Shown here: piece after piece, positions 1 through 64,000 of the stretch
How positions within the stretch are numbered: position 1 is the first letter of the stretch
Layout: the number at the start of each line of letters is the position of its first letter
DNA from: Arthrobacter sp. D5-1
GTDB taxonomy: Bacteria; Actinomycetota; Actinomycetes; Actinomycetales; Micrococcaceae
Assembly (NCBI RefSeq): GCF_017357425.1
Contig: NZ_CP014571.1
Span: forward strand, 4,588,001 to 4,652,000
Direction: 5' to 3'
Length of the DNA stretch: 64,000 nt
Made by a program: the position numbers and the translations under genes
The notes under the pieces: generated by a model
Databases searched by the model: none
Told to the model about the DNA's origin: nothing
What the model saw: the letters and a program-made list of their open reading frames with translations, nothing else

Positions 1-255
1 GCGAAGCGCAGCGATCCAGACCCCACTCACGGGATCAATGGCGTCGATGTCCATGCGGAAGCCGCACCCGCAGGCCCACTCCGGCCAGATGGGCTCTACC
101 GAAACCCACTTCATGGCGTCATGGGATGGTCCGGCGGATATGGCCATGTGCGCCCCGCAATGCACTGGTCCCACGGGAATTACCTGGTCCGTAACAACGT
201 GCACGTCATTCTCAGCCACTGGTGTGGAACTTGGTTCACGCAGCGCGACTGTCAT
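1..255 (-). CDS. hypothetical protein, C-terminus beyond window edge
   Basis: Open reading frame on the minus strand with no stop before the left edge, so only the first 85 codons are visible. The ATG at 253-255 has GGGAAG six bases upstream; a second in-frame ATG at 268-270 lacks a ribosome-binding site. The visible protein has a soluble-looking N-terminal part and a cysteine pair in the context WACGCGF near residues 65-71, possibly a metal or disulfide pair. It lies downstream of the marR gene on the same strand, with a 57-base gap. I do not recognise the family and assign no function. Confidence 0.6.
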   Translation of the reverse strand, partial: MTVALREPSSTPVAENDVHVVTDQVIPVGPVHCGAHMAISAGPSHDAMKWVSVEPIWPEWACGCGFRMDIDAIDPVSGVWIAALR

Positions 256-312
256 CGTCTTCCCACACATTCACTAGTAAGTAGCTTGGCTATCTAGTTA
301 TATGTGTACTTA

Positions 313-834
313 TCAATTATGTCCAGCCGGGACGTCAGGGGTTGCGACGCTGTCAATGGCTGCGCGCATGCGCCGGAGGAACTCCACCACCACGGCGGCG
401 TCTTCTGCGCTTAGGGTTTCCGCGGCCTCCATCATCCGCGCATGCATGTCCCCCAAAGTGCCGCGAACCTCCTGGTCAGAACCCGGGGTCGGCCGCAGAA
501 TGAGGGCCCGCCGATCGGTTGGATGCGGTTCCCGGCTCACGTAGCCGGACCTGACCAAGCGGTCCACCAGGGAGGTCATGGACGCCGACGTCACACCGAG
601 ACGGACGGCCAACTCCTTGGGTCCCACATCGCGCCCGGCCCGCTCGGCTTCAAGGAGGTAGCGCAAGGCTAGAAGATCGGTTTCGCCCATTCCCATGGAG
701 GCGCGCGTTCGGCGGCGCATATCAGCCTCGGCGGAGCGATAGTCCCTGAGTGCATTCAGGACGTCCACTGCGCCCATCTGCTTACGGCTCTCCAGCCCGT
801 ACCAATAGCCCTGACGTTCACTTTTGTCGCTCAT
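313..834 (-). CDS. MarR family transcriptional regulator
   Basis: About 173 residues with a MarR winged helix-turn-helix: an N-terminal helix rich in charged residues, the HTH region around GPKELAVRLGVTSASMTSLV, and a wing with REPHPTDRRALILRPT, which is diagnostic of MarR proteins. The start is the ATG at 832-834 because AAAGGA sits six bases upstream; longer in-frame starts at 855 and 876 lack such a site. It lies just downstream of a FUSC exporter gene on the same strand, suggesting it controls export of an aromatic acid or drug. An inverted repeat overlapping the region just upstream of this start fits autoregulation. The ligand is unknown. Confidence 0.9.
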   Translation of the reverse strand: MSDKSERQGYWYGLESRKQMGAVDVLNALRDYRSAEADMRRRTRASMGMGETDLLALRYLLEAERAGRDVGPKELAVRLGVTSASMTSLVDRLVRSGYVSREPHPTDRRALILRPTPGSDQEVRGTLGDMHARMMEAAETLSAEDAAVVVEFLRRMRAAIDSVATPDVPAGHN

Positions 835-848
835 CACCAGTCCTTTGG

Positions 849-871
849 TAGACATGTATCTCGCTTGTCTA
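849..871. promoter_or_regulatory. candidate MarR operator (inverted repeat)
   Basis: TAGACA-N11-TGTCTA at 849-854 and 866-871, extendable to GGT(T)AGACA on the outer side. It lies immediately 5' of the marR start at 834, between marR and the upstream FUSC gene, and has a size typical of MarR-dimer sites. The regulator assignment is inferred from position only. Confidence 0.45.
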
Positions 872-920
872 ACCAATCGATCCTAGGCGATAACTTGCCG
901 CACCGCTGACGTCAACCCGC

Positions 921-1985
921 TCAGGCCCTGGACAATCCCCCGCGCACCCGCCGCCAGACCGCCGGGGCCACCACCACTGCGACGCCGACGGCGGCACCAA
1001 TGACCGTCTCGATGATGCGGTCCCGGAGGAGCAAAGCAGGATCCACCGGCGCCGCCAACAACGTGGCAATCAACGCGAGCGGAGTCACGAAGACCTGTGC
1101 CACCAGGTACTGCCGGGCGATGAACATTTCCGCGCCGAACTGGCACGCCGCGATCACCAGGACCATGGCCCAGGGCGCCGGGTTGAGCAACAGGATGCCG
1201 GCCAGCAGCACCAGCCCGATCACCGTTCCTGCGATCCTTTGGATGCCGCGGCTCACGCGGTGGCGCGTCGAGTGGCCCACCAGCGGAACCACGGCCGCAA
1301 CCATCGCCCAGTAGGTGTGCCCGAACCCGAGCCGCTCCCCCACCAGCGTCGCGATGGTCCCCGCAAGGCCCGCAGCAATCAGGTAACCGCCGCCTTCCAG
1401 CCAGATCGCCCGCCGCTCGGCCTCGGTGTGACGGATGGGAGGCGGACGTTTCCACGGTGTCCGGTGGCTCTTGACGACGCGGGACGACATGCCAATCAGG
1501 AGGCAAAAAACAGTGGTCAGAAGCGATACCAGCATCGCTTCCCACAGAGGCGGTTGGGCGGCGATGGACGCGATGGCAGCAAACGCAAAGATGTGAAAGA
1601 GCGAACCGCCCGGACGGAGCCGCCAGGCAGCCACCACAACGGAGCACACGCCGGCCACAATGGTGGTCGCAGCCGTCAGCAACCACGAATATGCGGCACC
1701 TTCCAGCCCCGTGCTCTGCGCAAAGCGGGCAATGAGAGTGGCAAGGAGAATGATGAAAAGCATGAAGCCGCCGGCGCGCAACTGGCTGCGGAAGCGGATG
1801 CTGTGGGGCTCGTTGCGGCCATAAATTCCTGTGAAGGCTCCGAACGAGGCAAACACTGCCAGGTCCAGGCGTCCGATCAGCGTCAGCGTGATCAGCGGAA
1901 CAAACACACCTACGGCGCAGCGGAGGGCGGGATGGTGGTCCTTGTTTCCAGGACCCATCGTGAAAATTTCCGCTACAGCCTTCAA
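921..1985 (-). CDS. FUSC family membrane protein (putative aromatic acid/compound exporter)
   Basis: 354 residues with many hydrophobic segments in the FUSC (fusaric acid resistance) pattern: the N-terminal motif GPGNKDHHPALRCAVGVFVP, paired helices to about residue 160, a short basic cytoplasmic loop (KSHRTPWKRPPP), then a second helical set with the conserved HSTRHRVSRGIQRIAGTVIG element. FUSC proteins are inner-membrane efflux components for aromatic carboxylates and related compounds. The reading frame begins with TTG at 1985; an alternative ATG is at 1958. The marR gene follows on the same strand and probably regulates it. The substrate cannot be read from sequence. Confidence 0.8.
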   Translation of the reverse strand: MKAVAEIFTMGPGNKDHHPALRCAVGVFVPLITLTLIGRLDLAVFASFGAFTGIYGRNEPHSIRFRSQLRAGGFMLFIILLATLIARFAQSTGLEGAAYSWLLTAATTIVAGVCSVVVAAWRLRPGGSLFHIFAFAAIASIAAQPPLWEAMLVSLLTTVFCLLIGMSSRVVKSHRTPWKRPPPIRHTEAERRAIWLEGGGYLIAAGLAGTIATLVGERLGFGHTYWAMVAAVVPLVGHSTRHRVSRGIQRIAGTVIGLVLLAGILLLNPAPWAMVLVIAACQFGAEMFIARQYLVAQVFVTPLALIATLLAAPVDPALLLRDRIIETVIGAAVGVAVVVAPAVWRRVRGGLSRA

Positions 1986-2086
1986 GGGGGCGGCTCGCCT
2001 TTCGTCGCAAGGATCAAAACGTACGACGACGGCGCTGGCGTCCGTCTCAAGGTTACGCCCCGGCCGCTGGGCTACTCCGGGATTGT

Positions 2087-2134
2087 GGACAGATAGTGCC
2101 CCTCATCACGCGTGATAAGGGGCATTATCTGTCC
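2087..2134. repeat. 48-bp near-perfect palindrome (terminator/repeat element)
   Basis: Two 24-base arms meet at a central CGCG; 22 of 24 positions pair, and the other two can form G-U pairs. It lies 20 bases beyond the stop of the exported-protein operon (2155) and upstream of the FUSC gene, so it can terminate minus-strand transcription. It shares the word ACAGATAATGCCCC with another palindrome at 46087-46154 (ACAGATAACGCTCC there), suggesting a dispersed repeat family. Confidence 0.7.
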
Positions 2135-2154
2135 AAGGGCTCCGGGGTGCTGCG

Positions 2155-3441
2155 TTAGAACCGCGAGGGGGTTCCCGGCACTGTGGTGACCACCAACGGG
2201 TTGCTGGCTATGTCGGTCAGTCCGGAGGCCGGGGTGTAGGTCGGCGTCGGGAGTGGAAGTGTCGCAGGAACTGTCTTGGTACCTGCGGTTCCCTCACCCA
2301 GCGTGATGGTGAGTGTTCGCGCCCCCGCTGCCGGATTCCACTGGAGGATTGATCCTGCGGCGTTGTTTCCGGCGAACGTCAGGACTGTGGAGGTGTAGTC
2401 GCCGCCAAGGGCCACGCTACCGATCCTCAGCGTCTGGCAACCTGCACCCGTCACCGTGAGGACGCTGCCGGAACTGATGTTCACCACCACCTGGCTGCTT
2501 CCGTTGCCGGATTGCGTCTGGGTGCCGGTGCTGCTGCTGTTCCAGGCACTGCAGATGGTGTTGGCGTTCAAAGGCTCCGAGAAGGTCAGCGTTACCTTGT
2601 CGCCCTTATCCACGACTCCTGCGAGGCCGCCGTTGGTCAACTGGACGCCGGTCACCGTCGGCGATGAGACATCCTTGTTGGACGAGGCCGTTCCCGCGGC
2701 GCCGGTGTTGCCTGCCGCATCCGTAGCCCGGGCCGAGTAGTTGATGGTTCCGTCAGTGAAGACCCTGACATCAACCGGAGTTGCGGTCCAACTGCCCGAA
2801 CTGTTGGTGATGATCGTCTGGGTGATCGGAGCAGAGCCAGTGCCACTGACGGTCAGGACAACCGATGAATTGGCTTCGGCCGTGCCACTGACAGGCACAT
2901 TGGCGGCGTTGCCCTGATGAATCATCTGAAGTGCCGTGACGAGGGGTGCCAGAGGTGCAGTTGTGTCCGTGACGGGGGTCGTGGCCGTGCTTCGCACACT
3001 TTCAGTCCCCTGCCACAGCGAAAGCGTGGGAGTCACCGTGTAATACCAGGTTCCGGCGGGGACACTGGACTCAACGCAGCTCAGCCCTACGACCGAAGTC
3101 CCGCAGGTTCCGGTGGCAGCGACCTTAGTGCCACCGGTCGCGGAACCATAGCGGGCGATACTGTAGCCGGTCACGGGCCGTCCTGCCGCCGTCGTGCTTG
3201 CAGTCCAGGTGACCGTCACGCTGGTTCCGGATACGGCTGTGGTGGGCTTGGCGCCCTGTGCTACGGCGTCGGCCTTGGCTGCCCCGAATCCGCTGCTGAC
3301 CGAACCCCAGAAAGCGCTGGCAGCCGGCCCTCCCCAGGAAACCAGGAATATTCCGAGGACAATCACGACGATCCTGTTCCAGCGCCCGAGGGTGGCGGGC
3401 GAAGACGCCACCCTGCCTTTGGTCTGACGAAGCCGGCTCAC
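2155..3441 (-). CDS. exported protein with Ig-like/fibronectin-type repeats, fourth gene of surface-protein operon
   Basis: 428 residues. A basic N-terminus (about 1-22) and a hydrophobic segment IVVIVLGIFLVSWGG lead to a cleavage region AASAFWGSVSSGFG, which resembles the A-Y-W-x-T-x-G junction of the two smaller proteins in the operon. A fibronectin-type segment follows (TGYSIARYG..WYYTVTP), then Ig-like bacterial repeats (DTTAPLAPLVTAL.., ATDAAGNTGAAG, SSPTVTGVQLTNG). No catalytic motif was seen, so a structural or adhesive surface role is likely. The GTG start overlaps the stop of the preceding gene by 4 bases. It is the largest and last product of the operon. No sorting signal of the LPXTG type is visible. 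Confidence 0.75.
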   Translation of the reverse strand: MSRLRQTKGRVASSPATLGRWNRIVVIVLGIFLVSWGGPAASAFWGSVSSGFGAAKADAVAQGAKPTTAVSGTSVTVTWTASTTAAGRPVTGYSIARYGSATGGTKVAATGTCGTSVVGLSCVESSVPAGTWYYTVTPTLSLWQGTESVRSTATTPVTDTTAPLAPLVTALQMIHQGNAANVPVSGTAEANSSVVLTVSGTGSAPITQTIITNSSGSWTATPVDVRVFTDGTINYSARATDAAGNTGAAGTASSNKDVSSPTVTGVQLTNGGLAGVVDKGDKVTLTFSEPLNANTICSAWNSSSTGTQTQSGNGSSQVVVNISSGSVLTVTGAGCQTLRIGSVALGGDYTSTVLTFAGNNAAGSILQWNPAAGARTLTITLGEGTAGTKTVPATLPLPTPTYTPASGLTDIASNPLVVTTVPGTPSRF

Positions 3442-3953
3442 TTCCGTACCTCCAGAATGACGGGAACATCGAATGCAGCGCCTTGGCAGGCGGACACCGA
3501 CGCCGCACTCATGCTGGCCGCATTGCCAAGCGTGAGCTGGATGGAGGTGTTCGGCTGGATGGTTACTGCCGGCGCCAAGGGTGTCGGCGGAGGCGTGAAG
3601 GTCACTCCCGTCGTGGTGCAGCCGGGGTGGGCCGCATCAGCTGTCACAGGGCCGTTGGCCGCGAAACCGTAGATGGTCACGGGGTGGGCATTGGGGTTGG
3701 TGGCGCGGAGGATGACATCAGCAGTCCCACCGGGGACCAAACTGGTCTGCAGGGTATCGCCCGGGACGAGTGCGTCCACCGTGACGGCCTGCATGGTGCC
3801 ATTCGTTGCTGAGCCGCTGCCGGTTCCGGTGGTAACCCAGTAGGCATAGGCGGAACCCGCACCACCGAGGATGCAGAGGGCCACGGTGGCAGCCGCAGTT
3901 CGCGCCAGGCGTCCCTTGCCGGGAATACGGGGAATTCGGACTGTCGTCTTCAT
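3438..3953 (-). CDS. SipW/TasA-like exported protein, third gene of surface-protein operon
   Basis: 171 residues. A basic N-terminus (KTTVRIPRIPGKGRLAR), a hydrophobic core about residues 20-36 and the junction SAYAYWVTTGTGSGSATNG match the pattern of SipW-dependent signal peptides found on TasA/camelysin-like proteins. The mature part is Thr/Pro/Ala-rich and beta-strand-like with two cysteines (HPGCTTTG and SACQGA) that could form a disulfide. The start ATG follows the stop of the upstream gene by one base and the end overlaps the next start by 4 bases, so translation is coupled. It may be a minor subunit of a surface fibre or coat, though direct evidence is lacking. Confidence 0.75.
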   Translation of the reverse strand: MKTTVRIPRIPGKGRLARTAAATVALCILGGAGSAYAYWVTTGTGSGSATNGTMQAVTVDALVPGDTLQTSLVPGGTADVILRATNPNAHPVTIYGFAANGPVTADAAHPGCTTTGVTFTPPPTPLAPAVTIQPNTSIQLTLGNAASMSAASVSACQGAAFDVPVILEVRK

Positions 3954-3954
3954 G

Positions 3955-4803
3955 TCAGTTCGCCTGTCCCGTGCCGGAGTATGCGAGCTGGAGGGTCGCG
4001 CCTTTGCAACCGTCCTGGAGCTTGGATGTGTCGAGCATGGCAATTTGTGGTCGCTTGGATTCCGGCACGCCCAGCTCCGACAGTGTGCGGGTGCCGGGTG
4101 CAACCGTCAGCGGATACGTTCCCGAATATTGGGTGATCTTGTAGTCCGCCGTGGTGCAGGCCAGATTGGCAGCGACTGCCGCGGGGGTTCGAACCACCCG
4201 GCTGATAGCCACGGTCAGGTTGGTCACCGCGATGCTCTTGTTGTTGGAGTTGGAGATCTGGAGATTCATCGGCCGGGTGATTCCCGGCGCAAGCAATCCG
4301 TCCACCGAGCCCGAAACGTCAAACGTCCTCTTGACCTCCAGGATTTGGAGTTGCGCCGGCGCGGAAGCCTGCACTGAACCGCTGCTGCCCTTCACCGTGA
4401 AATCCGCCTTACCGGCGGGTGTCGAGGGGGCCGTCTGCACTGTCATGGTCACTTGCGCCGTGCTTCCGGAGGTGAGGACCACCGACGACGGTTGCCACGC
4501 CGCTACCGCTCCGGTGGGCAACCCGCTGGTGGCGAATGTGACGGTTCCCGTGAAGCCTCCCGTGGACGTGGCCGACACGGTATACGTGGTGGACTGCCCC
4601 TGGTCCAGTGTCCGGCTTGAGGGAGACAGCGTGACCACAATCCCTTTGGAAACCTTGGCTGGGGCACCTTGGGATGCGCCCTGCCCGCTGCTTGCCGCGA
4701 GGGCCGCCACAGGGACGAGGGCTACCACCAGCGCCAGTATCAGCGCACGGAGTGGCACTCGTGCTTTGCGGAACGGCGTCGTTCGCTGTGGCCGGTGGTC
4801 CAT
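3955..4803 (-). CDS. exported Ig-like-domain protein, second gene of surface-protein operon
   Basis: 282 residues. An N-terminal signal peptide with basic start and hydrophobic core (LRALILALVVALVPVAALAA, about residues 18-37) is followed by a Ser/Thr/Gly-rich Ig-like domain around residues 55-155 and a second beta-rich domain carrying two cysteines (NLACTTAD and DGCKGAT). Unlike its neighbours it has an ordinary signal peptide without the A-Y-W-T-T-G junction, so it may be an anchoring or accessory protein rather than a fibre subunit. The start ATG at 4801-4803 has AAGAG upstream. It is separated from the first gene by a strong hairpin at 4851-4884. Confidence 0.7.
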   Translation of the reverse strand: MDHRPQRTTPFRKARVPLRALILALVVALVPVAALAASSGQGASQGAPAKVSKGIVVTLSPSSRTLDQGQSTTYTVSATSTGGFTGTVTFATSGLPTGAVAAWQPSSVVLTSGSTAQVTMTVQTAPSTPAGKADFTVKGSSGSVQASAPAQLQILEVKRTFDVSGSVDGLLAPGITRPMNLQISNSNNKSIAVTNLTVAISRVVRTPAAVAANLACTTADYKITQYSGTYPLTVAPGTRTLSELGVPESKRPQIAMLDTSKLQDGCKGATLQLAYSGTGQAN

Positions 4804-4850
4804 GGAAGCTCTTTTCGGACGTGTTCGGTACTGCGGGCAGAAAGACGGAG

Positions 4851-4884
4851 GCCGGGGACCACCACTCGCGAGGTGGTCCCCGGC
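4851..4884 (-). terminator. intra-operon hairpin (partial terminator or mRNA-stability element)
   Basis: A perfect 13-bp stem, GCCGGGGACCACC paired with its complement around an 8-base loop. It sits between the stop of the first surface-protein gene (4894) and the start of the second (4803). On the minus strand it is followed only by a weak pyrimidine stretch. This arrangement commonly keeps a first gene much more highly expressed than those downstream. Confidence 0.6.
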
Positions 4885-4893
4885 GGTCAGGGG

Positions 4894-5349
4894 CTACAGG
4901 CTGGTGACGTTGACCGTGACGACTGCACCCTTGCAGGCATCTTGGTTGACCGTGGTGCTGTCGTTGAACTTCAGCACGCCGCTGCCCACGGACGTCCCTG
5001 TGCTGTTGGCTGCGACCGGGCTGTTGCTGGTGGCGGCAGTGACCTCAAACCAGGCTGGAAGACATCCGGCGACGTCGGTGGTGACGTTGGCGCTGAGGGC
5101 GCCGACGACGGTGCTCGACGACGTGGAGTTGTCGGCGGTGTACGCCACATCGACTTGGTTACCCGGTGCCAGTCCGCCGTTGAACGTAGCGTGCAGCGTG
5201 ACGGTTCCGCCGCCGGCCGAGTTGGTCGCAGTGCCGTTGCCCGAACCGGTGGTGGTCCAGTAGGCGTACGCGGCTCCGCCACCTACTGCTACCAATGCCA
5301 CGCCTGCGACGGCTGCGGTTACCCGGCTCTTCTTGGAAAGCTTGCGCAT
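4894..5349 (-). CDS. SipW/TasA-like exported protein, first gene of surface-protein operon
   Basis: 151 residues. A basic start (MRKLSKKSR), a hydrophobic core (TAAVAGVALVAVGGGAA) and the junction AYAYWTTTGSGNGTATNS give a SipW-type signal peptide. The mature protein is Thr/Ser/Val/Asn-rich, almost all beta-like, with two cysteines (VAGCLPAW and QDACKGAV) and no catalytic residues. The start is the ATG at 5347-5349, with AAGGAG seven bases upstream. As the first gene, followed by a hairpin, it is the probable major product. It parallels the third gene in length and architecture, suggesting duplication. No signal peptidase gene is visible in the window. Confidence 0.75.
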   Translation of the reverse strand: MRKLSKKSRVTAAVAGVALVAVGGGAAYAYWTTTGSGNGTATNSAGGGTVTLHATFNGGLAPGNQVDVAYTADNSTSSSTVVGALSANVTTDVAGCLPAWFEVTAATSNSPVAANSTGTSVGSGVLKFNDSTTVNQDACKGAVVTVNVTSL

Positions 5350-5793
5350 GATAAGACTCCTTGGTTGATCTACGTCCCGGGGAGCCGCGTCGCAACCCCC
5401 AGCATCCGGCCGTTGTTGTCGGATGAAGCGATGTCCCAATGGTTCAACCAAGCGCGGGCCCGTGGCTACGTTTCCGGGTACGCCTCTTTTCCTTCGAACA
5501 GCGGGCGAAAAATACCCACCTTCGCGATGCCATTACTCAGTTTTTGAACCCGCGCTACTTGGTCCCCCGGCCGAGACCTCAGTCATGGCGGGGCTGTGGG
5601 TACTCGCCTTCCCCGGGCATGTCCAAGGAGTGGGCACCGCTGAATTTCGCCGCAATCGTCCTGACCTTGGCTTCGGTGCGCGAACATTGTGCCCGTCTTG
5701 AGCAAAAACTGCGCTGGTGTTCGATACTCACCGCTTCATTACTTAAGGCCCGACGGCGGCCGGCCGCTCCCGGGGAGGCAACCGACGGAGATT
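5350..5793. other. 444-bp intergenic region upstream of the surface-protein operon
   Basis: No convincing gene, riboswitch or repeat was found. On the minus strand it must hold the lipA 3' end and the promoter and leader of the surface-protein operon. Several GC-rich short inverted repeats occur (for example around 5755-5775), but none has a T-tract. Codon bias in all six frames is poor. Confidence 0.5.
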
Positions 5794-6816
5794 TCAACGC
5801 GGGTGGGCGGCGAGGATGGTGGAGGCTTCCTGGCGGGTGGTGCCCGAGTCCTGGATACCCTCGGCAATGTGGGCGAGGTGGGCGGGGATGTCCCGGCCCT
5901 TCTTCCGCATCGCGGTGGCCCAGAGGCGCCCGGCCCGGTACGAGGACCGCACCAACGGACCCGACATCACACCAAGGAACCCGATCTCCTCGGCCTCGTG
6001 CTGGAGATCCACGAACTCCTGCGGCTTGACCCACCGGTCCACCGGCAAGTGCCGCTCGGACGGGCGCAGGTACTGGGTGATCGTGATCAAATCACACCCG
6101 GCCGCGTGCAAGTCACGCAGGGCCTCGGAGATTTCCTCCCGGGTCTCGCCCATGCCCAGGATCAGGTTGGACTTGGTCACCATGCCCAAATCACGGCCCT
6201 GCGTGATGACATCAAGGGACCGCTCGTACCGGAACGCCGGACGGATCCGCTTGAAAATCCTCGGCACGGTCTCGACGTTGTGCGCGAACACCTCGGGCTT
6301 GGAATCACAGATCGCCGCGATGTGCTCCGGCTTGCCGGAGAAATCCGGGATCAGCAACTCCACCCCGGTGCCCGGGTTCAGTTCGTGGATCTTCCGGACC
6401 GTTTCGGCGTACAACCACACACCCTCATCGGCCAGGTCATCACGGGCCACACCGGTGACGGTGGCGTAGCGCAACTGCATCGCCTGCACCGATCGGGCCA
6501 CCTTGGTGGGTTCGAACATGTCCACAGGGGACGGCTTGCCGGTATCGATCTGGCAGAAATCACACCGCCGGGTGCACTCGGACCCGCCGATCAGGAACGT
6601 CGCTTCCTTGTCTTCCCAGCACTCAAAAATGTTCGGGCAGCCGGCCTCTTCACACACAGTGTGCAGGCCTTCCTTCTTCACCAGGTTCTTGAGCTGGACG
6701 AACTCAGGACCCATCTGGACCTTAGCCTTGATCCACTCGGGCTTGCGTTCAACCGGGACCGCCGAGTTACGCTGCTCAACACGCAGCAACTTACGGCCTT
6801 CAGGTGCCAGTGTCAT
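5794..6816 (-). CDS. lipA: lipoyl synthase
   Basis: 340 residues. This radical-SAM enzyme inserts two sulfurs into protein-bound octanoyl groups to form lipoyl groups. Both iron-sulfur signatures are visible: the auxiliary-cluster cysteines in [12 protein letters not shown] (residues 55, 60, 66) and the radical-[11 protein letters not shown] (residues 81, 85, 88). The C-terminal RSSY motif that completes the auxiliary cluster is also present. The start at 6814-6816 is chosen over an upstream in-frame ATG because AGGGAAG precedes it and the length then fits the family. It sits 23 bases after sdaA at the end of the glycine-cleavage cluster, where its likely target is GcvH. No lipB is in the window. 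Confidence 0.95.
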
Positions 6817-6839
6817 GAGTTTCTTCCCTTGTTGGTTGT

Positions 6840-8240
6840 TCAGCATTCGACGACGTTGACGGCGAGGCCGCCCATCGCGGTTTCCTTGTACTTATGGGAC
6901 ATGTCCTTGCCCGTTTCCCGCATGGTCACGATCACCTCATCCAGGGACACCCGGTGCGTCCCATCACCCCACAACGCCATCTTCGCGGCGTTGATAGCCT
7001 TCGCCGCCGCGATCGCGTTCCGCTCAATACACGGAATCTGCACCAACCCACCGATCGGATCACACGTCAGCCCCAGGTTGTGTTCCATCGCGATCTCCGC
7101 GGCGTTCTCCACCTGACCCGGCGTACCACCCATCACCTCAGCCAACCCGGCAGCAGCCATCGACGACGCCGACCCCACCTCACCCTGGCAGCCCACCTCA
7201 GCCCCCGAAATGGAGGCCTGTTCCTTGTACAACACACCCACAGCACCGGCAGTGAGCAGGAACTTCACCACCACATCATCCCGATCCTCCTGGGAGGCCT
7301 GATCCATGCCCGGGGCATAATTCAACGCGTAATACAGCACCGCCGGAATGATCCCCGCAGCACCATTGGTCGGCGCCGTGACCACCCGGCCACCCGAGGC
7401 GTTCTCCTCATTGACGGCCAGGGCGATCAGGTTCACCCACTCCTGCCAATACTTCGGATCGTTCCGGTCCTTGTCCTCCTTCAGCAGCCGCTCCAACCAG
7501 TCAGGAGCACGACGCCGGACCCTCAACCCACCGGGCAACACACCCTCACGCTTCAAACTCGTTTCAACACAGGCTTCCATCACATGCCAGATATGCAGCA
7601 AACCCTCCCGGATCTCCTCCTCCGACCGGGACGCCCGCTCATTGATGAACATGATGTCGCTGATCCCCAAACCCTTGGACGCACACCGGCCCAACAACTC
7701 CGCCGCCGTCCGGAACGGCAACGGCAACTCCTTCTTCGACTCCTCCAACTCCTGCTGTGCAGCGTTCTCCTCACCCTCACGGACAATGAACCCGCCACCG
7801 ACCGAAAAGAACGTCGCCTCCCGCAAGGTGTTTCCCTCAGCGTCGGCCACGGCGAACTTCATCCCGTTCGTATGCCGCGGCAACACCGTCAACGGATGCA
7901 ACACCATATCCTCCACCGCATAGTCGAGGAGCTTCCCGCCGGCCAGGTTGAGCTTCCCCGTCTCAGCAATGGAAGCCAACCGCTCCTCCACCTCGTCAGG
8001 AAGGATCTCCTCGGGGTCGTATCCTTCCAGCCCCAGCAGGACAGCAGTGAAGGTGCCGTGCCCCTTACCGGTGGCGGCCAACGATCCGTACAGATCAACC
8101 CGCAAACCGGCAATGGATTCAAGGTCACCGGATTCACGTAGCTCACGGGCAAACACCGCCCCGGCACGCATCGGCCCCACAGTATGAGAGCTCGACGGCC
8201 CAATGCCTACAGAGAACAGATCGAAGACCCCAACGGCCAT
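6840..8240 (-). CDS. sdaA: L-serine ammonia-lyase (iron-sulfur dependent)
   Basis: 466 residues, single-chain type. It converts L-serine to pyruvate and ammonia using a [4Fe-4S] cluster. Visible marks are the N-terminal motif [15 protein letters not shown], the alpha-domain [15 protein letters not shown] and the cysteine-containing [18 protein letters not shown]. The ATG at 8238-8240 is preceded by GAGG at suitable distance; longer in-frame extensions have no family resemblance. Following glyA on the same strand, it completes a path from glycine through serine to pyruvate. Confidence 0.96.
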
Positions 8241-8415
8241 GGCTATTTCCTCACTAGTAAAACGACATTGAACCCGCCCCGCCCCCAACAAACGGAACGG
8301 ACCCCAAACCCCCCTTCGCCGATTCGGGGCTTCGCTGCACAACATGCCGCGCGAACGGCACGTCCCGCAGCAACCCCCTGAATCGGACAAAACACCAACG
8401 AGCCAAAAACCCCGG

Positions 8416-9735
8416 TTAGGCGAGGTTCGCGACTCCCGGGTACAGCGGGTGCGCCTTCGCAAGAACATCAACACGGTGACGCAGCCCGGAAAGGTCCGCG
8501 TCGGCGTCGGCGATTAATGCCTCGGCGATGATGTCGGCCACCTCGCGGAAGGCTGCTTCACCGAAGCCGCGCGTCGCCAACGCCGGAGTGCCGATGCGCA
8601 GTCCGGAGGTGACCATGGGCGGGCGGGGGTCGAACGGGACGGCATTGCGGTTGACGGTGATGTCGATCGTGGCAAGGCGGTCTTCGGCTTGCTGGCCGTC
8701 GAGTTCGCAATTGCGGAGGTCGACGAGGACCAGGTGCACGTCCGTTCCTCCGGAGACGACGCTGATGCCCTTGGCGGCGACGTCGGGCTGGACCAGTCGC
8801 TCGGCAAGGATGCGGGCACCCGCGAGGACACGTTCCTGACGCTCACGGAACTCCTCCGAGGCGGCGATCTTGAACGCGACGGCCTTGCCGGCGATCACGT
8901 GCTCCAGCGGTCCGCCCTGCTGGCCCGGGAACACGGCCGAGTTGATCTTCTTGGCGATGTCGGCGTCGTTGGAGAGGATGATGCCGCCACGCGGACCGGC
9001 GAGGGTCTTGTGCGTGGTGGACGTGGTGACGTGCGCATGTGGGACGGGCGAGGGGTGCAGCCCCGCAGCCACCAGGCCGGCGAAGTGGGCCATGTCCACC
9101 ATCAGGTAGGCGCCCACGGAGTCGGCGATCCGGCGGAACTCAGCGAAGTCCAACTGCCGCGCATAAGCGGACCAGCCGGCAACGATCAGCGCAGGTTTGT
9201 GCTCCTGTGCCAGGCGCTCAACCTCGGCCATATCCACCGTGTGGGTGTCCTCGCGGACGCCGTAGGGAACCACGTTGTAGAGCTTGCCGGAGAAGTTGAT
9301 GCGCATGCCGTGCGTGAGGTGCCCACCGTGAGCCAGGTTCAGGCCCATGATGGTGTCGCCGGGCTTGATGAGGGCGTGCATCACGGAGGCGTTGGCCTGC
9401 GCACCGGAGTGTGGCTGGACGTTCGCGTACTCGGCCCCGAAAAGGGACTTGATGCGGTCGATCGCGAGCTGTTCGATCACGTCAACATGCTCGCAGCCGC
9501 CGTAGTAGCGCTTGCCCGGGTAACCTTCGGCGTACTTGTTGGTCAGGACCGAGCCTTGGGCCTGCATGACAGCAACGGCCGTGTGGTTCTCCGAGGCGAT
9601 CATTTCCAGGCCGTCGCGCTGGCGACCCAGTTCGTCGTCGATCTTCGCAGCAATCTCAGGATCCAGCTCTGACAGCTGGGCGTCCAGCGACGCCGACACC
9701 ACTTGCTGGTACTCAGTTACAGATACCGGGTTCAC
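8416..9735 (-). CDS. glyA: serine hydroxymethyltransferase
   Basis: 439 residues. This PLP enzyme interconverts glycine plus 5,10-methylene-tetrahydrofolate with serine plus tetrahydrofolate. The PLP lysine is K243 in [15 protein letters not shown], and [24 protein letters not shown] and VDMAHFAGL are classic family blocks. The GTG start overlaps the gcvH stop by 4 bases, so translation is coupled. In this cluster it probably consumes the methylene-THF made by the glycine cleavage system. A second housekeeping glyA elsewhere in the genome is possible. Confidence 0.97.
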
Positions 9736-10115
9736 AGTTCTCCACCGTTCGTTGCAGCGTATTCTTCGGCCGACATGAGCGGCCCTTCTTCTGTGGCAGC
9801 CACCTTGAACAGCCAGCCCGCGCCATAAGGATCGTTGTTGATGAGGGCGGGATCAGTGACAACGGCGTCGTTGATCTCGGTCACCTCCCCCGTCACGGGC
9901 GAGTACAGGTCCGATACCGACTTGGTGGATTCAACCTCGCCACAGGTCTCCCCTGCGGTCACTGTGGAACCAACCTCCGGGAGGTCCACGTACACAATGT
10001 CGCCCAGGGCGTCAGCGGCCACCGCGGAAATCCCGATCCCCACGGGCCCTTCACCGTCAGCGGCAACCCACTCGTGCTCAGCCGAGTACTTCAATTCAGC
10101 AACTACCTTGCTCAT
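9732..10115 (-). CDS. gcvH: glycine cleavage system H protein
   Basis: 127 residues, normal length for the family. It is the lipoyl carrier that shuttles the aminomethyl group from P to T protein. The lipoylated lysine is K65 in [15 protein letters not shown], followed by the usual VTGEV turn. It lies between gcvT and glyA, 53 bases after gcvT, with a 4-base overlap to glyA. Confidence 0.97.
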
Positions 10116-10168
10116 AAGATTCCTTCTCTCACTAACTGAAAACTTTTCAAGATCACCCGCTGTAGGGG

Positions 10169-11317
10169 CTACTTCCGACGTTTGTAGAACGGGAGCGCGA
10201 CTACTTCGAAGGGCTCAGCCTTCCCGCGCAGGTCCACCTCGACCGTCGTGCCCGGCTCTGAATGCTCGACGTCGACATACGCCATCGCTACTGGGTAACC
10301 GAGCGTGGGGCTCGGTTGGCCGGAGGTGACTTCGCCGATGAGCGAGCCGTCTTTGAGGACCGAGTAGTGTCCGCGGGCGGCGCGGCGGCCGGTACCTTTG
10401 AGACCGACCAGCTTCTGGCCGATGGTGGATCCGACCCCGGCTGCCTTGATCGACGTCAGTGCTTCCCGACCAACGAAGTCGCTTTCCTTGGCTAAGGAAA
10501 CGACCGGGCCGAGGCCTGCGGCGTAGGCATTGACGTGGATGGAGAGCTCGTTGCCGTAGAGCGGCATTCCGGCCTCCAAACGCAGTGAGTCGCGGGCTGC
10601 GAGGCCTGCCGGGATGAGGCCGTGGCCTTCGCCGGCTTCGAGCAATGCTTCCCAGAGGCCCGGGGCGTCGAGGTTCGGGACGTAGATTTCGAAGCCGTCT
10701 TCGCCGGTGTAGCCGGTGCGGGCCAGCAGCAGGTACTGGGTGCCGCCGTCGAACGTCAGCCCAACCTCAACCGCAGCGTAGTACTTCAGATCGGTGACCA
10801 GCGCGTGCTGATCGGTGGGAACCAGGGTCAGCAGGATGGCTTCGGCGTTCGGGCCCTGCACCGCGATCAGTGACGTCTCGGCAGAAACGTCCTCTACGAC
10901 GACGTCGAAACCGGCCGCGCGCTTCAGCAGCGCCGCGGCGACCACTTTGGCGTTGCCCGCATTGGGGACCACCAGGTACTTGTCCACGCCGTCCTCAGGA
11001 GAGGGTCGGCGGTAGGTAATGAGGTCGTCGATGATGCCGCCGTCGGTGTTGCAGATCAGCGAGTACTTCGCTTTGCCCACGGCGATCGCGGACAGCTTGC
11101 CTACCAGCGCGTAATCCAGGAAGGCCGCAGCGTCCTGGCCGGACACCCAGACTTCACCCATGTGGGAGAGGTCGAACAAGCCCGCGGACTTGCGGACTGC
11201 GTGGTGTTCGGCGAGTTCGGACTCGTACTTCAGGGGCATCTGCCAGCCGCCGAAGTCCGTGAAGGATGCACCGGCCTTTTTGTGCTGCTCGTAGAGAGCG
11301 GTGTAGTTCTCAGACAT
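10169..11317 (-). CDS. gcvT: glycine cleavage system T protein (aminomethyltransferase)
   Basis: 382 residues. It transfers the methylene unit from the lipoyl arm of GcvH to tetrahydrofolate and releases ammonia. Recognisable blocks are [48 protein letters not shown] and [18 protein letters not shown]. The ATG at 11315-11317 with AAGGA upstream is chosen; the in-frame extension upstream is not conserved-looking. It begins 11 bases after the gcvP stop. Confidence 0.97.
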
Positions 11318-11328
11318 GTCAGGAGTCC

Positions 11329-14181
<2,853 letters not shown>

Positions 14182-14249
14182 GAGGAACTCCATGATTCAG
14201 GCGCCCAATGAGCGCCACGATGATGTGGGGTTCCTCCCCGCTCTGTATT

Positions 14250-14418
14250 GGACCTGAGAGATTCCGCAGGAATGGTTGCCTGCTTGCACCGTCGGTGAGC
14301 CCGGTTGCCCGGACTGCTTTCCAGAGTTGCCTAACCGCGGCGGTACATGGGCCTGAGAGATTCCTGGGGAGGATTTGCTCCTACGGCGCCTGACTGGATG
14401 TACCGGCAGGACTCTCCC
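14250..14418 (-). ncRNA. tandem glycine riboswitch (gcvT type)
   Basis: Two consecutive glycine aptamers read on the minus strand. The first, about 14418 down to 14348, begins with GGGAGAGTCC, contains GCGCCGTAGGAGCAAA and ends with GGAATCTCTCAGGC. The second, about 14325 down to 14250, begins with CTGGAAAG, contains GACGGTGCAAGC and ends with GGAATCTCTCAGG. These are hallmark elements of the glycine riboswitch. The expression platform between 14249 and the gcvP start contains GGGG-AGGAA-CCCC and GGCGC/GCGCC hairpins. It should switch on the glycine-catabolic genes when glycine is high. Confidence 0.93.
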
Positions 14419-14593
14419 GCCGCAGATCAAAAGCGTTGCGCCACCATGAGTGACACGCTTCACACCATAGCGGGTTGTTTTGAAAAAGTGCAAGCAAGGT
14501 GTGGTTACTGATGCATCGAGTTCGACCCCCGCGGAATGTTCCTCAACGACCACACCAGGTCCCTGCTCGCCTGACAGGGAGTCATGGGTGTGC

Positions 14594-14661
14594 CGGGATG
14601 TGGGAGAAAGCAACGCTCTCTCACATCCCGAGCCCTTCCCACCAACGCTCTCTCACATCCC
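14594..14661. repeat. palindrome plus direct repeat of AACGCTCTCTCACATCCC
   Basis: At 14595-14629 a hairpin pairs GGGATGTGGGAGAAAGC with GCTCTCTCACATCCC around a 3-base loop. The 18-base word AACGCTCTCTCACATCCC occurs at 14612-14629 and exactly again at 14644-14661. A degenerate copy (AACGCTCTCCCACCCCC) lies at 62602-62618. It sits in the divergent region between the riboswitch and mscL. Confidence 0.7.
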
Positions 14662-14742
14662 CGCTTACACCGGCTGGAAACCCCGGAGTGGTATTTTGAT
14701 CTCTGCTGGAGGCAGACACTGCACCTATTCGGAGGATCATCC

Positions 14743-15219
14743 ATGTTCAAGGGTTTCAAGGACTTCATACTTCGCGGCAACGTGATCGAGTTGGCCATTG
14801 CCGTAGTCATCGGCAGTGCGTTCACAGCCCTCGTTGCGGCCTTCACCACCAACATTATTAACCCCGTGATCGCCGCCGCAGGCGGAGTGAACGCTGATGG
14901 TCTCGGCTTCAGGATCTGGCAGGACAACCCCGCCACCTTCATCAACATCGGTGCCGTGCTGACGGCTCTCGTGACCTTTGTGATCACCGCTGCCGTGGTC
15001 TACTTCATCTTTGTGGCACCCATGAACAAGATCAATTCCCTGGTCAAGGACCGCCTCTCCACCGAGGAGCCCGAGGAAGAGCCGCTTCCGGCAGATACTG
15101 CCCTTCTGGCCGAAATCCGCGACCTCCTGAAGGACGCTGCTGCCGCCCGCAGCACTGCCCGGACCTCTGGCCTTGGGTCGGACCTGGACTCCGAACTCGA
15201 TTCCGACCGAACCCGCTAG
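14743..15219 (+). CDS. mscL: large-conductance mechanosensitive channel
   Basis: 158 residues. It is a pentameric inner-membrane channel that opens under membrane tension to release osmolytes. The N-terminus FKGFKDFILRGNVIELAIAVVIG is the MscL signature including the amphipathic helix and start of TM1; TM2 is around residues 64-92. An acidic cytoplasmic tail (STEEPEEEPLPAD) and Ser/Asp-rich end follow. The ATG at 14743 has GGAGG seven bases upstream; further upstream in-frame starts would translate the repeat region. A terminator follows at 15263-15300. Confidence 0.95.
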   Translation: MFKGFKDFILRGNVIELAIAVVIGSAFTALVAAFTTNIINPVIAAAGGVNADGLGFRIWQDNPATFINIGAVLTALVTFVITAAVVYFIFVAPMNKINSLVKDRLSTEEPEEEPLPADTALLAEIRDLLKDAAAARSTARTSGLGSDLDSELDSDRTR

Positions 15220-15262
15220 GATCGCCGGCTCCCTGCGGGCATCAGTTCCCAGTTGCTTCACC

Positions 15263-15300
15263 GAACCCGGTGTTCTCTCCGCGAGGGCGCCGGGTTCTTG
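15263..15300 (+). terminator. intrinsic terminator after mscL
   Basis: GAACCCGG (15263-15270) pairs with CCGGGTTC (15290-15297), then TTG. The T-tract is short, but position 45 bases after the mscL stop supports the role. Confidence 0.5.
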
Positions 15301-15375
15301 CACGTTCACCGGCCCGTCCACAGAACGTGACGCGCTGGCAACCGGCGCGAAACGGGGGGAGGGCAGCATGGGAAC

Positions 15376-16269
15376 ATGAAGCCCAACCCGAGCACTTCCG
15401 TCACCGCGGATCTTCTGTGTGATGTCTGCGGACAATTGCCTGAACCTCACAAGGCCCGGCTCACCCTCGCCAACATCGCGGTGATGCTTCCTATCGAACT
15501 GTTGGTTCATGCGGCCGTGGTGGGAACCACCCTCCCCTACGTGGCCAAGGTGCTGCTGCTTGCAGTGACCGCCACCGTTTTGGTGATCTGGGTGGCCGAA
15601 CCTTCAGCTGCCAAGGTCCTCCGGGGCTGGCTGCACGCGCCGGCCCTCCGCCAACGGCACAGACTACATCTGGCACCGGCCTTGTGGCGGGCCCGGACAG
15701 TGCTGCTGGACCAGCCGGGTTCACTGCAGACGGTCACACAGTCCTTGTCCAAGTTGGGCACGAACATCCTCAGCCTTCACGTCCACCCGGTGATGAGAGC
15801 CGGGTCCCTCGCCCCGGGACACATCGGAACTGTCATGGACGAGTTTGTTCTCTCCGCCCCGGGGGACGTCACCGAGCAGGAACTGTTGAAAGCCCTGGCC
15901 GACGGCGGCGGGTGTGGGTCCCTTGTTTGGCCCACCACCGCTTTGGCCATGGCAGATGGCCAGACCAAAGCACTGACCCTGGCGACCCGGATTGCCGGAA
16001 ACCCGAAGGAACTTCCGCACGCAGTGGCCGAGCTGCTTTCCGCCAAAGTCGTCCCGAGCGATCCGGAGCATCCGGCGCCCGAGACGAGCGCCGGCGTCGG
16101 GCCTTCACCGGACGTCCTCAAGATCCCCACGGCCTGGAATGGCCCGCTGGTCTTTTCCCGACCCGGCGAACCCTTCACGCCGGCCGAGTCCGCGCGGGCG
16201 CATAGGCTGGCTGAGCTCGCGGAGATCCTGGCGCACAGCCCGGCGGCCCCGGAGAGAGCGCGCTGCTGA
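15376..16269 (+). CDS. ACT-domain-containing membrane-linked protein
   Basis: 297 residues. The N-terminus has a CDVC cysteine pair (residues 15-18) and two hydrophobic segments (about 35-53 and 56-74), suggesting membrane attachment. Residues about 105-140 match the start of an ACT domain (RTVLLDQPGSLQTVTQSLSK followed by LGTNILSLHVHP), a fold that binds amino acids. The rest is Ala/Pro-rich and unassigned. It stands alone after mscL and converges on the next gene with only 12 bases between stops. A ligand-sensing role is inferred from the ACT domain only. Confidence 0.65.
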   Translation: MKPNPSTSVTADLLCDVCGQLPEPHKARLTLANIAVMLPIELLVHAAVVGTTLPYVAKVLLLAVTATVLVIWVAEPSAAKVLRGWLHAPALRQRHRLHLAPALWRARTVLLDQPGSLQTVTQSLSKLGTNILSLHVHPVMRAGSLAPGHIGTVMDEFVLSAPGDVTEQELLKALADGGGCGSLVWPTTALAMADGQTKALTLATRIAGNPKELPHAVAELLSAKVVPSDPEHPAPETSAGVGPSPDVLKIPTAWNGPLVFSRPGEPFTPAESARAHRLAELAEILAHSPAAPERARC

Positions 16270-16281
16270 ACCCCACAGCGT

Positions 16282-16629
16282 TCAGTCCTGGTCGATCTTC
16301 TCGAGGAGCTTCCCCAGGGCATCCCGGATGTCGTCGTAGTCGTACTGGCCGGCCCTACTCTCGGCGGCGATCACACCACAGCGGTGGATCTTCGTGAAAT
16401 CACCGATGGGGAACTTGTAGTGGCCCTTTTGGTCATCCGGGTGGTCGTCGTCCACCCCGAGGAACCACTTGGAGTATTCGGCGTGCCCGTGCTTGTCCAG
16501 GAAGGCATTTTCGTCCTTGGTGGAGGGCGCGTGCTCACTCCAGTCGTCTCGGGTGTCCTTGACCACCTTGCCGTCCGTGACCAGGCGCTTCGCATGGTCA
16601 AAGGCCTTTTTGTTGAGTTTCACTGTCAT
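16282..16629 (-). CDS. conserved hypothetical protein
   Basis: 115 residues, acidic and rich in Asp, Lys and His, with no membrane segment. The N-terminus MTVKLNKKAFDHAKRLV and the block GHYKFPIGDFTKIHRCGVIAAES look conserved and enzyme-free. The ATG at 16627-16629 has GAGG six bases upstream. I do not know its function; the high charge and small size suggest a cytoplasmic stress-type protein, but this is a guess. Confidence 0.7.
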   Translation of the reverse strand: MTVKLNKKAFDHAKRLVTDGKVVKDTRDDWSEHAPSTKDENAFLDKHGHAEYSKWFLGVDDDHPDDQKGHYKFPIGDFTKIHRCGVIAAESRAGQYDYDDIRDALGKLLEKIDQD

Positions 16630-16784
16630 GGCGCACCTCGCTGGGGTTGGTGGCTTGGGCTGAATCCGGAAGCTCGTGCAGCCCAGCATAGGACGCCGGC
16701 GGACGGGTGGAAAGGCCGTTGGGTCGGAGGGCCGGAATGGCAGCCCCGGCGCTCAGGCTCAGCTACCGCGCCCAGCCATAGCGG

Positions 16785-17039
16785 TCAGTCCACCAGCCGG
16801 ATCCTGAGACCGGTTCCCCGCTCTTTCTCCACCAACCTCCGCTCTATGGGCCCGCTTTGGGCAAGCCAGAGGACTTTGCCGTCATAGGTGACGGACTCCA
16901 CGCAGCCTTGGTCCACTACCTCGTTGTACCGCCAGACCTCCACCGTCTGGCCCACGAGGACCCGCCAACTGGTCACGGCCCTGCCTTCGATGTGGCTGAA
17001 AGGCGTCCCGGTCGACGATTTTTTGTTGCTGTCCTTCAC
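16785..17039 (-). CDS. small hypothetical protein
   Basis: 84 residues from a GTG start with AGGAG eight bases upstream. It is likely a small beta-rich protein (LVGQTVEVWRYNEVVDQG, VLWLAQSGPIERR). It loosely resembles in size and pattern the 78-residue protein at 51546, where a Trp-containing beta segment also follows a charged strand. There is no signal peptide or known domain. Function unknown. Confidence 0.6.
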   Translation of the reverse strand: MKDSNKKSSTGTPFSHIEGRAVTSWRVLVGQTVEVWRYNEVVDQGCVESVTYDGKVLWLAQSGPIERRLVEKERGTGLRIRLVD

Positions 17040-17127
17040 GTCAATGACTCCTAGCGGTGCTTGACAAACTGTCTGTAAAGACTTGTGCCGCCACGGGCCA
17101 GTACATGACGCGGTTCGCGGGTTTTTC

Positions 17128-18501
17128 CTAGAGTCCCTTCACCGCGCCCAGGACCTTGGTCAGTGAATCCTTGGCATCTCCGAACAACAAGGTGGTTTGG
17201 GGTTCGTAGAGGAGTTCGTTTTCGATACCGGCAAATCCCGGACGCATGGAACGTTTGAGGAATACCACCTGCCGGGCGTCGGCAACTTCAAGGATGGGCA
17301 TTCCGTAGATCGGTGAGCCGGAGGTGGTCTTCGCGGCAGGGTTGACGACGTCGTTGGCGCCCACCACCAAAGCAACATCGGCGGTCTTGAATTCGGAGTT
17401 GATATCGCCCATTTCCTTCAACGATTCGTAGGGCACGTTGGCCTCAGCCAGCAGCACGTTCATGTGTCCGGGCATACGTCCTGCCACGGGATGGATGGCG
17501 AAATCCACGTCGATTCCGCGGGCTTCCAACGCCAGGGCGAGCTCGGCCGCGGTGTGCTGTCCTTGTGCGACCGCAAGCCCGTATCCCGGCACAATGATGA
17601 CCCGCTGGGCATAGCCGAGCAGCACTGCAACGTCCTCTGCGCTGGAGGACCGCACTGGCCGCTCGCTCACAGCGGTGGATCCTGCCGTCGAGCCACCTTT
17701 GAAGGCGCCGAACATGATGCCGGCGACACTCCGGCCCATCGCCGCCGCCATGGCCCGGGTCAGGATGATGCCCGAGGCTCCCACCAACGTTCCGGCGACC
17801 AGCAAAAGAACATTGCCCAGCACCAGCCCCGATGCCGCGACAGCCAAGCCGGTGAAGGCATTCAGGAGCGAGATGACGATCGGAACATCCGCGCCACCCA
17901 CCGGAAGAACCAAGAGGATGCCGGTAATAAGACCCAGGACCAACAGCACCAGCGCCAGCGCGAGCGAGCCGTTCAGGATCACCACTACACCGGCGCCCAC
18001 CGCAGCCAGTAGAACCACTGCCATCAGTGCGGGCAGGCCCGGGAATGTGACGGGGCGGGTGGTCATGAGCCCTTGGAGCTTGGCGAACGTGACACCGGAA
18101 CCGGCGAAGGACACCGCACCGACCAGCAGCGTAAAGACGATGGCCAGGCGAACCCAGGGATCGTCTGAGTGGGAGAGTTCCAGCATGGCAACAAGCGCAG
18201 CAGCACCACCACCAACACCGTTGAAGAGGGCCACGAGCTGTGGCATTTGCGTCATCTGCACGCGGCGGGCCACCGGCGCCGCCACACCTGAACCCACCGC
18301 AATGGCACCGAGGATCCAGGGAACGTTGTCCAACTTCACGGAGACAAAAACCGTGACCACGGCCAACAGGGCGCCCAAGGCACCGATCAGGTTGCCGCGA
18401 CGGGCCGTTTTCGGTGAGTTCAGCCCCTTCAGCGCGAGGATGAAGCACGCCGCCGCAGCCAGATAGAGGAGCGCCGTCCACGTGGGATTGAGCAGCGTCA
18501 C
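17128..18501 (-). CDS. pntB: NAD(P) transhydrogenase subunit beta
   Basis: 457 residues. It is the membrane and NADP(H)-binding subunit (domains dII and dIII) of the proton-translocating transhydrogenase that exchanges hydride between NADH and NADP+. About eight hydrophobic helices fill residues 1-260. The C-terminal NADP domain has VIIVPGYGLAVAQGQH, IHPVAGRMPGHMNVLLAEA and GANDVVNPAA. The GTG start overlaps the upstream stop by 4 bases, so the three pnt genes form one translationally coupled unit. Confidence 0.95.
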   Translation of the reverse strand: MTLLNPTWTALLYLAAAACFILALKGLNSPKTARRGNLIGALGALLAVVTVFVSVKLDNVPWILGAIAVGSGVAAPVARRVQMTQMPQLVALFNGVGGGAAALVAMLELSHSDDPWVRLAIVFTLLVGAVSFAGSGVTFAKLQGLMTTRPVTFPGLPALMAVVLLAAVGAGVVVILNGSLALALVLLVLGLITGILLVLPVGGADVPIVISLLNAFTGLAVAASGLVLGNVLLLVAGTLVGASGIILTRAMAAAMGRSVAGIMFGAFKGGSTAGSTAVSERPVRSSSAEDVAVLLGYAQRVIIVPGYGLAVAQGQHTAAELALALEARGIDVDFAIHPVAGRMPGHMNVLLAEANVPYESLKEMGDINSEFKTADVALVVGANDVVNPAAKTTSGSPIYGMPILEVADARQVVFLKRSMRPGFAGIENELLYEPQTTLLFGDAKDSLTKVLGAVKGL

Positions 18502-18845
18502 TGTTGGCGCTCCTTCGTCACGGCTTCGGCGGAGCCCGGACCAGCCGGCTCAACTTTCGACGGCGGCCGTTGCCTTCCGCGGAACATCTCCAGCATGCGG
18601 TCGGTCACCACGAATCCGCCCACCAGGTTGGCCGTGGCAAGGACGACAGCCAACAAGGCTACTGCCAGCACCCACGGGTCAGCAGCCTGTCCGGCAACGA
18701 TGATGGCTCCCACCAGGATGATGCCGTGGATGGCGTTCGCGCCGGACATGAGCGGCGTGTGCAGGGTGCTGGAAACCTTGGAAACAACCTCGAAGCCCAC
18801 GAACACGGCCAGCACGGTGATCGTCAGCAGGCTCATGCCATCCAT
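18498..18845 (-). CDS. pntAb: NAD(P) transhydrogenase alpha subunit, membrane part
   Basis: 115 residues. It is the small membrane section of the alpha chain found as a separate gene in three-subunit transhydrogenases. Three to four hydrophobic helices are visible (LLTITVLAVFVGFEVVSKV, TPLMSGANAIHGIILVGAII, VLAVALLAVVLATANLVGGF) with the family block TPLMSGANAIHG. The ATG overlaps the pntAa stop by one base and AAGGAG lies seven bases upstream. Confidence 0.93.
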   Translation of the reverse strand: MDGMSLLTITVLAVFVGFEVVSKVSSTLHTPLMSGANAIHGIILVGAIIVAGQAADPWVLAVALLAVVLATANLVGGFVVTDRMLEMFRGRQRPPSKVEPAGPGSAEAVTKERQQ

Positions 18846-20041
18846 CAGCGCACTCCTTCAGTTCCGGGACGGGTTGTGCCAACGGGTGCTGTTTCGCCTG
18901 CGAGCGCCGTGAGTGCCTCCGCGGTGGGTGCGTGCCTGACTTCGCCGAGGTGGGTGAGGCAGGTGCCCGCCACTACTTCGTCGTCGAAGTCCGGGGAGAC
19001 CGTCCCGTCTTTGGTCATGAGCGCCAGCAGATTGGCCACGTTCTTGGCGTAGAGGCGGGAGGCGTCTGCGGGCATCGCGGAGGCTGGGTCCTTGATTCCC
19101 ACCAGTGTCACGAGCCCTTGGCCGTCAGCGGTGGGCACGGGGATGTCCTGCCCTGGGATGCTTCCCTCAACATTCCCCCCGGACTCGGCCGCCAGGTCCA
19201 CTACCACGGAGCCGGGGCGCATACCCTGCACCATCTCGCGGCTCACCAGGAGCGGCGCCCTTCTGCCGGGAACAGCGGCGGTGGTAATCAATACATCGGC
19301 TTGGGCAACGTGCGGTGCCAGGAGTGCCCGCTGCAACGCGCCGCGGTCTGCGCTGAGTTCGCGGGCGTATCCACCGGATGCCTCGGCGGTTTCCAGGTCC
19401 AGTTTGATGAACGTGCCGCCCATGGACGCTACTTCGTCCGCCGAAGCCGGGCGGATGTCGTTGGCGGAAACCCTGGCCCCGAGCCGCTTGGCTGTGCCGA
19501 TCGCCTGCAGTCCGGCAACACCTGCACCCAACACCAGCACCTTGGCGGGCGGGATGGTCCCGGCCGCCGTCATGTACAGCGGGAAGAACCGGGGCAAACG
19601 CATGGCCGCCTCGAGGACGCAGCGGTAGCCGGCCACCAGGGCCTGCGAAGTGAGCGCATCCATGGATTGGGCGCGGGAAATACGGGGAACCAGCTCGAGG
19701 GCAAAGGACGTGATTCCACCTGCGGCGAGCGCCCGCACCGTAGGCAACTCCGAGGACGGCGACCCCAACCCGACGGTGACCGAACCCCGGCGGAGGGCTC
19801 CCGCCGTCGACGGTTCCATGGGACGTACGTGGCAATAGACATCAAGCGATCCGAGAACCAACGACTGCACCACAGCGGCGCCCGCCGCCCGGTAGTCCTC
19901 GTCGCCATGCCCGGACGCCAGCCCCGCACCGGACTCGATCTCAACCTCCAGCCCCAACCCCACCAGCTGCTTCACCGTTTCCGGCGTTGCGGCCACACGT
20001 CGCTCACCGTCGAGCCTCTCGCGCGCTATGCCTGCTTTCAC
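18845..20041 (-). CDS. pntAa: NAD(P) transhydrogenase alpha subunit, NAD(H)-binding part
   Basis: About 398 residues, the soluble dI domain related to alanine dehydrogenase. The N-terminal block AGIARERLDGERRVAATPE and the Rossmann motif VLGAGVAGLQAIGTAKRLGA are clear. I choose the GTG at 20039-20041 because AAGGGG lies upstream and the AlaDH/PNT domain begins there; an in-frame ATG at 20083 lacks a ribosome-binding site. It is first in the pntAa-pntAb-pntB operon. Confidence 0.93.
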   Translation of the reverse strand: MKAGIARERLDGERRVAATPETVKQLVGLGLEVEIESGAGLASGHGDEDYRAAGAAVVQSLVLGSLDVYCHVRPMEPSTAGALRRGSVTVGLGSPSSELPTVRALAAGGITSFALELVPRISRAQSMDALTSQALVAGYRCVLEAAMRLPRFFPLYMTAAGTIPPAKVLVLGAGVAGLQAIGTAKRLGARVSANDIRPASADEVASMGGTFIKLDLETAEASGGYARELSADRGALQRALLAPHVAQADVLITTAAVPGRRAPLLVSREMVQGMRPGSVVVDLAAESGGNVEGSIPGQDIPVPTADGQGLVTLVGIKDPASAMPADASRLYAKNVANLLALMTKDGTVSPDFDDEVVAGTCLTHLGEVRHAPTAEALTALAGETAPVGTTRPGTEGVR

Positions 20042-20226
20042 CCGCCACCCCTTTTCCGGAATTCTCCAGAACTCAGTTGGCATGAGTCTATGACCGCAAA
20101 GGTCCCGGCGGGAGTAGGGGCTGCGCTATGTGCATAAGTCAATTAGGGTCGGTAAGAGCTGGGGCAACCAGTCACCACACCGTCGACGAGCCGGTTCCGG
20201 CCGTGCCGTCGGAAAGGAACGCCGCA

Positions 20227-20838
20227 ATGGACACTTTCAAAATCGGTTACTTCGTCGGAAGCCTGGCGAGCAATTCCATCAACCGGGTCCTCTCCAAGGC
20301 GCTCATCAGCGTCGCGCCTTCGGAGCTCGAGTTTCATGAGATCGCCATTAAGGACCTGCCTCTTTACAGCTCGGATTACGACGCCGATTTCCCGCCGGCG
20401 GGCCGGGAACTGAAGGATGCCATCGCCGCATCGGACGGCATCCTGTTTATCTCCCCTGAGTACAACCGCTCCATTCCGGGCGCGTTGAAGAACGCCATCG
20501 ACTGGGGTTCGCGCCCATGGGGCACCAACTCATTCGCCAGGAAGCCCACGGGAATCATCGGCGCATCGCCAGGCGGCATTGGAACGGCGGTGATGCAGTC
20601 GTCCATGCGCAGCGTGTTGAGCTTCCTGGACGCGCCGCAGCTGAACGCACCTGAGGCTTACATCCGCTTCGTCGCAGACGCGTACGACGACGACGGGTCA
20701 GTTAAGGACGAGGGAACCGCGGCCTTGTTGCGGCATTACATGGAGGAATACAGCGCGTTCGTGCAGCGTGTCCTCGCAGCCAACGCCCCGGGCCACATCG
20801 GGGACCAGGAACCGGATTCCGCCAAGCTCACGCGGTAG
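20227..20838 (+). CDS. NADPH-dependent FMN reductase family protein
   Basis: 203 residues with the flavodoxin-like fold of NADPH:FMN/azo/quinone reductases. The phosphate-binding loop is GSLASNSINRVL, and ISPEYNRSIPGALKNAIDW is the family signature that contacts the flavin ring. GIIGASPGGIGT completes the site. The ATG at 20227 has AAGGA upstream. It is divergent from the pnt operon. The substrate is unknown; quinone or chromate-type reduction is typical of the family. Confidence 0.88.
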   Translation: MDTFKIGYFVGSLASNSINRVLSKALISVAPSELEFHEIAIKDLPLYSSDYDADFPPAGRELKDAIAASDGILFISPEYNRSIPGALKNAIDWGSRPWGTNSFARKPTGIIGASPGGIGTAVMQSSMRSVLSFLDAPQLNAPEAYIRFVADAYDDDGSVKDEGTAALLRHYMEEYSAFVQRVLAANAPGHIGDQEPDSAKLTR

Positions 20839-20959
20839 AGGCCGGTGGGTGCGGGTTACGTCCCCCCGGTGGCTGCACCGGCGAAATCACCCACCACCAC
20901 GGTTTAGTCAGTATCCTTACGAGTACGAGGATTCACGCCCCTAAACCTTGGAGGTATCG

Positions 20960-21388
20960 ATGTTTCGAAGACTAGCCACCACTACCTTGGCCGTGGCCCT
21001 TTTCGCAGGGTCCATGCTCCCTGCAACGGTCGCAGCCAACGCGGCGCCAGCCGTCCAGGGCAGCGCGGTCCAAGGCAGCGCGGTCCAAGGCAATGTAGCC
21101 GCCACGACACCGACACCCACAGCGGATTCCACCAACCCCTCCGGCCCCTCGACGCAAACACCAACCAACCCGGCACCATCATCCGGGGCTCCCAGCTCGC
21201 CGAATCCGGCAGGTAGTGGGCCCGCCAATCCGGGGACGGGAGAATCGGGCCCCCAAGAGCAGACCCGCACCGACGCCACGCCATGGGTGCTGGCCGGAGT
21301 AGCCGCAGTCATCATCATCGCCTTGATTATCTGGACCGCGCGCAATCGGCGCGGGCGGGACAAGGGGATCAGCGACGAGCCGCGCTAG
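20960..21388 (+). CDS. small exported, membrane-anchored Pro/Thr/Ser-rich protein
   Basis: 142 residues. A signal peptide (MFRRLATTTLAVALFAGSM.., cleavage probably after AANA) is followed by a low-complexity linker of Pro, Thr, Ser, Gly and Asn to about residue 110, and a C-terminal membrane helix (WVLAGVAAVIIIALIIW) with a basic tail. Residues near 35-48 contain VQGSA-VQGSA-VQGN, encoded by three near-identical 15-base units at 21052-21094. GGAGG lies five bases before the start. It probably extends across the wall as a stalk; no enzymatic domain is seen. Confidence 0.7.
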   Translation: MFRRLATTTLAVALFAGSMLPATVAANAAPAVQGSAVQGSAVQGNVAATTPTPTADSTNPSGPSTQTPTNPAPSSGAPSSPNPAGSGPANPGTGESGPQEQTRTDATPWVLAGVAAVIIIALIIWTARNRRGRDKGISDEPR

Positions 21389-21396
21389 GCGACGGG

Positions 21397-22101
21397 CTAC
21401 GCCTTGGGAGCGCCCGCCGCCAACCGGCCGATGATGCTGCTTTCCAGGTGCTCCAGCAGGTGCCGCGGATTGTCATAGACCTCTGCGGCACCTGCGTCAC
21501 GCAGCTCCGCCTCACTGATTCCGCCGCAGGTCAAAGCAATCACGGGAACACCAATGGCCGCACCGGCCATGACGTCCCAGACTGCGTCGCCAACAAAAAC
21601 TGCATCCTCCGGGCTGACGCCAAGCTTCTCCAGGCAGGCGATCAGGATGTCCGGCGCGGGCTTGCTCTCCTTGGCGTCGTTGGAGCTGGTCCACGCATCG
21701 ATGGAGGATCCGGCGTCGAGGATGTGCCTGCTGACCTCGAGGTCCCGCTGTTGTGCTGACGACGCCAAGCCCACTGCCAGCCCTGACTCAGAACACGCTG
21801 AGAGGAGGTCGCGGACGGAGTCGAAGGGCCGCAGCGTCGGCCAGAACGTTGAGAACACTGCGCTGTGGGCTGATTTCAGTTCTTCCTGCAGGTCTTCGGT
21901 GCAGTCAGGTACGAGGCTCTGGATCAGGCGGTCGCCTCCCATGCCCACCCGCCGATGGATGGCGGACATCTCTATGTCCAAGCCTTCACGCCGGAACGCC
22001 TGCCACCACGCCATGGCGTGGAAGTAGCTGGAATCAATCAGCGTGCCGTCCACATCGAAGAGGACCCCGCGCGTCTTTGGTGATGCTGAATCAGATGTCA
22101 T
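21397..22101 (-). CDS. HAD family hydrolase
   Basis: 234 residues with the haloacid dehalogenase phosphatase fold. Motif I is FDVDGTLIDSS, a cap domain follows, motif II is GLASSAQQ, and motifs III/IV are ESKPAPDILIACLEKLG and VFVGDAVWDVMAG. The usual substrates are small phosphorylated metabolites such as sugar phosphates. The ATG at 22099-22101 has AAGGTGG upstream. Its start overlaps the end of the next upstream gene by 11 bases, so the two are probably co-transcribed. Confidence 0.88.
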   Translation of the reverse strand: MTSDSASPKTRGVLFDVDGTLIDSSYFHAMAWWQAFRREGLDIEMSAIHRRVGMGGDRLIQSLVPDCTEDLQEELKSAHSAVFSTFWPTLRPFDSVRDLLSACSESGLAVGLASSAQQRDLEVSRHILDAGSSIDAWTSSNDAKESKPAPDILIACLEKLGVSPEDAVFVGDAVWDVMAGAAIGVPVIALTCGGISEAELRDAGAAEVYDNPRHLLEHLESSIIGRLAAGAPKA

Positions 22102-22372
22102 TGCCAGCCACCTTCGGTTTGGTCTGGATGCCCTGCGCCGCAAGGGCAGGATCGGTGACTGGTTCCTCGAGCAGGAGGACGGCATACCGCTCGGGGGATC
22201 CCGTTCGCAACAGGCCCGTCCCGGCCACTTCCCTCATGGCAGCGACTCCCTCAACGGCCTCGTCCAGCGAGGAAAAACGTTTTGAAAGCCCCATCAATTC
22301 GTCGCTGCCGTCCAACACCAGAATGCGAAATCCTCCGTCGGGGGTCTCTACCAGTTCCAAATGACCGGCCAT
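22091..22372 (-). CDS. small protein, possibly YegP/DUF1508-like
   Basis: 93 residues. The first half (GHLELVETPDGGFRILVLDG, then SSLDEAVEGVAAMRE) resembles the YegP/DUF1508 fold, in which a strand-turn-strand with a Gly-Gly-x-R centre is followed by a short helix. This is a tentative match by eye. It overlaps the start of the HAD hydrolase and shares its operon. The region upstream holds an ATAGTAAG-N4-CTTAGTAT inverted repeat. Confidence 0.55.
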   Translation of the reverse strand: MAGHLELVETPDGGFRILVLDGSDELMGLSKRFSSLDEAVEGVAAMREVAGTGLLRTGSPERYAVLLLEEPVTDPALAAQGIQTKPKVAGNDI

Positions 22373-22402
22373 ACCGACCTCCTTGCCTCAACAACCCACC
22401 CC

Positions 22403-22422
22403 ATAGTAAGACTACTTAGTAT
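22403..22422. promoter_or_regulatory. inverted repeat ATAGTAAG-N4-CTTAGTAT (candidate operator)
   Basis: Lies in the divergent region between the DUF1508-like gene and the NADP-binding oxidoreductase gene. The same half-site and spacing (ATAGTAAG-CATG-CTTAC on the minus strand) recur at 25551-25568 upstream of another gene, suggesting one regulator for both. Confidence 0.4.
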
Positions 22423-22486
22423 AGGGCTGATCGACATATTTCGTCACGCGGGAATTAGGCGCCTGCAACTTCTTGTTGGCACGGAC

Positions 22487-23128
22487 ATGACAACAATCGG
22501 AATCATCGGTGCAGGACACATTGGCAGCCAGGTTGCACGCAAGGCCGTGGAATTGGGCTATGACGTCGTGATCAGCAATTCACGGGGACCCGAAACACTC
22601 GGCGAACTCGTTGCGGAACTGGGGCCGCGCGCCCGTGCCGCCACGGCAGCCGAGGCAGCAGCGGCGGGCGATTTCGCCGTCGTGACCGTGCCCCTCAAGA
22701 ACTATCAGAGCATCCCGGCAGAGCCGCTCGAGGGCAAGATCGTCATCGACACCAATAACTACTACTGGGAACGCGACGGCCGCATCCCCGAGCTGGACAA
22801 CGGCGAAGCCACCACGTCCGGCCTGCTCCAGAAGCACCTCCCCACGTCCAAAGTGGCCAAGGGCTTCAATCACATCTTCGCCAAGGACATCACCACCGAC
22901 GGCACCCCGGCCGGTACGCCCAACCGCCGCGCGCTGGCCACCTCAAGCGACTTCCCGGAAGCCGCCGAGCTGGTCACCAAGCTGTACGACGAATTCGGCT
23001 TTGACACCGTCAACATCGGCCCGCTGGAGGACAGCTGGCGCGTCGAACGCGACCGCCCCGCGTACGTCATCCGGCAGACCGCCGTCGAGCTCCAGGACAA
23101 CCTCGCCAAGGCGACCCGTACGGTCTAA
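22487..23128 (+). CDS. NADP-binding oxidoreductase (F420-dependent NADP reductase-like)
   Basis: 213 residues. The N-terminal Rossmann motif MTTIGIIGAGHIGSQVARKA with the following ISNSRGPETL indicates NADP binding. VTVPLKNYQSIP, IDTNNYYWERDG and KGFNHIFAKDI are typical of the family annotated as NADPH-dependent F420 reductase or NAD(P)-binding domain proteins. It is probably soluble. The ATG at 22487 is chosen because the Rossmann strand starts there. The true electron partner is uncertain. Confidence 0.8.
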   Translation: MTTIGIIGAGHIGSQVARKAVELGYDVVISNSRGPETLGELVAELGPRARAATAAEAAAAGDFAVVTVPLKNYQSIPAEPLEGKIVIDTNNYYWERDGRIPELDNGEATTSGLLQKHLPTSKVAKGFNHIFAKDITTDGTPAGTPNRRALATSSDFPEAAELVTKLYDEFGFDTVNIGPLEDSWRVERDRPAYVIRQTAVELQDNLAKATRTV

Positions 23129-23253
23129 ACCAACAACGCACGACGGCGGGCAAGCGGCTGGCGCTGGCCCGCCGCCTTGTTCTGGGCTGCTCCCCTGAAA
23201 AAGGGGATGGAAACGGTGTCATAAACCGGGTCCGTGGCGCACTTTATGGGTGG

Positions 23254-23297
23254 CTGCTTCCTCAGGCGCTTGGCGCATCAGGCACCTGGGGAAGCAG
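23254..23297. promoter_or_regulatory. inverted repeat in leader of VOC gene
   Basis: CTGCTTCCTCAGG (23254-23266) pairs with CCTGGGGAAGCAG (23285-23297) with one mismatch over 13 bases and an 18-base loop. It ends 31 bases before the VOC start codon. It could be an operator, a leader hairpin or the terminator of the preceding gene; it has no T-tract. Confidence 0.4.
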
Positions 23298-23328
23298 TTG
23301 CCCCCAGCGCCCCGACCCGAGGAGTCCC

Positions 23329-24111
23329 ATGTCCACCAAGATTTCGAGCTGGCCCGCCGCAACCCCCATGTGGGTGGACCTGGGTGTTGACGACCTTCAT
23401 GCCGCGAAGACTTTCTATGCAGACCTTTTTGGTTGGGAATTCGTGTCAGGTGGCGTGGAATCCGGCGACTACGTCCTGGCTCATCTGAGGGGCCGCGCCG
23501 TGGCCGGAATGGGCCCCAAACAAAATCCCGGCATGCCCACAGCCTGGACCACCTTCCTGGCCTCTGACGATGTTGACCTCACGGCGAAAAAGATCGGCAC
23601 GGCCGGAGGGCAACTCCTGGCCCCGCCCTTTGATGTCATGGAGTCCGGCCGCATGGCCCTGGCCACCGACAGTGTCGGTGCGGCGTTCGGCGTCTGGCAG
23701 GCCGGCACCCACATCGGCGCTGAACGCGTCAATGAGCACGGCTCCCTGTGCTGGAATGAACTTCACACCCGCAACTATTCCGCGGCCCGCTCCTTCTACT
23801 CGGAGGTCTTCGACGTCAGCTACCAGGATGTCACCGAAGAGGGCCTGGTCTACTCCACCTTCCGCCGCCCTTCGGACGGCCGGGAAGTGGGCGGGATGCA
23901 GCACGACACCGCACTTCCAGAAAACGCGCCCAACCACTGGATGACCTGGTTCGCCAGCGATTACGTGGCGGGGACGGCAACCCGGGCCGTCGAGTTGGGC
24001 GCAACCCTGCTGGGCCCCGTGGCGGAAACCACCCTGGGCCGGATGGTGGTGGTCCGGGCGCCGCAGGGTGAAGTGTTCGGCGTCATCGACGCACCGCGGA
24101 CCAGCGACTAA
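23329..24111 (+). CDS. VOC (glyoxalase/bleomycin-resistance-like) family protein, two domains
   Basis: 260 residues with two tandem vicinal-oxygen-chelate domains, about 12-125 and 137-258. Each begins with a strand followed by a helix containing F-Y (LGVDDLHAAKTFYADLFGWE and LHTRNYSAARSFYSEVFDV). The pattern matches the Cfp30B/two-VOC family of actinobacteria. Metal-binding residues are not obvious in both halves, so binding rather than catalysis is possible. Its TAA stop abuts the convergent PaaX stop with no bases between. Confidence 0.82.
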   Translation: MSTKISSWPAATPMWVDLGVDDLHAAKTFYADLFGWEFVSGGVESGDYVLAHLRGRAVAGMGPKQNPGMPTAWTTFLASDDVDLTAKKIGTAGGQLLAPPFDVMESGRMALATDSVGAAFGVWQAGTHIGAERVNEHGSLCWNELHTRNYSAARSFYSEVFDVSYQDVTEEGLVYSTFRRPSDGREVGGMQHDTALPENAPNHWMTWFASDYVAGTATRAVELGATLLGPVAETTLGRMVVVRAPQGEVFGVIDAPRTSD

Positions 24112-24996
24112 TCAGGCTGCTGCGGGGTCCAGGGCTTCCGCGATGACCTCGTGCGCGTGGGCCGCGGCCAAGGGTGCCGCCAGACGATGAACTGCCTGGA
24201 ACGTCCTCCGCACCGCCGGACCGTGCCATTCCGGCGGAAGGTAGTCGGTGGGGAGGTTTGGGTCGCGGTACGGGAACTTACGCCACATGGTGAGCATGGG
24301 AATGTAATAGCGGAAGGCGTCACGGCGCAGCTCTTCGGTGGAATCAGCCAGAGCCCTCTCGGGATCGTCGCCTACCTTCTCCGTCCATTGCTGCTCCGCA
24401 CCTTCGTACAGCCCAAGGAACTCGGTGAATTGCTCATCGAGTTCCTTGAGGTCCCACCATTCCGAGATCTTGGGTCTCATGGGACCGTCAAAAACGTAGT
24501 CGCTCCGGAACAGGTCCACGAACTCAATGAGCCCCCCGGCGGTAAGCCGCTCCCGGGCTTGCTCCAGCTTGTGGGCCGGCGCGATCCACACCCCGTTGGC
24601 CACCGAACCGAACCCCAGGGCCAGCAGCGCGGAACGGAGCTGGTGACGGCGGTTGCGCATGGATTCCGGCACTGAGAAAACAGCAAGGACCCACGTGTCC
24701 ACCGGGGCGGGCGGTTCCGGTGCGAAGATCCGCCGGTCGCCCTCACGGAACACATCGCTGATGGACTCGGAGATCTTGTACTTGGCGATTCCACCCTCGC
24801 GGACACTCTTCAGCACACCCTTGGCCTTGAGCCTGGAGACCGACGACCTTACGCCCGGAGCGTCATAACCGAGCGAACCCAGCATGGAGATCAGCGCAGA
24901 AACCGGCAAAGCATCGCCCGCGTTCCGGCCATAGAGGCCGAAGATCGTAACGAGCAACTGCTGGTGGCGCACCGGGGGTGCCGGGACGGCGAACAT
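24112..24996 (-). CDS. PaaX family transcriptional regulator
   Basis: 294 residues. An N-terminal winged helix (LPVSALISMLGSLGYDAPGVRSSVSRLKAKGVL) is followed by a central PaaX domain (DTWVLAVFSVPESMRNRRHQLRSALLALGFG, NGVWIAP) and a C-terminal domain. PaaX proteins are repressors of aromatic acyl-CoA pathways and respond to aryl-CoA thioesters. The nearest plausible target is the aryl-CoA operon at 26279-34481, although two small genes lie between. The ATG at 24994-24996 has GAGG eight bases upstream. Confidence 0.9.
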   Translation of the reverse strand: MFAVPAPPVRHQQLLVTIFGLYGRNAGDALPVSALISMLGSLGYDAPGVRSSVSRLKAKGVLKSVREGGIAKYKISESISDVFREGDRRIFAPEPPAPVDTWVLAVFSVPESMRNRRHQLRSALLALGFGSVANGVWIAPAHKLEQARERLTAGGLIEFVDLFRSDYVFDGPMRPKISEWWDLKELDEQFTEFLGLYEGAEQQWTEKVGDDPERALADSTEELRRDAFRYYIPMLTMWRKFPYRDPNLPTDYLPPEWHGPAVRRTFQAVHRLAAPLAAAHAHEVIAEALDPAAA

Positions 24997-25081
24997 CGAA
25001 GGATCCTCATTTCCGCGCCCCCAATCAGGCGCCAGTCCAGTTCATCATAGGTGCGGTGATGGTCCCCGCCGATGTTCCGGT

Positions 25082-25462
25082 TCAGCCCAGCGAAAGAAGA
25101 AGGAAGAGGATTGCGAGTACCAGCGCCACAGGAGTCATGACGAAACGCTCGGGCTTGCTGCGTGAGATCGCATTCATGACGACGCCCAAGGTGAAGTAGC
25201 CGGTGAGGACCCACATGAAAACCCCGGTAAAGGATTGGTTGACCAGCACCGGCACGAGGCCGGCCTGCGCCAAAGCCGTATAGCCGAAGAGGGCGTACAG
25301 CAGGATGGAGATGATGCTTCCGATCCTCAGTTTCTGCGGCAGGACGTCATGCTGTCCGCCCCAAGCGAATCGTCCAATAGGCGCGCCAGCAACCAAAGCC
25401 ACTTGGAAAACGGCCAAACAACCAAGGATTATGCACGCGAGAACCGCGTAGAGCTGCTCCAC
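25082..25462 (-). CDS. small integral membrane protein
   Basis: 126 residues with four predicted membrane helices (about 4-24, 45-66, 75-95, 106-125), no soluble domain and no catalytic motif. The short segment GGQHDVLPQKLRIGS lies between helices 1 and 2. It starts with GTG and lacks a clear ribosome-binding site, so the start is uncertain. It is annotated only as a conserved membrane protein; function unknown. Confidence 0.65.
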   Translation of the reverse strand: MEQLYAVLACIILGCLAVFQVALVAGAPIGRFAWGGQHDVLPQKLRIGSIISILLYALFGYTALAQAGLVPVLVNQSFTGVFMWVLTGYFTLGVVMNAISRSKPERFVMTPVALVLAILFLLLSLG

Positions 25463-25550
25463 CGGCTAAGCGTAACCGCCCGGCGCCGCACCGTCCGCGA
25501 ACCTGACATGAACGCGGAACGAAAAATCCATTGCGACTGGCCGCATCTTT

Positions 25551-25564
25551 GTAAGCATGCTTAC
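25551..25564. promoter_or_regulatory. perfect 14-bp palindrome GTAAGCATGCTTAC
   Basis: Lies 70 bases upstream of the start of the membrane protein gene at 25635 and is followed by TATAG, so it probably overlaps a promoter. On the minus strand it reads ATAGTAAG-CATG-CTTAC, matching the half-site of the inverted repeat at 22403-22422. Confidence 0.5.
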
Positions 25565-25634
25565 TATAGATGGACGCTGTTCGAGGCCCCACGCCTCACA
25601 AGGTTCTTTCCGTATCAACGACAGGAAGCACATC

Positions 25635-26168
25635 ATGGCAGGAAATCTCGTAGCCCGTTCCCTTCACGACCTCACCGCCGCGGCATGGTTCGGCGGCTCG
25701 CTGATGGGGGCCATCGGACTGAATGGTGCCGCAGCAGAAGCCAAGGATCCCACCGAGCGCACCCGCCTCTCAAGCAAAGGCTGGGGTAAATGGGCTCCCG
25801 TTCAGACAGCAGCGTTCGCCGGACACCTGGCCTCGGATCTGGCCATCGCCTGGGAGAACAAAGGCCGGATCGCCAAGCAGGACAACGTGGCCGCAAACAC
25901 TGTCTACAAGACTGTGGTGACTTTGGCGGGAGCTGCCGTCACCTTGTACGCAGGTGTTGTGGGCAAGAAGGTGGATGAGCTCTCGGGCGAGGGCGCTGAG
26001 GGTGCCACCGAACCCCGCGCCGGCGCGTCTGACGAGTTGAAGGCCGCCCAGACGCAGCTGAAGGCGCTCCAGTGGGCCATTCCTGCATTCGCTGCCTGGG
26101 TGATCATCCTTGGTGCCAAGCACGGCGAGATGCAGCGGCCCAAGAACATTCTGAAGGGCCTGCGCTAG
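25635..26168 (+). CDS. hypothetical membrane-associated protein
   Basis: 177 residues. The N-terminus has a hydrophobic stretch (TAAAWFGGSLMGAIGLNGAAA), a middle helix (TVVTLAGAAVTLYAGVVG) and a C-terminal helix (WAIPAFAAWVIILGAKHG). A short acidic linker precedes the last helix. It resembles small stress-related membrane proteins of actinobacteria but no domain name can be given. The ATG at 25635 is used because the conserved-looking part begins there. The palindrome upstream suggests regulation by a dimeric repressor. Confidence 0.6.
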   Translation: MAGNLVARSLHDLTAAAWFGGSLMGAIGLNGAAAEAKDPTERTRLSSKGWGKWAPVQTAAFAGHLASDLAIAWENKGRIAKQDNVAANTVYKTVVTLAGAAVTLYAGVVGKKVDELSGEGAEGATEPRAGASDELKAAQTQLKALQWAIPAFAAWVIILGAKHGEMQRPKNILKGLR

Positions 26169-26224
26169 CCACCCGCCCCGCGCACCCCAGCCCGCGAAAA
26201 CCCCCAGCCCCTCGCTGGGACGGC

Positions 26225-26263
26225 AGTAGGTGACAGTCCCAGAATCCGGCATTGTCACCTACT
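26225..26263. terminator. palindromic element between convergent genes
   Basis: AGTAGGTGACA (26225-26235) is perfectly complementary to TGTCACCTACT (26253-26263), with a 17-base loop. It lies between the membrane protein (ending 26168) and the thioesterase gene (ending 26279, opposite strand), so it can serve both. A smaller CCCAGC/GCTGGG hairpin lies just before it. It resembles the palindromes at 2087 and 46087. Confidence 0.6.
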
Positions 26264-26278
26264 TCCATCCCGGCGGGG

Positions 26279-26695
26279 CTATTCGGTAATTCGCCCGGCA
26301 CGTTCCGCCTTGACGGCGCGGACCAGATGTTCCGGCCAAGGCTGCGCCGACGTCGCGCCTTGGGGGACATACGCGGTGGTGACCGTCCCGTACGCGGCGA
26401 CATCACCGGCGTCGGACGTTACCTCGAAAGCCAGCGTCAGCGAGGTTCGGCCAAGCGCACTGACCTTCACGGTGGCGGTGATGCGCTGGCCGAACCACAG
26501 TTTGGCCTTGTAATTAACCACCTGCTGGACGCGGGGAGCGCTGGGGAAATAGTCCGGCAACTCCAGCGAACGGAAGAGCTCGGCCTCCGCAGCCTCAACC
26601 CAGCGCAGGATGGCCGAGTTGTGCTGGTGTCCGGAGGCATCGGTGTCCACCCATTCCACCGTCCGCTCGACGCACGCCTCCGGAAACCTGTCCAT
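26279..26695 (-). CDS. acyl-CoA thioesterase, hotdog fold
   Basis: 138 residues of the 4-hydroxybenzoyl-CoA thioesterase-like hotdog family. The N-terminal block TVEWVDTDASGHQHNSAILRWVE contains the Asp-Thr-Asp and His expected at the active site. It is the last gene of the aryl-CoA operon, 8 bases after the MFS gene. It may release a free aromatic acid or rescue CoA from dead-end thioesters. Its exact substrate is not visible. Confidence 0.82.
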   Translation of the reverse strand: MDRFPEACVERTVEWVDTDASGHQHNSAILRWVEAAEAELFRSLELPDYFPSAPRVQQVVNYKAKLWFGQRITATVKVSALGRTSLTLAFEVTSDAGDVAAYGTVTTAYVPQGATSAQPWPEHLVRAVKAERAGRITE

Positions 26696-26703
26696 GCTGG
26701 CTC

Positions 26704-28062
26704 CTAGCGGGCGCTGACGGTGGCGTCGTCGGGATCAACGTCGACGACGCCGACGGGCACCTCAGGCTGTGGTTTGGGAATCATCGCCACAGCACCGGCT
26801 GCCAGTACTGCGATGCCGGCGAAGATCGCAAAGTTGGCCTCGAAAGGCAACTTGGAGCCTGCGATCCAGCCGCCGATCAACGGCCCGGAGATGGCACCCA
26901 GACGGGCGAAGCTCAGGGCCCAGCCCGTTGCCGTGCCACGGACCTTGGCCGGGTAGTAGTCGGCGATGTACCCGGTGAGCACCAGTGACGTGGAGATGGA
27001 ACCGACACCGGCGAAGGCGACGAACAGCAGGTTGACCACCATGGTGTTCGGGAAGACGAGCAGCATGATGCCCAAGCCGCCCAGAATGTAGAACACCACC
27101 AGGATGAGCTTCTTGCCGTACTTGTCTGCGGCACGGCCCAGGAGCAGGCCACCGATCGCGGAAGCAAGGCTGAAGACCAAGAGGAAGGTCAAGGAAGATC
27201 CGAGGTCATAACCGGCCTTCTTCATGATGCTTGGCAGCCAGGTGTTCAGGCCATAGACGAGGACCAGGCCGCAGAAGAGCGAGATCCAGAAGAACACCGT
27301 GGAGCGCAGGTACTTTCGCGAGAACATGGTGGTGATGGTTTTCCACCAAGGATCCGCCTGTACACCTGCTTTGGGAGCCACGGCAACAACAGGCGTGTAG
27401 TTGGAGATGTTCAGCTTGGTGGCCAGTGCCTTGGCCTCCGTCTTGCGGCCCTTGGATTCCAGGAATTCCAAGGACTCGGGGAGGAACTTCCAGATGATCG
27501 GAATCAGCACCACTGGTGCAGCGCCGATGGCGACGACGGCACGCCAGCCACCCATGGGGAGGACGAACAGGGCGGCCAGCGCAGCTGCGACGATGCCCAG
27601 TGAGTAGCCGGAGTACATGAGGCCGTAGTTGTAGGAGCGTTTGTTAGGCGCCGAGTATTCAATGGTGAGGGCCGCTGCCACCGGGATGACACCGCCCATG
27701 CCCAAACCACCGATGAGCCGGAACAGTCCGAAGAGCTCCGGTGTCGGAGCCCAAGCAGCACCGGCCTGGGTGAGCGTGAAGATGGCCATGGAGGCCAGGA
27801 GCATCTTCTTGCGTCCCACGAGGTCGCTGAGCGTACCGATGAAAAGGGCACCAATAAGCATGCCAATCAAGGCATATGAGCCCAGGCCGCCCAAGGCCAG
27901 CGGGCTGAGGTTCCATTCCTTGTACTCGGCAAGTGCCGGAAGGATAGCTCCGAGGACGCCGACGTCGTAGCCCTCGGCGAGGATCGCGAGCCAGCAGCAG
28001 AACAACACCAGGCCGGTGGTCTTCTTGGGCACGTTCCAGTTGTTGACGGGTGCGGTGGCCAT
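26704..28062 (-). CDS. MFS transporter, aromatic acid:proton symporter family
   Basis: 452 residues with 12 predicted helices. Helix 1 has GYDVGVLGAILPAL with an acidic residue typical of the AAHS subfamily (PcaK, BenK), and GTLSDLVGRKKMLL is the MFS loop motif between helices 2 and 3. A second copy, GRAADKYGKK, appears in the second half. It starts 2 bases after the monooxygenase stop, so it is part of the same operon and probably imports the operon's aromatic substrate. Confidence 0.9.
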   Translation of the reverse strand: MATAPVNNWNVPKKTTGLVLFCCWLAILAEGYDVGVLGAILPALAEYKEWNLSPLALGGLGSYALIGMLIGALFIGTLSDLVGRKKMLLASMAIFTLTQAGAAWAPTPELFGLFRLIGGLGMGGVIPVAAALTIEYSAPNKRSYNYGLMYSGYSLGIVAAALAALFVLPMGGWRAVVAIGAAPVVLIPIIWKFLPESLEFLESKGRKTEAKALATKLNISNYTPVVAVAPKAGVQADPWWKTITTMFSRKYLRSTVFFWISLFCGLVLVYGLNTWLPSIMKKAGYDLGSSLTFLLVFSLASAIGGLLLGRAADKYGKKLILVVFYILGGLGIMLLVFPNTMVVNLLFVAFAGVGSISTSLVLTGYIADYYPAKVRGTATGWALSFARLGAISGPLIGGWIAGSKLPFEANFAIFAGIAVLAAGAVAMIPKPQPEVPVGVVDVDPDDATVSAR

Positions 28063-28064
28063 GG

Positions 28065-30455
28065 CTACTTCACCAAGACCGATGCGGCGGCGGACTCGGG
28101 GGTCCAGCGGAGGTGGGTATTGGCCTCTTCGATGTCCGCTTCCTTCAGCAAGGACAGACGCGGACGAACGGCGTCAGTGCGGGAGCTGGGTGGTTTCCGG
28201 CGACCGGCACGGAACTGCGGGATCCAGTCAGCGCCGGGCCCTTGGTACTCCTGCTCGGCGGCGGCGTGGAGGGTCCACTGGGGATCGTAAAGGTGCGTGC
28301 GGCCCAACGCGATAAGGTCCGCGCGGCCTGCGAGGAGGATTGAGTTCACGTCGTCGTAGGTGGAGATGGCGCCGACGGCGATTACCGCCACGCCTGCCGG
28401 TACGGCCACTTCCTGACGGATGCGGTCCGCGAACGGTGTCTGGTAGCTGCGGCCGAAGGTGGGCTTCTCTTCTTTGGCGACCTGACCGGTGGAGACGTCC
28501 AAGCCGGCAGCGCCGTGTGCCACGAAGGCGCGGGCGATTGCCACGGAATCGTCGGAAGTGTTGCCACCCTCGATCCAGTCAGTCGCGGAGATGCGCACCG
28601 TCACCGGCTTACCGGCGGGCCACGCCGCGCGAACGGCGTCGAACACTTCCAGCGGGAACCGCAGCCGGTTCTCCAGGCTGCCGCCATATTCGTCGGTCCG
28701 CTTGTTGGACACCGGCGAAAGGAAGGAGGACAGCAGGTAGCCGTGGGCAGCGTGGATTTCGAGGAGGTCGAAGCCTGCCTCGTCGGCGCGGACCGTGGAA
28801 GCGACGAACTCCGCCTTGATGGCGTCCATGCCGGCGCGATCCAACTCCACGGGAGTCTGGTTCTCCGTGCTGTACGGCAGGGCTGAGGGCCCGACGGTGG
28901 TCCAGTTTCCGGACTCGAGCGGCTGGTCGATGCCTTCCCACATGAGCTTGGTGGAACCCTTGCGGCCTGAATGACCCAACTGGGCACCGATCTTGGCGGT
29001 GGAACGGCTGTGGACGAAGTCCACGATTTCCTTCCAGCTGTCACGCTGTTCGTCCGTGTACAAGCCGCTGCAGCCGGGGGTGATCCGGCCTGCTGCGGAG
29101 ACGCAGACCATTTCGGTCATGACCAGGCCGGCACCGCCCAGAGCTTTGGAGCCGAGGTGGACCTTGTGGAAGTCGCCCGGGATGCCGTCCGTGGCTGAGT
29201 ACATGTCCATGGGGGAGACCACAATGCGGTTCTTCAGCTCCAGCCCGCCCACACGGAACGGCTGGAACATAGCCGGAGCCACCTCTGTGAGTCCCTGGGA
29301 TTCTGCGAAGTCGCGGTCCACGGCGTCAGCGAACTCCGCGTCACGCAGGCGCAGGTTTTCCTGCGTGATGCGGCGGCTGCGGGTCAGCAGGTTGAAGGCG
29401 AACTGGGTGGGGTCCTGGTCCTTGTACTGCCCGATGCGCTCGAACCATTCAAGGGATGCCTGCGCGGCACGCTGGGTGGATGCGACCACAGGCCGCCTTT
29501 CGGCTTCGTATGCCGCCAGTGCGGATTCAACATCCGGGTGCTCATGCAGGCAAGCGGCCAGCGCCAACGAGTCCTCCATGGCCAGCTTGGTGCCGGACCC
29601 GATGGAGAAGTGGGCAGTGTGGGCCGCGTCGCCCAGCAGCACTACGTTGTTGTGGCGCCAGTTCTCGTTGCGGACCGTGGTGAAGTTGATCCACTTGGAG
29701 TTATTGGTCAGGACCTCGTAGCCGTTGAGTTCCTCGGCAAAGATCTCGCGGATCTTGGCGATGGCCTTCTCATCCGAGACACCGGGAGGGAAGACCTCGT
29801 TGGCGGTCTCGTCGAAGCCCGCGGCGTGCCACACGTCCTGGTGCATTTCCACAATGAACGTGGAGCCCTCATCCGAGTAGGGGTAACCGTGGATCTGCAT
29901 GACGCCCCACTCGGTTTCCTTCACGAAGAACTTGAAGGCCTCGAATACCTGGTCCGTACCAAGCCACATGAACTTGTTGGTCCGCATGTCCAGGTTTGGC
30001 TTGAACGAGTCAGCGTACTTGGCGCGAATCTGCGAGTTGATGCCGTCCGCGGCAAGAACAAGGTCATAGTTGGCTTCGAGTTCCTCAACAGCAGGAGCCA
30101 AGGTGCTGAAGCGCACGTCCACGTTCAGTTCGATGCAGCGGCGCTGCAGCAGTTCCAGCAATTCCTTGCGGCTCATGGCAGCGAAGCCCTGTCCGCCCAC
30201 GGTGATCATCTGGTCACGGAAGTGGATGTCGATATCGGACCAGCGGGCGAAACGGCGGCTCATGTACTCGGCCACCACGGGATCGGCGTTGCCGATGCCG
30301 CCCAGGGTCTCATCGGAAAAGACGACGCCGAAGCCAAAGGTGTCGCTGGCAGCGTTGCGTTCCCAGAGAGTGATGTTGTGGGACGGATCCAGCTGCTTCA
30401 TCAGTGCTGCGAAGTAGAGACCGCCGGGGCCGCCTCCGACAATTGCGATTTTCAT
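28065..30455 (-). CDS. bifunctional aryl-CoA (salicylyl-/anthraniloyl-CoA) hydroxylase/oxidoreductase
   Basis: 796 residues formed by fusion of two flavoproteins. Residues 1-390 are a class A FAD monooxygenase (GGGPGGLYFAALM, and VVLLGDAAHTAHFSIGSG). Residues about 395-770 are an old-yellow-enzyme FMN domain (LKNRIVVSPMDMYSA, GAQLGHSGRKGS, EIHAAHGYLLSSFLSP, NKRTDEYGGSLENR). The same fusion exists in 2-aminobenzoyl-CoA monooxygenase/reductase and in proteins annotated as salicylyl-CoA 5-hydroxylase/oxidoreductase. The ring of an aryl-CoA is presumably hydroxylated at C5 and possibly then reduced. It sits 14 bases after its partner CoA ligase. The substrate choice is open. Confidence 0.88.
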   Translation of the reverse strand: MKIAIVGGGPGGLYFAALMKQLDPSHNITLWERNAASDTFGFGVVFSDETLGGIGNADPVVAEYMSRRFARWSDIDIHFRDQMITVGGQGFAAMSRKELLELLQRRCIELNVDVRFSTLAPAVEELEANYDLVLAADGINSQIRAKYADSFKPNLDMRTNKFMWLGTDQVFEAFKFFVKETEWGVMQIHGYPYSDEGSTFIVEMHQDVWHAAGFDETANEVFPPGVSDEKAIAKIREIFAEELNGYEVLTNNSKWINFTTVRNENWRHNNVVLLGDAAHTAHFSIGSGTKLAMEDSLALAACLHEHPDVESALAAYEAERRPVVASTQRAAQASLEWFERIGQYKDQDPTQFAFNLLTRSRRITQENLRLRDAEFADAVDRDFAESQGLTEVAPAMFQPFRVGGLELKNRIVVSPMDMYSATDGIPGDFHKVHLGSKALGGAGLVMTEMVCVSAAGRITPGCSGLYTDEQRDSWKEIVDFVHSRSTAKIGAQLGHSGRKGSTKLMWEGIDQPLESGNWTTVGPSALPYSTENQTPVELDRAGMDAIKAEFVASTVRADEAGFDLLEIHAAHGYLLSSFLSPVSNKRTDEYGGSLENRLRFPLEVFDAVRAAWPAGKPVTVRISATDWIEGGNTSDDSVAIARAFVAHGAAGLDVSTGQVAKEEKPTFGRSYQTPFADRIRQEVAVPAGVAVIAVGAISTYDDVNSILLAGRADLIALGRTHLYDPQWTLHAAAEQEYQGPGADWIPQFRAGRRKPPSSRTDAVRPRLSLLKEADIEEANTHLRWTPESAAASVLVK

Positions 30456-30469
30456 GGTGTTGCTCCTTC

Positions 30470-32164
30470 TCAGGCCTGGCTCTGGCCGGCAGGGGTAAGT
30501 TGTTCGGTCTGGCTCGCGTTCGTGGTGGCATCCTCAGCGAGGACCTTGTCGCGGAGCTTGAAATGCTGGAGCTTGCCGCTGGGATTGCGCGGAAGTTCGG
30601 TGACGAAGCGGACGTCCCGTGGGTACTTGTACGGGGCGATGGTTTGCTTTACGAAGTCCTGGATTTCCTTGCGCTTCGCGGCGTCGCCGGTGACGCCTTC
30701 ACGCAGGACAATGAACGCGCAGACGATGCTCCCGCGCTCCTCGTCCGGAACTCCGATCACGGCGTTTTCCACGACGTCAGGGTGTTGGTCGATGGCCGCC
30801 TCAACCTCTGGAGCGCCGATGTTGTAACCGGAGGAGACGATCATGTTGTCCGAGCGGGCCTGGTAGGTGAAGTAGCCGTCAGCGTCCATGGAGAACGTGT
30901 CCCCCGTGACGTTCCACCCGCGGACCACGTAATTCGCTTGGCGGGCGTCGTCCAGGTATCGGCAGCCGGTAGGGCCAATCACGGCGAGGCGGCCAATGGT
31001 GTCCGGGCCGAGTTCGTTGCCGTCGTCGTCCAGGATGGTGGCCCGGTATCCCGGCACAGCGCGGCCCGTGGTTCCCGGACGGATGTCGTCGCCGGCAGCG
31101 GATATGAACACGTGCAGCATTTCCGTGGCACCGATCCCGTTGACCAACCGCAGCCCGGTGGCCTGGTGCACGGCCTCCCACGTTTCTTTTGAAAGGTGCT
31201 CTCCGGCGGAAACGGCGATGCGCAGGCCACGGAGGAGGTCGCCGCGCTGCTCCTTCAGGATGGCGCGGTACGCAGTGGGGGCGGTGAACAGGATGGTGGC
31301 CCCGGCTTGCGAGGCGTGCTCCGCCAGTTCCACAGGTCCTGCCTTTTCGGTCAAGAGCGACGACGCCCCAAACCGGAGGGGGAAGACCACCAAACCGCCC
31401 AGCCCAAAGGTGAAGGCCAAGGGTGGCGAACCGGCGAAGACGTCCTCCGCGGTGGGCTGCAGGATGTAGCGGGCAAAGGTATCTGCGTTGGCCAGGATGT
31501 CCCGGTGGAAGTGCATGGTCACCTTGGGCACCCCGGTGGTGCCCGACGTCGGACCCAGCAAGGCAACGTCGTCGGAGGCTGTGTCCACTGCTGTGAACTT
31601 GCCGCTCTTATGCTCGCAGCGGGAGGCGAGGTCGCCGTCGTCGTCGAATCCGTTACCGGCGCCGTACGTCAGGACGGTGAGGTCGTCCCCGGCAGCAATG
31701 GCGAGCTCATCCACAAACCGGTGGTCCGAAATGGCGACCGTCGGCTTTGTGAGTTGGATGAGCGTGGCCACCTCGGTGGAGCGCAGCATGGGCATGGTGG
31801 TGACCACTACGCCGCCGGCCTTCAGAACGCCCAGCCATGCAGCAACGATCCACGGATTGTTGGGGCCGCGCAGGAGCACGCGGTTTCCGGGAACAACACC
31901 GAGGTCCTCGGTGAGGACCTGGGCCACCTGGTTGGATCGCTTCTGGAGCTGACCGTAGGTCCAGACCGAGCCGTCGGGGGTCCACAGGGCCGGGCGGTCC
32001 GCGCCGAACTGGTCGACAGCGTCGTCGATCAGCACAGCGGCAGCGTTGAGCCGTTCCGGGTAGTGGAGTTCGGGGAGGGTGAATTCAAGCGCAGGCCAGG
32101 TATCGGCGGGCGGCAGGTGGTCGCGGGTGAACGTGTCCACGTGGGCCGATGGCAACATGCTCAT
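30470..32164 (-). CDS. aryl-CoA ligase (benzoate/2-aminobenzoate-CoA ligase family)
   Basis: 564 residues, an AMP-forming acyl-CoA synthetase. The phosphate loop is GPTSGTTGVPKVTMH, the aromatic pocket region AGSPPLAFTFGLGGLVVFPL is typical of benzoate-type ligases, and GWNVTGDTF, YQARSDNMIVSSGYNIG and a lysine near the end (NPSGKLQHF) complete the family. It activates salicylate or anthranilate, judging from the neighbouring monooxygenase. The ATG at 32162-32164 has AAAGGA upstream. The spacing of 58 bases from the upstream gene is the largest in the operon. Confidence 0.9.
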   Translation of the reverse strand: MSMLPSAHVDTFTRDHLPPADTWPALEFTLPELHYPERLNAAAVLIDDAVDQFGADRPALWTPDGSVWTYGQLQKRSNQVAQVLTEDLGVVPGNRVLLRGPNNPWIVAAWLGVLKAGGVVVTTMPMLRSTEVATLIQLTKPTVAISDHRFVDELAIAAGDDLTVLTYGAGNGFDDDGDLASRCEHKSGKFTAVDTASDDVALLGPTSGTTGVPKVTMHFHRDILANADTFARYILQPTAEDVFAGSPPLAFTFGLGGLVVFPLRFGASSLLTEKAGPVELAEHASQAGATILFTAPTAYRAILKEQRGDLLRGLRIAVSAGEHLSKETWEAVHQATGLRLVNGIGATEMLHVFISAAGDDIRPGTTGRAVPGYRATILDDDGNELGPDTIGRLAVIGPTGCRYLDDARQANYVVRGWNVTGDTFSMDADGYFTYQARSDNMIVSSGYNIGAPEVEAAIDQHPDVVENAVIGVPDEERGSIVCAFIVLREGVTGDAAKRKEIQDFVKQTIAPYKYPRDVRFVTELPRNPSGKLQHFKLRDKVLAEDATTNASQTEQLTPAGQSQA

Positions 32165-32222
32165 GGCCGTTCCTTTCAGTGGTGCGTCGTTGAAGCTGAT
32201 GGTTGGGGAGGTAGAAAACTCT

Positions 32223-33095
32223 TTAGGCGCCGGCGCGGATCATGCCCTCCTGGGCCACGGTGGCGAGGAGCCTTCCTTGCAGGTCGAAGAAGCGGCCCAT
32301 GGCAAGGCCCCGGTTGCTCTGGCCGGAGATGGCCTCCTGGGCATATAGGACCCATTCGTCCGCACGCCCGTCCCGGTGGAACCACATGGAGTGGTCAAGG
32401 CTGGCGGTGGCGAGCCCGGGGCTGGACCAGTTCAGTCCGTTGACCCGGAGCAGCGGCTCCAAAATCGTGTAATCGCAGACGTAGGCGAGGGCCGCGCGGT
32501 GGAGGTCGGCGTCGTCGGGCAGGGCGTCAAAGGCTTTGACCCAAATGGCTTGCTGAGGCACCGCACCGCCTTCTAGCTCGATGTATACCGGGCCGGGAAT
32601 ATGCCGCATATCGAAGCTCCGACCCGTGGACCAATAGTCTGCGGCCGCTCCCTCGGTCCCGTCCAGCGCTTTCGCTGCCGTCCGCAGCGATTCAGGCTCG
32701 ACGGCGGCAGGCGCCTCAGGCTGGAAGTCCGGCCCGTCCTCGGGAACCTGGAAGGAACCCATCGCGGCATACACGGGCTTGCCGTTCTGGAAGCCGCGAA
32801 CGGTGCGGGTGGAGTACCCGCGGCCGTCCCTCAGGCGCTCCACTTCGTACCGGACACTGGAACCGATATCCACCGGACGCATGAAGTAGCTGTGCATCGA
32901 ATGCAGAGTTCTGTCAGCATCAACGGACCGCATCATTGCGGCCGCTGCCTGTGCCACCATGTCTCCACCGTAGGCTTTTGGCCACGGCACGTACTGGGTG
33001 GTTGCTTCATACGCTTCATCGAATACTTCGGCCGTTGCCGGCGTGAGCTCGATGGCCTTCAGGAAGGTCTCCGACGTTAGGGTTCCAGTGATCAT
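32223..33095 (-). CDS. acyl-CoA thioesterase II (TesB-like)
   Basis: 290 residues with the double hotdog of TesB. Motifs visible are YGGDMVAQAAAAMMRSV, LHSMHSYFMRPVD, YSTRTVRGFQNG, a central Asp in YVCDYTILEPLL and SLDHSMWFHR. It would hydrolyse the ring-hydroxylated CoA ester, for example gentisyl-CoA to gentisate, or a downstream intermediate. It begins 3 bases after the cupin gene ends, indicating tight coupling. Confidence 0.88.
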   Translation of the reverse strand: MITGTLTSETFLKAIELTPATAEVFDEAYEATTQYVPWPKAYGGDMVAQAAAAMMRSVDADRTLHSMHSYFMRPVDIGSSVRYEVERLRDGRGYSTRTVRGFQNGKPVYAAMGSFQVPEDGPDFQPEAPAAVEPESLRTAAKALDGTEGAAADYWSTGRSFDMRHIPGPVYIELEGGAVPQQAIWVKAFDALPDDADLHRAALAYVCDYTILEPLLRVNGLNWSSPGLATASLDHSMWFHRDGRADEWVLYAQEAISGQSNRGLAMGRFFDLQGRLLATVAQEGMIRAGA

Positions 33096-33098
33096 GGC

Positions 33099-33581
33099 TT
33101 AGGCCCGGCGGTAGTCGGCGAGGGTTTCGTCGGCAACGTCTTCGAGGTTGACCACGAGGTTCTCCGGCGTACGCGCGGTGAGCCAGACCAGTTCTTCCGT
33201 GACGGACATGTTGGCTTCTACGTGGGGCATGAAGGGCGGCACGAACACCCAGTCGCCGGCCTTCATGTCGATGAACTCCGAGTAGTCCTCGCCGAAGTAG
33301 ATGCGGCCGTGGCCCCGGAGCACGTAACCGCCGGTTTCGGCCTCACCGTGGTGGTGCGGCAGTGAGCGGTATCCGGGGGTGTTGGATACCTGGCCGAACC
33401 AGATCTTGGTTGCCGGAGTGTGCTGGATGCTCACACCGGAGACGCGGATGCAGTCACCGGACTGGGCGGTATTGGTGTCTTCGGCGCCGGCGCGGGTGAC
33501 AACGGGGACAACCTTGCCGTCAGCCTGGGCATAGATGGAGTTGTCGCCTTCGAGGCGGTATTCGGTGGTGGTCTGGCTCAT
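33099..33581 (-). CDS. single-domain cupin protein
   Basis: 160 residues with one cupin domain. Motif 1 is GYRSLPHHHGEAETGGYVLRG, supplying His76/His78 and Glu82; motif 2 is GDWVFVPPFMPHVEANM, supplying His120. These residues form a complete 2-His/Glu/His metal site. Ring-cleaving gentisate and salicylate dioxygenases are bicupins of about 340-370 residues, so this half-sized protein could be a reduced dioxygenase, a binding protein or an isomerase. It lies between the FAH-family gene and the TesB-like gene. Confidence 0.8.
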   Translation of the reverse strand: MSQTTTEYRLEGDNSIYAQADGKVVPVVTRAGAEDTNTAQSGDCIRVSGVSIQHTPATKIWFGQVSNTPGYRSLPHHHGEAETGGYVLRGHGRIYFGEDYSEFIDMKAGDWVFVPPFMPHVEANMSVTEELVWLTARTPENLVVNLEDVADETLADYRRA

Positions 33582-33614
33582 GGGTTTGTCTCCTTTGGTG
33601 TGGTGTGACGTTTC

Positions 33615-34481
33615 TTAGGCGGGGACTGCGACAGGCGCGTGGATCCGGAACGTGTTTTCCAGCCGGCCGATCCCGTCGATCTCGGTGGCGAGGACGTCTC
33701 CGTCCTTGAGGAAGCGGGGCGGGGTCATCCCCATACCCACTCCCCCGGGCGTGCCCGTGAGGACAAGGTCGCCAGGACGCAGGATGGTGAACTGCGAAAT
33801 GTAGGACAAGAGCTGCGCCGGGCCGAACACCAAGGTGCTGGTGTTTCCGTGCTGGACGAGCTCTCCGTTGACGTACCCACGGACGTTGAAGCCCTCGACG
33901 TCATGGGGGCCGGATTCATCCGCAGTGACCATGACCGGCCCTACCGGAGTGGTGCCGTCCCAGGCTTTACCTTGGAACCACTGCAGCGTCCGGCTCTGCC
34001 AGTCGCGCATGGAGACATCGTTGGCCACGGTGTACCCGGCGATGGCCTCACGGGCCCGGTCTTCATCGGCGCGGAACAGTTCAGAACCCACGACGACGGC
34101 GAGCTCGGCTTCCCAGTCGACGCGGCCGCTGCCGTGGACTTCCACAGCGTCGTTTGCGCCCACCAGGGTGTCCGCGTACTTGGCGAACAGCGTGGGGTAC
34201 TCCGGAAGGTCGCGGCCCATTTCCTGGATGTGGTCCCCATAGTTCAGGCCGCAGCAGATGACCTTGCCGGCCCGGGGAAGAAGTGGGGCGAGGTCCGCGT
34301 CAGCTGCTGCTATCACGGTCTGGTCCGTGGATGCTGCGGACTCTTCCACCACAGCACGCCACTCCGGCTGGGCCAGGAGCGCCCCGACGTCTGTGGCGGG
34401 CAGCGCGAGGTAAGAGTCGGCGCCCGTGGCGAGTGCCGCCGTCGTACCTCCGTTGGCCGTGCGCAAGGTGGCGAGTTTCAT
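33615..34481 (-). CDS. fumarylacetoacetate hydrolase family protein
   Basis: 288 residues. The C-terminal FAH domain is clear: KVICCGLNYGDHIQEMG, the metal-binding Glu pair in WEAELAVVVG and GDLVLTGTPGGVG. Such enzymes cleave C-C bonds in fumarylpyruvate, maleylpyruvate or acylpyruvates after aromatic ring opening. I use the ATG at 34479-34481 with AAGGGAA upstream; the longer frame begins inside the divergent promoter. It is the first gene of the operon and therefore nearest to the candidate operator at 34506-34534. Confidence 0.88.
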   Translation of the reverse strand: MKLATLRTANGGTTAALATGADSYLALPATDVGALLAQPEWRAVVEESAASTDQTVIAAADADLAPLLPRAGKVICCGLNYGDHIQEMGRDLPEYPTLFAKYADTLVGANDAVEVHGSGRVDWEAELAVVVGSELFRADEDRAREAIAGYTVANDVSMRDWQSRTLQWFQGKAWDGTTPVGPVMVTADESGPHDVEGFNVRGYVNGELVQHGNTSTLVFGPAQLLSYISQFTILRPGDLVLTGTPGGVGMGMTPPRFLKDGDVLATEIDGIGRLENTFRIHAPVAVPA

Positions 34482-34505
34482 TGCAGGTTCCCTTCGAGTT
34501 TTACG

Positions 34506-34534
34506 ATGTGTCGACTTTTTTACGATCGTCACAT
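34506..34534. promoter_or_regulatory. candidate operator in divergent promoter (9-bp inverted repeat)
   Basis: ATGTGTCGA (34506-34514) and TCGTCACAT (34526-34534) are inverted copies with one mismatch, separated by 11 bases containing a T-run. It lies between the FAH-family operon (minus) and the RidA-like gene (plus), where one repressor could control both. PaaX is a possible binder because a paaX-type gene lies nearby, but no second site confirms this. Confidence 0.5.
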
Positions 34535-34616
34535 ATGCTCAACGTAGCACGGCGGAAATGATCTGCACAGAGGCTTTCCAAAAGTTTTTGCAGTTGCCAC
34601 AACGAGGAGGAACAGC

Positions 34617-35015
34617 ATGAGCCACCAGACGATCAACCCGGAATCGCTGCCCAAGCCATCAGGCTTCGCGCACGGCATTCTTGCCGGCAACACAGTTTTC
34701 CTGGGTGGACAGACGGCCCTGGACAAGAACATGAACATTGTTCCCGGCGGCATCGTGGAGCAGTTCACGCAGGCCTTCTCCAACGTGATCACCACGCTGC
34801 GTGAAGCCGGTGGAGAACCCGAGGATTTGGTCAACGTGACCATTTACCTCACGGACGTGGACGACTACATGGCCAACGGCCGCGAAATCGGACGCATCTG
34901 GCGGGAGATGGCGGGATCGAAGTATCCGGCAATGGCTGGCATCGGTGTCACACGGCTGTGGCAGAAGGAGGCCCTGATCGAAATCCAGGGCATCGCGGTC
35001 ATTCCCGAGCGCTGA
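34617..35015 (+). CDS. RidA/YjgF family protein lacking the catalytic arginine
   Basis: 132 residues with the Rid fold (AGNTVFLGGQTALD, NVTIYLTDVDDYMA, LIEIQGIAVIPE). In imine-deaminating RidA an Arg follows the Pro-Ala pair of the PARS motif; here the sequence is YPAMAGIG, so Met106 replaces it. This points to one of the other Rid subgroups with a pathway-specific role rather than general imine hydrolysis. It is divergent from the aryl-CoA operon across a shared promoter region. In anthranilate-type pathways a Rid protein could handle an enamine intermediate; this is an inference. Confidence 0.85.
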   Translation: MSHQTINPESLPKPSGFAHGILAGNTVFLGGQTALDKNMNIVPGGIVEQFTQAFSNVITTLREAGGEPEDLVNVTIYLTDVDDYMANGREIGRIWREMAGSKYPAMAGIGVTRLWQKEALIEIQGIAVIPER

Positions 35016-35056
35016 GCCTCTGGCCGTACCGGGCGCCTGTGGTGAACCATGTCCCT

Positions 35057-35401
35057 ATGGGAACTGTCACCGAATACTTGGAGAGCGTCGCTGCGGGCAA
35101 TCGCGTCATTCTTGAACGGATTGTGGGGATCGCCCGCGAGCTCGCACCGGAGGCCGAGGAAGGCGTCAGCTACGGGATGCCCGCGCTGCTGGTTGATGGC
35201 AAGGGCTTCCTGAGCGTGCAGGAAACCAAAAAGCACCTGGCACTGTATCCGTTCAGTGGGCAGATCCTGCCCGAGATGTCGGAAGAGCTGGGCGGCTACT
35301 CATGGTCGCCGGGGACGCTGCGGTTTTCGGCGGACAACCCCGTCCCGGACTCGCTGGTGCGGCGGATCCTGGAGACGCGGCTGGCTTCGATCCGGAAGTA
35401 G
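35057..35401 (+). CDS. DUF1801-like protein (YdhG family)
   Basis: 114 residues. It matches the DUF1801/YdhG pattern: an N-terminal helix, EEGVSYGMPALLVDGKGFLSVQ, then KKHLALYPFSGQILPEM and GTLRFSADNPVPDSLV. Members are small alpha/beta proteins of uncertain function, sometimes called iron chaperones. It starts 41 bases after the RidA stop, on the same strand, and may be co-transcribed. No catalytic residue can be named. Confidence 0.8.
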   Translation: MGTVTEYLESVAAGNRVILERIVGIARELAPEAEEGVSYGMPALLVDGKGFLSVQETKKHLALYPFSGQILPEMSEELGGYSWSPGTLRFSADNPVPDSLVRRILETRLASIRK

Positions 35402-35412
35402 GTCGTGACGGC

Positions 35413-36216
35413 CTAGTGCTTCGCCGAGACGTCCTGCGAGATGGCGTTGGCCGTGGCCACCACTTCCTGCCGCACTGCATCGAGGTACTTCTCCGGATCC
35501 GGCTGGGCTGCTACCGCCTGGGCCTGAAGGGACACGTTGATCGCAGCCACATTATCGCCGTTGTTGTGGTTCCACACCGGCGCGGCGATGGACATCAGCC
35601 CGATCTCCAGCTCCTGGTCCAGCAGGCACCAGCCTTGCGTACGGACGCGTTCGACGGCGGCCCTCAGGTCGGGGACGCTGGCGACGGTTCGCGGCGTGAG
35701 CGGGGTGAGTTCCGCCGTCGTGAGGTAAGCCTCCAGCTTGGCCTGCGGCAGGCCGGCGAGCAAGACACGGCCCATGGAGGTGGCGTAAGCGGGGAAGCGG
35801 GTGCCGACCGTGATGCCGACATTCATAATCCTGCGGGTGGCGACACGGGCCACGTAGAAGATGTCCGGTCCGTCCAGGACCGCGGCGGACGTGGACTCCC
35901 CCAGTTTCAGGCTCAGCTGCTCCAGGTGCGGCTGGGCCAACTGCGGCAGGGACAGCGCCGACAGGTAGGAGTAGCCAAGCTGCAGCACCTTGGCCGTGAG
36001 GGCGAAGGTCTTGCCGTCGGTGCGGACGTAGCCGAGCTCCACCAGGGTGTGCAGGAACCTCCGGGCCGTGGCGCGCGTCAGGTCAGTACGGGCGGCGACT
36101 TCGCTGAGGGTCATCACCGGGTTGTTCGCATCGAACGCCCGGATCACTGCGAGACCCCGGGCCAACGACTGGACGTACTGGTCGCTGGCCTGCGGGGTAA
36201 CTGCGGAGTCGGTCAT
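35413..36216 (-). CDS. pcaR: IclR family regulator of the beta-ketoadipate pathway
   Basis: 267 residues. An N-terminal winged helix (MTLSEVAARTDLTRATARRFLHTLVELGYV) is followed by an IclR effector domain (FYVARVATRRIMNVGITVGTRFPAYATSMGRVLLAG, VWNHNNGDNVAAINVSLQ). This full-length match to the PcaR/PobR/CatR-type subgroup and the position immediately after pcaJ support a role as activator or repressor of the pca genes with beta-ketoadipate as ligand. The ATG at 36214-36216 is used. A palindrome lies just upstream at 36236-36254. Confidence 0.88.
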   Translation of the reverse strand: MTDSAVTPQASDQYVQSLARGLAVIRAFDANNPVMTLSEVAARTDLTRATARRFLHTLVELGYVRTDGKTFALTAKVLQLGYSYLSALSLPQLAQPHLEQLSLKLGESTSAAVLDGPDIFYVARVATRRIMNVGITVGTRFPAYATSMGRVLLAGLPQAKLEAYLTTAELTPLTPRTVASVPDLRAAVERVRTQGWCLLDQELEIGLMSIAAPVWNHNNGDNVAAINVSLQAQAVAAQPDPEKYLDAVRQEVVATANAISQDVSAKH

Positions 36217-36235
36217 GGTTACCAATCCTAGGGTG

Positions 36236-36254
36236 CGTTGCGGGCCCCGCAACG
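36236..36254. promoter_or_regulatory. 19-bp palindrome upstream of pcaR
   Basis: CGTTGCGGG and CCCGCAACG flank a single C, 20 bases before the pcaR start. It could be an autoregulatory site. It merges into the repeat unit beginning at 36241, so a repeat-element origin is equally possible. Confidence 0.4.
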
Positions 36255-36357
36255 AGAGGGCCGAACTTGCGGGGCCTACTCTGCAGGGTTAGCACCCCGG
36301 AGACCCTGCGCAGCGGGCCTCGCAACGAGGAGCCCGAATTTGCGGGGCCTGCTCTGC
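36241..36357. repeat. two tandem copies of a 44-bp hairpin-forming repeat
   Basis: Copies at 36241-36284 and 36314-36357 agree at 38 of 44 positions. Each contains CGCAACGAG near the start and TTGCGGGGCCT near the end, which pair across a loop of about 14 bases. They occupy the pcaJ-pcaR gap and may terminate the long pca transcript. They look like a dispersed genomic repeat. Confidence 0.65.
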
Positions 36358-36362
36358 CTTTG

Positions 36363-37031
36363 TTAGGCCGACTTTTTCAACGGCAGCGGTACGAGCTCCT
36401 GGATTTCTTCGAAAGTGCAGCCGAACGTCTCGCGGACGGTGACGCCGTCGGGGCCTGTCAGGAACACAGCTTTGTCTGTGTACACGCGGGTCACGCAGCC
36501 GACGCCGGTCAGCGGGTAGGTGCACTGCTCCACGAGCTTGGACACGCCCTCGCGCGTCAACAAAGTCATCATCACGAAGACGTCCTTGGCTCCTGTTGCC
36601 AGGTCCATTGCGCCGCCGACGGCCGGGATGGCGTCCGGGGCGCCGGTGTGCCAGTTGGCGAGATCGCCGGTGGCGGAGACCTGGAAGGCGCCGAGGACGC
36701 AGATGTCCAGGTGCCCGCCACGCATGATCGCGAACGAGTCTGCGTGGTGGAAGTACGAGGCACCGGGCAGCTCGGTGACGGGGATCTTGCCGGCGTTGAT
36801 TAAGTCACCATCGACGTCACCGCCCTCAGCTGCCGGGCCCATGCCGAGCATCCCGTTCTCCGTGTGGAGGGTGATGTTTTGTTCCTCGGTGAGGTAGTTG
36901 GACACGAGCGTGGGCTGGCCGATGCCCAGGTTCACGAAGGAACCCGGGGCGATGTCGCGGGCCACCAGCTGGGCGAGTTCGTCGCGGCCCAGCGGCTTCT
37001 CGGACGTCTGGATGCTTGTCTGGGTGCTCAT
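36363..37031 (-). CDS. pcaJ: 3-oxoadipate CoA-transferase subunit B
   Basis: 222 residues of the class I CoA-transferase beta chain. With PcaI it moves CoA from succinyl-CoA to beta-ketoadipate. The catalytic Glu is in LHTENGMLGMGP, and FVNLGIGQPTLVSNYL is the N-terminal family block. The ATG at 37029-37031 follows the pcaI stop by 2 bases. It is the last gene of the ten-gene operon. Confidence 0.93.
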   Translation of the reverse strand: MSTQTSIQTSEKPLGRDELAQLVARDIAPGSFVNLGIGQPTLVSNYLTEEQNITLHTENGMLGMGPAAEGGDVDGDLINAGKIPVTELPGASYFHHADSFAIMRGGHLDICVLGAFQVSATGDLANWHTGAPDAIPAVGGAMDLATGAKDVFVMMTLLTREGVSKLVEQCTYPLTGVGCVTRVYTDKAVFLTGPDGVTVRETFGCTFEEIQELVPLPLKKSA

Positions 37032-37033
37032 GC

Positions 37034-37720
37034 TCAGGCCACCTTTTCTTTTGTTCCGGCAGAATCGACGCGGACCACACTGTTGACGTAAATGCCCGGG
37101 GTCACTACGTTTTCCGGATCCAGGGAACCGGTGGGCACGATCTCCGAGACCTGCACAATCGTGTGCTTGGCCGCGGCAGCCATGATGGGCCCGAAGTTCC
37201 GGGCGGTCTTGCGGTACACGAGGTTGCCCTTGCCGTCGGCCTTGAGTGCCTTGATGAGGGCAACGTCGGCGTGGATCGGTGTCTCGAACACCTGCCACTT
37301 TCCGTCCAGCAACCGGGTTTCCTTGCCCTCTGCCAGGGTGGTGCCGTAGCCGGTGGGCGTGAAGAACCCGCCGATTCCGGCGCCGGCTGCGCGGATGCGT
37401 TCGGCCAGGTTGCCCTGTGGGACCAGTTCCAGCTCGATCTCGCCGGCGTGGAACTTGGCGTCGAAGTGCCAGGAATCGGGCTGCCGAGGGAAGGAGCAGA
37501 TCATCTTGCGGACCCGGCCTTCCTTGATCAGCAACGCGAGGCCTTGGTCGCCCTGGCCGGCGTTGTTGTTGACCACGGTCAGGTCCTTGGCACCGCAATC
37601 CATCAGGGCGTCTATGAGTTCGAACGGCTGCCCGGCGTTGCCGAAGCCGCCGATCATCACTGTGGATCCGTCCTTGATGCCGGCGACTGCCTCGCCAACA
37701 GTGTCAATGAAATTCAACAT
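37034..37720 (-). CDS. pcaI: 3-oxoadipate CoA-transferase subunit A
   Basis: 228 residues of the alpha chain. The glycine-rich CoA-binding motif is VMIGGFGNAGQPFELIDAL, followed by TVVNNNAGQGDQGLALL and GIGGFFTPTGYGT. It lies 12 bases after pcaF and 2 bases before pcaJ. It forms the heteromeric enzyme with PcaJ. Confidence 0.93.
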   Translation of the reverse strand: MLNFIDTVGEAVAGIKDGSTVMIGGFGNAGQPFELIDALMDCGAKDLTVVNNNAGQGDQGLALLIKEGRVRKMICSFPRQPDSWHFDAKFHAGEIELELVPQGNLAERIRAAGAGIGGFFTPTGYGTTLAEGKETRLLDGKWQVFETPIHADVALIKALKADGKGNLVYRKTARNFGPIMAAAAKHTIVQVSEIVPTGSLDPENVVTPGIYVNSVVRVDSAGTKEKVA

Positions 37721-37732
37721 GACCAGCCCTTT

Positions 37733-38947
37733 CTATGCCGACGCGCCGGCAGTGACGTTTTCGAGCACCACGGCCAGTCCTTGGCCCACGCCGATGCAGA
37801 TCGCTGCAACGCCCCAGCGCTGCCCGGAAGCCTGCAAGGAACGGGCCAGCGTGCCAAGGATGCGGGTACCGGAGGCACCCAGCGGGTGGCCCATCGCGAT
37901 CGCACCGCCATGGCGGTTCACGATTGCGGGGTCGATCCCCCACGCGTCAACGCACGCCAGCGACTGCGCGGCGAACGCCTCGTTAAGTTCGACGGCGCCC
38001 ACCCGGTCCCAGCCGATGCCCGCCTTAGCGAGGGCCTTGTTCGCCGCTTCAACCGGGGCGTACCCGAAGAACTGGGGATCATTGCCATGCGCACCACGGC
38101 CGGCAATGCGGGCGAGGGGCTCCAGGCCCAGCATCCCAGCAGCCGCTTCCGAACCGATCCACGCAGCCGACGCACCATCAGACAACGGCGAGGCATTCCC
38201 GGCGGTGACCGTACCGCCGTCGGGCCCCGACGACTCAGGCCGGAACACGGTCTTCAGCCCAGCCAGCTTCTCCGCCGATGATCCGGCACGGATGCCCTCA
38301 TCACGGACCAGATCAGTGCCCGGAACCTGCGACACCAAAGAATCGTAGAAGCCTTCGTTCCACGCAGCGTCGGCCAGATTGTGCGAATCAGCCGCAAAAG
38401 CATCCTGCCGCTCCCGGGTGATCCCGTACTTCTCGCGCAGCCGCTCTGTGGCCTCGCCCAGTGAGATGGTCCAGTCCTTGTTCATCGCCGGGTTCACCAA
38501 ACGCCAACCCAGCGTGGTGGAAGCCAGGGTCATGTCCCCCGCCGGGTACGGCTTGGAGGTCTTCGGCAGCACCCACGGCGCGCGGGACATGGACTCGGCC
38601 CCGCCAACGAGCATGAGTTCGGCATCGCCTGCGTTGATCTGGCGGGAAGCAATGATCGCCGCATCCAAGGAGGAACCGCAGAGACGGTTCACCGTCGTGC
38701 CCGGAATCGACACGGGCAGACCGGCAAGCAGGGTAGCCATGCGGGCCACGTTGCGGTTCTCCTCGCCTGCACCGTTGGCGTTGCCGAACACCACCTCGTC
38801 GATCCGCTCAACATCCAGCCCCGGCGCCCGGCGAACAGACTCACGGACCACATGGGCGGCAAGGTCATCGGGACGGACAGCGGCAAGGCCGGAGCCGAAC
38901 TTGCCAAAGGGCGTGCGCACGGCGTCGTACACAAAAGCCTGGTTCAT
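37733..38947 (-). CDS. pcaF: 3-oxoadipyl-CoA thiolase
   Basis: 404 residues. It splits beta-ketoadipyl-CoA with CoA into succinyl-CoA and acetyl-CoA, the end of the pathway. The nucleophilic cysteine is C90 in NRLCGSSLDA, the His-containing block is GGAIAMGHPLGASG and the second Cys lies in AICIGVGQG. The ATG at 38945-38947 has AAAGAG upstream. It begins 37 bases after pcaC. Confidence 0.94.
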   Translation of the reverse strand: MNQAFVYDAVRTPFGKFGSGLAAVRPDDLAAHVVRESVRRAPGLDVERIDEVVFGNANGAGEENRNVARMATLLAGLPVSIPGTTVNRLCGSSLDAAIIASRQINAGDAELMLVGGAESMSRAPWVLPKTSKPYPAGDMTLASTTLGWRLVNPAMNKDWTISLGEATERLREKYGITRERQDAFAADSHNLADAAWNEGFYDSLVSQVPGTDLVRDEGIRAGSSAEKLAGLKTVFRPESSGPDGGTVTAGNASPLSDGASAAWIGSEAAAGMLGLEPLARIAGRGAHGNDPQFFGYAPVEAANKALAKAGIGWDRVGAVELNEAFAAQSLACVDAWGIDPAIVNRHGGAIAMGHPLGASGTRILGTLARSLQASGQRWGVAAICIGVGQGLAVVLENVTAGASA

Positions 38948-38984
38948 GGGTTTCTCTTTCGTTCTTCCCACCTGGGTGGGGGAC

Positions 38985-39416
38985 TTAGTTGGGTTCGTTG
39001 GCGTCCAGGTCAGCGAATACTTTCTGGGCCGTCTTGAAGGCCGAATTGGCCGACGGAACACTGCAATAAATGGCGGTCTGCAGCAGGATTTCCTTGATCT
39101 CGTCCCTGCTGAGGCCGTTGTTGAGGGCCGCCCGGACGTGCATGGCGAGCTCCTCCCAGTGACCGTGGGCCACCAGTGCTGTGAGGGTGACCGCGGATCG
39201 CATTTGCCGGCTGAGGCCGGGTCGCGTCCAGATGCCACCCCAGGCGATCCTGGTGATCATGTCCTGGTAGTCCTCGGTAAAGGAATCCTTGGTGGCGTTG
39301 GCCCGGTCCACGTGCGCATCGCCCAGCACTTCCCGGCGGACCACCATGCCGGCGTCGTAAATGTCCTGGGCGGTAGCGTCGGGCTGTACGGCGCCGTTGT
39401 GGTCGGAAGTAGTCAC
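38985..39416 (-). CDS. pcaC: 4-carboxymuconolactone decarboxylase
   Basis: 143 residues of the carboxymuconolactone decarboxylase/AhpD fold, with ITRIAWGGIWTRPGLSRQMR, AHGHWEELAMHVRAALNNG and EILLQTAIYCSVPSAN. It decarboxylates gamma-carboxymuconolactone to the enol-lactone. It is separate from pcaD here, whereas many actinobacteria have a fused pcaL. Its GTG start overlaps the pcaD stop by 4 bases. Confidence 0.93.
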   Translation of the reverse strand: MTTSDHNGAVQPDATAQDIYDAGMVVRREVLGDAHVDRANATKDSFTEDYQDMITRIAWGGIWTRPGLSRQMRSAVTLTALVAHGHWEELAMHVRAALNNGLSRDEIKEILLQTAIYCSVPSANSAFKTAQKVFADLDANEPN

Positions 39417-40216
39417 AGTCCGTTCTCCTTCATGAAGGTGCGCATCAATTCCGCCACGGCGGCGGGCGCCTCGGCGGGGGCGAGGTGGGCGACGCCGTCG
39501 AGCGCTACAGCCCGGGCGGTACCGCCGCCTGCGGTAATACCGGCGGCAACAGCTTCGGCGAACGACGGCGGAGCAACAGAATCTTCGACGCCGGCGATCG
39601 CCAGCGTGGGGACGGTGATGCTGCCGAGCTGCTCGCGGACGTCGAACGAGGCCAGGGCTTCGCAGCAGAACGAGTAGCCGAAGCGGTCGGCGTCGCGCAG
39701 GGCGTGCAGGAGGCGACTGCTGATGTCCGGCTGGCGGTCCATGAATCCGGGCGCAAACCAACGCTCCGCGGAGCCTTGGATCATCACAGGCGTGCCCAGT
39801 TTGCGGACGGTCTCCGCGCGTTCCAGCCAGCCTTCCGGGGTGCCGAGCTTGGCACCGGTGCACTGGACAGACAGGCTGCGGAGGCGGTCGCCGTGCTTGA
39901 TCCCAAGCTGCAGGCCGGTGGCCCCGCCCAAGGAGACACCGGCGTAATGGAACGTTCCGCCCGGCGAAACAGAGTCGACAAGATCGACGACGGCGTCCGC
40001 CAGTTCCGCAACTTCGAAACCTTCGGTGGTGGTCGGCGAGATGCCGTGGCCGGGGAGGTCCCAGCCGATGACGTCGTACTCGTCGCCCAGGAGGGCAGCG
40101 GTTTCCGTCCACAGCACAGTGGAGGTGCCCAGCGACGGGCCCACCACCAGGAGCGGCTTCGCTCCCAGTTCGCGCTGCGGGGAGAGCAGCACGGCCTTGA
40201 CAGTTGGCTTAGCCAC
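39413..40216 (-). CDS. pcaD: 3-oxoadipate enol-lactonase
   Basis: 267 residues of the alpha/beta hydrolase fold. The nucleophile is S95 in YAGVSLGG, with the oxyanion region LVVGPSLGTS, an Asp in AGVEDSVAP and the His in GVAHLAP. It opens the enol-lactone to beta-ketoadipate. The GTG at 40214-40216 is preceded by AGGGAG, and overlaps pcaB by 8 bases. There is no fused PcaC domain. Confidence 0.93.
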   Translation of the reverse strand: MAKPTVKAVLLSPQRELGAKPLLVVGPSLGTSTVLWTETAALLGDEYDVIGWDLPGHGISPTTTEGFEVAELADAVVDLVDSVSPGGTFHYAGVSLGGATGLQLGIKHGDRLRSLSVQCTGAKLGTPEGWLERAETVRKLGTPVMIQGSAERWFAPGFMDRQPDISSRLLHALRDADRFGYSFCCEALASFDVREQLGSITVPTLAIAGVEDSVAPPSFAEAVAAGITAGGGTARAVALDGVAHLAPAEAPAAVAELMRTFMKENGL

Positions 40217-41648
40217 GAGTGGCTCCCTTCGATGAGGCTTCGATCCCTTTACTGGGCGCTGCAAAGTGCGGGTACGCGGCGAGGATACGGCGGCTGATCT
40301 CACGCGCTTCGCCAAGGTAGCTCGCCGGATCCAGCAGCGCCTCAAGTCCGGCGTCCGAGAGTTGGTCCGCCGGAACGGTTTCGCGCAGCAGTTTGGTGTA
40401 AATGCGGGTCTGTTCGGCGGCGGGCGCCTTCAAGGTTTCGTCGACGACGGCCTGCAGCTTCTGCTTTCCTTCCTCACCCAGGAGCGGTGCGACGGCGGCC
40501 ACCACCCCTTCGCTGAGGAGCAGCGGTCCCGAGATGTCGAGGTTCCGGCGCATTGCGTCGGGGAAGACCCGGAGGCCGTCTGCGAGTTCGCGGAGGTGTC
40601 CCGCAGCGCCCATGGCCAGGGCGAGCAACTGGCGCAGGGCCGGCCATTCACTATGCCAGGCGCCGTCCGGCCGCTCGTCGTTGAAAGTTGCAGCCGCGAG
40701 ATGGAGTTGCGATGCCAGGCCGGGAGCCTGCAACGCCGCACTGCGGATCAGCACCGACAAGACAGGGTTCTGCTTCTGCGGCATGGCCGAGGAAACTCCG
40801 CGTCCGGCCGCCAACGGTTCGCCAAGTTCGCCGACTTCCGGGCGGCTCAGGAACAGCAGGTCGGCAGCAATCTTGCCGAAAGAATCGATCAGTGCAGCGA
40901 GCCCGTCGCCGAGGGCAGTGATCGCGAGGCGGTTGGTGTGCCACGGGGCGGGGGCGGGTGCGAGGCCCAGTGCGGCGGCCAGTGCATCGGCCAGTGTGAA
41001 CGGCGTCGCGGCCGATCCGGCAGTCAGCTTGGTACCCGAGGCCAGCGTTCCACCAGCCCCACCAAACTGCACCGGCAACTCCAGGGATTCCAACCGCTCA
41101 GCAGCAGCGGCCACGCCCTGGAACCACTGGGCGGCCTTGAGCCCGAAGGTGTACGGAAGCGCATGCTGCGTCAGGCTCCTGCCCACGCACAGCGTGTCCG
41201 CATATTGCTCCGCCAAGGTAGCCAGCGCCGTCGTCGTGCCCTTGGCCTCTGCCAGCAACGCCGTAACGGTGCGGCTGGCGAGCAGCATGAGCGCGGAGTC
41301 GAGGACGTCCTGGCTGGTCAGCGAGGTGTGGACAGCGGAATTCGCGCCAACGCCGGCGGTATCCAACTCCCGGACCCGGGCCCGCAGATCACCGAGCAAG
41401 GGGATGACCGGGTTTCCGCCACCCTGGGCGCGTTCCGCTACCGAAAGAACGTCGTAAGAACCGGCATCGGCGGCTTCGGCCACCACGGCGGCGGATCCTG
41501 CGGGAGCCAGTCCCGCCTCCTCAAGGACGGCAGCCCAGGAGGCTTCGACGTCGAGGATTGCCGTGATCACGGCACGGTCGCCCGTCAGCGCCGCCACAGT
41601 GGGCGAGGCCGAGACGGGGCTGAGGAGGCCGAAGTCGCCGTTGGTCAT
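40209..41648 (-). CDS. pcaB: 3-carboxy-cis,cis-muconate cycloisomerase
   Basis: 479 residues of the fumarase/aspartase superfamily. The signature SSAMPQKQNPVLS and blocks THTSLTSQD-like (VHTSLTSQDVLDSALM) and RSLTQHALPYTFG are visible. It converts 3-carboxymuconate to gamma-carboxymuconolactone. It overlaps pcaG by 4 bases and pcaD by 8. Length is slightly above the usual 450, from an Ala-rich C-terminal region. Confidence 0.93.
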   Translation of the reverse strand: MTNGDFGLLSPVSASPTVAALTGDRAVITAILDVEASWAAVLEEAGLAPAGSAAVVAEAADAGSYDVLSVAERAQGGGNPVIPLLGDLRARVRELDTAGVGANSAVHTSLTSQDVLDSALMLLASRTVTALLAEAKGTTTALATLAEQYADTLCVGRSLTQHALPYTFGLKAAQWFQGVAAAAERLESLELPVQFGGAGGTLASGTKLTAGSAATPFTLADALAAALGLAPAPAPWHTNRLAITALGDGLAALIDSFGKIAADLLFLSRPEVGELGEPLAAGRGVSSAMPQKQNPVLSVLIRSAALQAPGLASQLHLAAATFNDERPDGAWHSEWPALRQLLALAMGAAGHLRELADGLRVFPDAMRRNLDISGPLLLSEGVVAAVAPLLGEEGKQKLQAVVDETLKAPAAEQTRIYTKLLRETVPADQLSDAGLEALLDPASYLGEAREISRRILAAYPHFAAPSKGIEASSKGATRG

Positions 41649-42235
41649 GCCTGGTCCGTCGCCAGATCCAGCGAGCCGTCCTGCTGGAAATCCAGGAAGA
41701 CGGTCTCGTCGCCACCCTGCAGGCGGATGTCCCAGGTGAGGCCACCGTCAGGATCGCGGCGGGCGATGAGCGTCTTGCGGCGCTCCGGGTCCAGGGAGCT
41801 CAGCAAAGGATCGTTGGCCAGGGCTTCCTCGTTCTCCGGCAGGTAGACGCGGGTGAAGAGGCGGTTCATGAGGCCACGGGCAAACACGGCCACGGAGATG
41901 AACGGTGCTGCGCCGGGTGCCGTAGGGCCGGGGTTGACGGTGGTGAACGTGTAGACGCCGGAGTTGCCCACGGAGCCACGGCCCCACCCGGTGAAGGTGT
42001 AGCCGTCGCGGACCAGGGAACCGGTGCGCTGGACGATGTTGCCGTCGGAATCCGGCTGCCAGATTTCCAGGATGGCGTCCGGAATGGCATCACCGGCGCC
42101 GTCGTACACGGTGCCTTGGAGGCGGATGCTGCCGGGGCTGCCGGGAGCCAGGAGTTCGTTGTCCTTGTTAAAGGGGAGGGCGTAGCCGTAGAAGGGTCCT
42201 ACGGTCTGGCCCGGTGTGGGTGCCAGCTTGCTCAT
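41645..42235 (-). CDS. pcaG: protocatechuate 3,4-dioxygenase alpha subunit
   Basis: 196 residues of the intradiol dioxygenase fold. The N-terminus PTPGQTVGPFYGYALPF is typical of alpha chains, and the beta-sandwich blocks DAILEIWQPDSDG and FISVAVFARGLMNRLFTRVY follow. It lacks the full iron ligand set, which the beta chain supplies. It follows pcaH by 4 bases and overlaps pcaB by 4. Confidence 0.94.
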   Translation of the reverse strand: MSKLAPTPGQTVGPFYGYALPFNKDNELLAPGSPGSIRLQGTVYDGAGDAIPDAILEIWQPDSDGNIVQRTGSLVRDGYTFTGWGRGSVGNSGVYTFTTVNPGPTAPGAAPFISVAVFARGLMNRLFTRVYLPENEEALANDPLLSSLDPERRKTLIARRDPDGGLTWDIRLQGGDETVFLDFQQDGSLDLATDQA

Positions 42236-42239
42236 GCGC

Positions 42240-43118
42240 TTACTCCTCGTCCCCGGCGTCGCCGTATGCTTCGTTTTCGGTCCAGGTGCGCTTGGAACCG
42301 GTCAGGATGATGTCCCACTTGTAGCCGAGGGCCCACTCGGGGCTGGTGAGCTCGTGGTCGTACTGGGCCACCAGGCGGTCGCGGGCATCCTGGTCCACGA
42401 TGGACTGGTAGATGGGATCCAGCGGGAAGAGCTGGTCGCCCGGGAAGTACATCTGGGTGACGATCCGCTGGGTGAACTCCGAGCCGAACATGGAGAAGTG
42501 GATGTGCGCCGGGCGCCAGGCGTTCAGGTGGTTCTTCCACGGGTAGGCGCCGGGCTTGATGGTGGTGAAGCTGTACGAGCCGTCGTCACCGGTGATGCAC
42601 CGGCCGACGCCGGTGAAGTTCGGGTCCAGCGGTGCGGGGTGCTGGTCGCGCTTGTGGATGTAGCGGCCTGATGCATTGGCCTGCCAGATCTCCACCAGCT
42701 GGCCCGCCACCGGACGGCCATCACCATCGAGTACGCGGCCGGATACGATGATGCGCTCACCCTGCGGTTCGCCGTTGTGCTGGATGGTCAGGTCGGATTC
42801 CAGGGCGTGCACGTCCTGGTGTCCGAATGCCGGCGAGTAAAGCTCAATGGTCTCCGGGTCCGCGTGGTGCAGGCTCTTGGTGGGATGGCGCAGGATGCTG
42901 CTGCGGTACGGCGCGTAATCCAGCCGCGGCATGGTCTCCGGTCCCTTGCCGTTCTTCAACGCCTCGGCGTAGCGGTCCCCGATGCCCTTGATCTCAGCAC
43001 TGAGATCCGCTTGGGTTTCCACCTTCTTGGCTGGATGGGCGGCATTTGCGGCGTGTGGCTCAGCGGGCGGCACGAGTTCCTCGGATTCGAGCGCCTGTGC
43101 TGTCTGTTCTTGCGGCAC
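42240..43118 (-). CDS. pcaH: protocatechuate 3,4-dioxygenase beta subunit
   Basis: 292 residues. Together with PcaG it cleaves protocatechuate between the hydroxyls using a non-heme Fe(III). The iron ligands are Tyr153 (SGRYIHK), Tyr192 (GAYPWKNH), His205 and His207 (RPAHIHFSM). The first 45 residues are an acidic, Ala/Pro-rich extension that makes it longer than the common 240-residue form. It is the first pca gene, 53 bases after qsuB. Confidence 0.95.
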   Translation of the reverse strand: MPQEQTAQALESEELVPPAEPHAANAAHPAKKVETQADLSAEIKGIGDRYAEALKNGKGPETMPRLDYAPYRSSILRHPTKSLHHADPETIELYSPAFGHQDVHALESDLTIQHNGEPQGERIIVSGRVLDGDGRPVAGQLVEIWQANASGRYIHKRDQHPAPLDPNFTGVGRCITGDDGSYSFTTIKPGAYPWKNHLNAWRPAHIHFSMFGSEFTQRIVTQMYFPGDQLFPLDPIYQSIVDQDARDRLVAQYDHELTSPEWALGYKWDIILTGSKRTWTENEAYGDAGDEE

Positions 43119-43171
43119 GGCCGGCTCCTTTCGGTTGGTGGGTTCTCTTGGGTTTGCGGGGCGGGGCGGGT

Positions 43172-45046
43172 TTACACCCGGTGGAGCGAGTCGTATTGGA
43201 CGGCGTGGCGCACCGGGGCGTTGGGCGCCCCGTAGCCGTCGTAATTGCCGCGGCGCTCCACCATTTCGAAGAACACACTGCCCACGGTGGCGGTGTAGAA
43301 GTGGAGGAATTCGCCGTTGGTGTCCCGGTCATACAGGAGGTTGAGCTCCTTGAGGGTGGCCAGGAAACCGGGTTCAAGATCGAACCGGGCGTCCAGGTCC
43401 TCGTAATAGTTGGCCGGAATCTGCAGGAACTCAAGGCCTCTTCCTTGGGCGGAGCGGGCAGCCGCCACGAGGTCGTCCACGGCGAAGGCGATGTGTTCCT
43501 GGTACGTTTTACGGGCTGTTTGAGCCTGCTGCGCGGGCGCCAGGTTCAGGACCAGCCTGATCGCACCGTTGCTGGTCTCCATGACCTGCGAGCGCACCAG
43601 GCCATTGGGGCTGGGAACCTCAGCGAACGGCTGTGGTTCCAAAGCCAACGCGCTGGTGTAGAAGAGCACAGCCTCGTCAAAGTGTTGCCACGGCTGGGCC
43701 AGGTTGACGTGGTCAATCACTGCGTTCTGTGCGCTGGAGGCGTGCTCCTGGCCTTCGCCGAACTCGTGCGTCCACGCCGCGGTCCCATCCGGGCTGCCCT
43801 GGCAGAGGAAGATCTCGGTGGAGTCCGGTGCGGAGATGCCTTGGAAGACCTCCTCGTCCGCCTGGACCTTGCGGGCCACCACGGGAGCCTTGAGCTGCTG
43901 GGCGCGAGCGGAGGCAATCACTGGAGAGTCGACGTCGAATCCCAAAGCGGCAATGGCCGGTTCAGCGTTTTGTGCCGCCTGTTCGTTGATGATCACGCGC
44001 GCCTGTCCCATGGTCCATAGTTGGACGTCCTTGGTGCGGTGGCGGCCTTCGAACCCGAAGCCGAGCTGGCCCAGGAGCTTCTCCAGCTGCGCGGTGTCGT
44101 CAGCCTTGACCTCGGCGAAGTTGAAGCCGGCGGGTTCGTTCACCTTGGGCAGCGTGGCAAGTTCCATGGGATAACGACGGCGGGACGCGCTTTCGTTGCC
44201 GGCGGCTTCGGTTCCCGCGGGGCTGCTTGCCAGCCACTGGGCGCTCTGCTCCTCCAGCCAGATCAACGAACGCATGGCGTCAACGGCGGTGCGATCCGTG
44301 TCGGACTGCCGGAAGACGTCATTAAAGACTTCCAAGGAGACCGGCCCCGTGTAGCCGGCCCGGACGACGTGGCCCATGAACTTTGCGAGCTCGAACTGCC
44401 CTTCGCCCGGGAACACGCGGTAGTGGCGGCTCCAGGAGAGGACGTCCATGGAGAGCTTGGGGGCATCGGCAACCTGGACGAAGAAGATCTTCTCCGCGTT
44501 GATGTCCTCGATGGGCGCGGTGTCCCAGTCACGGGAGAGGATGTGGAAGGAGTCCAGGCAGGTGCCCAGGTTGGGGTGGTTCACCATCTCCACCAGGCGG
44601 TAGGCGTGCTCGTAGTCGTTGACATACTTGCCCCAGGCCAGCGCTTCGTAAGCAACGTTGACGCCGTGGGCCCCCGCAAGTTCGGCGAGTTCGGCCAGCT
44701 GCCCGGCCCTCAGCGCGTCATCGTCGATGGTTGCCGTGGCGACGTTGGAGCAGACCAGGATGGTGTCCATGCCCAGGCGTTCCATCAGGTTGAACTTGGC
44801 CTCGGCGCGCTTAAGGTTGGCCTTCAGCAAGTCCGGAGTGACGCCGTCGAAATCCCGGAACGGCTGGTACAAATCCAAGCCCAACCCGAGATCCGCCGCC
44901 ATTTTCCGGACTTCTTCCGGACTGTGCGGCGAGGTCACAAGGTCCTGCTCGAAGATCTCGATTCCGTCGAAGCCAGCAATGGCGCAGGCCTGCATCTTCT
45001 CTTTCAAAGTGCCGGACAGGCAGACGGTGGCGATTCCTGTGCGCAT
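43172..45046 (-). CDS. qsuB: 3-dehydroshikimate dehydratase fused to an HPPD-like domain
   Basis: 624 residues. Residues 1-285 are a TIM-barrel xylose-isomerase-like dehydratase (FDGIEIFEQDL, VAYEALAWGKYVNDYE, LGTCLDSFHIL, SLEVFNDVFR) making protocatechuate from 3-dehydroshikimate. Residues about 300-624 are a vicinal-oxygen-chelate domain resembling 4-hydroxyphenylpyruvate dioxygenase (IDHVNLAQP, EHIAFAVDDL, FFEMVERRGNYDGYG). This is the QsuB-type architecture of actinobacteria, where the second domain's role is unclear. Start and preceding stop overlap by one base. Confidence 0.93.
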   Translation of the reverse strand: MRTGIATVCLSGTLKEKMQACAIAGFDGIEIFEQDLVTSPHSPEEVRKMAADLGLGLDLYQPFRDFDGVTPDLLKANLKRAEAKFNLMERLGMDTILVCSNVATATIDDDALRAGQLAELAELAGAHGVNVAYEALAWGKYVNDYEHAYRLVEMVNHPNLGTCLDSFHILSRDWDTAPIEDINAEKIFFVQVADAPKLSMDVLSWSRHYRVFPGEGQFELAKFMGHVVRAGYTGPVSLEVFNDVFRQSDTDRTAVDAMRSLIWLEEQSAQWLASSPAGTEAAGNESASRRRYPMELATLPKVNEPAGFNFAEVKADDTAQLEKLLGQLGFGFEGRHRTKDVQLWTMGQARVIINEQAAQNAEPAIAALGFDVDSPVIASARAQQLKAPVVARKVQADEEVFQGISAPDSTEIFLCQGSPDGTAAWTHEFGEGQEHASSAQNAVIDHVNLAQPWQHFDEAVLFYTSALALEPQPFAEVPSPNGLVRSQVMETSNGAIRLVLNLAPAQQAQTARKTYQEHIAFAVDDLVAAARSAQGRGLEFLQIPANYYEDLDARFDLEPGFLATLKELNLLYDRDTNGEFLHFYTATVGSVFFEMVERRGNYDGYGAPNAPVRHAVQYDSLHRV

Positions 45047-45951
45047 CAGCGGCCTGCCTTCGCGAGTGCCGGGGCTGCTGCATCCTCGGCGGCGATCAGC
45101 TCCAGGAAGTGTGCGCGCATGCGGTCGCGGTCGGCATCCCGTCCGGTGATGAGCCTGAAGGCGTCGGACGCCTGGCCGACCGCCATCCGGCCGCCGTCGA
45201 GGACGTCGCAGCCCTTGGCGCGCGCTTCGCGGACCAGCTGGGTTTCGATGGGGCGGTAGACGATGTCCGCCACCCAGTGGCGAGGTTCCAGGAGATCGAT
45301 GTCCAGCGGCAGGCCGGGGTGGGCGGCCATTCCGACCGGCGTGCAGTGCACCAGGCCGTCGGCAAGGGGCATGATCTGCGGGAGTTCGTCGGTGCTCCGC
45401 GGCGTGACGGTGGCTTCGGGGAAGAGCCCGCCGAGCTCTGCGGCACGTTCCGCAGCACGCGCAGGATCCATGTCCACGAGGTCCAGCGTGCCGACGCCGG
45501 CTGTGAGGAGCGCGTAGGCCACGGCCGAGCCGGCGCCGCCTGCGCCCAGCTGGACCACGCGGTCCAGCGTCGCCCCGGGCAGCCCGTCGGCGAGCGCCGA
45601 GCCGAAGCCGGAGAAGTCGGTGTTGTGGCCAATAAGCCGACCGTCCCGAATCAAGACTGTATTGACGGCACCCAGGCGACGGGCGTCGTCGGAAATTTCA
45701 TCAAGGTGCTCTAGCACCAGCTGCTTGCACGGGTGCGTGATGTTGAGGCCGTTGAAGCCCATGCGCTGGGCGGCAGTCAGGAGATCCCCGACGGCGGTGG
45801 CCGGCAACTCGAGTTCCAGCAGGTCGATGGGGCGGTACAGCAAGCGAAGGCCCTGCACATCGGCTTCGCGTTCGTGCATGGGCGGCGTGAGCGAAGGCAT
45901 GACGCCTTCGCCTATGAGGCCCACCAGAACGGACTCGGCTCGGTTGCTCAT
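45046..45951 (-). CDS. qsuD: quinate/shikimate dehydrogenase
   Basis: 301 residues. The shikimate-binding block GVMPSLTPPMHEREA and the catalytic-Lys block LNITHPCKQLVLEHL, with GHNTDFSGFGSAL, identify the AroE superfamily. The Rossmann motif is QLGAGGAGSAVAYAL; the following VDMD favours NAD(H). Location at the head of a catabolic operon points to oxidation of quinate/shikimate rather than biosynthesis. The ATG at 45949-45951 has AAGGAG seven bases upstream. A dehydroquinate dehydratase gene is not in the window. Confidence 0.92.
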   Translation of the reverse strand: MSNRAESVLVGLIGEGVMPSLTPPMHEREADVQGLRLLYRPIDLLELELPATAVGDLLTAAQRMGFNGLNITHPCKQLVLEHLDEISDDARRLGAVNTVLIRDGRLIGHNTDFSGFGSALADGLPGATLDRVVQLGAGGAGSAVAYALLTAGVGTLDLVDMDPARAAERAAELGGLFPEATVTPRSTDELPQIMPLADGLVHCTPVGMAAHPGLPLDIDLLEPRHWVADIVYRPIETQLVREARAKGCDVLDGGRMAVGQASDAFRLITGRDADRDRMRAHFLELIAAEDAAAPALAKAGR

Positions 45952-46016
45952 CCTAAAGCTCCTTTGACTTCAGCACCGCGGGATTCGGCGCCTTTTGGGG
46001 GCGCCGCCTGACCGGG

Positions 46017-46072
46017 TGTTCTTAGATTACTACAAGTGTTCATATTCCGCACGCATGTTCTTATCGCGAACA
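46017..46072. promoter_or_regulatory. phased TGTTC half-sites upstream of the quinate operon
   Basis: TGTTC occurs at 46017-46021, 46037-46041 and 46056-46060, 19-20 bases apart, and the last is paired with GAACA at 46068-46072 (TGTTC-N7-GAACA). Two-turn phasing suggests cooperative binding by a dimeric or tetrameric regulator. The IclR protein encoded at 46155-46925 is the obvious candidate. Confidence 0.45.
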
Positions 46073-46086
46073 TTTGCGAAGGGCAC

Positions 46087-46154
46087 TCCCAACCAGGTAA
46101 CAGATAACGCTCCACTGGGGGCTCATAGCGACAGTTGCTGTCACCTGGTTGGGA
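46087..46154 (-). terminator. long inverted repeat directly after the IclR gene
   Basis: A 17-base arm (46087-46103) pairs at 16 of 17 positions with 46138-46154, which ends immediately at the IclR stop. The 34-base loop holds a second set of small repeats. It contains ACAGATAACGCTCC, close to ACAGATAATGCCCC in the palindrome at 2087. It separates the regulator from the quinate operon promoter. Confidence 0.6.
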
Positions 46155-46925
46155 TTAGCGCTGGGGCAGGCGGGCCGCGAGTTCAGCCGCAGCCTCCTGC
46201 AGGGTGGGCACGTGGGCGATCAGCTCCTCCATGGTCATACGAAACACCGGCACGGCGACGGCCACCGAGGCGAAGGCGTGACCCTGCGAATTGAGGACGG
46301 GAACAGCGACGGCGCGCATGCCGATCTCATTCTCTTCGTCCATCACGGCGTAGCCCTGCCGCCGGACTTGCTCGATCTCCTCACGAAACGTGTCGCGATC
46401 GGTGATGGAATGCTGGGTGAGCGGATCCAGGGGGAGCTCCTCCAAGAGCCGCTTGCGCTCAATCTCATCCTCGAACGCCACGATCGCCTTGCCCACCGAA
46501 GTTGTATGGAGCGCCCCGAGATGGCCAGGGTCACTGGTGACGCGGAAGGTCTTGGGGCCGTCCACCTTGTTGACCGTCAGATGGTGGTTGCCATCGCGAA
46601 CGGAGAGGATGGTGGCCTCATGCGTGCGATCGGTAACCCGCTGCAGGACGGGCAGCGCAGTTGCGGCGAACCCATGGTGGTTCGATACCCGCTGACCGAG
46701 CTGGAAGACGCGCAAGCCCAAGTGATATCGGCGCCCGTCGGGCTCGTAATCCACAAAGCCATCGCGCGTCAGCGAGCCCAGCAGGCGGTATGTGGTGCTG
46801 AACGGCAGCCCGGCACTCCTCGCAAGATCCGCCGCACTGGCGCCGCGCGGCTCATCGCCCAGTAGTACCAACAAGCTCAGCGCCTTGCCGACCATGTCTG
46901 TCTTTGTGTCTTCTTTCACACTCAT
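46155..46925 (-). CDS. IclR family transcriptional regulator
   Basis: 256 residues. The winged helix ASAADLARSAGLPFSTTYRLLGSL and the effector domain (HTTSVGKAIVAFEDE, VMDEENEIGMRAVAVPVLN) are clear. It lies between the quinate/protocatechuate operon and a divergent shikimate-type transporter, so it probably senses quinate, shikimate or protocatechuate. Two palindromes upstream and phased TGTTC sites downstream are candidate targets. The ATG is at 46923-46925. Confidence 0.9.
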   Translation of the reverse strand: MSVKEDTKTDMVGKALSLLVLLGDEPRGASAADLARSAGLPFSTTYRLLGSLTRDGFVDYEPDGRRYHLGLRVFQLGQRVSNHHGFAATALPVLQRVTDRTHEATILSVRDGNHHLTVNKVDGPKTFRVTSDPGHLGALHTTSVGKAIVAFEDEIERKRLLEELPLDPLTQHSITDRDTFREEIEQVRRQGYAVMDEENEIGMRAVAVPVLNSQGHAFASVAVAVPVFRMTMEELIAHVPTLQEAAAELAARLPQR

Positions 46926-46933
46926 AGCTCGAT

Positions 46934-46952
46934 GCTCTCACATAGTGAGAGC
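46934..46952. promoter_or_regulatory. palindrome upstream of IclR gene
   Basis: GCTCTCAC-ATA-GTGAGAGC, 8-base perfect arms, nine bases before the IclR start. Probably overlaps its leader or promoter and could mediate autoregulation. Confidence 0.45.
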
Positions 46953-47018
46953 TATTTCTAGATGGTGGTGACTTCTCTTGACAAGTGACCCCACTCACAG
47001 CCACTATTGCTGTATTGC

Positions 47019-47048
47019 ACAAGTAACTCTCACCATGTGGTTACTTGT
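47019..47048. promoter_or_regulatory. inverted repeat upstream of transporter gene
   Basis: ACAAGTAAC (47019-47027) and GTTACTTGT (47040-47048) are perfect 9-base inverted arms around a 12-base spacer. A related half-site ACAAGTGAC lies at 46981-46989. They occupy the divergent region before the MHS transporter. Confidence 0.5.
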
Positions 47049-47130
47049 CTGGGATTGACCGGCCGCACCTCGCTTGGGTCTCCCCACGAAAGCCAGATCC
47101 GCGACATCGTCGTCACAGAAGGAACCACCC

Positions 47131-48468
47131 ATGAGCCAAACAATGCCGTCAGCGACGCCAGGCACTGAAACCGCCGCCGGAACCCCCAAGAAAGCCGCGC
47201 TTGCCAGCTTCCTGGGCAGCGCCGTCGAGTACTACGACTTCTTCATCTTCGGCTCGGCCGCGGCCCTGATCTTCCCGCACGTGTTCTTCCCGTCCGCCGA
47301 TGCCAACGCGGCCATCATGTCCTTCGCGACGTTCGGCTTCGCTTATGTTGCCCGCCCCGTGGGCGCGGTGATCCTGGGCCACTTCGGTGACAGGATCGGC
47401 CGGCAGAAGGTGCTCATGTTCACCTTGGTCCTGATGGGTGCAGCTACCTTTGTGATCGGCTGTCTCCCCGACTTCAAGACCATCGGCTGGTGGGCGCCCG
47501 TCCTGCTGGTTCTGGCCCGTCTTTGCCAGGGCCTCTCGGCCGCCGGCGAGCAGGCTGGCGCCTCGTCCATGACGCTGGAGCACGCTCCGGACAACCGCCG
47601 CTCGTTCTTCACCTCGTGGACCCTCACCGGCACCCAGGGCGGCCAGATCCTGGCAGCGCTGGTCTTCATTCCTGTGGTGGCCCTGCCGGACGACATCAAG
47701 TACGGCATCGGCTGGCGTATTCCGTTCTGGTTGAGCGCTGTCGTGGTTCTGGTGGCGTTCTTTATCCGCCGCACGCTGCACGAGCCCCCGGCATTCGCAG
47801 AAGCCAAGAAGAACAACGAAATCTCCAAGCTCCCTGTTGCCGACCTGCTCCGCCTGCACTGGCGCGATGTCCTGCGCGTCGTCTGCTGCGCCTTCATCGC
47901 CGCAGTGAGCACCGTGTTCGGAACGCTCGCCATCAAGTACGCCCAGGACGTCGCCGGGGTCAACAGCACCATCACCCTGTGGCTCGTAGTTGTAGCCAAC
48001 ATCGTGGCCCTCGGAACACAGCCCCTGTTCGGCATGCTTTCGGACAGGATCGGCCGCAAGCCCGTCTTCATCTACGGCGCCCTTGCCAGCGCCGTCATGA
48101 CCCCGGTCTTCCTGCTCACCCTGGAATCGGGCAATGTGCCGCTGATGTTCCTGGTGTCCGTGGTGTTCTTCTCCTTCGGGTACGCCGCTGCCAACGCAGT
48201 ATGGCCGTCCTTCTACGGTGAAATGTTCAGCACCAAGGTCCGCTTCTCCGGCCTGGCTATCGGCACCCAGCTCGGCTTCCTCATGGCAGGGTTCGCCCCG
48301 GCAATCGTGACTGCACTGGGCGGAACCAAGCCCGGCGGGTGGGTGCAGATCTCCATCTTCACCGCCGTGATCTGCGTGATCGCAGCCGTCTCAGCCATGA
48401 CGGCCCGCGAATCAGCCAAGACCCCAACTGCGGAGCTCGGCCTGCCCAAGCAAGCCCAGCACGCCTAA
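47131..48468 (+). CDS. MFS transporter, metabolite:H+ symporter family (shikimate-type)
   Basis: 445 residues, 12 helices. SAVEYYDFFIFGSAAALIFP is the helix-1 signature of metabolite:H+ symporters such as ShiA, and GHFGDRIGRQKVL and GMLSDRIGRKPVF are the two MFS loop motifs. RLCQGLSAAGEQAGA fits helix 4. Position next to the quinate/shikimate operon suggests uptake of shikimate, quinate or protocatechuate. The ATG at 47131 has AAGGA upstream. Confidence 0.9.
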   Translation: MSQTMPSATPGTETAAGTPKKAALASFLGSAVEYYDFFIFGSAAALIFPHVFFPSADANAAIMSFATFGFAYVARPVGAVILGHFGDRIGRQKVLMFTLVLMGAATFVIGCLPDFKTIGWWAPVLLVLARLCQGLSAAGEQAGASSMTLEHAPDNRRSFFTSWTLTGTQGGQILAALVFIPVVALPDDIKYGIGWRIPFWLSAVVVLVAFFIRRTLHEPPAFAEAKKNNEISKLPVADLLRLHWRDVLRVVCCAFIAAVSTVFGTLAIKYAQDVAGVNSTITLWLVVVANIVALGTQPLFGMLSDRIGRKPVFIYGALASAVMTPVFLLTLESGNVPLMFLVSVVFFSFGYAAANAVWPSFYGEMFSTKVRFSGLAIGTQLGFLMAGFAPAIVTALGGTKPGGWVQISIFTAVICVIAAVSAMTARESAKTPTAELGLPKQAQHA

Positions 48469-48508
48469 GCCCGACGCTTCTTCCCAGTGAGCTGGGACCA
48501 AGGCAGCG

Positions 48509-48543
48509 AAAACCCGGACTGTCACGAGACATTCCGGGTTTTT
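48509..48543 (+). terminator. intrinsic terminator after the MHS transporter
   Basis: AACCCGGA (48511-48518) pairs with TCCGGGTT (48533-48540), followed by TTT and TTGC. A second small hairpin, CCCAG-TGAG-CTGGG, is at 48483-48496. Confidence 0.75.
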
Positions 48544-48603
48544 GCTTGCCCTAAACCTGAGGGCTTATGGCAACGGGGAAGGAGCCGCCAGACCTCGCCG
48601 ATG

Positions 48604-51318
48604 CTACCGCGGGTCCACCGCCACCGGCTTGAACTTTCCCGTGCCCGTCCCGGAGTAAAGCAGCAGCGTTCCGTCGCCGGCTACACCAACCAGGGTCGGA
48701 TCGCCTGTGCCCGTGAAAGCGTTGCCGAGGGCAGCGAAGGAGGTGAACATGTTCCATCCAGAGCCCAGGTACTGCCGTGCGAGGAACCCTCCGCTGCCGT
48801 TGCCCGGGTAAAGCCACAGCGCCCCGTCCGTCCCCCGGGCAAGGACATCTTCCCGACCGTCACCGTTGAAGTCGCTGCCCTGCATCACCGCGTTGAAGAT
48901 ATTCCACCCGGTACCGACCTGCTTCCATGGCTGGAATCCCCCGGCCCCATTTCCGGGGTAAAGCCATAAGGTTCCATCCGCGGCGCGCGCCAGGATGTCA
49001 GCCTTTCCATCACCGGAGAAGTCGCCCGGCGCCAGCATCTGCGTGAAGCCCTGCCAGCCAGTGCCGATCTGTTTGCGGGCAAGGAACTGGCCCTTCCCGT
49101 CGGTCGGGTACAGCCACAGCGTCCCATCGGAGGCCCTGGCCACAAGATCCGGGTGCTTGTCACCATCGAAATCGCCCACACTCAAAACTGACGTGAAGAC
49201 GTTCCAGCCCGTCCCCACCTGCACGCGCGGCAAGAAACCACCCGAACCGTTGCCAGGGTAGAGCCACAGGATGCCATTGGTGCCGCGGGCCAAAATGTCA
49301 GCGACAGCATCGCCGTCGAAATCCCCCGCCTCCCACACCTGGCTGAACTGGTTCCAACCGGTTCCAATCGCCAAGCGGTCCGCGAAGCCGGTTCCGTCAC
49401 CGGGATAAAGGGTCATGCGTGAACCGACGCCGAGGACGTCGGCTTTGCCGTCTCCGGTAAATTCCTGCCCGCCGACGATGTCGCCCGCCAGGTTCCACCC
49501 AGTCCCGACGGCGGTACGCGGCAGGAGGCTGCCCTTGCCGTCGCCGGGGTAGACGTAGAGGGTGCCGTCCGACGAACGGGCCAGGAGTCCTGCTATACCG
49601 CCCCCGAACGTTCCCGCCGCCGAAAGACTGGTGAACGCATCCCAGCCCTGGCCGATCTGCCGCTGGGCCAGGAAGCCTCCGGAGCCGTTTCCGGGATAGA
49701 GCCACAGCCGGCCATCGGTTCCGCTTGCCACCAGGTCTGCCCGGCCATCGCCGTTGAAGTCACCAGGAGCCACCAACTGGGTGAAGCCCTGCCAGCCAAT
49801 ACCTACCTGCAGGCGTGGCAGGAACCCGCCCTTGCCGTTGCCCGGGTAGAGCCACAGAGCGCCGTCGCTGCTGCGCGCCAGAATGTCAGCGAAGCCGTCA
49901 CCGTTGAAATCGGAGGTGCCCAGTACAGCGTTGAAAATATCCCAGCCACTGCCAATTCGCACGGGCTCTTCAAGGCGGTTTCCGGGCAGCCCTGCATAGA
50001 GCAGAAGCGAACCGTCCGCTTCGCGGGAAATGACGTCGGCAAGCTTGTCGCCGTCGAAATCGCCGGCGGAAAAGCTCATCCGCGTCTTCAGTTTGGTGTC
50101 AGCGTTGATGGTCACCGTGGCCGACGTGGCGCTGACCGAGTTGATGGTCACCCTGGTGCCCGTATAGGTGGTGAAAGTGCTGCCTGCCTGCCAGGCATGG
50201 TTCTGGCTGTACCAACCATTAAAAGGGGTGGTGTCCGGCATAAGAATCAGTGACGAGGCGATGGTGGCACCGCCGCGCTGGACGATTTTGACGCCCTTGT
50301 TGCCGCCCGAGAGGTAGCTGTCGTAAGCACCCACAGGCTGCCGGAGTTCCAGGTAGTAGACCTCCCGGCTGACGGGATCCGTGAACTTGATGGCGCGCTG
50401 GGCCTCTGTGCCGCCCCAGGGCTTCAGGGTGTAACTCTTGACTCCCGTGGCCACGCCGGTATCGCGGATTTCGTCGCCTCGACCGAGGCCTCCGTAGTCC
50501 CAAAACGTGGAGCTGATGACCGGCGAGTTCCACTGCGCAGCGCCCATGATGTCTGTGGTGTCGCCGTATTCGCGGATGTAGCAGGACGGGTCCGTGAACT
50601 GGCCATTGCTGTTGACGCCGACGTCGGATGCCCCGCTGCGGCACTGCAGGGCATCAGCGTGCATCATGCCAATGACGTGCCCGAACTCATGGCTCATCAC
50701 GTTATTGGAGAAGTTGCTGATCTGCGGCATCAAGACGCGGCCACTGTAACTGCCGCTGCTGTAGCCGGCGCCGAGAGCGTTCCCGGACAGGGTGGTGGTG
50801 GGAATGTAGATCACCAGCGCCGTGTACGGGCTCGCGGACCAGTTCAGTTCGCTGGTGATGGTGGAGATGATGGAGCTGTAGCTGTCGGTCGACTTCGCCC
50901 TGGACTGGTGCCCGGCAACCTTGCTGTTCACCGTCATGGACAGTTTGTTGGCCGACATCGCCTGCCAGTACTTGCTGGCGGCCTCCACCGTCTTTTCGGC
51001 GTCGGCCATGGAGACAGTGTTGGCGTTGTCCGCCAGCTTTGCCGTCACCAGCCGGACACGGATGTCCCCGGCGGGGCCAATCGCTGCCGCACCGTCACGG
51101 AGGAGGGAGTCGACGTCGGACTGTCCCTTGGGTGCATCGTCAGCCGGCGGCGTCTCGAACGTGTGATCAGAATGCGGGGTGCCCTCGACGAACTGGACGT
51201 TCGGATTATCCGGACCCGGCACTGGAACGGCCGTGGCGGGGGCCTGAACAAAAAACAGGCCGGTGGCAAACACCACCAAGCCTGTGGACAACGCGATGGA
51301 TCGCCGCAAAACACCCAT
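48604..51318 (-). CDS. secreted metzincin-type metalloprotease with FG-GAP/VCBS-like repeats
   Basis: 904 residues. A signal peptide covers about residues 1-30 (LSTGLVVFATGLFFVQAPATA). A zinc-protease domain has the full metzincin motif HEFGHVIGMMH and a Met-turn-like DIMGAAQW, with several cysteines. From about residue 430, ten repeats of about 50 residues follow (the last partial). Each begins DF-x-GDG-x-ADILAR and contains LWLYPGNGSGGFL and a GTGW element, typical of FG-GAP beta-propeller blades that bind calcium. It is likely released to degrade extracellular protein, or to bind a surface polymer. No transmembrane helix beyond the signal peptide was seen. Confidence 0.88.
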   Translation of the reverse strand: MGVLRRSIALSTGLVVFATGLFFVQAPATAVPVPGPDNPNVQFVEGTPHSDHTFETPPADDAPKGQSDVDSLLRDGAAAIGPAGDIRVRLVTAKLADNANTVSMADAEKTVEAASKYWQAMSANKLSMTVNSKVAGHQSRAKSTDSYSSIISTITSELNWSASPYTALVIYIPTTTLSGNALGAGYSSGSYSGRVLMPQISNFSNNVMSHEFGHVIGMMHADALQCRSGASDVGVNSNGQFTDPSCYIREYGDTTDIMGAAQWNSPVISSTFWDYGGLGRGDEIRDTGVATGVKSYTLKPWGGTEAQRAIKFTDPVSREVYYLELRQPVGAYDSYLSGGNKGVKIVQRGGATIASSLILMPDTTPFNGWYSQNHAWQAGSTFTTYTGTRVTINSVSATSATVTINADTKLKTRMSFSAGDFDGDKLADVISREADGSLLLYAGLPGNRLEEPVRIGSGWDIFNAVLGTSDFNGDGFADILARSSDGALWLYPGNGKGGFLPRLQVGIGWQGFTQLVAPGDFNGDGRADLVASGTDGRLWLYPGNGSGGFLAQRQIGQGWDAFTSLSAAGTFGGGIAGLLARSSDGTLYVYPGDGKGSLLPRTAVGTGWNLAGDIVGGQEFTGDGKADVLGVGSRMTLYPGDGTGFADRLAIGTGWNQFSQVWEAGDFDGDAVADILARGTNGILWLYPGNGSGGFLPRVQVGTGWNVFTSVLSVGDFDGDKHPDLVARASDGTLWLYPTDGKGQFLARKQIGTGWQGFTQMLAPGDFSGDGKADILARAADGTLWLYPGNGAGGFQPWKQVGTGWNIFNAVMQGSDFNGDGREDVLARGTDGALWLYPGNGSGGFLARQYLGSGWNMFTSFAALGNAFTGTGDPTLVGVAGDGTLLLYSGTGTGKFKPVAVDPR

Positions 51319-51473
51319 TAAATCTCCCGGGGACGGAGCCTGTGGTTCCTGTGAGTCTCAAGAACCGAGATCAGGCTACAGCCGCACCCGCGATGCGCCG
51401 GGAAGGCGGGGCTGCGTCACCGGAAATGCAACCAACCCGGAATGCTAACCGGACCCTAACCACCCCGAAATAC

Positions 51474-51491
51474 CGTGGCAACATTGCCACG
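51474..51491. promoter_or_regulatory. 18-bp palindrome upstream of small gene
   Basis: CGTGGCAA-CA-TTGCCACG, 8-base perfect arms around a 2-base centre, 54 bases before the start of the 78-residue gene. It could be an operator. Confidence 0.4.
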
Positions 51492-51545
51492 CCACACTGG
51501 AAGGGCCGGCAAGTGCAGGCACCAGCTCCAGCCCAGGAGGCCACC

Positions 51546-51782
51546 ATGTTGAAGGAAGTCACAACACACACAACACGAGTACGCGCGATCAGCCAGCTCA
51601 ACCGTGGAGACGAGATCGAAGCCCGACTGTCCGTGGGACCCGCCTATGATGACGTGGTCATCCGCCGCGGACAGGTCCAGGAAACCGCGCCGGGTATCGG
51701 CGTTGTCTGGATCATGGATCACGCCTCCGGTATGAGGAAAGCCATCAATACCGACGAATGCAGTGTTTGGCGCGTCGCCTGA
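51546..51782 (+). CDS. small hypothetical protein
   Basis: 78 residues from an ATG with AGGAGG five bases upstream. It is a predicted small beta-rich protein (RGDEIEARLSVGP, RRGQVQETAPGIGVVWIMD, ATG-like end ECSVWRVA). There is no signal peptide or cysteine pair. It is similar in size and Trp placement to the 84-residue protein at 16785, but I cannot confirm homology. Function unknown. Confidence 0.65.
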   Translation: MLKEVTTHTTRVRAISQLNRGDEIEARLSVGPAYDDVVIRRGQVQETAPGIGVVWIMDHASGMRKAINTDECSVWRVA

Positions 51783-51805
51783 ACCGGCCTGACCCCAAAC
51801 CCCGC

Positions 51806-52093
51806 TCAGCCACCGGCCACGGACTGGACTATCAGGACCTCCTGGCCGGCTGCAACCTCCGTATCAAGACCCTTCAGACGCCGGACCTCATCACCGTTCA
51901 CGTAAATATTCACGAAACGACGCAGCGCCCCGGTTTCATCACGCAAGCGCCTGGCCAGCACCGGGTAATCTCCGGTCACCGAATCAAGCAACTGTCCAAC
52001 GGTCACAGCCCCGTCGGCGGACGCAGTCAGATAGGACTGTCCGCCGACGAGTGGCTGCAGGACACCAGGCAACAGGACCGTAAAGTCAGCCAC
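51806..52093 (-). CDS. MoaD/ThiS family ubiquitin-like protein
   Basis: 95 residues with the beta-grasp fold of sulfur carriers. It begins MADFTVLLPGVLQPL, has TVGQLLDSVTGDYPVLARRL, and ends SVAGG, the diglycine needed for thiocarboxylation or adenylation. Its GTG start is 8 bases after the stop of the beta-propeller gene, so the two are coupled. No moeB/thiF-like activating enzyme, molybdenum-cofactor or thiamine gene is nearby, so its partner is unclear. Confidence 0.85.
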   Translation of the reverse strand: MADFTVLLPGVLQPLVGGQSYLTASADGAVTVGQLLDSVTGDYPVLARRLRDETGALRRFVNIYVNGDEVRRLKGLDTEVAAGQEVLIVQSVAGG

Positions 52094-52100
52094 AACGGGC

Positions 52101-53264
52101 CTAACCAGGTACCAGGGCGCTGGCTTGCCCTGCACGTGCGGCGCCCCTGGGGCTTCCCACCACGACGGCAGCCCTCACGCACAGGACGTCCGGCAAGTGC
52201 GAGGCCACTTCAGTAAAGGTCCCGCCCTCGTCGGCGCTGGCATATACGGCACCTCCACGCGTGCCGAAATACACGCCGACGGGCTCGGCGGTGTCCACGG
52301 ACGCGGCGTCGCGCAGTACGGCGTTGTATTCGTGGTCCGGCAGGCCGGTATGAAGTTCTGTCCAGGTGTTGCCGGCGTCGTTGGTGCGGTGAACACTGAG
52401 CCTGCTGTCCGGCGGGATGCGTTCTCCATCGGCCTTCAGCGGAATCACCCACGCTGTTCCTTCACGCCGCGGGTGCGTCAGCATGACAAAGCCGAAGTCC
52501 GCAGGCAGCCCGTCCGCGATGGAATCCCAGTTCTCCCCGTTGTCATCCGTGCGGTACACGCCGTGATGGTTCTGCGCGTACAAACGGCCTTCGACGGCCG
52601 CGTCCGCTGCGATCTTGTGGACGCACTGACCGAACTCCGGGTTGGGATCGGGCATGAAGTAGGCCGAGATGCCTTTGTTTCGGGGCTCCCAGGAGGTCCC
52701 GCCGTCGAGCGATCTGTAAACGCCGCCCGTGCTCATGGCGATGTGGACCTTCTCGCCGGAAGGATCAACCACAATCGAGTGCGCCGCCGCGCCGCCATAG
52801 CCGGCACCCCACTCGCTGCGGTGCGGGTGGTCCCACAGTCCGCGGTTCAACTCGAAGTGTTCGCCTCCGTCGGTGGACTTCCATACTGAAATCGGCTCGC
52901 ACCCGGCCCAGACAACGCCAGGGCGGGAGTCGGCGTCGGGATAGATCTGCCAAACGCGTTCCAAGGCGGCATCAGTGCCGTCCGGGAATTTGATGGCACC
53001 TTGCTCGGGCTCGGTCCAGGTGTCACCAAGGTCATCAGAGTGGGCCACGGTGGGTCCCCAATGCTCTGATCTCACGCCCACCATAATCCGGGTTTTGCCG
53101 TCCCGCGTATCTATCCCGATGCTGGGAATCTCGCTCATCAGGAAGTGCGGGCCGGAGAGGGACCATCCTTTCCGGTCGGGGCTGGTTGCCAGCCACAGGC
53201 CTTTCTTGGTCCCGATCGCAATGACATAACTCTCTGCGGTATCTGCGGTAGCCATGCGTCCCAT
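52101..53264 (-). CDS. Asp-box (BNR) beta-propeller protein, sialidase-like
   Basis: About 387 residues with at least six Asp-box-like motifs of type S-x-D-x-G-x-x-W: SDDLGDTW, STDGGEHF, SLDGGTSW, TDDNGENW, TNDAGNTW and SADEGGTF. They are spread along the chain at the spacing of propeller blades. The sialidase catalytic Arg triad and Tyr are not evident, so an enzymatic role is not supported. It has no signal peptide, so it is probably cytoplasmic. The ATG at 53264 (alternative 53255) is used. It precedes the MoaD-like gene. Confidence 0.82.
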   Translation of the reverse strand: MGRMATADTAESYVIAIGTKKGLWLATSPDRKGWSLSGPHFLMSEIPSIGIDTRDGKTRIMVGVRSEHWGPTVAHSDDLGDTWTEPEQGAIKFPDGTDAALERVWQIYPDADSRPGVVWAGCEPISVWKSTDGGEHFELNRGLWDHPHRSEWGAGYGGAAAHSIVVDPSGEKVHIAMSTGGVYRSLDGGTSWEPRNKGISAYFMPDPNPEFGQCVHKIAADAAVEGRLYAQNHHGVYRTDDNGENWDSIADGLPADFGFVMLTHPRREGTAWVIPLKADGERIPPDSRLSVHRTNDAGNTWTELHTGLPDHEYNAVLRDAASVDTAEPVGVYFGTRGGAVYASADEGGTFTEVASHLPDVLCVRAAVVVGSPRGAARAGQASALVPG

Positions 53265-53571
53265 CGAACCACCAGGGCGGGTGGGTGGCAACGGTTTTTG
53301 GGCCTATGTGGATAGTCCCCTTTACAGGCAAGAACAACCCCTACGGTTACAGTGTGGTCAAATTCCAGATCGTGACGCAAAAATCGAGAAAACTTTTAGG
53401 GAGTTAAAGCGACCAACCTCCACCGGCACTGGGGAAAACGTGCTTGACTGTGGTTTTGCGGTCATGAGACCGAAACAACTTGCTGGGGGATCAGATGTTT
53501 TGCGAGGTCAAAGAGCCATGAGGCCATCACGAGGGAACTCCGCGGTTGTAGCCCGGTAGCGGGGCCGCGTC
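53265..53571. other. intergenic region before the GGDEF gene
   Basis: About 307 bases between divergent genes with no convincing coding frame. I looked for a cyclic-di-GMP riboswitch because a diguanylate cyclase follows and found no match to its conserved GACGCAAAGC core. It presumably carries the promoters. Confidence 0.5.
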
Positions 53572-54780
53572 GTGATAGCAGTTTCGCTGCAAGAGGGAAC
53601 GATTGTTCTGGACCCCTTTTCCGTCAGGATGGTCCTCGGCTTGGTCATTCTGACCCTGATCGTCATTTCCTGTGTCTCGTCCCAGCGGAGACGCTCGCCC
53701 TACGCCGAGTGGTGGCGCGTAGCCCTATGCCTCTTTTTGGTGGGCAATGCCGCTTTCCTGCTGAACGGCACTGACTTCCAGCTGTGGGCCAACCCCGTGG
53801 GCAAGGTCCTGGTTGTTGCCGGAAGCTTCTGCATCTGGGCGGGAGCGCGCACACTGCGCGACCACCGAGTGCATCCCTGGTTCCTGGCGGCTGCGTCCAT
53901 TCCCAGCGGTATCGCATCTGCACTGGATGACCCGGGGAACAGCGTATGGTCCGGCGGTTTGGTGTACCTGGGCCTGACAACGTTGGGTATCACGTTGGCG
54001 GGGCTGGAACTGTGGTTCGCCAAACCAGTCCGGTCCAGGATTACCAAGTTTCTGTCGATCATTGCCGGGCTGACAGCCTTGTATTACCTGTTCCGGACCG
54101 TCAGCTTTGTCCTGGACGGGCCCACGAGCCAGGTCTTCCGAACATTCTTTGGGTATGCGCCGGCCGCTCTGATGCATTTGATCCTGCTGGTGGCAGTGTC
54201 CTCCACCATGAACACACTCAGCAACAAGCAGTTGATCAAACGCCTCCGGGAACGTGCCGATCGTGACCACCTGACGAACCTGCTTAACAGGGGGGCTTTC
54301 CTGGAGCTGGCCGCCCGGTCTCTTGCGGAGTCGTCCCCACGAGGTGCAGCGCTGGTCCTTGCGGACTTGGACAACTTCAAAGCCGTCAACGATGAGCATG
54401 GTCACGCAGCCGGCGACTCCGCGCTCCGGGCTTTTGCTGCGGCCTGCACTTCGTCGGTCAGGTCGTCAGACCTCGTGGCGCGGTATGGCGGTGAAGAATT
54501 CGTCCTGCTGCTGCCGGGAGCGACACAACAGCGGGCTGAAGCCATCGCATCCGACATCAGTGTTCGGCTGGCGGCCATGAAGGGTCCGGATGGCACGCCA
54601 TTCCCGACAGTGAGCTACGGCGTGACGTCCACCGGCGCGGACGTCCAGGACCTGGCCTTCCTGATCAATGTGGCAGATGCCGCCCTCTACAGTGCCAAGG
54701 CCCAGGGCCGGAACAGGGTTGTAGGTGCGGACCCCGCGGACGCGGAAGCCGCGGCTGAAGCCAGCCACCCGCCGTCGTAA
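53572..54780 (+). CDS. membrane-bound diguanylate cyclase (GGDEF)
   Basis: 402 residues. Six or more hydrophobic helices fill residues about 18-225, without a recognisable sensory domain. A GGDEF domain follows: DHLTNLLNRGAFLELAARSL, VLADLDNFKAVNDEHGHAAGD and the active-site RYGGEEFVLLLPG. An RSSD motif lies five residues before GGEEF, which is the inhibitory RxxD site. It makes cyclic-di-GMP from two GTP. The GTG start at 53572 has only a weak ribosome-binding site, so the start is uncertain. No EAL domain or partner phosphodiesterase is visible. Confidence 0.88.
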   Translation: MIAVSLQEGTIVLDPFSVRMVLGLVILTLIVISCVSSQRRRSPYAEWWRVALCLFLVGNAAFLLNGTDFQLWANPVGKVLVVAGSFCIWAGARTLRDHRVHPWFLAAASIPSGIASALDDPGNSVWSGGLVYLGLTTLGITLAGLELWFAKPVRSRITKFLSIIAGLTALYYLFRTVSFVLDGPTSQVFRTFFGYAPAALMHLILLVAVSSTMNTLSNKQLIKRLRERADRDHLTNLLNRGAFLELAARSLAESSPRGAALVLADLDNFKAVNDEHGHAAGDSALRAFAAACTSSVRSSDLVARYGGEEFVLLLPGATQQRAEAIASDISVRLAAMKGPDGTPFPTVSYGVTSTGADVQDLAFLINVADAALYSAKAQGRNRVVGADPADAEAAAEASHPPS

Positions 54781-54999
54781 TTCAGGACTCCGCCTATCTG
54801 GCCATCGGTAAGCGCACCAACGCCAACGGCTCCGCGGCGGCGGTGCCGGGCTTGGAGAAAGCGGCGAGTCAAGGGTAGGCCGTTCACTGCCCGCGGGCGC
54901 TTGGTATCGCGTTGCGTGACGTTATGCCTAGGCTGTGGGAGGCAAGTGGGATTGGTCCCACCCGTGGAGCACGAAGAACAACAGTTACGGAGAGCGACG

Positions 55000-55779
55000 A
55001 TGACTGAAGCAAACATCAATGCACGTGCACAACAGCTGAAAGCCCTGCACGAAGCCCCTGAAATCCTGAGTGTGGTCAATGTGTGGGACGCCATCAGTGC
55101 CCGCACGATTGCAGGACTTCCTGAAACGAAGGCCATCGCCACTGCGGGGCATTCCATTGCGGCAGCCTTCGGATATGCCGACGGAACCATGCCCCTGGAC
55201 GTGGCGCTGGACGGTGTGAAGCGAATTGTCGACGCCGTGGATCACCCGGTCACCGCAGACCTGGACGATGGCTACGACAATCCTGCCGAAACCATCCGCC
55301 GGGCGATTGGAATTGGCGTGGTGGGCGCAAACGTTGAAGACCGCTTGCGGCCCTTCGACGAGGCCGTTGCCCGCGTACAGGCCATCATCTCGGCTGCTGC
55401 CGGGGAAGGCATCCCGTTCCAGCTGAATGCGCGCACCGACGCGATTGCCCGGGGTGGAGACCGGCCGATTGAGGAGAGCATCCAGGACGCCATCGCCCGG
55501 GGACGCGCCTTCCTGGACGCCGGAGCTTCGCTGGTCTTCGTGCCAGGTGCCATGACCCGTGAGGTCATCGAGCCCTTGGTGGAAGGCCTCGGGCACGGGA
55601 AGCTCTCCGTGATCGGCGCGCCGGGAGCGCTGCCGGCCGCAGAGCTTCAGGAACTTGGCGTGGCACGCGTGTCCTACGGTCCGTTCACCCAGCGGGTGGC
55701 CCTGCGTGCGCTTCAGGATCTGGCCTCGGATCTGTACGGCTCCGGTGTCATCCCTGCCGACACTCCGGCGCTGAACTAG
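55000..55779 (+). CDS. isocitrate lyase/PEP mutase family protein
   Basis: 259 residues of the ICL/PEPM superfamily. Markers are NVWDAISARTIAG, a metal-binding DLDDGYDNPAETIRRAI, GVVGANVEDRL and FQLNARTDAIARGG. The ATG at 55000 has GGAG upstream. The family includes carboxyphosphonoenolpyruvate mutase, oxaloacetate decarboxylase and methylisocitrate lyase; the key Cys of isocitrate lyases (KKCGH) is absent, so a lyase or decarboxylase activity on an unknown keto acid is most likely. A terminator follows. Confidence 0.85.
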   Translation: MTEANINARAQQLKALHEAPEILSVVNVWDAISARTIAGLPETKAIATAGHSIAAAFGYADGTMPLDVALDGVKRIVDAVDHPVTADLDDGYDNPAETIRRAIGIGVVGANVEDRLRPFDEAVARVQAIISAAAGEGIPFQLNARTDAIARGGDRPIEESIQDAIARGRAFLDAGASLVFVPGAMTREVIEPLVEGLGHGKLSVIGAPGALPAAELQELGVARVSYGPFTQRVALRALQDLASDLYGSGVIPADTPALN

Positions 55780-55803
55780 CGCCGCCTGCGTGTGCCTGCC
55801 TGT

Positions 55804-55833
55804 ACCTGTCCCGTCCTCGAAGGCGGGACAGGT
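55804..55833. terminator. bidirectional terminator between convergent genes
   Basis: ACCTGTCCCG and CGGGACAGGT form a perfect 10-bp stem around a 10-base loop. It lies between the PEP-mutase-family gene (ends 55779) and the LysR gene (ends 55833 on the other strand). Confidence 0.7.
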
Positions 55834-56756
55834 CAGGAGGCCGATCGGGTGTCGAACGCCGCCGCGGATTCCCTCAGCAGCCGGGCCACCGTGTCCACAG
55901 GAAGACTCGCTGCCCGTCGCCGATCGAAGCGTCGCAGGGCGATATGGCGGGTGCCCAGCCCAGGAACGTCCAGGATGTCTACATGGTCGTGGACAACGCC
56001 GGTCAGCGCCAGGGTGGGCACAATGGCCACCCCCTCGCCGGCAGCGACGAGCGCCAGCGCGGTGAGGGTGTCGTGGTACTGATGGACAGTCTCAATCCGT
56101 GCTCCCGTCGAGTGGCGGAGGCGTCCGAGCACTGCAGTATTGGCTGCTGACGGCTCCACCCCCAGCCATGGCAAGTGCAAGCGGCTTAGGTCGATGTTGT
56201 CCGTGCCAAGCAGGCTTCCTGCGGGCACCACGAGCTTCCACGGCTCATCCAGCAGGGGCTCCTGGACCATTCCGGCCGCCATCGGATGCTGCTCTGCCGC
56301 CGTCGAATCCTGTTCGATGACCACAGCATCCAACTGTCGCTGGCGGAGCAGCCGCATCACCGCCGGGAAGCTGTCCTCAACGATCTGTATCTGCAGCTGA
56401 GGGTATTGGCTGCGCCACTCGGGAAGTCGCGGGATCACCACTGTGCGCATGAAACTGGTGAATCCGCCCACCCGCACGACTCCTGCGATGTTGACCTCGC
56501 TTTGCATCCGGGCGCGGGCGACGTTGAGTGCCCGTTCTATCTCTTCCCCTGCCTCTGCCATGGCCAAGCCGGCGGGTGTGAGCATTGATCCTTTGGGGGT
56601 GCGCAGGAGTAGCGCCTGACCTGCCTCAGTCTCGAGTTTGCTGAGCTGCTGCGACACCGCAGACGGCGTAATCCGCAGTTCGTCAGCCGCCGCCAGAACG
56701 CCTCCAGTGCGGGCGACAGCAAGGAGAACCAGCAGCCGGCGTGGGTCCACATCCAT
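55833..56756 (-). CDS. LysR family transcriptional regulator
   Basis: 307 residues. The helix-turn-helix at residues about 5-60 has the usual LysR form (LLVLLAVARTGGVLAAADEL, SAVSQQLSKLE, GQALLLRTPKGSML). The effector domain has a conserved VRVGGF start. The ATG at 56754-56756 has AGGAG eight bases upstream. It is divergent from the 124-residue membrane protein at 56938 and may regulate it. Confidence 0.88.
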   Translation of the reverse strand: MDVDPRRLLVLLAVARTGGVLAAADELRITPSAVSQQLSKLETEAGQALLLRTPKGSMLTPAGLAMAEAGEEIERALNVARARMQSEVNIAGVVRVGGFTSFMRTVVIPRLPEWRSQYPQLQIQIVEDSFPAVMRLLRQRQLDAVVIEQDSTAAEQHPMAAGMVQEPLLDEPWKLVVPAGSLLGTDNIDLSRLHLPWLGVEPSAANTAVLGRLRHSTGARIETVHQYHDTLTALALVAAGEGVAIVPTLALTGVVHDHVDILDVPGLGTRHIALRRFDRRRAASLPVDTVARLLRESAAAFDTRSAS

Positions 56757-56937
56757 GTTAAGCACTCCTAAACACGGTCTTCAGAATATTGCAATTGATC
56801 TAAAGGTCATCGTCACTCAATATTGACTCAAAAGCACGATTCAGCAACGCAACACGTCTAGCGAATCAAGCCTCCACTCCGGACCACACGCCGCCCGCCG
56901 GCGTCACCGGGGTGCCCAAAATCTTGAAAGGACTCCC

Positions 56938-57312
56938 ATGGAACTGCTGTTCGAAATCACCGGCTGGGCCGGCGCAGTGGCAATGCTCGGCGGCTACATG
57001 GCAGTGTCCATGGGCTGGTTGCAGGCGGGCACCACCTTCCAGACCGTGAACCTCTTTGGTTCGTGCGCCTTCATCGTCAACGGCACCCTCCATGGGGCCT
57101 GGCCCTCCGTGGTGACCAACGTGGCGTGGTTCCTGATCTCCGCTGTGGCGCTTCTCCGGATGCGGGCCAAGGAGGGCCCCGCGCAGCGACCTGTGCAGCC
57201 CATGCAGGCTGAGCACGTGACGCCCCATGCTCACGAGATCCACTCTCTTGCCCCCGACACTGCAGCCCAGGTCATCGTCGCTGCCGCCCGCCCAGTCGCC
57301 ACCTGCGCCTAG
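56938..57312 (+). CDS. small membrane protein (CBU_0592-like)
   Basis: 124 residues. Three predicted helices (about 5-24, 35-52, 56-75) include ITGWAGAVAMLGGYMAVS and FQTVNLFGSCAFIVNGTLHG, resembling the CBU_0592 family. A Pro/Ala/His-rich C-terminal tail follows. It is divergent from the LysR gene. Function unknown. Confidence 0.65.
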   Translation: MELLFEITGWAGAVAMLGGYMAVSMGWLQAGTTFQTVNLFGSCAFIVNGTLHGAWPSVVTNVAWFLISAVALLRMRAKEGPAQRPVQPMQAEHVTPHAHEIHSLAPDTAAQVIVAAARPVATCA

Positions 57313-57463
57313 CCCGACCGCACGCCGCGTCTGGGCCCGCCGCCACGAGCAGTCCTTCCGCTGTGAACGGTCCGGGCATCACAAAAGGTAACGTCCCGCC
57401 GTCGTCAGCGGGACCGGAGCCTATTCTGGGCAAGTAGCCGCCGCCCTACCGTGAAGGAAGCCC

Positions 57464-58495
57464 ATGCCCACCCCCGAACATCCCCTGCGCAAGCTTGGTT
57501 TCCTCACTATTGGCCTGTTCGATCCCACGGATCCCGCTGCCGGGCACCAGTCCACGTTGGAGATCATCGAGCTCGGGGAGAGGCTTGGCTTCGACAGTGC
57601 GTGGCTCCGGCACCGCCACCTGCAGTTCGGGATCTCCTCGCCGGTAGCGGTCATGGCTGCGGCAAGCCAGCGCACCTCCAGGATTGAGCTGGGCACCGCG
57701 GTGACTCCGTTGGGCTGGGAAAACCCTTTGCGCCTTGCGGAAGACCTGGCCACCGTGGACCTCCTCTCCGGCGGTCGGATCAATCCGGGGCTGAGCGTCG
57801 GCGAACCCATGAATTACGACACCGTAAAACATGAGCTCTACCCGGACACTGCCGGCGTGGAGGACTTCAGCTACGCCCGCGTGAACCGGCTTGCCCGCCT
57901 GATCGCCGGGGAGAAAGTGCGGGACTTCTCCGGTAAGCAGGGCGTGGTGGAAGAATTCTCCAACCGCGTGGAACCACACTCCGCCGGGCTGCGTTCGCGG
58001 CTTTGGTATGGGGCGGCGAGTATGAAATCGGCGGTGTGGGCAGGGGAAAACGGCTTCAATCTTCTCTCCAGCAGTGTGATCTTCCCGGACAAGGACCAAG
58101 AACCGGACTTCGCCGGGGTCCAGCAGTCACAGATCCGCGCCTACCGTGAAGCCGCAGCCCAGTCGGGGAACACCGCCCGGGCCTCGCAAGGCCTGGTAGT
58201 GATTCCCACAGACTCGGCCTCAGCTGCCCAGCGGAAGAAGTACCAACGCTACGTCGACGAACGTACGCCACGCACCCGCGCGCCCCAAGGGCCGAAGGGC
58301 ATGATGTTCGCACAGGACATCATCGGCACCAGCGATGACATCGCCGAGCAGCTCTACGCCCACCGAGGATTCCAGGAAGTGGACGAAGTGGCCTTCGCGC
58401 TGCCCTTCAGCTTTGACCATGAGGACTACGTACAGATCCTCACCGACATTGCAGTCAAACTGGGGCCGGCATTGGGCTGGAAGCCCGCCGGCTAA
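57464..58495 (+). CDS. LLM class flavin-dependent oxidoreductase
   Basis: 343 residues of the luciferase-like monooxygenase fold. The N-terminal strand LGFLTIGLFDP, ERLGFDSAWLRHRHLQFG, TSRIELGTAVTPLGWENPLRLAED and SGGRINPGLSVGEP are the family blocks. Flavin use could be FMN or F420. The substrate is unknown; actinobacterial members often oxidise alkanes, sulfonates or antibiotics. No flavin reductase is adjacent. Confidence 0.87.
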   Translation: MPTPEHPLRKLGFLTIGLFDPTDPAAGHQSTLEIIELGERLGFDSAWLRHRHLQFGISSPVAVMAAASQRTSRIELGTAVTPLGWENPLRLAEDLATVDLLSGGRINPGLSVGEPMNYDTVKHELYPDTAGVEDFSYARVNRLARLIAGEKVRDFSGKQGVVEEFSNRVEPHSAGLRSRLWYGAASMKSAVWAGENGFNLLSSSVIFPDKDQEPDFAGVQQSQIRAYREAAAQSGNTARASQGLVVIPTDSASAAQRKKYQRYVDERTPRTRAPQGPKGMMFAQDIIGTSDDIAEQLYAHRGFQEVDEVAFALPFSFDHEDYVQILTDIAVKLGPALGWKPAG

Positions 58496-58501
58496 GCCGC
58501 C

Positions 58502-58540
58502 GTCAGGCCGGCCAGCCCGTCAGGCCAGCCAGCCCGTCAG
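58502..58540. repeat. tandem 17-bp repeat
   Basis: GTCAGGCCGGCCAGCCC (58502-58518) is followed by a copy with one change (58519-58535) and a partial GTCAG. It spans the gap between two convergent genes and touches the stop of the next one. Confidence 0.6.
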
Positions 58541-58737
58541 TCCACGAACTCGGATTGTGTCTCGATGAAGTCCCAATCCGCATCTGTCAGCACGCCGCTG
58601 ACCTTGTCCGGATGGGGCCCGCCGGCCTCAGCAATATGCTGCAGCACGGGCAGCGGAAGTTCGTCGGCGCGCAGGTTCTCACGCAGCCATTCCTTGCTGT
58701 CGAGGTGCAGATCGAGCCACCACATGAAAATTTCCAT
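58537..58737 (-). CDS. small hypothetical protein
   Basis: 66 residues, Trp/Leu/Asp-rich (MEIFMWWLDLHLDSKEWLRE), no signal peptide or membrane segment. Codon use is normal for the genome. It lies upstream of, and divergent from, the CHAT protein gene, so it may share its promoter region. I do not recognise it. Confidence 0.55.
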   Translation of the reverse strand: MEIFMWWLDLHLDSKEWLRENLRADELPLPVLQHIAEAGGPHPDKVSGVLTDADWDFIETQSEFVD

Positions 58738-58930
58738 CGCGGACCGCCTTCCGTCAGATGAGCCATGGGTTCTGATGCGCCGTGGGCCCGGATTAACCGT
58801 AGGCCGGGTCAGGAGCGTCTACAAGGGCCCGGCTCTTGTGGCGGGCCGGGCTTAGGGCCAATCTATTCCTAAGGGTGCTCCCGGCCCACTCGATAGTCGG
58901 CCGGACCGCCCGTCACACAAGGGATCCGCG

Positions 58931-61210
58931 ATGGACTGTGACATCGAGCTGGAGATTGATGCCGGCTCTGCACGCGGCGAATATACGGTGCGCGTGGTCC
59001 GTGCACCGGCGGGAGGCCATGCCTCGGGCATGTTCACCCTGGACGTGGAGGGCATCCTTGGACGGCTCCCCCAGCTTGAAGCCACCGTTCTGGCGTCCGC
59101 CGTGGCCGCCCGCAGGACCATGCCCGTGGCTGAAATGGCCGTCCGTGAAGTGGGCCAGCAATTGTTCCAGGCCTTGTTCACCCGCGAGGTTTACGGCACC
59201 TACCGGGCGAGCCTCGGCGCGGCGCAGCATGCAGGCCAGCAGCTCAGGGTGGTCCTGAGGCTGTCCGCCCCTGAACTGGCAACCATGCCGTGGGAGACCC
59301 TGTTTGATCCCGAAACCGAAACCTACCTCTGCCAGACTGAGCCCCTCCTCCGCCATGTCCCCGCGCCTGACTACAACCTGAATCCCCTGGATGTGGCTCC
59401 TCCCCTGCGCATTCTGGGGATCGTCGCCTCGCCGCGGGACCTGCCCAGCTTGGACGTCACCGCCGAGAAGGACCATCTGAGCCGGGCCCTGGCCGGGCCG
59501 GTGTCCGAAGGCCGGGTGGAGCTGGTCTGGGCGAAAAGCGGAACCTGGGATGACGTGCAATCCATGCTGCTGGCCGGGCCTTGGCATGTGGTCCACTTTG
59601 TAGGCCACGGCGATTACGACTCCCGCACCGACGAAGGCAGGATCGCGCTGGTGGGACCTGACGGAAGGGCAGCCATGGTCCGCGCCGTCCGCCTCATGGC
59701 CCTGCTCAGCGTCGCTGCTCCCCGCCCACGGCTGGTGGTGCTGAACTCGTGTTCCTCCGGGGAAATGGGGCAGTCGGACCTCTTCTCCGGCACCGCGTCC
59801 GCTCTGGTCCGGAGTGGGATCGGCGCCGTGGCCGCCATGCAGTTCGCCATCAGCGATTCTGCCGCCATCGCTTTCGCCCACGGCTTCTACGCAGCAATCG
59901 CCAACGGTCGCACCGTGGACGAGGCAGCGCGGGTGGGCAGAATCTCTGTCATGGCCAGCCCGGACGGAACGCTCGAATGGGTCACCCCGGCCCTCTACGT
60001 CCGCGGCGGCACCACCCAGCTGTTCACACTCACAGGAACACCGCGCGCGCCGGCTTCGATTGAAAGTTCGACGGCGGCAAGGGCCTCGGGTGGTCAGGCT
60101 TCGGAACCAGCCCACGCATCTGCGCCGGCCTCACCGCCCGGAACCGGTCAGGGCCAATCCACGCCGGCCGAGGCGGCGCCGGTGCCGGCCACAGAACCGC
60201 AGGCCAACGCCGGGCAGGCCATGAAACGGGCGCAGTTGCGGGCCCTGTATGTCCAGGCGTCCGCTGAGTTGCGGGCCCGGCGCTTGGAACAGGCAGTGGA
60301 ACTGTTCGAAGACCTCCTCACGCTGGAGCCTGGATACCGGGACGCGACGGCGCTCAGAGACAACGCCCGGCACCGGCTGGAGCTGGACCGCACCTACCGT
60401 GAAGCGCTCAAAGCAGAGGAAGCCGAAGACTGGCTGGCCGCGGCTGATGGCTTCGCCGCGGTGCAGGAGGACCCCGGGTTCCCTGACGCCGCCGCCCGAC
60501 GCCAGGACTGCGAGCGCCGGCAACGGATATCGGACCTGCAAGGAGAGCTTCGATACCATTCCTCCCTGGGATCCTGGGAAGCAGTGCTGGACGTGTCGGC
60601 AGAGTTGGCCACCGTGGACCCCAATGCCGCAGATCCCGATCGGCTCGCAACCGCGGCCCGGGCAGAGATCGAAAAGGCCAAGCCGAAAGAGCCACCTCCC
60701 GCTGAAGCGGCTAAGGTGCCTCCGACGCCTGGCGATCAGAGGCCCCACGGTTCGTACACGGCGGCGGATCTACCGGAGCGGCCAGCACGGACGAAAGACC
60801 CGACCCGCGCCAACCCCGGCCCATACACCGCCCCCGGCCCCGGCTCCCAACCGCGTTCAGTACTGAACCCAGCCCCTTCCGTCACCAAAGCCGAGGCACC
60901 CGCTGGGGTCCCGCCGTCGACCGCTGGCCTCCGGGGGTCAGCACCCGGCGTCCCAGCACCCGTCTCCGTTGGCGGGTTTGCTCCACCCCTGCGGACGCCC
61001 CTGCTGTGGGGCGGCGTCGCACTGATCGTGGCGGGCGGACTCGGGGCGTGCTTCGCGGTCTACTTCCTGTGGTTGGACGACAACTATTGGTACGAGAGCG
61101 GCGGCGACGGCTCCTTCGCATCGTTTACGGCCTTGTGGCACCTCTTGGGTACCTGCTGTTGGCGGGCGCGGGCCTACCTGCCCGCACCACCATGGCCCGG
61201 GTGGTCATGA
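58931..61210 (+). CDS. CHAT-domain protease with helical repeats and membrane tail
   Basis: 759 residues as read. Residues about 150-365 form a CHAT (caspase-like) domain: the catalytic His226 in HFVGHGDYD and Cys274 in LNSCSSGEMG. A Ser/Pro/Ala-rich linker (365-425), a TPR-like helical region (about 425-590) and a Pro-rich region follow, then a membrane helix LLWGGVALIVAGGLGACFAVYF near 692-714. The last 26 residues (LWHLLGTCCWRARAYLPAPP..) look out of frame; the adjacent frame continues with membrane segments. The ATG at 58931 has AAGGGA upstream. CHAT proteins act as regulated proteases in conflict and cell-death systems. Confidence 0.85.
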   Translation: MDCDIELEIDAGSARGEYTVRVVRAPAGGHASGMFTLDVEGILGRLPQLEATVLASAVAARRTMPVAEMAVREVGQQLFQALFTREVYGTYRASLGAAQHAGQQLRVVLRLSAPELATMPWETLFDPETETYLCQTEPLLRHVPAPDYNLNPLDVAPPLRILGIVASPRDLPSLDVTAEKDHLSRALAGPVSEGRVELVWAKSGTWDDVQSMLLAGPWHVVHFVGHGDYDSRTDEGRIALVGPDGRAAMVRAVRLMALLSVAAPRPRLVVLNSCSSGEMGQSDLFSGTASALVRSGIGAVAAMQFAISDSAAIAFAHGFYAAIANGRTVDEAARVGRISVMASPDGTLEWVTPALYVRGGTTQLFTLTGTPRAPASIESSTAARASGGQASEPAHASAPASPPGTGQGQSTPAEAAPVPATEPQANAGQAMKRAQLRALYVQASAELRARRLEQAVELFEDLLTLEPGYRDATALRDNARHRLELDRTYREALKAEEAEDWLAAADGFAAVQEDPGFPDAAARRQDCERRQRISDLQGELRYHSSLGSWEAVLDVSAELATVDPNAADPDRLATAARAEIEKAKPKEPPPAEAAKVPPTPGDQRPHGSYTAADLPERPARTKDPTRANPGPYTAPGPGSQPRSVLNPAPSVTKAEAPAGVPPSTAGLRGSAPGVPAPVSVGGFAPPLRTPLLWGGVALIVAGGLGACFAVYFLWLDDNYWYESGGDGSFASFTALWHLLGTCCWRARAYLPAPPWPGWS

Positions 61211-61566
61211 CGGGGGTTGTTGTTTCGGGGGCTCTTTTTGGGCTCTCCGGGCTCACCGAAACGGTGGATCCAACTGCGGTGGTCGCCGGTTTTGTGCATG
61301 CGGGCTTCGGTTTGTGGGCGGGGATCCTTGCCCTGCGCTCCCGCACTTCCGAGCCGTACGGGTGGCTGCTGCTGTGGCCCACAGTGACGGTTCCGCTGGT
61401 CTGGGTCCAGGACAAGGGTGTCTTCCTTGAGTCCTGGTACCGGACGCACGCCTACTTTGTGCTGATTCAGCTGCTGGTTGTGTGCGCAGCCGGGATCGGT
61501 TTCGTGGTAGCGGCCCGCCGACTGCGGGCGTCGGAGAAGGGACAGGAACATGAGCAGGTTGGTTGA
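61207..61566 (+). CDS. membrane protein overlapping the CHAT gene (possible frame-shifted C-terminus)
   Basis: About 119 residues from an ATG that overlaps the CHAT stop by 4 bases (ATGA), giving three predicted helices (VVVSGALFGLSG, AGFVHAGFGLWAGILAL, FVLIQLLVVCAAGIGFVVAA) and a basic tail. The same frame is open upstream to about 61120 and encodes another hydrophobic helix (LVAPLGYLLLAGAGLP), with no in-frame start that has a ribosome-binding site. This suggests either a coupled separate gene or a continuation of the CHAT protein by a -1 shift. It overlaps the next gene by 17 bases. Confidence 0.6.
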   Translation: MTGVVVSGALFGLSGLTETVDPTAVVAGFVHAGFGLWAGILALRSRTSEPYGWLLLWPTVTVPLVWVQDKGVFLESWYRTHAYFVLIQLLVVCAAGIGFVVAARRLRASEKGQEHEQVG

Positions 61567-61891
61567 ATTCACCACCGACGACGGCGGAACGGTTGTTGTG
61601 GAGGTCGCGAACGCAGCGGGGAGCCTGGTAACCCGGGGCGGTGATCACGCGGGGGACCATTCGGGGGTGTTCGCGCGGGCGCAGCAGACGTTCGAGCGGG
61701 CCCTGGCGCATGTGCGTCCAGCGGTGCAGGGGGTGATCGATGAGCTCCTGAGCCTGGAGAACCGGCCGGATGAGGTGAGCGTGGAGTTCGGCATTGACCT
61801 TCATGCCGAGGCGGGCGCTTTCATCGCGTCGGCAAGCACGGCGTCCAATTTCAAGGTGCGGCTTACGTGGAACAAGCCGGCGGAAACCTGA
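61550..61891 (+). CDS. Trypco1-like (trypsin-co-occurring domain) protein, CU044_2847 family
   Basis: 113 residues matching the Trypco1 pattern by eye: an N-terminal strand LVEFTTDDGGTVVVEV, a helical middle (AQQTFERALAHVRPAVQGVIDELL) and the C-terminal signature VSVEFGIDLHAEAGAFIAS followed by FKVRLTW. Such domains are found next to trypsin-like, CHAT or caspase-like proteases in predicted bacterial conflict systems, probably as a regulatory or substrate module. It directly follows the CHAT and membrane genes. The start ATG has AGGAAC upstream. Confidence 0.8.
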   Translation: MSRLVEFTTDDGGTVVVEVANAAGSLVTRGGDHAGDHSGVFARAQQTFERALAHVRPAVQGVIDELLSLENRPDEVSVEFGIDLHAEAGAFIASASTASNFKVRLTWNKPAET

Positions 61892-61946
61892 CGCCGGCCC
61901 CTTCAACAGCCTGTTTTTTGGATCGCCCCGGCGCAACAATAAGGGT

Positions 61947-62453
61947 ATGGTTGCGGAAAATTTCAGCGGACCGATTCCCTTGGTGGTGGGGGTTCTCCCG
62001 GACCAGCATGTGGAAGTACTCCAAACTGCCCGGACCTTGGCTGAGCGGCTCGGCGTCCCGCTGGTGTGCGCATATGTGGACGAGGCGAGTTACCTCGTCG
62101 AGTGGGACCCGTCCCGGGAGACACACCGGATGTCGCTCCACCCGGAGAAGGAAGATGCCGACGTCGAGGCCGTGCGCGGCGACCTCGGCAGGGTGATCGG
62201 GGAGGCGATGGACGGCGGCACGGCAGATTGGACCTTGCGCCTGCTGGCAGGTGACCCAGCGCGGGCATTGGGCAGGCTCGCCGCGGACATCAACGCGTCC
62301 ATGATCATTGTGGGAACGCCCGAGCCCGGTTTGGGGCACAGGATTTCCGAGGCACTCAACGGCTCAGTGGCCGCGTGGCTGAGCCATCACCAACGCCGGC
62401 CGGTGCTGATTGTCCCCCAGAAAAAACGGCCGGAAGCTGCCCATAGAAACTAA
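61947..62453 (+). CDS. universal stress protein family
   Basis: 168 residues with a UspA fold: VVGVLPDQHVEVLQTARTLAERLG, a central helical part and the nucleotide-loop region ASMIIVGTPEPGLGHRISEALNGSVAAWL with VLIVPQKK. Whether ATP is bound is unclear, as the G-x-x-G-x9-G spacing is only approximate. It lies 55 bases after the Trypco1 gene and may be co-transcribed. The ribosome-binding site AAGGG is only two bases from the ATG, which is odd; leaderless or reinitiated translation is possible. A terminator follows. Confidence 0.8.
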   Translation: MVAENFSGPIPLVVGVLPDQHVEVLQTARTLAERLGVPLVCAYVDEASYLVEWDPSRETHRMSLHPEKEDADVEAVRGDLGRVIGEAMDGGTADWTLRLLAGDPARALGRLAADINASMIIVGTPEPGLGHRISEALNGSVAAWLSHHQRRPVLIVPQKKRPEAAHRN

Positions 62454-62544
62454 AGCGAAAGTACTTATTCGAGGTGGTGGCGAAGGGGTTGCGCGCAACG
62501 TAGAGTGATTACTGCAGGTCAGCGAAAGCGCCTGCTCAAAGACC

Positions 62545-62593
62545 GCTCCGGAGTGCGTATCCCCCAATAACGCACTCCGGAGCTCTTTTGTTT
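62545..62593 (+). terminator. strong intrinsic terminator, possible small RNA 3' end
   Basis: GCTCCGGAGTGCGT (62545-62558) pairs with ACGCACTCCGGAGC (62570-62583), a perfect 14-bp stem with a loop of CCCCC inside, followed by TCTTTTGTTT. A smaller hairpin, CAGG..CCTG around GCGAAAGC, lies at about 62516-62535. Together they could be the 3' part of a small RNA. Confidence 0.85.
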
Positions 62594-62634
62594 AACCCTG
62601 GAACGCTCTCCCACCCCCGCGCCCTTCGGCCCCA

Positions 62635-62666
62635 CGACGGCGGCGCCCAGGTGAGTGCCGCCGTCG
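62635..62666. terminator. GC-rich hairpin
   Basis: CGACGGCGGC (62635-62644) and GCCGCCGTCG (62657-62666) form a perfect 10-bp stem. It may terminate the minus-strand glycosyltransferase transcript. Confidence 0.5.
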
Positions 62667-62703
62667 GACCTTAGGGGCAGCCTTCACTGTGTGGCTGGCT
62701 TCA

Positions 62704-62800
62704 TGCCCCGTACCTTCACCACTCACTTTGAATCTCCGGGCAGTGCAACACGCCGCATTCACCGGCGTCTCCAGCCGTCAGCGGATTCAAAGTCGGTGGT
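62704..62800. repeat. palindromic repeat, copy 1
   Basis: The 32-base unit beginning TGCCCCGTACCTTCACCACT at 62704-62735 has a direct copy at 63646-63677 (three differences). Inside copy 1, ACCACTCACTTTGAATC (62718-62734) is inverted as GATTCAAAGTCGGTGGT (62784-62800) with two mismatches. It lies at the 3' end of the glycosyltransferase gene. Confidence 0.65.
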
Positions 62801-62811
62801 TGCGGGACGGC

Positions 62812-63582
62812 CTACTTGTGAAAGCGGAGCTTCCACGGCGTAAGCGCCGACTCCAACTGCTCGCGGAGATTCATCTTCGAGGCACCTTCCACGCGTTCTT
62901 CAAAGTGGATGGGAATTTCGGCGATTGCCAATCCTCGCCTTGCCGCCCGGTAGTTCATCTCAACCTGGAATGAGTAGCCGTCACTTCGAACCGCCTGGAC
63001 ATCAATCTCGTTCAGTGCAGAGGCGGTCCAAGCCTTGAAACCCGCCGTTGCATCTTTGACTTTCAAGCCCAGGACCACACTCACATAGAAATTCGCCCAA
63101 GCGGAGAGGACCTTGCGATGCCAAGGCCATTCAGCAGCCGTGGAACCCCCGGAGACATACCGTGAGCCGATAACCAGCGCCGCGCCGGAGGTTTGAATCC
63201 GATCAAGCATGGTGGGAATTGCCAGCACGGGATGGGACAGATCTGCGTCCATCTGGATGACGATCCCGGAGCCATCGGCCAGAGCACGGGTCATTCCTGC
63301 CACGTACGCTCTGCCCAACCCATCTTTTTCTTTCCGATGGAGGACTGACACTGTTCCGCTGGATTCCGCTGCCAGTCGATCAGCCACAGCCCCGGTTCCA
63401 TCGGGAGAGTTGTCATCGACAACCAGAACGTTGAGATTGGCAATCCCAAGTGCAACTAGCTGGGAAACAAGAACGGGCAAGTTTTCCCGCTCATTGTAGG
63501 TAGGCACTACAACAGCGATTTTCGGATTCTTGACACTCAAAACGTGGGTCCCCAATTCGGTTTTCGGATCTAGCCTGAGCAT
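62812..63582 (-). CDS. polyprenol-phosphate mannose synthase-like glycosyltransferase (GT2)
   Basis: 256 residues. The GT-A domain is clear: VVVPTYNERENLPVLV, LVVDDNSPDGTGAVAD, RKEKDGLGRAYVAGM, VIQMDADLSHP and VIGSRYVSGGST. It lacks the C-terminal membrane domain of larger bifunctional members. It matches dolichol/polyprenol-phosphate mannose synthase (Ppm1/DPM1-like), which makes the lipid-linked mannose donor for cell-wall lipoglycans or protein mannosylation. The ATG at 63580-63582 is used; a longer frame runs through the repeat. Confidence 0.85.
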   Translation of the reverse strand: MLRLDPKTELGTHVLSVKNPKIAVVVPTYNERENLPVLVSQLVALGIANLNVLVVDDNSPDGTGAVADRLAAESSGTVSVLHRKEKDGLGRAYVAGMTRALADGSGIVIQMDADLSHPVLAIPTMLDRIQTSGAALVIGSRYVSGGSTAAEWPWHRKVLSAWANFYVSVVLGLKVKDATAGFKAWTASALNEIDVQAVRSDGYSFQVEMNYRAARRGLAIAEIPIHFEERVEGASKMNLREQLESALTPWKLRFHK

Positions 63583-63645
63583 GGTGCATGCGCCAGGCCC
63601 AGCCAGTCTATTCAGTGGATCTTCATGACCTCCGCACGCCCTGCC

Positions 63646-63714
63646 TGCCCCGTGCCTTCGCCACCCACTTTGAATCTGAAACCACCCCGACACGCCACAG
63701 ACGACGGCGTGTCG
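63646..63714. repeat. palindromic repeat, copy 2, with hairpin
   Basis: The 32-base unit at 63646-63677 repeats that at 62704-62735. It is followed by a perfect 9-bp stem, CGACACGCC (63688-63696) with GGCGTGTCG (63706-63714). It lies at the 3' end of the truncated gene at the right edge. Confidence 0.65.
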
Positions 63715-63738
63715 GACAGAGCCCACGCTCAAAGAAGG

Positions 63739-63999
63739 TCAGGAGGACACACGCCGCCCCACCACGGATGCCGGAACGGCCGGGATGCGCTGCCGTTTGG
63801 CGTAGACCCTTGCCCGTTGGCTGGACAACGCCAGCAGGACCAGGATGTCCGAGGCAAGTCCGGAGAGACCCGCTTCGAGAGTGAGATTCGCGGTCCCGGT
63901 GGAGTAGTCGACGGCCTGCACCAGGATCGAGATGGAGCTCAGGGCCATTGCGATTACCCGGGCGCCGTTGCTGCCAAGGAAAATCCGCCATGCCAGGAA
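63739..63999 (-). CDS. membrane protein, N-terminus beyond window edge
   Basis: Open on the minus strand from the right edge to the stop at 63739; about 86 residues are visible. They contain two hydrophobic segments (ARVIAMALSSISILVQAVD, GLASDILVLLALSSQRARVY) and a basic, Arg-rich C-terminus. It precedes the glycosyltransferase on the same strand, and could be part of a lipid- or GtrA-type membrane system, but the visible part is not enough to name it. Confidence 0.55.
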   Translation of the reverse strand, partial: FLAWRIFLGSNGARVIAMALSSISILVQAVDYSTGTANLTLEAGLSGLASDILVLLALSSQRARVYAKRQRIPAVPASVVGRRVSS

Positions 64000-64000
64000 C

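Follow-up and report, generated by a model that had tools for sequence, protein, structure and literature searches.

The segment from 58,832 to 61,923 is interpreted, with a probability of roughly one half, as an optional two-gene peptidase-based conflict cassette that combines a putative membrane-bound CHAT protease with a Trypco1 partner. Coordinates are positions in the window, the 64,000-nucleotide stretch of Arthrobacter sp. D5-1 (NZ_CP014571.1) that was analyzed, and the locus lies on the plus strand. The reading as a CHAT-Trypco1 variant of the peptidase conflict systems draws on the domain content, the conserved catalytic dyad, the predicted membrane segments, the linkage and overlap of the two genes, their presence or absence as a unit, and the exchange of C-terminal modules. 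The cassette looks like a self-contained cell-defense or cell-death switch, the protease gene of which is broken in the source genome.

Organization of the locus

The limits of the 3.1 kb cassette are given by two genomes that lack the pair and in which the flanks lie close together. Homology to the window ends at about 58,831 and resumes at about 61,924 in G370 (locus L093), and ends at about 58,827 and resumes at about 61,931 in G362 (locus L098), with a gap of only about 35-40 bp. The CHAT protein occupies a frame of 759 aa (58,931-61,210), supported by the ORF list, Pfam, the alignment, the model of relative P0001 and tblastn. Its C-terminal membrane part continues in a shifted frame (61,120-61,566), which the earlier note had listed as a second gene (ORF 61,006-61,566). 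The Trypco1 protein of 113 aa follows (61,550-61,891), the first 17 bases of its gene being shared with the membrane-part frame. A universal stress protein (61,947-62,453) is a neighbor outside the cassette, as judged from Pfam and from its occurrence in relatives. No promoter or terminator site was found in a scan.

Four genes had been counted at this locus. Four open frames are indeed present at these places, but the first two belong to one gene, and it was the break in the CHAT frame of the source genome that inflated the count. The CHAT and membrane parts lie in a single frame at 10 of 10 Arthrobacter-type loci and at 13 of 13 sibling loci, which together make 20 distinct loci since three are the same DNA; the break occurs in none of them. 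Because all 20 related loci read through, and because an intact copy of 878 residues with 98% identity was found among relatives, frames 1 and 2 are regarded as one gene. The frame change lies within 61,110-61,125 by comparison with the intact frames of relatives; in a tblastn search of the window with P0003, an intact relative of 91% identity, the frame shifts between 61,117 and 61,120.

As the frame breaks after the first membrane helix, the function of the local CHAT copy is probably compromised, barring a sequencing error at the break. An isolated assembly error at this point is possible. A generally error-rich assembly is not favored, since a comparison of G000 with G361 showed few disrupted frames either way: eight of 237 G361 frames were disrupted in G000, the CHAT gene among them, and six of 238 in the reverse direction. 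Some of the other disrupted frames look like spurious antisense frames. A programmed frameshift at about 61,117 is not favored either, given the single frame at all 20 distinct related loci and the 98%-identical intact copy.

The CHAT protein

Residues 73-344 match the CHAT profile PF12770 with 98.6 bits (cut-off 24, E 5.7e-28). The proposed catalytic pair, His226 (codon at 59,606-59,608) and Cys274 (codon at 59,750-59,752), was placed by position arithmetic and the residues were checked; both are unchanged in all 30 aligned relatives, which were picked from 120 listed. These results bear out the CHAT domain and its dyad, and the protein would be a caspase-fold cysteine protease. The CHAT domain is followed by a disordered linker, a TPR-like solenoid, a second disordered linker, the first membrane helix and the out-of-frame tail. 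The helical repeat region described previously corresponds to the TPR-like solenoid, which spans residues 422-583 in the predicted model of P0001 (block pLDDT 71-96 over residues 431-580). The single membrane helix described with it exists, but is only the first of five (hydropathy) or six (structure model) predicted membrane segments. The description as a membrane-tethered proteolytic switch fits this anatomy of a putative protease. PADLOC recognizes only the CHAT part, as SAVED_CHAT, with a match limited to residues 210-370; no SAVED domain was found in a Pfam scan of the CHAT protein.

The Trypco1 protein

The assignment of the third gene to Trypco1 is upheld by a full-length match to PF19493 (profile positions 1-98 of 98) with 98.4 bits against a cut-off of 24.6 (E 3.8e-28). 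A match to NF041216 (CU044_2847 family) reached 73.5 bits at a cut-off of 23. The protein is devoid of a hydrophobic segment (highest 19-residue hydropathy 0.94), and its structure model, at pLDDT 57.6, is too uncertain to say anything on contacts. The name Trypco1 derives from trypsin neighbors, as described in PMC7159879. At other loci the neighbor of Trypco1 is a trypsin, a trypsin-CHAT fusion, or CHAT on its own, the C-terminus of which is exchangeable. A literature search of main texts found no paper testing Trypco1 action; supplementary files may list CHAT-Trypco1 pairs. A search for membrane CHAT proteins in antiphage work matched only PMC10907252.

Distribution of the pair

The pair is present in 14 of 101 genomes of the genus and in eight of 15 close relatives; Paenarthrobacter aurescens TC1 (L011) carries an intact one. 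In these genomes of 4-5 Mb, each of the 14 Trypco1 genes of the cassette type follows a CHAT gene at a distance of 1.3-2.0 kb; as the genomes are related by descent, the 14 cases are not independent. Linkage exceeds chance because it holds in 14 of 14 cases and because the pairing recurs in other gene orders, other genera and other families; stable linkage of the two genes is supported. The small gene comes second within the genus and first at five of six loci outside it. Behind a constant CHAT N-terminus, the C-terminus may be of the five-to-six-helix, four-TM, one-TM, soluble or WD40 type.

Linkage is not universal. The CHAT subfamily is linked to Trypco1 in six of nine genomes of the family sample and in three of seven of the class sample (G225 included), and in the genus sample 38 of the 52 matches to Trypco1 lack an adjacent CHAT gene. 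At one Pseudarthrobacter locus (L015) the Trypco1 relative is split over two frames, and a relative of the window's CHAT protein is absent within 10.5 kb. Trypco1 relatives were found in 17 plasmid records (15 from Streptomyces, one from Nostoc, one from Arthrobacter) and CHAT-domain relatives in three; both occur only in the 1.35-Mb plasmid record of Arthrobacter sp. StoSoilB13. Phage records, searched with Trypco1 only, gave no match.

Neighboring genes

The fourth frame encodes a universal stress protein (Pfam, 50.4 bits, cut-off 24), which had been proposed to act with the protease. This role was rejected. The gene occurs in 97 of 101 genomes of the genus and is retained at all seven sites without the pair, and no relative was found within 6-7.5 kb around any of the six CHAT-Trypco1 loci outside the genus. 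Pfam was run on 21 script-picked frames, a subset of those between 46.2 kb and a point some 7.5 kb beyond the end of the window; the cassette itself contributes three of them. Among these frames there was no sensor NTPase (MoxR, vWA, STAND), VMAP, sigma factor or Cas protein, and no trypsin-like peptidase, the adjacent peptidase being CHAT. No obvious defense island surrounds the locus.

Comparison with known systems

Like VMAP and related ternary conflict systems, which combine trypsin with Trypco1 or Trypco2 (Kaur et al. 2020, PMC7159879), the locus places Trypco1 beside a peptidase effector in an actinobacterium. It differs in that the peptidase is CHAT instead of trypsin and in that MoxR, vWA, VMAP and STAND are missing among the scanned neighbors. 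EACC1-caspase system 4, as described in the same source (PMC7159879), shares the two-gene format, a small constant partner, an N-terminal caspase-superfamily domain with exchangeable C-terminal domains, membrane association and prevalence in actinobacteria. The constant caspase-superfamily N-terminus with variable C-terminus is thus found here as in system 4, a resemblance and not a membership. The EACC1 partner of system 4 has a single conserved TM helix (PMC7159879), whereas the partner here is Trypco1 without a membrane helix, and the caspase is CHAT; the NCBIfam EACC1-type caspase model matched weakly (17.5 bits, cut-off 140).

With SAVED-CHAT and the Craspase protease TPR-CHAT (Csx29) the protein shares the CHAT fold and His-Cys dyad and, with TPR-CHAT, the TPR repeats. 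Unlike in these CRISPR proteases, there is no SAVED domain and no Cas protein among the scanned neighbors, and CHAT is N-terminal with a membrane domain at the C-terminus. DdvA is a transmembrane anti-sigma factor of Myxococcus; the structural likeness to it is confined to the CHAT core, and a cognate ECF sigma factor gene is absent among the scanned neighbors. HetF of filamentous cyanobacteria, a putative protease that interacts with FtsI, likewise unites CHAT, TM and TPR in a single membrane protein (PMC8406250), but has one predicted TM and acts in heterocyst development and division (PMC8406250); P0001 scored 51.9 bits with the NCBIfam HetF equivalog, far below its cut-off of 1200. The DGR 2 locus of Thiohalocapsa PB-PSB1 also holds a Trypco-family adapter and CHAT at one locus, but the adapter is Trypco2 and CHAT occurs together with TIR in the DGR-diversified target (PMC10907252).

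Proposed working and alternatives

The CHAT protease would be held at the membrane by the TPR-like solenoid, long disordered linkers and the five- or six-helix membrane domain. Trypco1, encoded by a second gene whose start coincides with the end of the first or lies within it, would be its small, soluble, dedicated partner, serving as adaptor, inhibitor or first substrate. Trypco1 and the membrane tether may hold the CHAT domain inactive in the resting state. A signal at the C-terminal module, conceivably a membrane or envelope disturbance in this lineage and different stimuli in proteins that end in a WD40 propeller or in a domain anchored by a single helix, would bring CHAT domains together or alter Trypco1 binding. 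The active protease might then cut Trypco1, a host target or both, with growth stop as the outcome.

A membrane CHAT protein of the HetF or DdvA kind, serving signaling or cell division with Trypco1 as regulatory subunit, is a rather unlikely alternative, as a division protein is expected to be core and the pair is accessory (14 of 101 genus genomes, eight of 15 close relatives); the scanned neighbors include no sigma factor, and the HetF score is clearly below the cut-off. Accessory distribution as a unit, a small partner and overlapping genes would also suit an addiction pair, a mainly self-maintaining cassette in which Trypco1 confers immunity by blocking a CHAT toxin that is constitutively active, and a broken protease beside an intact Trypco1 gene would be expected where the toxic part is the first to go. 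This explanation is nevertheless improbable: gene order varies between the genus and the loci outside it, Trypco1 is also found with trypsins and NTPase systems, which is atypical of one-to-one immunity, plasmid co-occurrence is confined to the single 1.35-Mb record, and the phage records, searched with Trypco1 only, gave no match to it.

The same break could mark a decaying pseudogene locus in which CHAT is inactivated and only Trypco1 still functions in this strain, the lesion at about 61,117 being absent from all 20 distinct related loci. Such decay is a slightly poorer explanation still, as it has no bearing on the family, where members are intact. Since the dyad is retained and identity to an intact copy reaches 98%, the break is either young or an artifact of assembly; few frames are disrupted in the G361 comparison (8/237 and 6/238). 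A stress module of jointly acting protease, Trypco1 and universal stress protein could appeal to the position of the stress gene, at most 2 kb away in 12 of the 14 pair-bearing genomes of the genus, but is already largely refuted by the presence of that gene in 97 of 101 genomes and at seven of seven pair-less sites and by the failure to find it at six of six outside-genus loci.

Several observations stand against the conflict cassette as well, namely the lack of a sensor NTPase among the scanned frames, the incomplete linkage, the 38 of 52 Trypco1 matches without CHAT, the restriction of the PADLOC match to the CHAT part, the Trypco1 relative without CHAT at L015 and the broken source copy.

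Variable C-terminal modules

A more specific proposal, put forward tentatively, is that CHAT-Trypco1 forms a distinct two-gene conflict system in which CHAT and Trypco1 are constant and interchangeable C-terminal modules set sensing or site. If this holds, Trypco1 would act as a general regulator for both trypsin and caspase/CHAT proteases, whose folds are unrelated, and small partner proteins would be common to trypsin and caspase-type systems. The cassette would be a compact Trypco1 pair without a neighboring NTPase sensor, with a protease fold unrelated to trypsin, and would represent a caspase-like, membrane-anchored switch of bacteria in minimal form. With strains that naturally carry or lack the pair available among cultured soil bacteria, the action of Trypco1 is directly testable. 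The interchangeable modules are a multi-helix membrane domain, a single TM with a further domain, a WD40 propeller and a soluble domain.

Gene structure and domains

The region lies at G000:C1:4588001-4652000 in a genome of 5.1 Mb, and the closest named relatives found in the locus search are Arthrobacter and Paenarthrobacter (genomes compared carry G-numbers, loci L-numbers and relatives of the CHAT protein P-numbers). All frames concerned are on the plus strand: a CHAT frame (58931-61210; Pfam CHAT, 98.6 bits), a frame holding the membrane part (61006-61566; no Pfam match), a Trypco1 frame (61550-61891; Pfam Trypco1, 98.4 bits) and a universal stress protein (USP) frame (61947-62453, its start internal to the listed frame 61794-62453; Pfam Usp, 50.4 bits). 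The CHAT and Trypco1 assignments, made earlier from the sequence alone, were thus recovered by profile. The putative catalytic residues His226 and Cys274 occur at the positions named in the earlier note and are invariant in 30/30 aligned CHAT relatives, picked among 120 matches listed of 1163.

The earlier count of four genes was not upheld, as the first two frames form one gene, which is a single frame in 20 distinct related loci. A similarity search gave 14 loci, 10 of them Arthrobacter-type with a CHAT match (L002-L011). In all ten the CHAT and membrane parts share one frame of 776-1000 residues, and its end lies between a 17-base overlap with the Trypco1 start and a 10-base gap from it. 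The window CHAT protein had no match in the remaining four (three Streptomyces loci and L015); in L015, from Pseudarthrobacter, the Trypco1 relative is itself split over two frames. Sibling loci with the same Trypco1 type, each covered in part, have a CHAT frame continuous to Trypco1 in 13/13 cases, three being the same DNA as loci of the first set. The unbroken relative P0001 (878 residues) aligns with 97% of the window CHAT frame at 98% identity, and comparison with P0003, an intact relative of 91% identity, locates a frame switch between 61,117 and 61,120. Because the related loci are unbroken and the window switches frame against P0003, the window CHAT gene is either frame-broken or affected by an isolated assembly error.

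Linkage and extent of the cassette

The 101 genus genomes yielded 52 Trypco1 matches in 48 genomes and 31 CHAT matches in 26. Fourteen of the Trypco1 matches score at least 94 bits over nearly the whole profile, and every one of the 14 is preceded on its own strand by a CHAT gene at a distance of 1.3-2.0 kb. None of the other 38 has CHAT nearby, the closest on one contig being 137 kb off (G309). Counted from the other side, Trypco1 accompanies 14/31 CHAT matches. Of the 295 genomes in the family sample, nine have a relative of the window CHAT domain, with Trypco1 adjoining in six (G000, G712, G299, G394, G314, G907) and not beside it in three (G898, G855, G883). In the class sample (345 genomes; CHAT relatives at E 1e-30 or better) the figures are seven genomes, three with adjoining Trypco1 (G000, G1282, G225) and four without it beside CHAT (G023, G1316, G1198, G1179). 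The association is strong within the window clade and not obligatory for the CHAT subfamily.

The USP gene, formerly counted as part of the module, falls outside it. A USP relative is present in 97/101 genus genomes, and 15 genomes have one at 88% identity or more, eight with the CHAT-Trypco1 pair and seven without. At all seven pair-less sites USP is retained close to a LysR gene, with neither CHAT nor Trypco1 between. In two of these (L093, L098) about 35-40 bp separate the DNA matching window 58,831/58,827 from that matching 61,924/61,931. Among the 14 genus genomes with the pair, 12 have USP no more than 2 kb away from it, and in G342 and G298 USP is on another contig; no USP relative was present in the flanking DNA examined at six CHAT-Trypco1 loci outside the genus. 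The cassette is a two-gene unit.

Its neighbourhood consists of ordinary metabolism and regulation genes, and MoxR, vWA, VMAP, STAND and sigma factor were absent from 21 scanned proteins (18 neighbours, 3 cassette frames). A luciferase-like monooxygenase gene beside the cassette (57,464-58,495, plus strand) is missing at six of the seven pair-less sites and kept in L099; this is a separate gap, because the DNA between gene and cassette (~58,530-58,750) is kept. Immediately to the left of the cassette, a small frame of 66 residues (58540-58737, minus strand) matches no Pfam family; its DNA is conserved at 7/7 pair-less sites (~83-90% identity), and it is probably a real small gene.

Partners of Trypco1 and C-terminal exchange

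Trypco1 occurs in 14/296 genomes of the phylum sample and 17/396 of the order sample, with 35 loci outside the genus. At 20 of these, a non-random choice made to cover 12 of the 13 loci that lack a trypsin motif, one adjacent frame was scanned with Pfam: trypsin was found in 11, CHAT without trypsin in four (G225, G404, G558, G759) and neither in five. A script motif search of the other 15 loci found a trypsin-like motif in 14 and none in one. In three of the 11 trypsin loci (G103, G538, G740) a CHAT domain shares the frame with trypsin, placing two protease folds in a single chain beside Trypco1. In G740 (L077/L090) one 736-residue frame covers both; the full proteins of G538 (L078/L091) and G103 (L026/L092) also include an AAA/STAND-like ATPase and TPR. 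Further trypsin proteins have nSTAND1 (L016, L017, L035), AAA/NACHT (L080) or VMAP modules (L019, L068).

Among CHAT proteins with Trypco1 adjacent, the C-terminus of the window clade has five or six predicted membrane helices, as do G558 and G759 in membrane segments; G907 has four strong segments, G404 one with a further domain behind, G225 none, and G1282 has WD40 instead. More segments are predicted by hydropathy in P0067 (L010; 8) and P0046 (10), whose membrane domain looks as if duplicated. A FastTree of 18 CHAT domains intermixes membrane and WD40 forms, P0070 (membrane) clustering with G855 (WD40) at support 0.886. The order is CHAT-Trypco1 in the genus and G1282, and Trypco1-CHAT in G907, G225, G404, G558 and G759.

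Comparison with known systems

Trypco1 and Trypco2 were named as neighbours of trypsin-like peptidases (PMC7159879), in systems whose caspase domains are accompanied by an alpha/beta hydrolase; the word 'CHAT' is absent from the main text of that article. Trypco1 has also been termed an adapter (PMC10907252), and the same source has one locus with Trypco2 and a target bearing CHAT and TIR. No description of the CHAT-Trypco1 pair was found in the consulted text of either article. Nearest to it in layout is System 4 of PMC7159879, a two-gene membrane-associated caspase system with an EACC1 partner and exchangeable C-termini.

The pairing of CHAT with Trypco1 is real; it is both conserved and compact, and deviates from the trypsin rule behind the Trypco1 name. 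The pair is best classed among peptidase-effector conflict systems as a new variant, in which CHAT would act as a protease, Trypco1 as its partner, and the two together in defence. The main rival assigns the pair a role in HetF-like or DdvA-like signalling.

Apart from the CHAT-linked form, a second Trypco1 clade of the genus (69-84 bits) accounts for 37/52 matches. Its Trypco1 directly precedes a phosphoribosyltransferase-dienelactone hydrolase fusion in 16 (L052-L057, L059-L067, L074) of 20 such loci examined (Pfam-scanned for three), and by this gene order the fusion would be a Trypco1 partner outside the recognised peptidases.
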